A stretch of DNA of 35,017 bases from Halococcus morrhuae DSM 1307 (lineage in GTDB: Archaea; Halobacteriota; Halobacteria; Halobacteriales; Halococcaceae): positions 5,263 to 40,279 of the forward strand of contig NZ_AOMC01000166.1 of the NCBI RefSeq assembly GCF_000336695.1. The letters run 5' to 3'. Every line of letters begins with the position of its first letter. Position 1 is the first letter of the stretch. Below the pieces are notes generated by a model, which was given only the letters and a program-made list of their open reading frames with translations, searched no databases and was not told where the DNA came from. The position numbers were made by a program, and so were the translations under genes. Below, in pieces: positions 1 to 35,017 of the stretch.

Positions 1-70
1 GAGCAAAGCTCGACTTGCAGTCAGAACGTATCACGTTCTGACGACATCACGAGAGAGCTTCGCTCTCTCG
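1..70 (+). repeat. Tandem-hairpin module at the left end of copy A
   Basis: Three hairpins follow one another: GAGC/GCTC with loop AAA (1-11), TCAGAACGT/ACGTTCTGA with loop ATC (21-41), and CGAGAGAGC/GCTCTCTCG with loop TTC (50-70). The first two and their spacer (ending GCAG) closely match the segment inserted in folD at 20371-20413, including the tail CGACA after the second hairpin. This ties the intergenic repeat to an element found inside genes. Confidence 0.75.
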
Positions 71-363
71 AACGACTATGCTCTCCTGGCGGATGAAGGG
101 CGAGACCGCTTCGCGGTCGAGGGCTTCGGCGGTGCTGTGCGGGTTGCGGGGGCGGTTGGTTTCCGCGCGAGCGGAGCGAGGTTCGACCGGAGGGAGAACC
201 TCGGAAAGCGAACGGTGAACGAAGTGAACCGTGAGCAGCGAGCGCGGTTCACCGCGAGTGAGCGCGAAGCGCGAATGAGCGGGGGTTTTTAGTCCAGGTT
301 TTTGCGACGAGTGGTGGCCGACCGCAGGGAGGCCACCCGAGGAGTAAAAAAGTGGGCGAAAGG
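1..363 (+). repeat. Composite intergenic hairpin repeat, copy A
   Basis: No credible gene lies in the first 399 bases. The stretch carries blocks that recur at 15218-15531 and 24180-24440 (both reversed) and 27050-27261: CTCCTGGCGGATGAAGGG at about 84-101, GAGGGCTTC-GCGGTG near 119, TCCGCGCGAGCG near 160, CGGTTCACC near 244, GGTTTTTAGTCCAG followed by GTTTTTGCGA near 284-308, and GGAGTAAAAAAGTGGG near 340-355. Hairpins lie between the blocks: GAGAGAGC/GCTCTCTC with a TTC loop (51-69), GACCGC/GCGGTC with a TTC loop (104-118), and GTGGCC/GGCCAC between the last two blocks. Function is unknown; a non-autonomous mobile element, a structured RNA or a nucleoid-binding repeat are all possible. The left edge may be cut by the window. 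Confidence 0.8.
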
Positions 364-399
364 CATTAGTCGCCGCCCGCGAAGAGTGTTGGATAGTTC

Positions 400-1998
400 A
401 TGAAGGTGGAAATGCTAACGACCGACTTCCTGGATCGGGCGGTCGATCTCTATTCGGACGTCGTCGGTGTGGTCGCTCACGACGGCACCGAATACACGTA
501 CGGCGAGTTCGCCGAGCGGGTGAATCAGGTCTCACACGCCCTGCGCGAGATGGGTGTCGAGCAGGGCGATCGGGTTGCGTTGCTCTCGCCGAACACGCAT
601 TACTTCCTCGAAACGCTCTACGGCGTGAACCAGCTCGGGGCCGTGTTCGTCCCGATGAACTACCTGCTGGTGCCAGACGATTTCGACTACATCCTGAACG
701 ACTGCGAGGCCGATGTCGTCATCGCCGATCACGAGTACGCGGAGAACGTCGAGGCGGTGCGCGAGTCGGTGCCTGTCGAGTCGTTCGTCGGCTACGAGGC
801 CGACGCCATCGACGGCGACTGGCTGGATTACGAGGAGTGGCTTGCGGCTCAGCCGGCTGAACGGCCCGAACGGCCCGATATTTCCGAGGATGACGACGCC
901 TCGATCAACTACACGTCGGGGACGACCGGCGATCCGAAGGGTGTCGTCCGGACCCATCGGACCGAGCACTGGCACGCGCTCGTGCTCAACCAGCACAAGG
1001 AGATCCGCGACGACGATACCTATCTCTGGACGTTGCCGATGTTCCATTGTAATGGCTGGGGCCACACCTACGCCATCACCGGAACGGGGGCGACCCACGT
1101 CTGCCAGCGCACGTTCGAGCCGGAGGGGACGCTCCGTCGCGTGCGCGAGTACGACGTTTCCTACATGTGTGGCGCTCCAACAGTTCTCAACCGGCTCATC
1201 GCCCACTACGACGAGAACCCCGACGTCGTGACGACCGGCGAGCGCGACGTGCGCATCGCCACCGCCGGCAGCGCGCCCGCGACCGCCACCCTCTCCAGCA
1301 TTGAGGACGACATCGGCTGGCGGGTCATCCATCTCTACGGACTGACCGAGACCGCGCCGCTGATCACTTCCTCGAACTCGCCACGGCGACTCGCCGAGCA
1401 CGGGCGTGATCTCAAGGTGAAGCAGGGCAGCGAGGTGCTCGCCACCGACGTCAGGGTGGTCGACGACGATGGCCACGACGTGCCGCGCGACGGATCGACA
1501 CTCGGTGAAATCGTCGTCAAGGGCAATCAGGTGATGGATCGCTATCTCAACAAGCCCGAGGCGACCGAGGAGGCGTTCACGGCCAAACTACCGGGCTACT
1601 TCCACACTGGCGATCTCGCGACGATGGACGAGGACGGGATGGTGGCGATCCAGGACCGCGAGAAGGACATCATCATCTCCGGTGGCGAGAATGTCTCCTC
1701 GATCGCCGTCGAGGACGTCCTCTACGACCACCCCGACATCGCCAAGGCGGCCGTCATCCCCACGCCGAGCGACGAGTGGGGCGAGGCGGTGACGGCACTC
1801 GTCGTCGAGAAACCCGACGCCGAGCTCACGGGCGAAGCCGTCCGTGAGTTCGCCGGCGACCATCTCGCACGGTACAAGGTCCCGAAGACCGTCGATTTCG
1901 TCGACGACCTGCCCGAGACCGCGACCGGCAAGGTCCAGAAATACGAACTCCGCGAGGACTACTGGGAGGACGAGGAGCGCTTGGTCGGACAGGGCTGA
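400..1998 (+). CDS. Acyl-CoA synthetase (AMP-forming, class I adenylate-forming enzyme)
   Basis: Activates a carboxylic acid, probably a fatty or medium-chain acid, with ATP to an acyl-adenylate and then to its CoA thioester; expected in the cytoplasm. The P-loop-like signature YTSGTTGDPKG is near residues 171-181, the YGLTE motif near 313, the GYFHTGD hinge region near 398 and the ISGGEN motif near 425. The C-terminal catalytic lysine lies in TATGKVQK near 507-514. The length of 532 aa is normal for the family. The ATG at 400 was taken; an in-frame ATG at 412 follows AAGGTGGAA, which could serve as a ribosome binding site, so the start may be four codons later. Substrate cannot be read from sequence; acetate-specific enzymes are longer, so a fatty acyl or aromatic acid ligase is more likely. 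It stands alone, between repeat copy A and a convergent regulator. Confidence 0.93.
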   Translation: MKVEMLTTDFLDRAVDLYSDVVGVVAHDGTEYTYGEFAERVNQVSHALREMGVEQGDRVALLSPNTHYFLETLYGVNQLGAVFVPMNYLLVPDDFDYILNDCEADVVIADHEYAENVEAVRESVPVESFVGYEADAIDGDWLDYEEWLAAQPAERPERPDISEDDDASINYTSGTTGDPKGVVRTHRTEHWHALVLNQHKEIRDDDTYLWTLPMFHCNGWGHTYAITGTGATHVCQRTFEPEGTLRRVREYDVSYMCGAPTVLNRLIAHYDENPDVVTTGERDVRIATAGSAPATATLSSIEDDIGWRVIHLYGLTETAPLITSSNSPRRLAEHGRDLKVKQGSEVLATDVRVVDDDGHDVPRDGSTLGEIVVKGNQVMDRYLNKPEATEEAFTAKLPGYFHTGDLATMDEDGMVAIQDREKDIIISGGENVSSIAVEDVLYDHPDIAKAAVIPTPSDEWGEAVTALVVEKPDAELTGEAVREFAGDHLARYKVPKTVDFVDDLPETATGKVQKYELREDYWEDEERLVGQG

Positions 1999-2028
1999 AT
2001 CGGGCGAGACCGAGCCGGTTCACGAGTT

Positions 2029-2676
2029 TCAGATGAGCGACGTAAGGATTCGCGATTCGGCCTTTCGGAGATGTTCGTCGACCGTACTCGGCGCACAGTC
2101 GAGCGTGCCGGCGATGTCCTCGTGAGTCGCCTGCCGCGGCACCTCGTAATAGCCGCTCTCGATAGCGGTCTCGAACACTTCGAGCTGGCGGTCGGTCAGC
2201 AGCGAGAGTACGTTCCGCTCGTCGGGCGAATATTCGCCGACCTGTTCGACGGTGATGCGCGTCTCCGCGGGCAGCTCTTCGAGCGCCTGTTGGAGCATCT
2301 CGTGAGTGCCGACGACGGTGATCCGGAGCCCACCCTCGACGAACGCCAGCGGCGGGACGACCATCAGGGCGTATTTCTGGGCGACGGACATCAGCTGGCC
2401 GGCGGGCTGGCCCGGCTTGACGTGGACGTAGAAGTGGAACGTCTCGCCCTCGACGGCGATCGACGAACACGAGAGTAGCTCCGGATGGCCGTCGAGGCGC
2501 GCTTGGAGCCTCTCTGGATCGCCACGGAGCCGGTAGAGCATCACACCCGTCCCGTTGGCGAGCGCGTTGACGTGGACGAGCGCCTCGCGCGTGACGCCGG
2601 GCGTCTCGATGATGACGCTATCGACGGGATGGATCGCCCCGTCGTCGGGTTTGATCGTGAACTCGAAATACCTCAT
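2029..2676 (-). CDS. HTH_10 (bacterio-opsin activator-type) transcriptional regulator
   Basis: A 215-aa protein with a C-terminal HTH_10 domain, about residues 157-215. It begins LLTDRQLEVFETAIESGYYE and continues with an ATHEDIAGTL helix and the recognition helix APSTVDEHLRKAE. This arrangement is typical of haloarchaeal Bat-like regulators, which bind DNA and change transcription of nearby or stress-related genes. Residues 1-150 form the usual unassigned sensor part of the family, with no recognisable PAS or GAF motif. The gene converges on the acyl-CoA synthetase (31 bp between the stop codons) and is followed on the same strand by spoVR with an 85-bp gap. Its target is unknown. Confidence 0.9.
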   Translation of the reverse strand: MRYFEFTIKPDDGAIHPVDSVIIETPGVTREALVHVNALANGTGVMLYRLRGDPERLQARLDGHPELLSCSSIAVEGETFHFYVHVKPGQPAGQLMSVAQKYALMVVPPLAFVEGGLRITVVGTHEMLQQALEELPAETRITVEQVGEYSPDERNVLSLLTDRQLEVFETAIESGYYEVPRQATHEDIAGTLDCAPSTVDEHLRKAESRILTSLI

Positions 2677-2761
2677 GGCGCTCGTCCCATCATGCGTACT
2701 GATACCGGTCCGAACGATAGCCCTTTCGGATGGTGCAGAGTCGCCGTCGGCGGTCGGGCGT

Positions 2762-4753
2762 TCACGCGAGCCACTCGTCGGGTTTCGTGTCGTAATCGAC
2801 GTCCGTCGCGGCGATCCCTTCGACCTCGCTCCACGGGAGGTCCTCGACGGTAAACGACTCGCCGTCGTAGCGGATGAGCTTGCCGCGCTCGTCGGGATCG
2901 GGTTCGCGCTCGCGGCGTTTCGCGACCTCGAGATCGTGATCGTCGAGCTCCTTGACGATCGTCTTGAGGTTCACCGGCCGTCCCCAGAGATCGAACACGC
3001 GTTCGAGGGTCTGTCGCGCCTGCTCGACGTCGAGCATCACGCCGTTGTAGTGGTGGGCGAGCAGCAGCTCGTTGCGGTTGTTGTAGTTGCCGTCCTGTAC
3101 AGTGATGGTGGGCTTGCCGAAGTTGGTGAACTGGAGCAGGAGCTTCTTCTTCACGTCCTCATAGTCCGTCGAGGTCGCCCGGTAGTCGCCGGTCGCCTGC
3201 GTGTACTCGTAGGTGAAGTAGTCGTTGTCGTCGACGAACTCCTGGGAGAGGAACTCGTCGAGGAAGGTCACGTCGTTGTGGCTCTCGCGGATCTCGAAGA
3301 GGCGATCCCAGCCCGCCGCGTACTCGACGTCGGCGAGCGCCTCGTCGACGGTTCCGTAGCGCGAATCGTCGAACAGATATCGCGAGATCCGTTCGAGCTC
3401 CTCGCGGCTCGTCCGCTGGAGGAAGCCGCTGTTCTGGGGTTTGGCGAGCGAGTAGTGGCGCTCGGCCATCCCCTCGTAGGTGAGCAGTTTCCAGGGATAG
3501 CGATCGACGTCGATCTCGCCGTTCTCCGCGGCCGCGAGCACCTCACCATCGACGCGCGGGTCGTCGGGATCGAACGCCGCGAGCCCGTCGCCCGCGATCC
3601 GATCGATGACGGGATCGGGCGCGAGCGCCGCCGCGACGGTCTCGAAATCGACCACGTCGTGGAAGTTACGCCACGTGATCCCCTCCACCCGGAGCAGGCG
3701 CTCGCAGACCTCGCGACGGTTGACCGAGTTCTCGATATACTCCCAGAGCTCCTTGCCGAGTTTGTACGGATTGAGCCCGGGCGAGGCGAGCACGCGCGCC
3801 TGATGGTCAGCGTAGCTCAGGAACTCGTCGGTGCCGGCAAACGTCTCCTCGCCCATCATCATCGACTCCCAGTAGGCCGCCCAGCCCTCGTTCATCACCT
3901 TCGTCATCCGCTGGGCGGCGAAGTAGTAGGCCTCCCGGCGGAGCAATTCTAAAACTGTGCGCTGCCATTCCTCCATCTCGACGGCCTTCTCGCGCTCCTC
4001 GTCGTAGGCCATCCCGTGACGGAAGAGGAAGGCGAGCAGATCGGGTTCGGGCTCGGGCGGGATCGCTCCCGAGGGCTCGTCCTCGCGCTGGGCTTCGAGC
4101 CAGTCGTCGTCGAACACCTCGCTGACGACGTCGGCCCCGAGATCGAGCTCGTCGAGGCGGTCGGCGATGTCGTCGTCCTCGATCCTGGGAGCGTCCTCCG
4201 CGCTCGCACTCTCGAACGCCCGATGGCGGTCGATGTTCGTTTCGAGACATTGGATCGTGTCGATCCAGCTCTCGACGGCTTCGCGCTCGATGTCGGGATC
4301 GCGCATGAACGCGGCGATCGCGTCGGCGTGTCGCGCGAGCATCGCCGCCGCATCCGGCGTTCCGCCGCCGGTGAACAGGCCGAACCACTGGTTGTGCGCG
4401 AAGAAATCCGCGTGCGCCTCGACGTGGGTGATGACGGCCTTCTGGTCGGCCAGCGAGTTCGACTCCTGAAGGAACGCGTGGGAGGGGTCGTCGTTGTTGA
4501 CGATCTCGAAGGCCTTCCCGCCGAGGAACTGGTTCTGTTTCTGCTGGCGGTCGTATTTCATCCCCCAGCGCCAGTGCGGATATCTGGTCTGGAACCCGTC
4601 GTAGGCGATCAGCTCGTTCATCTCGTCGTAGTCGACGATCCAGTAGTTCACGCGGTAGGGATCGAGTCCCAGCTTGTGGGCGAGGTTCGCGGCCTCGCTC
4701 ACCGGCTTTTCGAGGCTGTCGGCCGCTCGCTGTGCGCTGATGCGGTCATTCAT
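2762..4753 (-). CDS. SpoVR family protein
   Basis: A 663-aa member of the SpoVR family, named from a Bacillus sporulation gene; archaea do not sporulate, and the biochemical function is unresolved. Characteristic stretches include [19 protein letters not shown] near the N-terminus, [13 protein letters not shown], and the histidine-rich [17 protein letters not shown] near residues 110-125. The [11 protein letters not shown] segment is also typical. It is the last gene of a four-gene operon: its start overlaps the end of the DUF444 gene by 8 bp, which implies translational coupling. In many bacteria and archaea SpoVR, YeaH/YhbH and PrkA are encoded together and linked to stress or stationary-phase responses, so a shared role is inferred here. 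Confidence 0.95.
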
Positions 4754-6056
4754 TGTCGTCCTCGGTGTTCAGGATGGTCTCGATCGCGTCGACGACGTCG
4801 CCCGGCCCGTTGACGTACGCGACGGCGACGTTGTCGCTACCGTGGAAGTGGCGTTCGACCTCCTCGGCGTGCGTTGCGTTGATCGCGTTGCCCGACGGCT
4901 GCGTCTCGACGTAGGCATGGAGGTTGGCCGGGATCGCCTCCATCTGCGGGATCACGTACTCCTCGGTGTCGTTCGAGGAGTTCTCGGAGTCACCCGCCGC
5001 GAACACGTATCTGTTCCAGTCGTTCCACGGGTATTCCTCGTCGAGGATCGCCGCCGCGAGCTCGTACGCGCTCGAAATCTTGGTTCCTCCTCCAGAGCGG
5101 ATGCCGAAGAACTCCTCGCGCTCGACGCGCCACGCCTCGGCATCGTGGGCGATGTAGACGAATTCGGCGCGATCATACTTCCCGGTCAGATACCAGTCGA
5201 GCGGCGTGAACGTCCGCTCGACGAGTTCGCGCTTCTGCTCGCGCATCGACCCCGAGACGTCGCGGATGTTCACGACGACGACGTTCTTCTCGTGTTCCTC
5301 GACGATCTCGGGGTAGCGATAGCGCTCGTCCTCGCGACGGAAGGGGACGTGATCGATCCCTTCCTTGCGGATGCGGGTGGCGGTGTCCTCGGCCTCGACG
5401 TTTCGCTCCATCGTCTCGATCGACGGCCAGCGCGTTCGCTCGCCGGCCGCGAGTTTGGCGTACTCGTCGTCGAGCCACGCCCGCGAGACGGGCAGGTGCT
5501 TGGCGCGCGCCCACTCGAAGACGCTCTCGGGCCCCATCCCGTCGACTCTGAGCGCCTCGTGGACGTATTCGCGGTCGAAGTCCATCGCGAGCTTGCGCTT
5601 CAGCCCCTCCTTGAACATCCGCTCGAAATCGAGCGTGCTGTTCGGTCCCGTCCTGCTGACGTCGGTGTAATCACCCTCGGTCTCCTCGACGACGCGCTTG
5701 CCCTTCGGTTCGAGATCGAGCCCCAGCCGCTCGTCGAGCTCCTGAGCGAACTCCTCGGGGTCCATCTCGTAGTATTCGTGCTCGCCGCCCTCCTCGCCGG
5801 CTTCACCCTCCTCGTCGCCCGGCTCGGGCTGACCGACCGGCTGGCCCGGCTGGGGCGTGTCGCCGTCGCCCTGTCCGACGCCACCCTGATCGCGCTTGTC
5901 GTATTCGAAGCCCGGCAGGTCGATGATCTTCACGGGTACTCGCACCGACTCCGGACCGCTCCCCCCGAGATCGCCGTACTGAATGAACTCCGCGAGGTCC
6001 TCGCGGCGATCCTCGCCGACCTCGCGGTAGCGTTCGAGATCCTCCCTCAGTCCCAT
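4746..6056 (-). CDS. YeaH/YhbH (DUF444) family protein with vWA-like domain
   Basis: A 436-aa protein. The ATG at 6056 gives the N-terminus [20 protein letters not shown]; sequence upstream in the same frame is arginine-rich and unlike a haloarchaeal protein. Residues 55-100 are a low-complexity Gly/Glu/Pro linker. The C-terminal half is a von Willebrand factor A-like fold with a DVSGSM metal-site motif (266-271), followed by a [13 protein letters not shown] stretch. In E. coli the homologue YeaH is encoded next to the kinase YeaG (PrkA), and the same neighbours occur here. Its start overlaps the second kinase by 10 bp and its end overlaps spoVR by 8 bp. A scaffold or partner role for the kinases is inferred. 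Confidence 0.93.
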
Positions 6057-8338
6057 CGGTAGCTCACCTGTCCCATGACGTGCCGGCTGGTCAGCTCGGC
6101 GCTCGCCTCGCTGTAGTCGAACAGTTCGACCATCTTCTCGATCGTCTGTTCCTTCAGTCGCGCCGTCTCGGTTCCACTGGGCGGGTCTTCCCACTGGCGC
6201 GGGTCGAAGTCCTCGTAGGTCCTTCGGACGTCGTCCCAGTCGTGACTCCCGAGCACCGTGTCGATCACCGGGATCTCGGTGAGCGCGACGTCGCTGGCGC
6301 GGAACTCGTCGTCGCGGCTGTGCCACGCGTGGCGGTTGAGGGCGGTGATGATCTTCTCCATGCGGAACTCCCTGACCGCCGGCGATGGCTGACTGCCGTC
6401 GTAGCTCTCGGAGCCGAACCGGCCGAGATGCTCGGTCTCGAAGACCTTCATCACGAGCGGGTCGGGTTCCTCACGCTCGCCGCGGTCGTTCTCGACCTGT
6501 TCGTCCGCCGCCCACGCGTAGACGTGTTCGACGTATTCGGCGACGGTTTCCTCGTCGACGCGCTTGTCGTGCAGCAGCGCTTCGAGCACGTCCTCACGCT
6601 GGCGCTCGAACACCTGATTTTTCACTTGGACGACGCGACTCTCGAACTCGCCGCGCTCGGTCGTCGAGAACACCGGTGCTTCGGCCAGTTCGGCGGCCAT
6701 CGCATCCAGAACGTCCTGTGGCATGACGACGTCCTCGACGGGGAGATCAGCATGGTGGCGCTCGCGCTCGGCGTACAGCAGATCGGCGATGACGTCGCGC
6801 GTGTAGGTGACGGGAACGCCGCTCTCGCCGTCGGCGCTGTCGTCGTCGAAATCGAACGCCTCGCGCTCGGTGCGTTCGTCGCCGTGCTGGAGATAGCCGC
6901 GATCGAACAGCAGCGCCTTGTCGACGAGCTCCATCCCCGCCGGGAGGTCATCGTCGTCGAGACGCGTGACGACGCTGTAGAGCGCGGCCGCCCCGACCGC
7001 GTGCGGGGCGAGCTCGACCGTGGTGACGTCGTCGTCGTCACCGCCCACCGCCACCGTGACCGGTTCGGCGATCTTCCGTTCGAGCGCCTCGTAGCTCTCG
7101 GCACGCCAGATTCCGGTCTCGTTCGCGAGTTCGCGTCTGATGAGTTCGGCTTCGAGCGAGACGTTGGTCAGGTAGTCGAACTCGCGCCTGTCGAGGCGGC
7201 GTTTGAGCGCCTTCAGCGGGTCGTCGGCGTTGCGTTCGGCGTGCTGGTTCAGCTGCGCCTCCAGGTCGGGGTTCGAGATGATGATCATCTGCGTATCGAC
7301 GTCCATCCCGATCCCCTTGTCGAGCTTCACCGATCCCTCGTCGGGCACGTTGAGCAGCTTGCGAAGGAGGTCCGCGTGCTGGGCGGCGTCCTCGACGATC
7401 GTCAACAGTCCGTTGCCCTGCGAGAGCACGCCATCGTAGGAGAACGCCTGTGGGTTCTTTCGCCCGCGCGAATCGAGTTCGCGAACCATCCCCGCCATCC
7501 ACGAGCCGACGAGCCGCTCCTTGGGCGAGCCGTCGTCCTCCGAATGGAGCACACCGATACCCTGCCCGACGTCGACGACGTAGTTCTTCACCCGAAGGTG
7601 GCGTCTGTCCGTCACGGCCGAGAACAGATCCCGCACCCCGTCGCGGCGATAGCGCTCTTCGAGGAAATCGTAGGCCTCGCGACAGAACGGATCGAGGCGT
7701 CCCTCGACATCGATCGGAACGTGATCGTCGCTACGTTCGTTGAGCGCGTCGACGATCTCCGCGCGCACCTCCGGCGGGAAGACGGTGAGCGGGTGTGACT
7801 GGACGGGGCTCTCGTACCAGTCGTCCTCGTCGTCGCGGTATTCGCCGCCGTAGGTCAGCCCGGCCGACTCGCCGAGACCAGCGACGTTCCACTCGACGGT
7901 GTAGCGCCGGCCGGCATCCGTCTTCGAGAACTCGCGCAGCCCGTTGATGAGACACCGTTTGAGCTCCGACTTGCCCGTCGCCGTGGGGCCGGCGAGCCAG
8001 ATGATCTTCTCGTCTTTCCCCCGGCCGGCGGCGATCGAGCGCAGGTCGTCGACGAACGCGTTGAGCACCTCGGTGTTGCCGAGGATCGCGTGCTCGCCGT
8101 CGTTGTGCGGGTCGTCGAAGAACCGGTAGCGCTCGGTCTCCTCGCCCTCCTCGATCACGGTTCTGGTCCCGGCAGCCTCGATGGCGGCGACGAGATATTT
8201 CGCGGCGTGGGCGGCGATTCGTGGCTCCGTGAGCGCCGCATCGACGTATTCGGCGAGGCTCATCGGCTCCTCGTAGGTCTCCTGGAGCGCGCGGTCGGCC
8301 GCCGTGACGTAGCTCTCGCCGCTCTCTCGGTCGTTCAT
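6047..8338 (-). CDS. PrkA family serine protein kinase (second paralogue)
   Basis: A 763-aa protein with an N-terminal AAA-type ATPase module. Its Walker A motif GPTATGKS is at residues 117-124, and the [20 protein letters not shown] region is PrkA-like. PrkA proteins are described as serine protein kinases with an AAA core. The ATG at 8338 was chosen because it yields [18 protein letters not shown]; the in-frame sequence upstream overlaps the preceding gene and is arginine-rich. The stop of the upstream kinase and this start share one base (TGATG), so translation is probably coupled. Only about 763 residues and low similarity to the first kinase suggest old duplication and divergence, with the two possibly acting as a hetero-complex (inference). 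Confidence 0.93.
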
Positions 8339-10413
8339 CACTCGTCTTCCAGTTCGGTTTTGGCGACCTCGGCACCGGCGAATTCGAGCACCTCCTTGGC
8401 CCCACCACGGGTGTAGCCCTGTTCGATCAGCGCGTCGATCCACGCGCTGCGCTCCTCGTCGTCCATCTCCCCCGAGGACACCAGCGCCGAGAAGTTGATG
8501 TTGTGTTTCTTGTCCTCCCAGAGCTTGCGCTCCAAGGCCCGGCGCAGGCGGTCGTTGTCCTGCGGATTGAACGTATCACCCTCGCGTGCGCGCCGCGAGA
8601 CCCAGTTCGAGACCTCCTGACGAAAGTCGTCCTTCCGGTCCTCGGGCACGTCGAGTTTCTCCTCCACGGAGCGAAGAAAGGTCTCGTCGGGCCCCTGTTC
8701 GCGCCCGGTGAGTTCGTCCTCGACGGTGTCGTCGTCGATGTATGCCATCACGTGATCCATGTACTTCTCGCCCTGGCGCTGGATCTCGTCGAGGTCGTAC
8801 GCCAGCGCGTGGCGGACGTCCTCGATCGCGCGTTCTCTGTACTCCTCGCGGACGAGTTCGAGGTAGCGGTAGTAGGTGTCGAAGAGGTCCTCGGCGATCG
8901 AGCCGTGGTTTTCGAGGTTGCCCTCCAGGTGGTTGAACGTCGTCAGCGGCGAGAGGAACCCTCGCTCCCGGTGCATCGAATCCATGATCGCCTCGGATAT
9001 CTCGTCCCCGATGAACCGCGGGCTCACCCCCTCCATCCCCTCGCCGATCTCGGCGGTCCCGGTCGCCTCCTCGCGCAGTTTCTTGACGTCGACGTCCTCG
9101 GCCTCGTCGATCTCGCCGTTGTATGCTTTGGCCTTCTGGAGGAGATCGACAGTACCGGAGTCGGGTTCCTCGATCCGGGTGAGAACGCCGAACAGGCCCG
9201 CCATCTCTAGGGTATGGGGCTCAACGTGGATGTCGGGCACGTCGGCGTTCGCGAGCATCTTCCGGTAGATGTTCGCCTCCTCGTCGTACTGGAGCACGTA
9301 GGGGAAATCGATCCGCTTCGTGCGGTCGTTGAACGCCTCCATCTTCTCGTCGCCCTTCTTCTCCTTGTACTCGGGCATGTTCGTCCGCCCGACGATCACC
9401 TGGTCGATGTCCATCCGCGGGTTGCTCTTCGGTTTGATGGTCATCTCCTGGGTGGCGTGCAGGAAGTCGTAGAGGAACTCCCGCTGGAGTTTGAGGAGCT
9501 CCTCGCCGGAGAAGATGCCCCGATTGGCGTTACAGAACGCACCCGAGTAGTCGAAGGCTCTCGGATCGGACTCACCGTAGACCGCGATCTTCGAGTAGTT
9601 GACGTCGCCGGTGAGTTCGGTCTCGTCCTGGTTTTTCTTGTCTTTCGGCTCGAAGGTCTCGATCGCCTGGCGCTTGTTCTCGTCGGCAGTGAGTCTGATG
9701 ACCTCGACGTGGTTTTCGAGCACCTGCTGGAGGTCGTCGTCGTAGTAGCCGAGCAGGGAATCCATGTAGAACTCGCTCGCGGGGTCGAGCGACTGCTCGT
9801 TCTGGATGGTGTAGGGCGCATCGAGGCGCTCGTTCAACTCCTCGACGACGCGCTTGCGCTGGTCGAGCGGGAGGAGCACCAGCGGGTCTTGGTTCATCGG
9901 CGAACGGACGACATCGTCGGACGGGTCTTGGTCGGCGATCACGTCGGCCAGGTTCGTCCAGCGGAAGGTGTACATCCGCCCGTCCTCGCGCATCGTGTAG
10001 TCCTCGAAGTAGCGCCTGACCTGCCGGTCGAAATCCGATTTCCCGGAACCGACCGGCCCGAGGAGCAGTTTGATGCGTCGTTCCGGCCCGAGCCCGCGTG
10101 CGCCGGATTTGGCCTTGTTGACGAACTCGTGGATAGCCTCGTGGATCTCGCGGCCGTAGAAGGTGTTCTCGCCCTCACCGAGCGGATCCTCGGAGGCGAG
10201 ATGGTACTCGACGACGCCCGTTTCCTCGTCGTACTCGCTGCCGTAGAAGTCGAACATGTCCGCGACGCGTTGGTGGGCGTTGCGGGCGATCGCTGGCTCC
10301 TCGCGGAGTTCGTCCAGATACCACTGGAACGTGCGCGCCGTGCGGAGGTCGGTCGGGATCGATGCACGGTACTCCTCGCTGAGCGCTTCGAGCGTGTTGG
10401 TGTCGCCTGACAT
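8338..10413 (-). CDS. PrkA family serine protein kinase (first paralogue)
   Basis: First gene of the kinase-YeaH-SpoVR operon; 691 aa. Family features include ARNAHQRVADMFDFYG at about 43-58, FYGREIHEAIHEFVNKAKSG near 85-104, and Walker A GPVGSGKS at 119-126. A C-terminal PrkA region follows, with the FLSPLTTFNHLEGNLENHG stretch. The ATG at 10413 starts MSGDTNTLEALSEEYRASIP, the usual beginning for haloarchaeal members. An upstream in-frame ATG at 10539 would add 42 Arg/Thr-rich residues and is disfavoured. The promoter appears to lie near 10579, leaving a leader of roughly 140 nt. The role is probably stress or nutrient signalling by phosphorylation; substrates are unknown. Confidence 0.94.
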   Translation of the reverse strand: MSGDTNTLEALSEEYRASIPTDLRTARTFQWYLDELREEPAIARNAHQRVADMFDFYGSEYDEETGVVEYHLASEDPLGEGENTFYGREIHEAIHEFVNKAKSGARGLGPERRIKLLLGPVGSGKSDFDRQVRRYFEDYTMREDGRMYTFRWTNLADVIADQDPSDDVVRSPMNQDPLVLLPLDQRKRVVEELNERLDAPYTIQNEQSLDPASEFYMDSLLGYYDDDLQQVLENHVEVIRLTADENKRQAIETFEPKDKKNQDETELTGDVNYSKIAVYGESDPRAFDYSGAFCNANRGIFSGEELLKLQREFLYDFLHATQEMTIKPKSNPRMDIDQVIVGRTNMPEYKEKKGDEKMEAFNDRTKRIDFPYVLQYDEEANIYRKMLANADVPDIHVEPHTLEMAGLFGVLTRIEEPDSGTVDLLQKAKAYNGEIDEAEDVDVKKLREEATGTAEIGEGMEGVSPRFIGDEISEAIMDSMHRERGFLSPLTTFNHLEGNLENHGSIAEDLFDTYYRYLELVREEYRERAIEDVRHALAYDLDEIQRQGEKYMDHVMAYIDDDTVEDELTGREQGPDETFLRSVEEKLDVPEDRKDDFRQEVSNWVSRRAREGDTFNPQDNDRLRRALERKLWEDKKHNINFSALVSSGEMDDEERSAWIDALIEQGYTRGGAKEVLEFAGAEVAKTELEDE

Positions 10414-10536
10414 TGTTGTATCTCTCTCGCGGGAGCCACGCGCGGGCTCACCGCGGGTAGTCGTCCGTGTCGTTCGTGGGCGGCGCATCGAGATCGGCGA
10501 GCCGTACCGGAGGTTCGTGGCAGCGTACCGCGGTAG

Positions 10537-10583
10537 CATGACCCACCAATACTAGTAGGAGAAAAAGGATTAACACATATAAC
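10537..10583 (-). promoter_or_regulatory. Probable promoter and leader start of the prkA-prkA-yeaH-spoVR operon
   Basis: On the minus strand a TTATATG box lies at about 10576-10582 in an AT-rich patch. Transcription would be expected to start near 10552, about 13 nt before an upstream in-frame ATG (10539) and about 140 nt before the preferred start at 10413. The rest of 10414-10678 contains no gene. Confidence 0.5.
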
Positions 10584-10678
10584 TGTTGCCCTTACTTCTG
10601 CCATATTTCCCCACAATCCCCGTACGCAACGCCCGCACCGACCGCCGAGGATTTGGGCGCTCGCCACCGAGAGTGCCC

Positions 10679-11065
10679 ATGAGCGAGTTCGACGCGCTGC
10701 CCGATTCGTGGACGATCTGGAACGAGAGCGCCGACCAGTGCATCCTCGTCTTCCGCCCCGACGTCTTCGACAGCCACGAGTTCCCTGCACCCTGCCTGCC
10801 GACGCTCTATCTGACCCACGGCCGACGCTCGCGCCGCCCCGGCAGCGAACTCGATCCCGACCCGACCGATCCGTGGGTCGTCACGCTGTTTCTGGAACCG
10901 GAAGTCAACCGCGACGCCGAACACTACGACGCCAGGACGGACGCCGTCGACGGCACCGTCGCGCTCGCCGAACGGTTCGCCGACGGCGAGATCGACTATC
11001 GGGAACTCTATCAGGTGCCCCGCGAGGACTACTTCGAGAAACTCGACGAGCTCACGGGGGAGTGA
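10679..11065 (+). CDS. Conserved haloarchaeal protein, probably DUF5820
   Basis: A 128-aa acidic protein starting MSEFDALPDSWTIWNES. It has a central PDVFDSHEFPAPCLPTLYLT segment, a DPWVVTLFLEPEV segment, and a helical C-terminus with YRELYQVPREDYFEKLDEL. I recognise the pattern as a small haloarchaeal family, most likely DUF5820, but this rests on memory rather than a search. No catalytic motif is evident. It is divergent from the kinase operon and lies 48 bp upstream of the UPF0179 gene on the same strand, so the two may be co-transcribed. Confidence 0.8.
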   Translation: MSEFDALPDSWTIWNESADQCILVFRPDVFDSHEFPAPCLPTLYLTHGRRSRRPGSELDPDPTDPWVVTLFLEPEVNRDAEHYDARTDAVDGTVALAERFADGEIDYRELYQVPREDYFEKLDELTGE

Positions 11066-11113
11066 TGCCGCCGAGACGTGTTTCTTATTCACGTTCGCAG
11101 CGTAGCGCGGGCC

Positions 11114-11563
11114 ATGTCACAGGTCACGCTCGTCGGCACGCGTCTCGCCGACGTCGGCACCGAGTTCACCTACGAGGGCGAAGCCAGCGCCTGTGAAGGC
11201 TGTCCCTACCGCGAGCAGTGTCTCAACCTCACCGAGGGAACGAAATACCGCGTCACGAGCGTCCGCGAGAACACCCAGACCCTCGAATGTGGCGTCCACG
11301 ACACCGGCGTCCAGGCGGTCGAGGTCGAGCCCGCACCCGTGATGGCGAACGTGTCGCCGAAAAGCGCCTACGCGGGCAGCAAGGCGAAACTCGACGGTCC
11401 CTGTCCCCACACCGGCTGTCCGAGCCACGAATACTGCGAGCCGGCCGGCGCGGCGTTCGACACCGAATATCGCATCCAAGAGGTCATCGGCGACCCGCCA
11501 CACGACTACTGCCATCTCGATCGCGAACTCTCGCTCGTCGAGTTCGCACCCGCCGAGGAGTAG
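11114..11563 (+). CDS. UPF0179 family cysteine-rich protein
   Basis: A 149-aa protein matching the archaeal UPF0179 family. Eight cysteines (27, 30, 36, 59, 97, 102, 108, 133) are arranged in two clusters, ACEGCPYREQC and GPCPHTGCPSHEYC, suggesting a metal or Fe-S site. The biochemical function is not known. The stop codon at 11561-11563 abuts the stop of the convergent gene at 11564, leaving no intergenic DNA and no room for a separate terminator. Confidence 0.9.
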   Translation: MSQVTLVGTRLADVGTEFTYEGEASACEGCPYREQCLNLTEGTKYRVTSVRENTQTLECGVHDTGVQAVEVEPAPVMANVSPKSAYAGSKAKLDGPCPHTGCPSHEYCEPAGAAFDTEYRIQEVIGDPPHDYCHLDRELSLVEFAPAEE

Positions 11564-12394
11564 TTACCGCGGCGTTTCCGGCCGGTCGCGCTCGTCGCCG
11601 GCGGCCGACCCACCCAATCGTCCGTCGAGCTCCGCGGCGTAGCCGAACTCGTTCTCGTAGCCATTGGGCGACATCAACACGGGATAGAACGGTTCGTCGG
11701 CGACGAGCTCCTCTCCGTCGATCGTCGCGTAGGTCTCGCCGGCGGCGACGCGCTCGAAGTTCGTCGCCGGGACGTCGTAGGCGTCGGCCGCGCCCTTCGG
11801 GATGAGGTGGGTGAGCCGGTACAGCGGCACGCCCTCGTCGTGTGGCTCGCCGCCGGGGAGCGCGCCGAGCGCCGCGAGGAACTCCTCGGCGATCATGCTG
11901 GCGTGCTCGGTGGCTCCCGCGGAGCCCTGATAGCCACACTCGACCTCGATGACGGGTTCGTGTTCGATCAGTCGGCCCTCGGTGAACGCGCTTGTGTCGA
12001 CGGCTGCATCGAGGGTGAGATACGGACAGATCGACTGGGCCAGCGCCATCGTCTCCTCGGCGAGCACGGCGAAGGTGCCCGTGTAGGACTGGGTCGAGTG
12101 CATCGAGAGGGTCGTACAGCCCTTGAGCTCCGCCAACAGGGCTGCCGCGAGCCGTTCCTCGTGAGTGTCGCCATCGGGATCGCCCGGGAACACTCGGTTG
12201 AGGTCGGCCTCGACGTACCGGGTGTCAGCCGCAAGCGCCTCCTCGTTGGCGACGATACATTTGACGGGTCGCTCGACGTCGGGATCTCGCTCGATGAGCT
12301 GTTCGACCGCGCGCACGCCACACGGCTCGTCGCCGTGAATGCCACCGACGACGGCGATCTCCGGCTCGCCGTCGCCCAACTGCTCGATTCGCAT
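11564..12394 (-). CDS. Succinylglutamate desuccinylase/aspartoacylase family zinc hydrolase
   Basis: A 276-aa M14-like deacylase. The zinc motif GGIHGDEPCG places H20 and E23 as ligands, with DLNRVFPG at 64-71 (the Asn-Arg substrate pair) and a third histidine in LSMHSTQ (H99). A catalytic acid lies in VIEVECG near 149-154. The family removes acyl groups from N-acyl amino acids; the exact substrate is unknown. A CTCAAAAAGGG stretch about 27 bp upstream of the ATG could be the promoter. No arginine-degradation genes are nearby, so a role in the succinylarginine pathway is not supported by context. Confidence 0.88.
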   Translation of the reverse strand: MRIEQLGDGEPEIAVVGGIHGDEPCGVRAVEQLIERDPDVERPVKCIVANEEALAADTRYVEADLNRVFPGDPDGDTHEERLAAALLAELKGCTTLSMHSTQSYTGTFAVLAEETMALAQSICPYLTLDAAVDTSAFTEGRLIEHEPVIEVECGYQGSAGATEHASMIAEEFLAALGALPGGEPHDEGVPLYRLTHLIPKGAADAYDVPATNFERVAAGETYATIDGEELVADEPFYPVLMSPNGYENEFGYAAELDGRLGGSAAGDERDRPETPR

Positions 12395-12448
12395 CTACCC
12401 ACACTACTCACCCACCCTTTTTGAGTGCCGCGGTACCCGGATGGGCGG

Positions 12449-13021
12449 TCAGTCGAGTGCCGCCACGTACTCGCGATCCGCTGGGCGTGCTATCGGCGAT
12501 TCGCCGTCGAGACGGATCGTCCAGCCCGCCAGCGCGCTCGGTTCCTCCAAGGCGTTCGTCAGAGTCGTGCGAACGTCGAGCAGATCCACCCCGTAGAAGT
12601 CGTTCGGCACGCCGACGAAGTAGTCGAGTGCCGTCCGGAAGAGCGAGCGCATCCCCGCTTCGTCGACGGCTTCGCCGTCTGCTCGTTGCGTCTTCGACGC
12701 AACGGTGTCCTCGAAATCGAACTGTTTGTGCGCGCCCGCCGCGACCTGGACCATCCCGTGCAGGAACTTCGATTCCGTGTTGCCGCTGCCGTAGTTGTAC
12801 CACTCAGCCTCGAAACAATCGTGCGAGTCGTGGAACTCGCCCGAATTGTAGAGGCGCACGCCGTGATCGAGCGCCCGCCGGAGGGTGGCGTGCTCCCACT
12901 GGCCGCTCGCGGATCCTCCAGTCCGCTCGCCGTCGGCAGCAGTAGTCGCCCCGTCCGCTCGCCAGCCCGTTGGATTTCCGTCGGGTGGCTCCACGGATGG
13001 GTCACGAGTGTGTTCGTCCAT
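12449..13021 (-). CDS. DUF309 domain-containing protein with in-frame palindromic insertion
   Basis: A 190-aa protein. Residues 1-42 are a low-complexity, probably disordered lead. The DUF309 core follows, with [15 protein letters not shown] near 64-78 and [19 protein letters not shown] near 85-103, then [13 protein letters not shown] and [13 protein letters not shown]. Function is unknown; DUF309 is an all-helical domain. Residues about 106-122 ([17 protein letters not shown]) fall between FDFED and GMRSLF, where family members as I remember them have only a short loop. That segment is encoded by two perfect hairpins (12665-12703), so it looks like a secondary insertion. The gene is monocistronic or follows the small membrane protein gene on the same strand. 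Confidence 0.85.
12665..12703 (-). repeat. Tandem-hairpin element inserted in the DUF309 gene
   Basis: On the coding strand GTTGCGTC/GACGCAAC with loop GAA is followed by spacer GAGCA and then GACGGC/GCCGTC with loop GAA. Two stems with 3-nt loops, joined by a short GAGCA spacer and followed by GACGA, match the architecture of the elements in folD (20371-20413) and at 1-41. The reading frame is kept. Confidence 0.7.
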
Positions 13022-13088
13022 ACCGGAACGCAGGGGTCACGATGGGTAACTTCGTCGGCGCTCACCCGGGTGTCCCCGATACCTCGAA

Positions 13089-13370
13089 TCAGCTGCGCCG
13101 GTGGACGATTATCGCTCCGGCGATGACACCGAGGACCACGATGATGGGGACGTGCCACTCGTTCGTGACGACTGAGGGAGCAATGAATGAGACGAGAAGC
13201 GCGACGACGATGCCAACGATGGCCGCACCCGAAACGGGTTCGAGATCGAGATCGCCGTCGTAAAACGTCGCCGCTGCGAGCGCGAGCAGTCCGATGGCGA
13301 GGGCGGCCCACTCGTCCGGCGAGGAAAGCAACCCATGTGGGATCCCGAAGATTCCCCGTGGCGGTTCCAT
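13089..13370 (-). CDS. Small haloarchaeal membrane protein
   Basis: A 93-aa protein with three predicted hydrophobic segments: about residues 22-36 (WAALAIGLLALAAATF), 48-64 (GAAIVGIVVALLVSFIA) and 74-90 (VPIIVVLGVIAGAIIV). It ends in HRRS, probably cytoplasmic. No family is recognised. A TTAAGTT box about 30 bp upstream of the ATG suggests a leaderless transcript. It precedes the DUF309 gene on the same strand. Confidence 0.75.
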   Translation of the reverse strand: MEPPRGIFGIPHGLLSSPDEWAALAIGLLALAAATFYDGDLDLEPVSGAAIVGIVVALLVSFIAPSVVTNEWHVPIIVVLGVIAGAIIVHRRS

Positions 13371-13483
13371 TCGGCGCGACTGGGCACCGAGTGAACTTAA
13401 TCATAGCGGCAATTGGGGCCACTCGTATTCGTGGCGATTTCATCAAGACCCGGTGCTATCGTCGTAGTCGCCGCCGTCCGCAA

Positions 13484-13495
13484 CGCTTTAACGCT
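13484..13495 (+). promoter_or_regulatory. TATA-like box of tRNA-Leu
   Basis: The sequence CGCTTTAACGCT lies about 27-35 bp upstream of the first tRNA base at 13520, the expected distance for an archaeal tRNA promoter with a very short leader. Confidence 0.5.
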
Positions 13496-13519
13496 CGCCA
13501 CAGCCAGGGAAAACTGCGT

Positions 13520-13603
13520 GCGAGGGTAGCCAAGTCTGGAAACGGCGGCGGATTCAAGCTCCGCTCCTGTAGAGGTCCACGGGTTCAAATCCTGTCCCTC
13601 GCA
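13520..13603 (+). tRNA. tRNA-Leu (anticodon CAA)
   Basis: A class II tRNA, 84 nt without CCA. Acceptor stem GCGAGGG pairs with CCCTCGC. The anticodon stem GCGGA/TCCGC encloses loop TTCAAGC, giving anticodon CAA, which reads TTG. A long variable arm (CCT...AGG) is present, as expected for leucine. The T arm ACGGG/CCTGT encloses TTCAAAT. The discriminator base is A at 13603. No intron is evident. A partial copy of its 3' end occurs at 28891-28911. Confidence 0.95.
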
Positions 13604-13653
13604 CTGCGTGCCGTATCGTGTGGCACGTGCGCGCCTGCTGGCGCGAAAAGTGC

Positions 13654-13676
13654 GGGCAAGATGGAGCGTCTTGCCC
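13654..13676 (+). other. Perfect hairpin downstream of tRNA-Leu
   Basis: GGGCAAGA (13654-13661) pairs with TCTTGCCC (13669-13676) across a 7-nt loop. It lies in the 95 bp between the tRNA and the stop of a convergent gene. It is not followed by a T-run, so it does not look like a classical terminator; it might stop or protect either transcript. Confidence 0.5.
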
Positions 13677-13698
13677 TCGCAACTACTGTTTCAAAACC

Positions 13699-13968
13699 TC
13701 ACTCGGCAGGCTCGACTGCGACGATCTCACCGACTTCCTCGAAGCCACCGTCGTCGCGCTCGCGGCCGACGACGACTTCATCGGTGTCGGAGCCGCCAGC
13801 GACGATGCGGTGTTCGCGATCCCCGTCGAGCGGTGTGGCAACCCCCTGGAACTCTTCCTGAAAGAACTCGGCACTCTGCATCTCGAAGGTCGCCGTCGAA
13901 TCGTCGGCGAAGGTCACGTGGACGGGATCGGGTGCGATGTTGTGGATCCGTTTCGCGAGTGTGTTCAT
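13699..13968 (-). CDS. Small conserved haloarchaeal protein
   Basis: An 89-aa acidic protein starting MNTLAKRIHNIAPDPVHVTF from the ATG at 13968; a 20-residue upstream extension exists in frame but is not acidic and is disfavoured. The sequence suggests a short beta-rich fold: VHVTFADDSTATFEMQSAEFF, then HRIVAGGSDTDEVVVGRERDDGGFEEVGEIVAVE. I do not recognise a named family. It converges on tRNA-Leu and is divergent from the DUF63 gene, 98 bp away. Confidence 0.7.
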   Translation of the reverse strand: MNTLAKRIHNIAPDPVHVTFADDSTATFEMQSAEFFQEEFQGVATPLDGDREHRIVAGGSDTDEVVVGRERDDGGFEEVGEIVAVEPAE

Positions 13969-14066
13969 CGGCGGAGGGAGGCGGGGCGTGGCCGTAAAGC
14001 CATCCATTGCCGAGAGCGACGCGCCCAATCGGAACCGTCAAACGGCGGGCGTGTACCCACCCGAAC

Positions 14067-15209
14067 ATGGCTTCGATAGCGGACCGGGTCGACCCCGTGC
14101 GGGCGTGGCTCGCGGCGGCCGTCGTGGGCGTCCTCGCCATCGCCGCCGGGGCGCTCGCCTTCCCGCGGGCGGTCTATACGAACTTTCTCTGGAAATACTT
14201 CTGGGGGCCGATCGACGCCGACGCCCACAACGCCCTCTGTGCGGTCCGAGCCGATGGAGTGGTCCGCCGCTTCGGCAAAAGCGAGACCTGCCGCGCGGCC
14301 GCGGCACAGGGCCTCACCGTCGCCGAGCCGGGCTACACGCTCGTCTCCGAGGCCGGCTACGCCGTCGTCCTGCTGTTCATGCTCGCTGGCGTGCTCCTGC
14401 TGGTGCGCCGGCTCGGCATCGGCACCGACAGGCGGCTCTTCTTCGCGCTGATCCCGTTCACGCTGTTCGGCGGCGCGCTCCGAGTGGTCGAGGACGCCAA
14501 CGACGCCGTCCCCGCCGACGCGACCGCCGCCATCTCCTATCCCGCGAACGCGCTCATCATCAGCCCCGTCATCTATCTCACCGTCTTCGTCGTCACGCTC
14601 GCGGCCATCCTCCTCAGCCTCCGCCTCGCCCGCCGTGACGTCATCTCCGAGTTCGAACCGGCGCTCGCCGGGATGGGCACGATCGCACTCGTCGTGACGC
14701 TCGCCTATCTCGCCTTTCTTTCCTACTCGACCGAGTTCGTCGCCTTCTACCCGCAGATGCTCGTGCTCACGCTCGCCATCGCCTCGGGGCTCGCCGTCGG
14801 CATCTACTACGCGATCGACCGACTCGCACCGGCGCTCAACGCCGGCACCGGGTTCATCGGGCTGGCGATCCTCTGGGCCCAGGCCGTCGACGGCGTGGCG
14901 AACGTGCTGGCTTCGGACTGGGCGCAGGCAATCGGGCTCCCCTTCCAATACAGCGCGAAACACCCGATCAACGCCATCATCGTCGGTGCCACCACGACGG
15001 TCTTCCCCCCGTCGATCATCGACGTCATCGGCGACTCCTGGCCGTTCCTGCTCGTGAAGCTCGTCCTCGCCACCGGCGTCATCTGGCTGTTCGACGAGAC
15101 GATCTTCGAGGAGAGTCCGCGTTACTCCTACCTCCTGATGCTCGCGGTACTCGTCGTCGGCCTCGGGCCTGGGACCCGTGACATGCTCCGGGCGACGTTC
15201 GGTATCTAG
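14067..15209 (+). CDS. DUF63 family polytopic membrane protein
   Basis: A 380-aa archaeal membrane protein of the DUF63 family. The N-terminal transmembrane segment is followed by YTNFLWKYFWGPIDADAHN, a typical family stretch, then by about seven to eight hydrophobic segments. Other recognisable parts are GGALRVVEDAND, QAVDGVANVLASDW (near 270), and the C-terminal LVVGLGPGTRDMLRATFGI. Function is unknown. The ATG at 14067 gives MASIADRVDPVRAWLAAA; a 20-aa upstream extension is basic and unlikely. A T-run starts nine bases after the stop codon. Confidence 0.92.
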   Translation: MASIADRVDPVRAWLAAAVVGVLAIAAGALAFPRAVYTNFLWKYFWGPIDADAHNALCAVRADGVVRRFGKSETCRAAAAQGLTVAEPGYTLVSEAGYAVVLLFMLAGVLLLVRRLGIGTDRRLFFALIPFTLFGGALRVVEDANDAVPADATAAISYPANALIISPVIYLTVFVVTLAAILLSLRLARRDVISEFEPALAGMGTIALVVTLAYLAFLSYSTEFVAFYPQMLVLTLAIASGLAVGIYYAIDRLAPALNAGTGFIGLAILWAQAVDGVANVLASDWAQAIGLPFQYSAKHPINAIIVGATTTVFPPSIIDVIGDSWPFLLVKLVLATGVIWLFDETIFEESPRYSYLLMLAVLVVGLGPGTRDMLRATFGI

Positions 15210-15217
15210 AGACCACC

Positions 15218-15222
15218 TTTTT
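15218..15222 (+). terminator. T-run after the DUF63 gene
   Basis: TTTTT follows nine bases after the TAG stop, the kind of short U-tract used for termination in archaea. It is also the outer edge of repeat copy B, whose minus strand ends in AAAAA. Confidence 0.45.
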
Positions 15223-15531
15223 ACTTCACCCCCGTTGCTCGCTCACTCCGTTCGCTCGCAAGGGGGTTCGCAAAAATCTGGACCAAAAACCCCGCTCGCA
15301 AACCGCGCGAGCGGTGAACCGCGCTCACTGCGTTCGCGCGGACGTTCCACCAGCACACCACCGCAACCACAGACCCCACAGCACCGCAGAAGCCCTCGGC
15401 TCCTCGCTACGCTCGGAGCCTCGCCCTTCATCCACCAGGAGAGCAAGCTCTCCTGAGCCTCGGCTCGCGTCGCTCGCCGAGACGCCAGGCACCGCACAGC
15501 AACCGCACCGCTGCCAAAACCGCAATCTGGC
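15218..15531 (-). repeat. Composite intergenic hairpin repeat, copy B
   Basis: Read on the minus strand this has the same blocks as copy A, plus an extra left part also found in copy D. The extra part is CTGGCGTCTCGGCGAGCG with the hairpin CTCGGC/GCCGAG, then AGGAGAG/CTCTCCT. The shared blocks are CTCCTGGTGGATGAAGGG, GAGGGCTTCTGCGGTG, TCCGCGCGAACG, CGGTTCACC, and GGTTTTTGGTCCAG followed by ATTTTTGCGA. Between the last block and the terminal A-run lies a long imperfect hairpin built on CCCCC/GGGGG. It separates the convergent DUF63 and YcaO genes and contains no credible gene. Confidence 0.8.
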
Positions 15532-17238
15532 TCAGGGATACGGATGGAACTCGCGGTCGAGTTGCGGCTCGAACCCGAGCGCATCCGGCACCTCGCTGGC
15601 ACGCTCGCCGAAGAAAACCTCGTCGGTGAACAGTGGCTGTGCGTCGGGCACAAGCACGCGCACGGCCTCGAAGCCAAGCGATTCGACGTCTCTCGGCGTG
15701 AGTCGCGCACCGTAGACATCGAGCCCGGCTTCGGTTACGCAATCGACCAGCGTATCGAGCGCGTCCTGGCCCGTCAGCACGGTCTCGGGTCCGACGCTCG
15801 CGGCCGGAACGCGGTTCTCGACGGCGAAAAAGTCCGCTGCCGGGCCGGGCGTATCGGCGTACCGACCGATTTCGCCCTCGGCCTCGGCAGCCTCCTCCGG
15901 GCCCATCGCGCGCAGTTCCATCCAGCTCTGGAGCGCCTCGGCGAGCGCCGACCGCGCGGCCTCGTCGGGATCAAACCCCGCCGCCGACCCGACCGCGAAC
16001 CGGGGCCACTCGTCGCGTTCGACCGCAACGGCGACCACCGGAACGTCGATGTCCTGCGTGAGTAACACGGGCGTGACCGTCAACCTCTCCGATCGCGCGC
16101 GCCGGGCGAGCGTCTCGAACCCCTCGTCGTCGACCGCCAGCCCGAGCGGTTCGTACGTCGAATACCACGAGAGCATCGCCGCATCGCGCTCGATGACCTC
16201 CGTGAGCCCCGAGAGGAGCGCCTCGGTACCCGAGTTTCCCAGCCCCAACCCCGTGGTGATCGACGGCCCGTGGCGGTGTTCCGGCGGCGGGAACTGGACG
16301 AATTCCGCCGGCAGACGGACCGATTCACCGGTCGCGAGGTTCTCGCCGGGAGCCCACGATATCGATGCCATCGCATCCGTCTCCGCACCTTCCGGCAGCA
16401 CGAACGACGACGGCGGGACGGCTCCCTCGATCTCCGACGACGCACCGTACTCGAACGCGTCAGTGCGATAGACACCGGCGCTGTACCGTTCGAGCGCCTC
16501 GCCGAGCGCCTTCATGAACGCACGATCCCAGTCGGCAGCGACGCCGGCGGCCTCGCTCGCCGCGCTCGCGTCGCTGAAGCCCGCCGTCTCGCCCACTCGC
16601 GCGAGGTAGTACGGTGCGGGGAAGGAGGCGATCTCGCCGACCTCACGGACGATGCCGACGCGCTCGTCGAGGGCGGCCTCGGCTCGCCCGAGCGCGTCGT
16701 CGAGCCCGCGATCCTCGTGTCCGCGTCGCAGCTCCCGATCCCGATCGACGGCACAATCGCAGTCCGGCACCGGCAGGAGTCGTCGCTCGGCGTGTGGCAG
16801 TTCGATGACGCCACCCATAGCGGTCGATCGCTCGCCCGCAATCAGGCGGCTGGCCTCGTAGCCCGCGCGTGCGCCGGCCAGCCGGGCAGTCGCGGGATCA
16901 ATGCTCGGATCGTTCTCCTCATCGGTGTCGTCCGCGTTCGCCGCGACGCGCGTACGCAGGCAGTCGTAGCAGGCCGTTTCGGGACCGAACCCGGTGATGG
17001 CAGCCTCGCAGGTCGCTTGGCCGCCGACGCCACCGAGCTCGACCGCGAGCCACGGCGTCGCGCTCTCACGAGCGAGTTCGTTCGCTTCCCCGAAGATCGT
17101 CGCACCCGCCGTCTCGACGACGACTGCGAGGTCCGTTTCGGGGATAGCATCCGGGTCGATTCGGTGCGTTTCGGTGTCGTCGAGTGCAGTCTCTATACCT
17201 TCGACGGCGGGGCCGGAGCCAACGATGCCGACGTTCAT
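15532..17238 (-). CDS. E1-like/YcaO fusion protein (cyclodehydratase-type)
   Basis: A 568-aa protein from the ATG at 17238. The N-terminal part, about 1-170, begins MNVGIVGSGPAVEGIE. It holds two cysteine pairs, CYDC (90, 93) and CDC (160, 162), expected to bind one zinc, as in the docking domains fused to azoline-forming YcaO proteins. The C-terminal YcaO domain contains the nucleotide-binding helix KALGEALERYSAG. The chain ends REFHPYP, reminiscent of the proline-rich C-terminus needed by YcaO enzymes. YcaO proteins activate peptide amides with ATP to make azolines, thioamides or related changes. No precursor peptide, TfuA or SagB-like dehydrogenase is nearby, so the substrate is unknown. 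It converges on repeat copy B. Confidence 0.87.
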   Translation of the reverse strand: MNVGIVGSGPAVEGIETALDDTETHRIDPDAIPETDLAVVVETAGATIFGEANELARESATPWLAVELGGVGGQATCEAAITGFGPETACYDCLRTRVAANADDTDEENDPSIDPATARLAGARAGYEASRLIAGERSTAMGGVIELPHAERRLLPVPDCDCAVDRDRELRRGHEDRGLDDALGRAEAALDERVGIVREVGEIASFPAPYYLARVGETAGFSDASAASEAAGVAADWDRAFMKALGEALERYSAGVYRTDAFEYGASSEIEGAVPPSSFVLPEGAETDAMASISWAPGENLATGESVRLPAEFVQFPPPEHRHGPSITTGLGLGNSGTEALLSGLTEVIERDAAMLSWYSTYEPLGLAVDDEGFETLARRARSERLTVTPVLLTQDIDVPVVAVAVERDEWPRFAVGSAAGFDPDEAARSALAEALQSWMELRAMGPEEAAEAEGEIGRYADTPGPAADFFAVENRVPAASVGPETVLTGQDALDTLVDCVTEAGLDVYGARLTPRDVESLGFEAVRVLVPDAQPLFTDEVFFGERASEVPDALGFEPQLDREFHPYP

Positions 17239-17348
17239 GCCCGAGTCACGCACCCCGTCGGAAAAGACCCGGCGTTTGCGGCGGCCGACGATCGTGCTGG
17301 GCGTTGTCGTACCGATACTGTATTGATGATGGGGCCGGGAACCGAGGT

Positions 17349-18593
17349 ATGGAGTACGAGCACGTACGCGAGACGGACCCGGCAGTCGCCGACGCGCTCG
17401 CCGGCGAGGTCGACCGCCAGCGCGAGACGCTGACGATGATCGCGAGCGAGAACCACGTCAGTGAAGCAGTCATGGAGGCCCAGAGCAGTGCACTCACCAA
17501 CAAGTACGCCGAGGGCTATCCCGGGTCGCGCTACTACGGCGGCTGCGAGTACGCCGACGAGGTCGAACAGCTGGCTATCGACCGCGCGAAGGAGCTCTGG
17601 GGGGCCGAGTACGTCAACGTCCAGCCCCACGCCGGCTCGCAGGCGAACATGGCGGTCTACCACGCCGCGCTCGAACCCGGCGACAAGATCCTCTCGCTCG
17701 ATCTCTCACACGGCGGCCATCTCTCGCACGGCCACCCGATGAACTTCGCCGGGAAGGTCTACGACGTCGAACATTACGAGGTCGACCCCGATACGGGGCG
17801 CTTCGACTTCGACGAGATCGAGGACCATGCCAGCGAGTTCGAACCCGACATGCTCGTCACGGGCTTTTCGGCCTACCCCCGGGAGGTCGACTGGGAACGC
17901 TTCCAGGCGATCGCCGATGCGGTCGACGCCTACCATCTCGCCGACATCGCCCACATCACCGGCCTCGTCGCGACGGGAGCCCATCCTTCGCCCGTCGGCA
18001 CCGTGGATTTCGTCACCGGCAGCACGCACAAGACCATCCGTGCGGGCCGCGGCGGCATCGTGATGGCCCGCGAGGAGTACGGCGACGACATCGATTCGGC
18101 GATCATCCCCGGCATGCAGGGCGGGCCGCTGATGCACAACGTCGCCGGCAAGGCCGTCGGCTTCGGCGAGGCGCTCAACCCCGCGTTCGACGACTACATC
18201 GATCAGGTCGTCGAGAACGCCCAGGCGCTCGGCGACCGCATGCAGGAGCACGGGCTCTCGCTGGTCTCCGGCGGGACCGACACCCACCTCGTGCTCTGTG
18301 ATCTGCGTGATTCCCATCCCGACACCACAGGAAAGGACGTCGAGGAGGCCCTAGAGGAGACCGGCATCGTCCTGAACGCCAACACCGTGCCCGGCGAGAC
18401 CCGCAGCCCGTTCGTCGCCAGCGGGATTCGTGCGGGCACGCCCGCGCTCACCACCCGTGGCTTCGACGCCGAGGCCTGCCGGGAGGTCGCCGACTGCATC
18501 GCGCGCGTCATCGATGCCCCCGACGACGAGGGCGTCCGCGAGGAAGTCTCGGCCGACGTGGATGCACTCGTCGACCGTCACCCCCTGTACTGA
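17349..18593 (+). CDS. glyA: Serine hydroxymethyltransferase
   Basis: Converts serine and a tetrahydrofolate-type carrier to glycine and the methylene derivative, using pyridoxal phosphate. The 414-aa length is normal. Family motifs are LTMIASENHVSEAV, NKYAEGYPGSRYYGGCEY, QPHAGSQANMAVY, the lysine motif TGSTHKTIRAGRGG with the Schiff-base K228, and the C-terminal SGIRAGTPALTTRGF. The start follows a GAGGT that abuts the ATG. The gene lies near folD, which uses the product, and is separated from it by a reversed dehydrogenase gene. Confidence 0.98.
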   Translation: MEYEHVRETDPAVADALAGEVDRQRETLTMIASENHVSEAVMEAQSSALTNKYAEGYPGSRYYGGCEYADEVEQLAIDRAKELWGAEYVNVQPHAGSQANMAVYHAALEPGDKILSLDLSHGGHLSHGHPMNFAGKVYDVEHYEVDPDTGRFDFDEIEDHASEFEPDMLVTGFSAYPREVDWERFQAIADAVDAYHLADIAHITGLVATGAHPSPVGTVDFVTGSTHKTIRAGRGGIVMAREEYGDDIDSAIIPGMQGGPLMHNVAGKAVGFGEALNPAFDDYIDQVVENAQALGDRMQEHGLSLVSGGTDTHLVLCDLRDSHPDTTGKDVEEALEETGIVLNANTVPGETRSPFVASGIRAGTPALTTRGFDAEACREVADCIARVIDAPDDEGVREEVSADVDALVDRHPLY

Positions 18594-18746
18594 CACGTTC
18601 AGCTACTGTTTTCGACCAGCATCATCTGCCGGCGACGCAATCTTCATCGAAACAATAATTGCCAATACCAGGTAGCTCGGACGATGTGAAATAATAGCGA
18701 TGCTCGTGTTCGCCCGCTCGGTGCTGTGCGGCCCGATCCGTGAGGA

Positions 18747-19520
18747 TTACTGGGCGACCAGTCCGCCGTCGACCGCGAGGGGATGGCCCGTCACGAACGA
18801 TGACTCGTCGGAGCAGAGCCATGCGGCGGCGTTGGCGATCTCTGCGGGATCGGCCATCCAATTGAGTGCCTGCGCCCCGGTGACCGCGTCGACGGCCTCA
18901 GTCGAGTCCTCGCTCGCCTGCTGCTGCATCGGGGTCTCGACGACGCCCGGACAGATGGCGTTGACGCGAACGCCCTGACCGCCGTATTCGACCGCGGCGG
19001 TCTTCGTGAGTCCGACGACGCCGTGTTTGCTGCCCGTGTAGGGCGCGCTGCCGCTGGCGACGAGCCCGCCGATCGAGGCGGTGTTGACGATCGCACCGCC
19101 GCCGCTTTCGACCATTGCGGGGAGTTCGGCCTTGAGACACTGCCAGACGCCCGTGAGGTTGATGTCGATCACCTGCTGCCAGTCCTCGACCGAGACGTCG
19201 GCCGTCGGCGCGTACGACGGGCTGATGCCGGCGTTGTTGTGCGCGATGTCGAGTCCGCCGTAGGTGTCGACGGTCTCCTCGACCATCGCCTCGACCGACG
19301 ACTCGTCGGAGACGTCGACGTCGACGAACATCGCCTCGCCGCCGTCGTTCTCGATGCGCTCGACGGTCTCCTCGCCGCCTTCGCGGTCGACGTCGGCGAT
19401 AACCACGCTTGCGCCCTCGGCGGCGAAGCGCTCGGCCGACGCACGGCCGATGCCCGAGCTCGCGCCGGTCACGATCGCGACTGCGTCCTCGAATCCGCTC
19501 AAACTGGTACTGTCTGCCAT
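18747..19520 (-). CDS. Short-chain dehydrogenase/reductase
   Basis: A 257-aa classical SDR that oxidises or reduces an alcohol/ketone with NAD(P). It has the TGASSGIG cofactor motif (18-25), the D in VVIADVD at the end of strand 2 that favours NAD(H), NNAG (95-98), and the catalytic S149, Y161 and K165 in YTGSKHG. The ATG at 19520 was preferred over a TTG at 19541 because it lies about 25 bp below a strong TATATAT box, fitting a leaderless transcript. It sits between glyA and folD on the opposite strand; no metabolic link to them is evident. The substrate is unknown. Confidence 0.93.
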   Translation of the reverse strand: MADSTSLSGFEDAVAIVTGASSGIGRASAERFAAEGASVVIADVDREGGEETVERIENDGGEAMFVDVDVSDESSVEAMVEETVDTYGGLDIAHNNAGISPSYAPTADVSVEDWQQVIDINLTGVWQCLKAELPAMVESGGGAIVNTASIGGLVASGSAPYTGSKHGVVGLTKTAAVEYGGQGVRVNAICPGVVETPMQQQASEDSTEAVDAVTGAQALNWMADPAEIANAAAWLCSDESSFVTGHPLAVDGGLVAQ

Positions 19521-19538
19521 CGATACTGAATAAGCGTT

Positions 19539-19550
19539 CAATATATATCA
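19539..19550 (-). promoter_or_regulatory. TATA box of the short-chain dehydrogenase
   Basis: On the minus strand GATATATATTG lies 20-30 bp before the ATG at 19520, so transcription should start at or next to the start codon. Confidence 0.65.
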
Positions 19551-19646
19551 TGGTTTCGTTTTGCCGAATCGGACGCACGGGGAGCCGGTTAGGTGTGTGG
19601 ATCACTGGACCCGAGTGTTGATTAGTGCGGCAATCCGCTGCCCTCT

Positions 19647-20591
19647 ATGACGAACGTCATCGACGGCAACGCCGTCGCCGACGGGATTCGCGCCGATCTC
19701 GAGGACTGCGTCGACACGCTCGACAATGCGGGCGTCACGCCCGGGCTCGCGACGGTGCTGGTCGGCGACGACCCCGCGAGCGAGACCTACGTCTCGATGA
19801 AACAGCGCGACTGCGAGGAGGTCGGGATGAACGGCATCCACGTCGAGCTCGACGGCGACGCCGCGCCCGACGAGCTCTACGACACGATCGACGACCTCAA
19901 CGACGATTCGAGTGTTCACGGCTATCTCGTCCAGGACCCGGTACCGGACCAGATCGATTATCGGGAAGTCATCCGACGTATCGATCCCGCGAAGGACGTC
20001 GACGGGTTCCACCCCGAGAACGTCGGCCGACTCGTCGCCGGTGACGCTCGATTCAAACCCTGTACGCCCCACGGTGTGCAGAAACTGCTCGACGCGGCCG
20101 ACGTCGATCCCGAAGGGAAGGACGTCACCATCGTCGGGCGCTCGCGCATCGTCGGCAAGCCGCTCGCGAACCTCCTCATGCAGAAGACCGACGGCGGCAA
20201 CGCCACCGTCACCGTCTGTCACTCCCGCACACAGGACCTTGCCGAAAAGACCCGGCGAGCGGACATCGTCGTCGCGGCGGTCGGCGCGCCCGAACTCGTC
20301 GACGGCTCGATGCTCTCGGAAGGCACGACGGTGATCGATGTCGGCGTCAACCGCGTCGATGCCGACACCGACGAGCAACGCTCGTCGAGCAGTCAGAACT
20401 CGTCGAGTTCTGACGACACCGAGAAGGGGTACGAACTCGTCGGCGACGTCGAGTTCGACTCGGCGAAGGAGAAGGCGAGCGCCATCACTCCTGTGCCGGG
20501 CGGTGTCGGCCCGATGACGCGCGCAATGCTGCTCTACAACACCGTGAAGGCCGCGAGCCAACAGGAGGACGTCGACGTCTCCCTGCCGTGA
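19647..20591 (+). CDS. folD: Methylenetetrahydrofolate dehydrogenase/cyclohydrolase with in-frame insertion
   Basis: Interconverts methylene-, methenyl- and formyl-tetrahydrofolate. The 314-aa protein has the Y48-x3-K52 catalytic pair in YVSMKQ, the VQDPVP stretch, KPCTPHGVQKLL, the dinucleotide motif VGRSRIVGKPLANLL, CHSRTQ, and the C-terminal TPVPGGVGPMTRAML. FolD is usually about 280-300 aa. The excess is largely a Ser/Gln/Asn/Asp segment (DEQRSSSSQNSSSSDD, about residues 242-257) between VNRVDAD and EKGYELVGDV. It is encoded by a palindromic element and falls in a surface region before the conserved GDV motif, so activity is probably kept. It follows glyA in the same direction with an SDR gene between. 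Confidence 0.96.
   Translation: MTNVIDGNAVADGIRADLEDCVDTLDNAGVTPGLATVLVGDDPASETYVSMKQRDCEEVGMNGIHVELDGDAAPDELYDTIDDLNDDSSVHGYLVQDPVPDQIDYREVIRRIDPAKDVDGFHPENVGRLVAGDARFKPCTPHGVQKLLDAADVDPEGKDVTIVGRSRIVGKPLANLLMQKTDGGNATVTVCHSRTQDLAEKTRRADIVVAAVGAPELVDGSMLSEGTTVIDVGVNRVDADTDEQRSSSSQNSSSSDDTEKGYELVGDVEFDSAKEKASAITPVPGGVGPMTRAMLLYNTVKAASQQEDVDVSLP
20371..20413 (+). repeat. Tandem-hairpin element inserted in folD
   Basis: ACGAGC/GCTCGT with loop AAC (20371-20385) is followed by spacer CGAGCAG and then TCAGAACTC/GAGTTCTGA with loop GTC (20393-20413). Both the order and much of the sequence match bases 1-41 of the window. The 8-bp GACACCGA occurs on both sides (20364-20371 and 20415-20422), 51 bp apart, consistent with a target duplication and a 17-codon gain. 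Part of the right copy (CGACA) also follows the element at 1-41, so the true boundary is uncertain. Confidence 0.78.
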
Positions 20592-20603
20592 GAGATCCGT
20601 CCC

Positions 20604-21290
20604 TCAGGCGGTCGCTTCGAGCACGACGGTACCGTCCGCGTTCTTCACCGTGACCTTGTCGGGACCCTGGTAGTCCAGGGCGACCTCGTCGCGACCGACG
20701 TAGACGTCGGTGTCGCTGTCATCGCCACTACCGGTGTGAACGGTGACGGGCTGATCGACGTCGAGTTGGAAACCATCGTCGAAGGTATACTTCGCGCCGT
20801 CGCCGTAGGTGAGTGTGTAGCCCGAAAGATCGATCGTCGAGCCGCTTGCGTTGATAAGCTCGACGTACTCCTGGTTGAGATTGTCTAGCGTGCTCGGCGG
20901 CTGCTGCCGAATCTCGCCGTACGTCAGACGCTCGGAATCGCGACCCCCGTAGTTTTCGTCGTCGTCATCGTCGTCCGTCTCCGATTCCTCGGTTTCAGTT
21001 CCGGTGTCGGTATCGGCGTCCGTTTCCGTTTCGGCGTCCGTTTCTGTGTCGCTGTCGGTTTCCGTTTCGGTATCTGTGTCGGTGTCGGTATCGCTGTCCG
21101 TCAGTTCGGTCCCGCTCTCGGTGTCGGTTGCGGCCTCCGTGGCGGCCCCACCCTCCGTTCCCGTTCCGTTTCCGGAGCCGTTGTCGCCGCTCGAACCGCC
21201 GCTACAGCCAGCGAGCACGCTCGTGAGCGTGATGCTTCCCGCACCGTACAGAAACGTACGTCTCCCGAAGCTATCCGTGCTATCAGACAT
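20604..21290 (-). CDS. Tat-exported lipoprotein with Asp/Thr stalk and lamin-tail domain
   Basis: A 228-aa secreted protein. The N-terminus has the twin arginine motif GRRTFL, a short hydrophobic segment and the lipobox LAGC, so it is probably exported folded by Tat and lipid-anchored outside the cell. Residues about 35-125 are a Gly/Ser/Thr/Glu/Asp-rich stalk with many DT and ET dipeptides. The C-terminal domain, from about 137 on, contains NQEYVELINASGSTIDLSGY and TVHTGSG. It matches the lamin-tail (LTD) fold, often found on surface proteins of haloarchaea. A TTTTAGTAT box upstream gives a near-leaderless transcript. Ligand or partner is unknown. It converges on folD with 12 bp between stops. 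Confidence 0.88.
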   Translation of the reverse strand: MSDSTDSFGRRTFLYGAGSITLTSVLAGCSGGSSGDNGSGNGTGTEGGAATEAATDTESGTELTDSDTDTDTDTETETDSDTETDAETETDADTDTGTETEESETDDDDDDENYGGRDSERLTYGEIRQQPPSTLDNLNQEYVELINASGSTIDLSGYTLTYGDGAKYTFDDGFQLDVDQPVTVHTGSGDDSDTDVYVGRDEVALDYQGPDKVTVKNADGTVVLEATA

Positions 21291-21445
21291 ACTCACTCTT
21301 AAGTAATACAATACTAAAAGGCTGTCTACTTATCCAGATCACTGCCTGTGTACGGATAGCAGGCGTGACGAAGGATCTGTGCTGACATGGGTACTGCCAC
21401 CACTCAGCGGACGGTAATGAAACGATGACGCGGCTCGGTGCCGAC

Positions 21446-22162
21446 TCATCCGAGCCGTGAAAGACGGTCGCGGGCAGTCACGAGTGCACTCTCGTCGCCA
21501 GCGCGGAGATAGGTGCCCAATTCACGTGCGACGCGAACGAGGCGGTCGGCGGTTGTGGGCGGCACGTCGCCGTCGAGCGCTTCGATCCGTTTCCGGTGCT
21601 CGCCGAGCGTGCCGAACGCCGCCCGCACTGCCTCGTCGGGGTGGTCGTCGAGATACGAACCCGCGTCGCTACGATACTCCTGGACGGCTTTCGCCGCGGC
21701 CAATCCGCGGGCTGCCCGGAGCGATTCCGGGACTTCGGTGGGTGCGGGGCGCTCGCCATCGTCGACGCCCCCCAACAGCGCGAGAAAGTATCTCTCCTCG
21801 GCGTCGTCGGTCCGCATCGCGCGCGCGAGTTCGTCGGCGACCGCGCGGAGTTCGAGCGCGCCGACGTAGGTCTCGTCGAGCGACGCGAGTTCGCCCGCAT
21901 CGATGAAGCCGTGCTGGCGGGTGAACGTCCGGCAATCCTCAGCGGCTCGTTCGGCCGCGGCGCGCACGTCCCCATCCCCATCGCCGAGCAGGTTGCGCGC
22001 CGGCGAGAGATCGAGTGCGGCCGTGCTCGCGGTGTGCTGGGCACGATCGCCGACGCCGACGCTGTGCAGGCTGCCGCAGTTCGGACAGTCCGGCGTCCCG
22101 GTCTCGTAGTACGACCACCGCGTCCCGCAGTCCTTGCACTCGCGCTCGCCACGGATGCGCAT
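21446..22162 (-). CDS. TFIIB-type zinc ribbon protein (probably DUF7117)
   Basis: A 238-aa protein starting MRIRGERECKDCGTRWSYY from the ATG at 22162. Four cysteines in CKDC and CPNC form an N-terminal zinc ribbon (about 9-30). The remainder is helical, with FLALLGGVDDGERPAPTEVPE in the middle and an Ala/Arg-rich C-terminal half. I recall this as a haloarchaeal family named DUF7117, but that name is not verified. A role in nucleic-acid or protein contact is suggested by the ribbon only. The upstream region is shared with the divergent gene at 22274 and contains a nested palindrome. Confidence 0.8.
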   Translation of the reverse strand: MRIRGERECKDCGTRWSYYETGTPDCPNCGSLHSVGVGDRAQHTASTAALDLSPARNLLGDGDGDVRAAAERAAEDCRTFTRQHGFIDAGELASLDETYVGALELRAVADELARAMRTDDAEERYFLALLGGVDDGERPAPTEVPESLRAARGLAAAKAVQEYRSDAGSYLDDHPDEAVRAAFGTLGEHRKRIEALDGDVPPTTADRLVRVARELGTYLRAGDESALVTARDRLSRLG

Positions 22163-22193
22163 GGACACGATAGGACTGCCGCACTCAAAAGCA

Positions 22194-22247
22194 CGGGTAT
22201 CCGCCGGACCACGCTGGTGGTCCGCGATCGACGTGCCGGGATACCCG
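22194..22247. repeat. Nested palindrome between divergent genes
   Basis: CGGGTATCC (22194-22202) and GGATACCCG (22239-22247) form a 9-bp outer inverted repeat. Inside it GGACCAC (22206-22212) pairs with GTGGTCC (22217-22223) around a 4-nt loop. It lies in the 111-bp region between the zinc ribbon gene and the gene at 22274. It could be an operator or another hairpin element; the sequence does not match the composite repeats. Confidence 0.6.
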
Positions 22248-22273
22248 CTGGCGAACCACTGTCGAAACCGTCG

Positions 22274-22765
22274 ATGGGATTTAAGTCGCCGTGGAGTCCA
22301 GAGGGCGTATGGCACGGAGTCAGCACGCTCCTGGTCGAGAAATTCTCCGGCGATGAGGTAACGGTCCGGACGACGGACGAAACGGTCGTCGTCTCGTTCG
22401 ATGGGCGCTCGCACGAACTCGATAGGGACGCCGCCGCCTCGCTGCGCCGCGCGCTCGACGGGGCGCTGGCCGAGCGTCGCGCGTTCGTCCACACCGTCGG
22501 CACGCACCGCTCCGATGGCTCGTACGTCGTCGCACGGCGCGGTGCCGATTCGACGGGCCACCGCAAGGTCTTCGACCGCTTCGACGAACTACGGCAACTG
22601 TACGAGTCGCTACCGGAACGGTTCACCGCCGACGACGTCGAACAGTCAGGTCTCACCGGCAGTCGCTGCCATCTCGTGGTGCGTCACCTCGCCGAGCACC
22701 CCGGGTTCGGCTGCGCGCTCGTCGCCCGACAACCCCTGACCGGCGCGAAGGATCACCAGAGGTAG
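22274..22765 (+). CDS. Conserved haloarchaeal hypothetical protein
   Basis: A 163-aa protein. The ATG at 22274 is the only good in-frame start before the conserved part. The core, about residues 25-155, includes TVVVSFDGRSHELDRDAAASL, ERRAFVHTVGTHRSDGSYVV, RRGADSTGHRKVFDRFDEL and TGSRCHLVVRHLAEHPGF. The last part is compatible with a small helical DNA-contact or winged-helix region. I do not assign a family with confidence. The 3' end overlaps the convergent membrane protein gene by 13 bp. Confidence 0.75.
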   Translation: MGFKSPWSPEGVWHGVSTLLVEKFSGDEVTVRTTDETVVVSFDGRSHELDRDAAASLRRALDGALAERRAFVHTVGTHRSDGSYVVARRGADSTGHRKVFDRFDELRQLYESLPERFTADDVEQSGLTGSRCHLVVRHLAEHPGFGCALVARQPLTGAKDHQR

Positions 22766-24141
22766 TTGCCGATCAGCTGCATCACGAGCGACTGGCCGAA
22801 CACCGCCGCCGCGAGCAACCCCTTCGCCCGCCACGTCGCGTCGATGCGATCGATGGCGGCCGCGATCGGGAGCAACAGGAAGGGATACATGAACATCGCG
22901 CCGCGGGCGGTCTCGCCGGTGTGATAGACGCCCGCCGCGAGCAGTGCGACAAATCCGACGAGGGCAACCGTGGCCATCACGAACGGCTCGCGCTCGCGGG
23001 TGTTCGACGCGAGTCGTCGACCGCCCACGTCCCTCCAGAGCGCGCCCAACCCGCGCACGGCGAGCAGGCACAGAAACGGCGTGAGGAACAGCGCGAGCTC
23101 GGCGACGTCCTCGAACCGGGTGAAGACGTAGCGCGCCGGCTCGGCCAGCAGCATGAACCCGCCGGGGTTCTGCTGGTTCGAGGCGATGAGGAAACTCTCG
23201 ACGTAGTTGTAGCCGAGCGTCGCGTCGACGAGCAGATAGAATCCACCGATCCCGAGAACGATCCCCGCCAGCGGGGCGATCTTCTCCCGCCGGAAGAACG
23301 CGATCCCCGCGAGCACGGGGAGCACGAAGACGAACAGAAACAGTTGGAAAGAGACGACGAGCAGCGGGACGAACGCACAGAGGGTCATCCAGCGCGACTC
23401 GCGGGTGAACAGGTAGATCGTGGCGAGCACGAGCGTCGTGATGAGCGCGTCGAGCGAGGCCAGATAGTAGATCTGGATTGCCGGCAGGAGCACGAACAGC
23501 AGCGTGGTATACTGGGCGACGCTCCGTCGGTAGTACGTCCCGACCAGTCGGTAGAACAGGTACGCCGAGATCGGCACCGAGACGAGCGCGATGACGACCG
23601 CGACGGCCGCACGCGAGCCGAACAACCGGGCCAAGAAGGTGAACGTGAGCACCGCTCCCGGCGGGTGGGTCTTCGCGTGGACGACGTAGGACAGTTGGTT
23701 CGCCTCGTAGCTCCCGACGAACGCGAGCGGGTCGGCGATCTGCGGCGCGAGCTGATAGTAGCCCTCGCGCGTGGCCAGCGGCGCGACGAACCCGTGATTG
23801 ATCCCGTGCAGTAGGTTCGTGAGTACCACCAGCACGAGCCCGGCAACCACGATCGGCACGATACTGGTGCCACCGCGATGGAGATACACCACCGCCAGCG
23901 CGAACACGACGACCGCGGCGATCAGGGTCGGAATCGCCCAGCCGGGACGCAACCCACCGATCCGAAACGCGAAGATGCTGATCGGCCAGAACTCCGGCAC
24001 ACCGCGGGCGTTGCCGAGCAACTGACCGTTGACATATTTGAGGAAGACGTTGAAGAACACCACCGTCGCGGTCGTCACCCACCCGATGGCGAGGATCTCA
24101 CGCAGCGAGAACAACGACGCACGACGCTGACCACCGGCCAT
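22753..24141 (-). CDS. Polytopic membrane protein, probable GT-C type glycosyltransferase
   Basis: A 462-aa protein with about ten to twelve hydrophobic segments spread along the chain. The motif KTHPPGAVLTF near residues 157-167 resembles the HPPG/HPPL loop of lipid-linked mannosyl- or arabinosyltransferases (GT39/GT83-like), which transfer sugars from polyprenyl donors outside the membrane. The region RREGYYQLAPQ-like (TREGYYQLAPQIADP) lies in the expected extracellular loop. Donor and acceptor are unknown, and no other glycosylation genes are nearby, so the assignment is tentative. It begins just right-to-left of repeat copy C. Confidence 0.7.
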   Translation of the reverse strand: MAGGQRRASLFSLREILAIGWVTTATVVFFNVFLKYVNGQLLGNARGVPEFWPISIFAFRIGGLRPGWAIPTLIAAVVVFALAVVYLHRGGTSIVPIVVAGLVLVVLTNLLHGINHGFVAPLATREGYYQLAPQIADPLAFVGSYEANQLSYVVHAKTHPPGAVLTFTFLARLFGSRAAVAVVIALVSVPISAYLFYRLVGTYYRRSVAQYTTLLFVLLPAIQIYYLASLDALITTLVLATIYLFTRESRWMTLCAFVPLLVVSFQLFLFVFVLPVLAGIAFFRREKIAPLAGIVLGIGGFYLLVDATLGYNYVESFLIASNQQNPGGFMLLAEPARYVFTRFEDVAELALFLTPFLCLLAVRGLGALWRDVGGRRLASNTREREPFVMATVALVGFVALLAAGVYHTGETARGAMFMYPFLLLPIAAAIDRIDATWRAKGLLAAAVFGQSLVMQLIGNYLW

Positions 24142-24179
24142 CGCACCCAGATGTACGCGGGGGCCGTTAATGGCTTTCG

Positions 24180-24440
24180 TCCCACTTTTTTACTCCTCGG
24201 GTGCGCTCGCTGCGCTCGCGCACCACTCGTCGCAAAAACCTGGACTAAAAAGGACCGTTCGCTCGGCCTTCGGCCTCGCTCACGGTGAACCCCGCTCACT
24301 GCGTTCGCGCGGATACGACCGCACCGCAACAGCCCACATACCTCCCCAGCCGATTCGCTCACTCGCTACGCTCGTTCGCTCATCCCTCGCGCAGTGTTCG
24401 CGCTCGGTGCTCACTTCGTTCGCACACGAGCACGAGCGCG
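24180..24440 (-). repeat. Composite intergenic hairpin repeat, copy C
   Basis: On the minus strand it contains TTGCGGTGCGGT, TATCCGCGCGAACG, GGGTTCACC, CTTTTTAGTCCAG followed by GTTTTTGCGA, and GGAGTAAAAAAGTGGG. The hairpin before the last block is GGTGCGC/GCGCACC, different in sequence from that of copy A but in the same place. Blocks from the left half are degraded into GAGCGTAGCGAG-like imperfect palindromes (24350-24440). It fills most of the 372 bp between two divergent genes, so promoters of both may lie in or next to it. Confidence 0.75.
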
Positions 24441-24513
24441 CGCCGATCACAATGATGAGTATGTGAGCGCTAACGACAGTGCGATTCAAGGCGAACGACG
24501 ACCGAACGCGGGC

Positions 24514-25548
24514 ATGGAAATCGAGGGCACGATACTCAGGGGCCACGAGTTCGAGCCGATCGAGGGGCGCATCGTCGTCGAGGACGGCCGCATCGAAGCC
24601 ATCGAGGAGACCACGACCGACGCCGACCGGATCGTCTCGCCGGCGTTCGTCAACGCGCACACCCACATCGGCGACTCGATCGCCAAGGAGGCCGGCGGCG
24701 GGCTGAACCTCGACGAACTCGTCGCACCCCCTGACGGCCTGAAACACCGGCTGCTCCGGGAAGCGAGCCACGAGGAACTCGTCGCCGGGATGGAGCGAAC
24801 GATTCAGTTCATGCACGATAGTGGCACGGCCGCCTTCTGCGAGTTCCGCGAGGGTGGCGTCGACGGTGTGCGCGCAATCGAGGATGCACTCACTGACCTA
24901 CCCGTCGACGCGACGGTGCTTGGCCGCGAATCGATCGCAGCGATGGAGGCCAGCGACGGCTTCGGCGCAAGCGGCGCGCGCGACGCCGACTTCGCCGACG
25001 AGCGTGAAGCGACCCGTGAGGCCGGGAAACTGTTCGGCATCCACGCTGGCGAGCGCGATGCCGACGACATCGACGCGGCGTTCGCACTCGACCCCGACTT
25101 CCTGGTCCACATGGTCTACGCCCAGTCGGACCACTTCGATCGACTCGACGAGGAGGGCTGGCCGGTCGTCGTCTGTCCCCGTTCGAACCTCGTGACCGGT
25201 GTCGGTCTCCCGCCGATCGCGGAGCTCGCCGAGCACACGACCGTGGCGCTCGGGACCGACAACGCGATGCTCAACAGCGCCTCGATGTTCCGCGAGATGG
25301 AGTTCACCGCGAAGCTCACCGATCTCTCGGCCCACGAGATCCTGCGGATGGCGACGATCAACGGCGCGGAACTCCTCGATATGGACGTGGCCATCGAGAC
25401 GGGCAACACGGCACGGCTGTGCGTGCTCGACGGCGACTCGCACAACCTCGCTGGTGCACGCGATCCGGCGCGGGCGGTGGTCCGTCGGGCAGGCGTGAGC
25501 GATGTCGAACGGGTGGTGGTTCCCACCGATAACAGCGACAACAGTTAA
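24514..25548 (+). CDS. Amidohydrolase family metal-dependent hydrolase
   Basis: A 344-aa protein of the amidohydrolase superfamily, related to chlorohydrolase/cytosine-deaminase types. The metal ligands are H49 and H51 in NAHTHIGD, H177 in FGIHAGE, H199 in LVHMVYA and D249 in GTDNAML. It hydrolyses a C-N bond in an unidentified, probably heterocyclic or amide, substrate. The chain ends in VPTDNSDNS. The ATG at 24514 was chosen because residues before it are basic and repeat-derived. It lies downstream of repeat copy C and 25 bp upstream of the universal stress protein gene, whose TATA-like AGTTAACA overlaps this gene's 3' end. Confidence 0.9.
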   Translation: MEIEGTILRGHEFEPIEGRIVVEDGRIEAIEETTTDADRIVSPAFVNAHTHIGDSIAKEAGGGLNLDELVAPPDGLKHRLLREASHEELVAGMERTIQFMHDSGTAAFCEFREGGVDGVRAIEDALTDLPVDATVLGRESIAAMEASDGFGASGARDADFADEREATREAGKLFGIHAGERDADDIDAAFALDPDFLVHMVYAQSDHFDRLDEEGWPVVVCPRSNLVTGVGLPPIAELAEHTTVALGTDNAMLNSASMFREMEFTAKLTDLSAHEILRMATINGAELLDMDVAIETGNTARLCVLDGDSHNLAGARDPARAVVRRAGVSDVERVVVPTDNSDNS

Positions 25549-25573
25549 CACGAACTGGTGCGAACACTGATTC

Positions 25574-26071
25574 ATGTACGAGCGTATCCTCGTGCCGACC
25601 GACGGTTCGCCGGAGGTCGATGCCGTTCTCGATCACGCCAACGGTCTTGCCGCGGCGCACGACGCCGAGCTCCACGCGCTGTACGTCATCAACACAGCGG
25701 GTTACACCGGGCTGCCGGGCGATACCGCCATCGGCGGGCTGGACGCGATGATGAACGATCAGGGCGAGGCGGCGCTCGATCGGGCCGCAGAGCACGTCGG
25801 CGATCACCTCACCGAGCGCGTTCTGCTCGATGGTCGCCCGAGCGCCGAGATCGTCGACTACGCCGACGGGACCGACTGCGATCTCATCGTGATGGGCACG
25901 CACGGCCGCGGCGGCATCGATCGCCTCCTCCTGGGTAGTGTCGCCGAGCGCGTCGTCCGCACCTCGGAAGTCCCCGTCCTCACCGTCCGCGTGCCGAAGC
26001 GCTCGGACGTCGACGACGCCGATGCTGATACCGATGCTGATACCGACACCGATACTGACACCGATTCTTAG
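25574..26071 (+). CDS. Universal stress protein (UspA family) with Asp/Thr tail
   Basis: A 165-aa cytoplasmic UspA-type protein. It begins MYERILVPTDGS and has the nucleotide-binding motif GTHGRGGIDRLLLGS (108-122), so it probably binds ATP. Normal members end at TVRVPK; here residues about 147-165 add an acidic tail of DTD repeats coded by tandem GATGCTGATACC-type units. The tail may be disordered or the result of replication slippage. The stop overlaps that of the convergent birA gene by 4 bp. A TATA-like AGTTAACA about 30 bp upstream suggests its own promoter. Confidence 0.95.
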   Translation: MYERILVPTDGSPEVDAVLDHANGLAAAHDAELHALYVINTAGYTGLPGDTAIGGLDAMMNDQGEAALDRAAEHVGDHLTERVLLDGRPSAEIVDYADGTDCDLIVMGTHGRGGIDRLLLGSVAERVVRTSEVPVLTVRVPKRSDVDDADADTDADTDTDTDTDS

Positions 26072-26985
26072 GCGGGACGCAGGTGGTCGCAGTCGCCGGC
26101 GTGCACGCGCACCGGCCCGTCGTCGGTCGCGATGACCAGCGTACCGGGGAACTCCACGTCGCGTGCCGTCCCGACGATCGTCTCGTCACCGCTCGTGACG
26201 CGCACCCGTCGGTCCAGCGTGAGCGCGTGCTCGCGCCACGCCGCGAGCGCTCCCTCCGGGTCCGCACGGAGCGCGTCGAACCGTTCGAGGAGGCCCTGGA
26301 CGAACGCGCGCCGATCGATGTCGTCCACGTGGGCGCACAACCCGGTCGCATCCTCGGGGAGTCCCGTCGGATCGACGTTGATGCCGATACCGACGACGAC
26401 CCACGAGACGCGGTCGGCCTCGCCCTCCATCTCGGTGAGGATGCCCGCGAGTTTCGTTTCTTCGTCCCCAACGAGCACGTCGTTCGGCCACTTGATACCT
26501 GCCTCGACGCCGTGCTCCCGGGCGGTTTTCGTGACTGCGACCGCCGCCGCGAGCGTCAGCACGGGGGCGTGGGCCGGCGGCAGATCGGGACGGCAGAGCA
26601 CGCTCAACCAGATGCCACCGGGCGGCGAGCGCCACGCACGATCGAGTCGCCCGCGGCCGCCGGTCTGTTCGTTCGCGATCACCGCGACGTCCGTTTCGCC
26701 CTCGGCGGCGAGTTCGCGCGCGCGAGCGTTCGTGCTCGGTAGACTGTCGTGATACTCGACCGTGAACGGGGCATCGAGATCGAACTCGATCGCCGAACCG
26801 CCGTAGTCGGGGACCTCGATCAACCGATAGCCGCCGTCGCTCTCGATCGTGAAGCCCGCCTCGCGCAGCGCCTCGATGTGTTTCCAGACTGCCGCGCGCG
26901 AGACGCCGAGGCGGGCCGCGAGATCGGGTCCGGACACCGCCTCGTCGGCGATGGCAGCGAGCACCGCGCGGCGCGTTTCGTTCAT
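26068..26985 (-). CDS. birA: Biotin--[acetyl-CoA-carboxylase] ligase with N-terminal HTH
   Basis: Attaches biotin to carboxylase carrier domains using ATP. The 305-aa protein has an N-terminal winged helix (1-62, with SRAAVWKHIEALREAGF), as in bifunctional BirA repressors. The catalytic domain has DSLPSTNARARELA, the biotinyl-AMP loop GGRGRLDRAW, IKWPNDVLV with the conserved Lys, and GIGINV. The HTH suggests that it may also control biotin genes, though none are in the window. The ATG at 26985 is followed closely upstream by repeat copy D. Confidence 0.95.
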   Translation of the reverse strand: MNETRRAVLAAIADEAVSGPDLAARLGVSRAAVWKHIEALREAGFTIESDGGYRLIEVPDYGGSAIEFDLDAPFTVEYHDSLPSTNARARELAAEGETDVAVIANEQTGGRGRLDRAWRSPPGGIWLSVLCRPDLPPAHAPVLTLAAAVAVTKTAREHGVEAGIKWPNDVLVGDEETKLAGILTEMEGEADRVSWVVVGIGINVDPTGLPEDATGLCAHVDDIDRRAFVQGLLERFDALRADPEGALAAWREHALTLDRRVRVTSGDETIVGTARDVEFPGTLVIATDDGPVRVHAGDCDHLRPA

Positions 26986-27049
26986 GGATCGGCTACGATC
27001 GCCGACGGATAAATGGTGGCCGATGGCGATTTCCGAAGCATGCGGCCGC

Positions 27050-27261
27050 CGGCCGCGGCGCGGTTGCGGTGCGGTCCTGGCGTCTCGGCGAGCGACGCGA
27101 GCCGAGGCTCAGGAGAGTTTGCTCTCCTGGCGGATGAAGGGCGAGCGACCGAACGAACGTGAGGGAGCGAGGGCTTCTGCGGTGTTGTACGGTTGGCGGA
27201 AGAAGTTGGCATCCGCGCGAGTGAAACGAGCGCGCGATGCCCCCGTCTAAAAAAGTGGGTT
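27050..27261 (+). repeat. Composite intergenic hairpin repeat, copy D
   Basis: Starts with TTGCGGTGCGGTCCTGGCG and the hairpin CTCGGC/GCCGAG, then AGGAGAG/CTCTCCT, CTCCTGGCGGATGAAGGG, GAGGGCTTCTGCGGTG, ATCCGCGCGAGTG, and ends with TAAAAAAGTGGG. The middle block GGTTTTTAGTCCAG is missing, so this copy looks deleted between the CCGCGCGA block and the end, although TTTTAGTC occurs just after it. It occupies the gap between birA and the RNase H-like gene, both on the minus strand. No gene is visible in 26986-27261. Confidence 0.75.
27249..27254 (-). terminator. T-run after the RNase H-like gene
   Basis: On the minus strand CCCACTTTTTTAG begins seven bases past the stop codon of the gene at 27262-27879. 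It doubles as the terminal block of repeat copy D. Confidence 0.45.
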
Positions 27262-27879
27262 TTAGTCACTCGCGGGGCGATCGGCACGCGAAGGCGGCGG
27301 GATCAGCTCGTCGGTGTCGACGGCGGTTGGAAGCACGCAGCGGTCCGCTTCGTCGTTGACGTGGCTGTACTGCCGTGGGGCGTTCGCGAGCGGATGGGCG
27401 GGGTTTTCGGCGCTCCGAATGCGTGCGACTCGGCAGTCGTCGAACCCGTGCAGGCGTGCCTGGATGCCGCGCCAGTGGTTTCTGGAGCGTTCGGGCACCG
27501 GGAGCGGTTCGTCGGGACGCCAGCCGTCGTCGGTCGCGAGCAGCGTGCGGTTGGCGTTGGCTGCGAGCACGTCGTGGTCGACGAGCACGCCGATACGGGC
27601 GTCGCGTGGCGCTCTGGCGGCGAGTATGTCGAGGCCGAGATGGAGCGCGCGGTATTCGGCGACGTTGTTGTCCGGCGCGTGGTCCGGCAGGGCGATCCGT
27701 GCGACGCGCTCGCCGTCGCGGGTTTCGATGACGACGCCGAGACCGCCGCCCGTGGCTCGAAAGGAGCCGTCGGTGGCGACGTAGAACCCACGGTGATGGG
27801 TTCGCGGCGGGTGGGCGATGTGCGGGGTGGGCGAGTCGTCGAAGAGATCACGTAATGTCGGCCGACCGTAGGCGGCCAT
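27262..27879 (-). CDS. RNase H-like protein
   Basis: A 205-aa protein. Residues 33-105 carry an RNase H fold signature: D37 in YVATDGSFR, E75 in NNVAEYRALHLGL and D101/D103 in LVDHDVLAANAN. These could be the metal-binding acidic residues for cleaving RNA in RNA-DNA hybrids. The 30-residue N-terminal extension has a His-rich HPPRTHHRG stretch and the C-terminus is Pro/Arg/Asp-rich. Whether it is an active type 1 RNase H is uncertain. A TTTAAG box about 25 bp above the ATG suggests a leaderless transcript. Confidence 0.85.
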   Translation of the reverse strand: MAAYGRPTLRDLFDDSPTPHIAHPPRTHHRGFYVATDGSFRATGGGLGVVIETRDGERVARIALPDHAPDNNVAEYRALHLGLDILAARAPRDARIGVLVDHDVLAANANRTLLATDDGWRPDEPLPVPERSRNHWRGIQARLHGFDDCRVARIRSAENPAHPLANAPRQYSHVNDEADRCVLPTAVDTDELIPPPSRADRPASD

Positions 27880-27899
27880 GCACCGAATTGGCACCCTCC

Positions 27900-27912
27900 T
27901 AACTTAAACGAT
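27900..27912. promoter_or_regulatory. Shared AT-rich promoter element of divergent genes
   Basis: TAACTTAAACG is near-palindromic. It lies about 25 bp above the RNase H-like start on the minus strand and about 60 bp above the EamA start on the plus strand, so it can serve the first as a TATA box and possibly the second. Confidence 0.4.
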
Positions 27913-27968
27913 ACGACGGCACGTGCCGAGAGCGAAACGTTCAGACGACGGCCAATCGGAGACCGACC

Positions 27969-28889
27969 ATGCGCTATCGTAATTTCGTCGCGTTCGTCGT
28001 TCTCGCTGGGCTGTGGGGCACCGCGTTCATGGCTATCAAGGCCGGATTGTCCTTTTTCCCGCCAGTTCTGTTCGCGGCGTTTCGCTTCGATCTCGCCGCC
28101 GTCATCATGCTCGGCTACGCGGCCGTCGTGACCGACCGCCTGCGGCCGCAGGGGACGCGGGAGTGGCTGCTCGTCGTCGTCGGCGGCGTGTTCATCATCG
28201 CGGGCTATCACGCGCTGTTGTTCATCGGCGAGCAGAACACCACGAGCGCCGTCGCGGCGGTCATCGTCAGCCTCTCGCCGGTGTTGACGCCGGCGTTCGC
28301 CCGCGCGTTCCTCCCGAGCGAGCGCCTCTCGGCGGTCGGTGTCGTCGGCATCCTCCTCGGACTGGTCGGCGTCGCCGTCCTGACGCGTCCGACGCCCGAG
28401 AGCCTCCTCGGCGGCGATCTCGTCCCGAAGGCGTTCGTCTTCGCGGCGGCCGTCTCCTTCGCGCTCGGTAGCGTCTTCACGGAGCGGGTTTCCGCATCGC
28501 TTCCCGCACCGACGATGGAGGCGTGGTCGATGGTGATCGGTGCCGTCGTGTTACACGCCGCGAGCGCGCTCTCGGCCGAATCGCTCGCCGACGTCTCGAT
28601 CGCCGTTCCCGGCGTCGCGGCGCTCGTCTATCTCTCGGTCGGCGCGAGCGCGATCGGCTTTCTCATCTACTTCGATCTGCTCTCCCGGCTCGGCCCGGTC
28701 GAGATCAACCTCGTCTCCTACGTCGCGCCGGTGTTCGCGGCGCTCACGGGTGCGCTCTTTCTCGGTGAAGTCATCGACGCCATCACCGTCGTCGGCTTCG
28801 TGATCATCTTCGCCGGGTTCGTCCTCCTGAAGCGCCGTGCCATCGCCAACGAACTCCCACGGCTCCGCGCCGCGCTCTCCAGCGAGTGA
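27969..28889 (+). CDS. EamA family (DMT superfamily) transporter
   Basis: A 306-aa inner membrane protein with ten hydrophobic segments in two EamA repeats, the usual size for the drug/metabolite transporter superfamily. The first repeat begins FVVLAGLWGTAFMAIKAGLS and holds the typical AFRFDLAA and LLFIGEQNTTSAVAAVIVSL stretches. The second has FALGSVFTERV and INLVSYVAPVFAALTGALFLGE. It probably exports a small metabolite or amino acid; the substrate is unknown. Its stop is followed after one base by an orphan tRNA 3' end. Confidence 0.93.
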   Translation: MRYRNFVAFVVLAGLWGTAFMAIKAGLSFFPPVLFAAFRFDLAAVIMLGYAAVVTDRLRPQGTREWLLVVVGGVFIIAGYHALLFIGEQNTTSAVAAVIVSLSPVLTPAFARAFLPSERLSAVGVVGILLGLVGVAVLTRPTPESLLGGDLVPKAFVFAAAVSFALGSVFTERVSASLPAPTMEAWSMVIGAVVLHAASALSAESLADVSIAVPGVAALVYLSVGASAIGFLIYFDLLSRLGPVEINLVSYVAPVFAALTGALFLGEVIDAITVVGFVIIFAGFVLLKRRAIANELPRLRAALSSE

Positions 28890-28890
28890 A

Positions 28891-28911
28891 TACAAACCCT
28901 GTCCCTCGCAC
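28891..28911 (+). other. Orphan tRNA 3'-end fragment (possible attachment-site remnant)
   Basis: The 21 bases share CCTGTCCCTCGCAC and CAAA with the 3' end of tRNA-Leu at 13584-13604, with only two mismatches in the rest. The T-loop, T-stem and acceptor half are recognisable, but no tRNA body precedes them. Integrases commonly use such 3' ends as attachment sites. The following 28912-29037 holds no gene and is somewhat AT-richer, with the perfect palindrome TTGCTAGCAA at 28973-28982. Confidence 0.6.
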
Positions 28912-29037
28912 GAAACGCCACAGACGACGGAGGGCAGTGGCGCGCGTCCTCCCGTTGGAGCCTGGGATCGTGTTGCTAGCAAGGTAACGTCTCCACAAAT
29001 CACATACTCGAAAGGCAATCGAGCAGTAAACGTGTCG

Positions 29038-29295
29038 TCAGGCGTCGTCGAGAGCGGCACGGAGTTCGGCGCGGCGGTCGGGATCGAGATCGGCGGCGAG
29101 ATCGTTCGTGAAGGGGCTTTCGGCGATCGTGGCGAACGCGCGCTCGGTCTTCTCGCGGATGCGATCGATGGCGGCCTCGATCTCCGTGACGGAGCTATCG
29201 CGCTCGTTGGCAATCGTCACCGGATCGGTGCCCGCCGCGAGCGCGGCCGCGACCGCGCGCTCCTCGTGGCTGAGTATCGATCGTTCATCGTTCAT
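29038..29295 (-). CDS. Small helical protein with a possible HTH segment
   Basis: An 85-aa acidic protein. Residues about 8-45 (LSHEERAVAAALAAGTDPVTIANERDSSVTEIEAAIDRI) resemble the helix-turn-helix of sigma-70 region 4 or LuxR-type regulators, but no family is certain. The C-terminus is DPDRRAELRAALDDA. It is the only gene in the interval beside the tRNA remnant. It could be a local regulator; nothing in the context names a target. Confidence 0.65.
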   Translation of the reverse strand: MNDERSILSHEERAVAAALAAGTDPVTIANERDSSVTEIEAAIDRIREKTERAFATIAESPFTNDLAADLDPDRRAELRAALDDA

Positions 29296-29333
29296 GAGGC
29301 GTTCTGTGCGGGCCGACGAATAAAGCGTGCCGA

Positions 29334-29759
29334 CTAGCCGAGCACCGTGACGGCGACTCGGTGGGGACCGGACGCGCCGTCAAGCGTGACCGACTCGACG
29401 ATAGCGTCCGCGACGCCCTCGCGCCAGTCCGCCACCGCCGCCGCGTGACGCTCGTGGTGGCGCTCGACAGTATAGTCGGCGTCGGCATCGTTCCGCAGGC
29501 GCTTCTCGGTCGCGTCGGGTGTCGGATACGCGGGCGGATCGTCGACGAGTCGCGACGGCGGAATGTGGATCGGTGTTGGAGTCGCATCGTACTCGCCATC
29601 GTGCTCGACGTGGAGTCGGGCACGCATCCGCCCGCTGAACGGCGGCGTCACCCGCAGCACTGCCCCAGAATCGCCTCGCCGGTTCGCTTCGAGGGCCGTC
29701 ACGACGTCCTCCCGATGGACGGCGATCGAACGGATGTCGCGGTAGTCGTCGGACGCCAT
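29334..29759 (-). CDS. Conserved haloarchaeal hypothetical protein
   Basis: A 141-aa protein starting MASDDYRDIRSIAVHREDVV. It has a beta-rich middle with SGAVLRVTPPFSGRMRARLH and IHIPPSRLVDDPP, then a helical part DYTVERHHERHAAAVADWREG, ending VTLDGASGPHRVAVTVLG. I recognise no named domain. The regular secondary structure and acidic composition support a real gene. The gap to the small protein downstream is 38 bp, so they may be co-transcribed. Confidence 0.7.
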   Translation of the reverse strand: MASDDYRDIRSIAVHREDVVTALEANRRGDSGAVLRVTPPFSGRMRARLHVEHDGEYDATPTPIHIPPSRLVDDPPAYPTPDATEKRLRNDADADYTVERHHERHAAAVADWREGVADAIVESVTLDGASGPHRVAVTVLG

Positions 29760-29843
29760 CGACGGCGATTGGCGACGTGCGCACTAAACCCCACGGCCGG
29801 ATCGGCACAACGCAGAACGCTTTTGTTCGCTCTCCTGATCCGG

Positions 29844-30197
29844 ATGAACGATATGGATCGACGATCGTACCTCGCGGGGATCGCCACGGCGAGCACCGCC
29901 GGATTCGCCGTGCTCGCGGGCTGTTCGGGTACTGACGGGGGTAACGGAAGCGGCAATGGCGAGGGTACCGATAGCGGTGGAGAGGGCGGCAATGGCGAAG
30001 ACGGCGGAACCGATGAGGGTGGTGCAGCCGGAACGGACGCGGCTGCCGGATCGGGTCCCGAGGCGACCGAGGACGAGGCGCTCGAAACGGGCCAGGCACC
30101 GCCCGAAGAAACGGCGACGCCATTCGACGAGACCGAGACCGTGCCCGAGGAGGACGGTCTCGAAACCGGCCAAGCGCCGAACGCGACCGACAGCTGA
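29844..30197 (+). CDS. Small Tat lipoprotein with low-complexity body
   Basis: A 117-aa secreted protein. DRRSYLAGIATASTAGFAVLAGC contains the twin arginine motif, a hydrophobic stretch and the lipobox, so a lipid-anchored product is expected. The rest is Gly/Glu/Asp/Thr-rich with no fold. A nine-residue pattern occurs twice: ALETGQAPP near 90 and GLETGQAPN near 110. The start could instead be ATG 29853, three codons later. A TTTTG box upstream is weak. The stop is one base before the convergent aldo/keto reductase stop. Confidence 0.75.
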   Translation: MNDMDRRSYLAGIATASTAGFAVLAGCSGTDGGNGSGNGEGTDSGGEGGNGEDGGTDEGGAAGTDAAAGSGPEATEDEALETGQAPPEETATPFDETETVPEEDGLETGQAPNATDS

Positions 30198-30198
30198 G

Positions 30199-31191
30199 TT
30201 ACTGCTCGCCTTCGCGCGCGGCGTCGATGCGCCCGCGCTGGTCGTCGCTGAGGGCAATGTCGACCGCGCCGACGTTCTCGTCGAGCTGGTCGGTCGTGCG
30301 CGCGCCGACGATCGGCACGCAGGTGAATTTCTCTCGCTCGATCAGCCAGCGCAGCGCGACCTGTGGCGGGCTGGCGTCGAGCTCGTCGGCGATCTCACGG
30401 ACCGTATCGAGCACGTCCCAGCCGCGCTCGGAGACGTAGTAGTCGTCGAAAAACTCGTCGAAGGTGCCCCGCGAACCGTCGGGCGATTCGACGTCGTGGA
30501 CGCCCTCGCCGGCGCGTTCGTACTTTCCTGTGAGGAAGCCACCCGCGAGCGGCGAGTACGGGCAGACCGCGAGGTCTTGGTCGGCACAGACCTCCAGGTA
30601 TTCCTCGACGTCCTCGTAGTAGGCGGCGTGAAAGAGCGGCTGGGTGACGTCGAACCGTTCGAGGTTCTCGACGTCGGACTGCCAGAGCGCCTTCGTGAGC
30701 TGCCAGCCGGCCATCGTCGAGGCTCCGAGATAGTTGACCTTCCCCTTGCGCACGAGGTCGTTCAGGGTTCTGAGAGTTTCGCGGATCGGCGTGTCCTCGT
30801 CGAAGCGGTGGATGTAGTAGAGATCGAGGTAGTCGGTGCCGAGCCTGTCGAGGGTGCCCTCGATCTGCGTGCGGATGTGTTTGCGGCCGAGCCCGCTCTC
30901 GTTCGGGCCGTCGCCGTAGTCGAAGTAGACCTTCGAAGCGAGCACGTAGTCGTTGCGATCGCGGTCGTCGAGCCAGTTGCCGATGTACTCCTCGGCGGTG
31001 CCCGAGGGATCGCCGTAGACGTTCGCGGTGTCGATGAAGTTGATGCCGTGATCGGCCGCGCGATCGAGCAGTTCGTGGGCCTGCTCCTCGTCGGTTTCGA
31101 GCACGTCACCGGTGCGCTTGCCGAAGCGCCACGTGCCGAAGCAGAGTTCTGAAACCGTGAGGCCGGTCGCGCCGAGTGTCGTGTAGTCCAC
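30199..31191 (-). CDS. Aldo/keto reductase
   Basis: A 330-aa TIM-barrel oxidoreductase using NADP(H) to reduce aldehydes or ketones. The catalytic tetrad is visible as D54 and Y59 in FIDTANVYGD, K87 in LASKVYF and H128 in YYIHRFDED. PYSPLAGGFLTGKYER and the VPIVGARTTDQLDENV cofactor segment are typical of the Kvbeta/YghZ-like group. The substrate is unknown. It is divergent from nothing close; the small acidic gene lies 45 bp upstream on the same strand. Confidence 0.93.
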   Translation of the reverse strand: MDYTTLGATGLTVSELCFGTWRFGKRTGDVLETDEEQAHELLDRAADHGINFIDTANVYGDPSGTAEEYIGNWLDDRDRNDYVLASKVYFDYGDGPNESGLGRKHIRTQIEGTLDRLGTDYLDLYYIHRFDEDTPIRETLRTLNDLVRKGKVNYLGASTMAGWQLTKALWQSDVENLERFDVTQPLFHAAYYEDVEEYLEVCADQDLAVCPYSPLAGGFLTGKYERAGEGVHDVESPDGSRGTFDEFFDDYYVSERGWDVLDTVREIADELDASPPQVALRWLIEREKFTCVPIVGARTTDQLDENVGAVDIALSDDQRGRIDAAREGEQ

Positions 31192-31236
31192 GGAGTTTGA
31201 TGGGCGGTCGGCGACAAAACCGTTCGGATGGGTCGG

Positions 31237-31413
31237 CTACGAGTCGTCCAGGAGTTCGTCGATCTCGTTCTCGTCGAGCAGGTCGATCAGATGTTCGCCG
31301 TTTTCGTATCGTCGGAACTCCTCGTCGGTCATGCGTGCGCGGAGCTCGTCCTCGCCGGCAGCCGCTTCGAGTTGGGCGTCGAGGTCCTCCGGGTCGTAGC
31401 CTGGGACGGGCAT
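31237..31413 (-). CDS. Small acidic haloarchaeal protein
   Basis: A 58-aa protein, MPVPGYDPEDLDAQLEAAAG to ENEIDELLDDS, nearly all helical and strongly acidic. An upstream frame extension is rich in Arg/Pro and was rejected. The ATG at 31413 lies 26 bp below a TATATAG box, giving a leaderless transcript. No family is recognised. It is divergent from the type IIG gene and shares its promoter region. Confidence 0.65.
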   Translation of the reverse strand: MPVPGYDPEDLDAQLEAAAGEDELRARMTDEEFRRYENGEHLIDLLDENEIDELLDDS

Positions 31414-31433
31414 GGCTGGCGTTCGTCGTGGAG

Positions 31434-31444
31434 ATCTATATACT
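31434..31444. promoter_or_regulatory. Divergent TATA element between the small acidic gene and the type IIG gene
   Basis: ATCTATATACT contains a symmetrical TATATA core. On the minus strand it sits 26 bp above the ATG at 31413. On the plus strand transcription would start near 31465, about 44 bp before the preferred start at 31509. Confidence 0.55.
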
Positions 31445-31508
31445 GTCCGTCGATCGGGCCGGTGCGGATCACCTGGTTTCATGCATGCCGATGCCGGATG
31501 GACGGATA

Positions 31509-34500
31509 ATGAGTCAGGCGACGCTTCCGGGTCGGTATCGGAACTCGAACCTCTTTTCGGGCTACTACCTCGACGAGCGCGTCTTCGGGCTGGACGAGTG
31601 GGACTGCGACGGGGCAGCCGAGCAGGCCTTCGAGGAGCTGCAGGCGCTCTACGAGGCCGAACGAGGGACACTCGAAAGCTACGACGAGGACCCGCTCCGG
31701 CGACACTGGATCGATGAGGTGCTCTCGATTCTGGGCTACGAGTCGCTTCCCGAGACGCCGATCCTCGACGCGCGCGGGTCGATCGACCGGGCGCTGTACG
31801 ACTCCGCCGACGAGCGCCGTGCCGCCGCGGCGATGAAAGCCGACGGGGAGTACGCCGGGATCTACGGGCAATCGCTGTCGGTGCTCGAAGCCAAGCAGTG
31901 GGACGCCGATTTCACCGCGCGCTTCGGCGAGCAGCGCTCCTATCGAGACGCCTCCCACCAGATCAAATACTACCTCGAACACACGCCGGAGTCGGTCTCG
32001 TGGGGGATCCTGACGAACGGGAAGAAGTGGCGGCTCTACGGGACGAAGGACTACGAGACCGAGACCTACTACGAGGTCGATCTGGTCGACCTGCTCGAAA
32101 CCGATAGTGTGGAGGTGTTCAAGTATTTCTACGTCTTCTTCCGGCCGGCCGCGTTCCGGGAGTCGGGTGGAACGACGTTTCTCGATCGAGTGTGGTCCGA
32201 AAGCGAGACCGCCGCCCAAGAGTTAGGCGAGGACCTCCAAGACAACGTGTTCACCGCGCTGCGGGTGCTCGGCGAGGGGTTCGTCGAGACCAACACCATG
32301 GATATCGACCCCGCCGAGGAGGAACGGCTTGGCGATCTGAAGGAACAGTCGCTGGTGTTGCTCTATCGGCTGATGTTCGTGCTCTACGCGGAATCACGCG
32401 GGCTTATCGACCCCGACGACCCGCGTGCGGCGGCTGAGTACGAGGAGAACTTCAGTCTCGACGAACTCCGGCGCGAGGTCATCGACGAGGTGGGCGAGCG
32501 CGCCGACGAAACGGACTTCGAGCGGGAGTTTTCATCCCACTCGACCGGGCTGTGGAGCCGACTGGAGGACCTCTTCGCGCTCGTCGATTCGGGCAACGAC
32601 GATCTAGGAATTCCCGCGTACAACGGTGGGCTGTTCGACGAGGGGAGCCACGAGTTCCTCGCGGAAAACGAGGTGTCGGACCGCCATCTCGCGGAGGTGG
32701 TCTATCGGCTGTCGACGACCGAGACCGACGAGGGCCACGTCGCCGCGGACTACGCCGATCTCGACACCCGCCATCTGGGAACGATTTATGAAGGCTTGCT
32801 CGAACACGAGTTCGCCGTCGCGCCCGAGGCGCAGGCTGCGATCGCCGGCGATGGGGGACAGATCTGGAAGCCCGCCGACGAGGTGAGCGTGGCCGAGGCG
32901 GTTGAAACTGTGGAGCAGGGCGAGCTCTACGTGGTGAACGACGACGGCGAGCGCAAGGCCACGGGGGCGTACTACACGCCCGACTACGTGGTGACGTATA
33001 TCGTCGAGGAGACCGTCGGGCCGCTCTTGGAGGAGATCGAGGACGAACTCGCCGACGTGGAGTCGGGCACCCAGGAGTACGTGGTCGCGTTCTGGGAGCG
33101 CGTGACCGATCTCAAGATCCTGGATCCGGCAATGGGCAGCGGGCACTTCCTCACGAAGGCGACGGGTTATCTCGCCGACGCGATGATGGAGCGCGTCCGG
33201 GAGCTCGAATCGGGCTCGCTGTTCGACGAGGAGCTGGTCCGGCGGACGATCTCGCGGGAGTGTATCTATGGTGTGGACGTCAACGGGATGGCCGTCGAGC
33301 TGGCGAAGCTCTCGATGTGGCTCGAAACGCTCGCCGCCGACCAGCCGCTCGCATTTTTGGATCACCACCTCAGGGACGGGAACTCCCTCGTCGGCTCGGA
33401 CATCACCGAGGTGCTCGCCGACGAGAACGACGAATCGGGCCAGATGACGCTGGCCGATTTCGCCCGGACCCGCCGGCGCGCGCTCAGGGAGGTGATGGAC
33501 CACATGAGCGAGCTGCTCGCCATCGACAACGAGACCCTGGACGACGTGCATTCGATGGAGGAGCTCTACGCCGAGATCCGCGACGATCCGCTCTACGAGC
33601 ACTTGCAGGCGATGGCGACGGTCCACACGGCCGGCGAGTTCGGACTCGACGTGCCCGAGGACGCCATCGAGCGCATGGCCCGCGCCATCGAAGAGGAGAG
33701 TGAGTGGGCCGCGCTCGAAGGGACCGACTGGTTCCGCGCGGCGCAGGCGATGGCCGACGAGGAGGGCTTTTTCCACTGGGAACTCGAATTCCCCGCGGTC
33801 TTCTTCGACATGGACGGCGAGCGACTGGCGAGTGCGGGGTTCGATGCCGTTGTGGGGAATCCGCCGTGGATGGATTTCCAGAGAATCGACCAACAGGAGA
33901 GAAAATATCAACGAGAATTCTTCCAAGCCGCTGTCGGAAAATACGACATGTATGCCGTCTTTGCGGAACGAGCGACGAATCTACTATCAGTGGCAGGAGA
34001 GTTTGGGTTTGTTATCCAAAATCGATTCCTCTCCAGTAGCTATGGCACTGGACTCAAAAAGCATTTAGCCGAAAACTTCGGCGTTAGAGCGATACTTGAT
34101 TCTGAGGACGCAAATGTATTCGAAGGAACAACCACATATCCACTTATTCTTCTCGCGTCGGCGAGCCAACAAAGTGAGTTTCAGTATGCTCACTTGGAAA
34201 ATGCTTCTGAGCAAGAAGTAGAAATGTTCCTTGACGGAAGTACCGAGGATGCCCATCCTATTCAGACGGAGAAACTGATTCCAGATCGACCGTGGATATT
34301 CCCGTCCGCTGGAGAACAGTCTGTGATGGAATCGATAAAAGAATCTGACTCTACACCATTCGATGAATTGACTGAAGATATTTCTACCGGAATAAAAACA
34401 AATCTCAAGGACGCATACGTATTCGAATCTCCGCGGAGTGAGATACCAGTTGAGGATGAGTTGCTCCGTCCGGTACTTGATGGAGCTGATATTCACCGAT

Positions 34501-34943
34501 ATTCGTCGGTTAATATCCAAAAATCCATTCTATATCCGTACGTCAGCAACCCAGATGGAAGCCTCAGACCAATTGACTTAGATAGTTATCCGAAAACGGA
34601 AGATCACTTTCTCGGGTACGAAAGTGAGCTTCGAGAGCGCCTCTTCTACGAAAAGACAGTCGAGGAAATGGGAAAGGAGTGGTTTGAATTCCCATACTCC
34701 AGCAAGAACCTTCTCGCCCCTAAGATACTCTTCCCAGATATTTCTAGGGAACCGCGAGCTACGTTTGATTCGACTGGTGATTCGTTGATTCTGAACACCG
34801 CTTATGGTGCAGTACTCTCTGACTCAGTTGAAATCGATGTGCGGTTTGTCTGTGCGCTTTTTAACTCGGCTGTTCTGAGGTTCGCGTTCACGACGCTTAG
34901 CCCAAAACTCTCTGTGGTTACTATCGATTCCAAACTCAGTTGA
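31509..34943 (+). CDS. Eco57I-like type IIG restriction-modification protein, probably frameshifted at the C-terminus
   Basis: A 1144-aa single-chain enzyme that should cut DNA and methylate adenine in one protein. The N-terminal nuclease shows the PD-(D/E)XK pattern with E127 and K129 in SVLEAKQW. A helical connector follows, then the methyltransferase with motif I LDPAMGSGHFL (about 538) and the catalytic NPPW at 784-787. The rest is the target recognition domain. The start at ATG 31509 (MSQATLPGRYRNSNLF) is preferred; ATGs at 31485 and 31491 are alternatives. Two oddities: codon use and GC change sharply right after NPPW, and the expected C-terminal GGYYRF-type motif is present only in another frame after 34913, so the reading frame ends early at 34943. 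No BREX or other phage-defence genes are in the window. Function may be lost or weakened. Confidence 0.9.
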   Translation: MSQATLPGRYRNSNLFSGYYLDERVFGLDEWDCDGAAEQAFEELQALYEAERGTLESYDEDPLRRHWIDEVLSILGYESLPETPILDARGSIDRALYDSADERRAAAAMKADGEYAGIYGQSLSVLEAKQWDADFTARFGEQRSYRDASHQIKYYLEHTPESVSWGILTNGKKWRLYGTKDYETETYYEVDLVDLLETDSVEVFKYFYVFFRPAAFRESGGTTFLDRVWSESETAAQELGEDLQDNVFTALRVLGEGFVETNTMDIDPAEEERLGDLKEQSLVLLYRLMFVLYAESRGLIDPDDPRAAAEYEENFSLDELRREVIDEVGERADETDFEREFSSHSTGLWSRLEDLFALVDSGNDDLGIPAYNGGLFDEGSHEFLAENEVSDRHLAEVVYRLSTTETDEGHVAADYADLDTRHLGTIYEGLLEHEFAVAPEAQAAIAGDGGQIWKPADEVSVAEAVETVEQGELYVVNDDGERKATGAYYTPDYVVTYIVEETVGPLLEEIEDELADVESGTQEYVVAFWERVTDLKILDPAMGSGHFLTKATGYLADAMMERVRELESGSLFDEELVRRTISRECIYGVDVNGMAVELAKLSMWLETLAADQPLAFLDHHLRDGNSLVGSDITEVLADENDESGQMTLADFARTRRRALREVMDHMSELLAIDNETLDDVHSMEELYAEIRDDPLYEHLQAMATVHTAGEFGLDVPEDAIERMARAIEEESEWAALEGTDWFRAAQAMADEEGFFHWELEFPAVFFDMDGERLASAGFDAVVGNPPWMDFQRIDQQERKYQREFFQAAVGKYDMYAVFAERATNLLSVAGEFGFVIQNRFLSSSYGTGLKKHLAENFGVRAILDSEDANVFEGTTTYPLILLASASQQSEFQYAHLENASEQEVEMFLDGSTEDAHPIQTEKLIPDRPWIFPSAGEQSVMESIKESDSTPFDELTEDISTGIKTNLKDAYVFESPRSEIPVEDELLRPVLDGADIHRYSSVNIQKSILYPYVSNPDGSLRPIDLDSYPKTEDHFLGYESELRERLFYEKTVEEMGKEWFEFPYSSKNLLAPKILFPDISREPRATFDSTGDSLILNTAYGAVLSDSVEIDVRFVCALFNSAVLRFAFTTLSPKLSVVTIDSKLS

Positions 34944-34993
34944 TCACATTGACACAGTCCCGACGCCGTCCAGCAGGCGCTGAATTTGTATAA

Positions 34994-35015
34994 CCGATGC
35001 CCGAACGGACATCGG
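34994..35015. repeat. Imperfect inverted repeat at the window edge
   Basis: CCGATG (34994-34999) pairs with CATCGG (35010-35015), with a partly paired CCCGAACGGA between. It lies downstream of the type IIG gene and could be a terminator or the edge of a further element cut by the window. Confidence 0.4.
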
Positions 35016-35017
35016 AA

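Follow-up and report, generated by a model that had tools for sequence, protein, structure and literature searches.

FolD of Halococcus morrhuae DSM 1307 contains a Ser/Gln/Asn/Asp segment whose DNA folds into hairpins, and the locus raises the question whether this segment belongs to the enzyme or entered its gene as a mobile element. The host gene folD lies at 19647..20591 on the plus strand of the window, the whole stretch of 35,017 nucleotides analysed here. It encodes 314 amino acids and matches the NCBIfam FolD subfamily NF010764 with 552 bits; the reading frame is intact and open right through the insert. The DNA for residues 241-257 consists of two hairpins in tandem. Hairpin 1 (H2, 20369..20387, +) has a stem of 8 bp and a loop of 3 nt according to DNA folding. 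The linker AGCA (20388..20391, +) follows, where the aligned intergenic copies all read GCA. Hairpin 2 (H3, 20392..20414, +), identified by pattern search and DNA folding, reads GTCAGAACTC gtc GAGTTCTGAC with a stem of 10 bp. Folded as DNA, both hairpins together reach -18.6 kcal/mol (z -4.5), a value as low as in none of 200 shuffles. The flanking repeat reported in the initial annotation is present: GACACCGA, a candidate target duplication, stands at 20364..20371 and, 51 bp further on, at 20415..20422 (both +). At the right copy, GACA corresponds to the usual H3 foot of intergenic copies, and most coding copies have GACG. The 51-nt inserted unit is placed at 20367..20417 (+) in the codon phase ACC GAC GAG ... 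TCT GAC GAC, encoding the peptide TDEQRSSSSQNSSSSDD; its exact ends are ambiguous inside the direct repeat.

Very probably, a short palindromic element, mobile but non-autonomous, has recently inserted here. Close relatives hold the site empty, the repeat family also occurs between genes, and relatives in the same frame stand in many unrelated conserved proteins. The segment had been described as two tandem hairpins resembling the start of the window, and the likeness held over a slightly longer stretch: 37 of 46 bases are identical to positions 1..46 (+), ungapped and in order, with both hairpins and the linker included. A further hairpin (H4) with its linker at 50..76 (+), read by eye, belongs to the same intergenic multi-hairpin array, which has another hairpin upstream, outside the window. 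The pattern GTCAGAAC..GTTCTGAC occurs twice in the window and in none of 100 window shuffles. It was found 8 times genome-wide (0 when read backwards), although two of these occurrences are probably overlap artefacts at N joins. Window position 1 is contig base 5263, just past an N. Because an identical repeat half stands on both sides of this N, the doubling of the copy (contig 5173-5218 and 5263-5308) probably arose in scaffolding and is artificial. Membership in an Rfam family was rejected, as a scan of the window at the gathering threshold yielded one tRNA and nothing else.

In the family genomes searched, folD is present in 18 of 18, the own genome (G000) included. The match spans 942 bp in the window, whereas the best match in the 17 other genomes covers 891 bp (13 genomes) or 888 bp (4 genomes). 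The window FolD is longer by 51 bp (17 codons) and 54 bp, respectively, and removal of 51 bp restores a normal length, as had been proposed. Alleles of close relatives, suggested earlier as a check, hold the site without these 51 bp in G003, G009, and G007 (protein identity 98, 97, and 93%). They read GCCGACAC(C/T)GAGAAG, and the window has the same bases with 51 bp between them; at the left copy of the direct repeat, the empty site of G009 reads GCCGACACCGAGAAG. At E <= 1e-40, folD is matched only once in G000, so the enzyme presumably works despite the loop. FolD of G040, from another family, carries the same 51-bp kind of unit at the same codon. A 45-bp two-hairpin variant occupies the same loop in G036, G058, G101, and one G001 protein, which is an additional paralogue.

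Among the FolD matches listed, these five and the window are the only long ones (six places, 936-942 bp), and all others are too short to hold the insert. A lineage-wide conserved FolD loop was therefore rejected, and conservation of the 17 residues across distant haloarchaeal FolD, unrelated to intergenic copies, was not what the comparison returned. In phmmer searches against solved FolD chains, the alignments of two of the 26 matched chains (3p2o and 4a5o) break off at the insert loop. Both results bear on a selected, functional loop, i.e. an acidic Ser-rich linker in FolD and other proteins with an incidental hairpin. The peptide is indeed acidic and hydrophilic, and the PurD and MFS copies described below extend across genera, some with compensating stem changes (by eye). 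Nevertheless, such a function is an improbable explanation, given the short FolD proteins, the interrupted alignments, and the occurrence of the same DNA between genes. In addition, synonymous recodings seldom fold as well as the native DNA (0 of 2000 for FolD and, in six other copies, between 0 and 13 of 2000, with codon weights guessed by the analyst), hence the peptide sequence by itself does not account for the hairpins.

A covariance model (R1), built from 15 intergenic cores with folD excluded, finds the folD copy with 47.8 bits and an E-value of 2.8e-12. This value speaks against a chance low-complexity expansion and against an assembly error. The assembly is fragmented (167 contigs) and has N joins with duplicated repeat halves, but positions 20000-21100 are free of N and G040 holds an equivalent insert at the same FolD site; either origin is very hard to credit. 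In the alignments A1 and A3, which were picked by the analyst (A3 with 7 rows), the covariation score was reached by 0 of 500 shuffles each. For the count of further pair types, another measure of covariation, 339 of 500 shuffles attained the value of A1 and 83 of 500 that of A3; 9 of the 10 pairs of hairpin 2 in A1 are invariant. The folD insert is one copy of a haloarchaeal repeat family. Outside genes, copies form arrays with as many as four hairpins, in which the linkers are constant and the stems vary (by eye). Four-hairpin arrays, e.g. L053 and L097, keep their linkers and change their stems with the pairing preserved (by eye), which suggests selection on structure or a reshuffling of units.

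The exact pattern GTCAGAAC..GTTCTGAC is present in 5 of 18 family genomes. Its longer form was found in at least 60 stretches, distributed over Halorubrum, Halococcus, Natronococcus, Natrinema, and haloarchaeal bins. A coding subtype (TC..GA, one mismatch allowed) occupies 64 places in 52 of 391 genomes of the class. The model R2, trained with folD included, detected the family at E <= 1e-6 in 4 of 7 haloarchaeal genomes and in 0 of 53 other genomes of the phylum, in a range search with stricter filters. The folD copy departs from the intergenic repeat at the hairpin tips (TC/GA) and belongs to the subtype that also lies within genes; a simple copy of the intergenic repeat was rejected for these reasons. 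A plasmid or virus source was also rejected: viral contigs contained no exact match to the coding-subtype pattern, and a blastn search with the 51 nt gave only two partial matches in Halomontanus plasmids, with no annotated feature there.

Copies within other genes were collected in three sets. The first comprised part of the R1 matches from 17 family genomes; 71 loci were mapped and checked for open reading frames. In-frame hosts were FolD, an M20 peptidase, two sulfite/nitrite reductases (L134 identified via Pfam, L177 via flank likeness), a tRNA-binding protein, and a kinase with four tandem units. Another in-gene candidate (L159), whose host we take to be nitroreductase-like, reads in a different phase. 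The second set covered 63 of the 64 coding-subtype places (the 64th is L148), and 20 of them lie within host genes on the same strand and in the same phase. Hosts are FolD, M20, TYW1, ETF beta, TFS, an ArgZ-like protein, an acyl-CoA synthetase, AstE, PurA, and PurU; further ones are MFS (3 genomes), PurD (5), a tetrapyrrole-methylase-family protein, and a second M20 protein. Pfam was applied to one host of each kind. Of the other places, many were assigned to TnpB genes, in several frames, or to positions outside genes; the transposase-gene check included four TnpB proteins and one IS6-like fragment.

For the third set, R2 was applied to 10 genomes and gave 63 matches at E <= 0.001 in 9 of them. 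In 15 of the 48 places examined, the copy lies in a host gene in the same phase; the 15 remaining matches comprise ten from the window genome, three in PurD, one in PurA, and one second-strand duplicate. Hosts are FolD of G040, histidine kinases (4), an aminotransferase, an ABC transporter, Kae1/TsaD (4), urease alpha, EthD, a class I tRNA synthetase, and the methylase counted in the second set; one representative of each newly found kind was examined with Pfam. Taken together, the three sets hold in-frame copies in 22 protein families, mostly housekeeping, if both M20 proteins are counted as one. Entry into genes without a break of the frame, as proposed in the initial annotation, is thereby extended well beyond FolD, and the anticipated SSSSQNSSSS-like inserts over hairpins of the same family do occur in other proteins. 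In the histidine kinases L178, L366, L383, L400, and L410, one to four tandem units follow the N box (NAVEHGST-like), and the duplicated flanks are apparently longer.

Filled and empty sites differ by exactly 51 bp at six genes, encoding FolD, sulfite reductase, M20 peptidase, PurA, ETF, and PurD. Empty-site relatives were read at 2 loci for sulfite reductase, 1 of 3 for M20, 2 of nine other loci tried for PurA, and 10 of 13 for ETF; for PurU, none of the 3 loci compared was readable as insert-free at the site. All six inserts can be placed on a codon boundary, and their peptides run from x-D/A/E/V-E to S-x-S-S-D-D or near it. Within one family, PurD is present in all 91 genomes. The unit is present in 6 of 50 PurD sequences, a non-random sample of the 30 best matches and 20 sequences chosen mainly for odd length. 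On a gene tree built with the insert left out, this distribution takes 5 changes, at least 4 of them forced by well-supported (starred) branches. The changes at this one site may be gains, precise losses, or short-tract gene conversion, which the tree test does not separate.

Spread from allele to allele by homologous recombination, with transposition as an old and rare event, would account for the near-identity of the inserts that five genera have at one PurD site and for one MFS site with the insert in three genera. It would not, however, bring the same unit into different genes at non-homologous sites, and the flanks of the FolD insert in G000 are close to those of insert-free relatives. 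As the main route, gene conversion is a possibility of the less likely sort.

The initial annotation had also raised a possible target duplication of 8 bp. At folD, the direct repeat alone is weak evidence, since GACACCGA occurs 6 times in the window. A flank test was performed on 26 coding copies, read and aligned by hand. The codon preceding hairpin 1 together with the 2 nt that come next was compared with the 5 nt that follow the closing triplet of hairpin 2. Of 130 positions, 77 matched, whereas shuffled pairs gave 59.1 (p 4.5e-5). Restriction to a single copy of each gene (24 rows) resulted in 69 of 120 versus 53.5 (p 2.6e-4), and without the base shared with the foot the 26 rows gave p 6.6e-4. 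The 26 rows consist of 20 rows and six host-gene copies with another first hairpin; the 20 rows yielded p 0.0019 (0.020 without the foot-shared base), and sets of 11 or 10 rows, from which two rows in a wrong register were missing, p 0.011 and 0.030. For the 7 copies with empty relatives, 26 of 35 positions matched versus 19.6 (p 0.0016). Weak rows are TYW1 with 0 of 5 matches and M20 and HisC with 1 of 5. Because the flanks co-vary beyond shuffled pairs, a duplication of about 8 bp is likely; the proposal gained support in this way and stopped short of proof. Long flank matches at PurD and the histidine kinases had prompted another candidate, a first hairpin templated by the target with its 5' arm from the host. 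It was dropped because the flanks of FolD and sulfite reductase match over about 8 bp only.

The same flanks bear on a different mode of transfer. An IS200/IS605 (Y1) transposase may move the element as single-stranded DNA, PATE- or REP-like, to the 3' side of GAC and with no target duplication; the end repeats would then stem solely from the choice of target and from the GAC with which the element itself ends. The element has two near-terminal palindromes and no terminal inverted repeats. GAC precedes 16 of 26 coding copies and follows hairpin 2 in 24 of 26; the foot of hairpin 2 is GACG in 20, GACA in 4, and GATG in 2 of these copies. TnpB genes contain or adjoin many of the compact copies, and a 52-bp terminal-only PATE is described from Haloquadratum in the accessible text of PMC3119063. 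Nevertheless, the right flank and the codon that follows the left GAC co-vary, which a model without duplication does not predict, and transfer by a Y1 transposase is therefore regarded as a tentative, rather doubtful alternative.

For the preferred reading, insertion with target duplication, a mechanism can be outlined. The unit consists of two hairpins and a GCA-type linker, 51 nt in length (also 45 nt and other lengths), with one forward frame free of stops. A putative transposase acting in trans would recognise the hairpins, and a short stretch of target, at folD about 8 bp, would be duplicated on insertion. Survival would be limited to insertions whose reading frame gives a Ser/Gln/Asn/Asp loop; the proposed reason is that a protein surface in a high-salt cytoplasm tolerates such an acidic, soluble loop. 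Alternative phases exist, namely the off-phase candidate L159 and the copies in TnpB genes in several frames, and these count against this explanation. A broader proposal has about even odds: an active haloarchaeal family of codon-phased coding palindromes, in which 51-nt (also 45-nt) hairpin pairs repeatedly enter the same essential-enzyme loops and add a similar Ser/Asp-rich loop of 15-17 residues each time. Targets would be set partly by GAC-NNC-GA-like codons. Within the CGTC-REP/RPE type, the family would form an archaeal branch, one that keeps supplying proteins with new loops.

Rickettsia palindromic elements (RPE) are the obvious comparison. According to the accessible parts of PMC2229807 and PMC3733652, these repeats are intergenic and also fused in frame in protein genes, many of them conserved (19 reading frames in PMC2229807), and an RPE-bearing Gmk is reported as active with a changed substrate affinity. 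PMC2229807 describes them with 105-146 bp and 12-bp terminal inverted repeats, and the available portion of PMC2635572 adds RPE counts and no further defining features. The resemblance in behaviour claimed in the initial annotation is borne out, as haloarchaeal copies are both intergenic and in frame within conserved genes. In contrast to RPE as described in these parts, the unit has 51 bp, two tandem hairpins, and ends that are not inverted repeats (by eye), and it occurs in Archaea; the lack of terminal inverted repeats (by eye) also separates it from MITEs, which have such repeats in common with a transposon.

CGTC-tagged REPs, reported mostly from Proteobacteria, form a superfamily that includes RPE-4 and RPE-6 of R. 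conorii and Neisseria dRS3. In the accessible sections of PMC3733652, they are hairpin units with an unpaired CGTC, TGTC, or CCTC foot at one stem end, stems of 8-9 bp, loops of 4-5 nt, and mostly CCA tails; dimers and intragenic copies occur, and no dedicated transposase is known. The haloarchaeal units are likewise dimeric with copies within genes, and on the opposite strand the foot of hairpin 2 is CGTC in 20, TGTC in 4, and another sequence in 2 of 26 copies. The left foot is loose, however (CGTC in 5 of 20). Hairpin 2 has a 10-bp stem with a 3-nt loop (second stem 7 to 8 bp in 45-bp variants) and a tail of TGC, TTG, or TGG (by eye) instead of CCA. Owing to the misfit of stem, loop, and tail, the element is not filed as a member.

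Among the repeats compared, PATEs of Haloquadratum walsbyi are the nearest described from haloarchaea, as far as the accessible text of PMC3119063 shows. These PATEs and the SMRs of the same species are transposase-free repeats with near-end palindromes and nesting in IS605-type elements; the PATEs derive from IS605 ends. Near-terminal palindromes without terminal inverted repeats are common to both. PATEs are stated there to lack target duplication, whereas the flanks of the haloarchaeal copies co-vary by the statistical, hand-aligned test given above; in-frame copies in enzymes are found here, and none is described in that accessible text. Coding palindromic repeats in protein genes are also known from Methanocaldococcus jannaschii (Suyama 2005, as cited in the accessible part of PMC2229807), likewise archaeal, from a different lineage, and compared by description only. 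Haloarchaeal coding palindromes were not found in the literature covered, i.e. titles and abstract openings with subscription journals mostly outside coverage, and the available text of the RepRanger paper (PMC12306157) contains no word starting with 'halo' or 'intragenic'. The principle of coding palindromes is thus already known, and the novelty is the haloarchaeal, codon-phased variant.

Most descriptions of coding palindromes concern intracellular bacteria, in which weak selection could account for their presence. In the present case, the hosts are housekeeping proteins of salt-loving archaea whose close relatives retain the empty site, so that insertion, tolerance, and decay are directly traceable and testable in tractable haloarchaea. 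The element represents a concrete one-step route to protein loops of 15-17 residues, and it makes a case for finding the mobiliser of CGTC-type palindromes.

Further observations concern transposase genes, PurD, and the neighbourhood of folD. Compact copies in L132, L147, L184, L186, and L187 share one site, after GACCCGCC, in apparent IS6-like transposase genes and have stops in the gene's forward frame; the L147 host matches DDE_Tnp_IS240 at E 2.3e-4, below that family's cut-off. In TnpB (OrfB_IS605) genes, among them L226, L231-L234, L259, and L247, copies lie near the 3' end in more than one frame, recalling the targeting of IS605-type elements by Haloquadratum SMR-A. A second, unlike two-hairpin insert of 57-63 bp, with a peptide like SVARAVRATKDSSGDEPRE, stands in frame between VDEE and SAGDALL of PurD in L303, L304, L306-L309, and L311-L317; several have GAGAGC flanks, and four were folded. 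Owing to this unlike insert, further families of coding palindromes probably exist. Degenerate short repeats are located at 20989-21140 of the window, inside the neighbouring minus-strand ORF 20604-21311.
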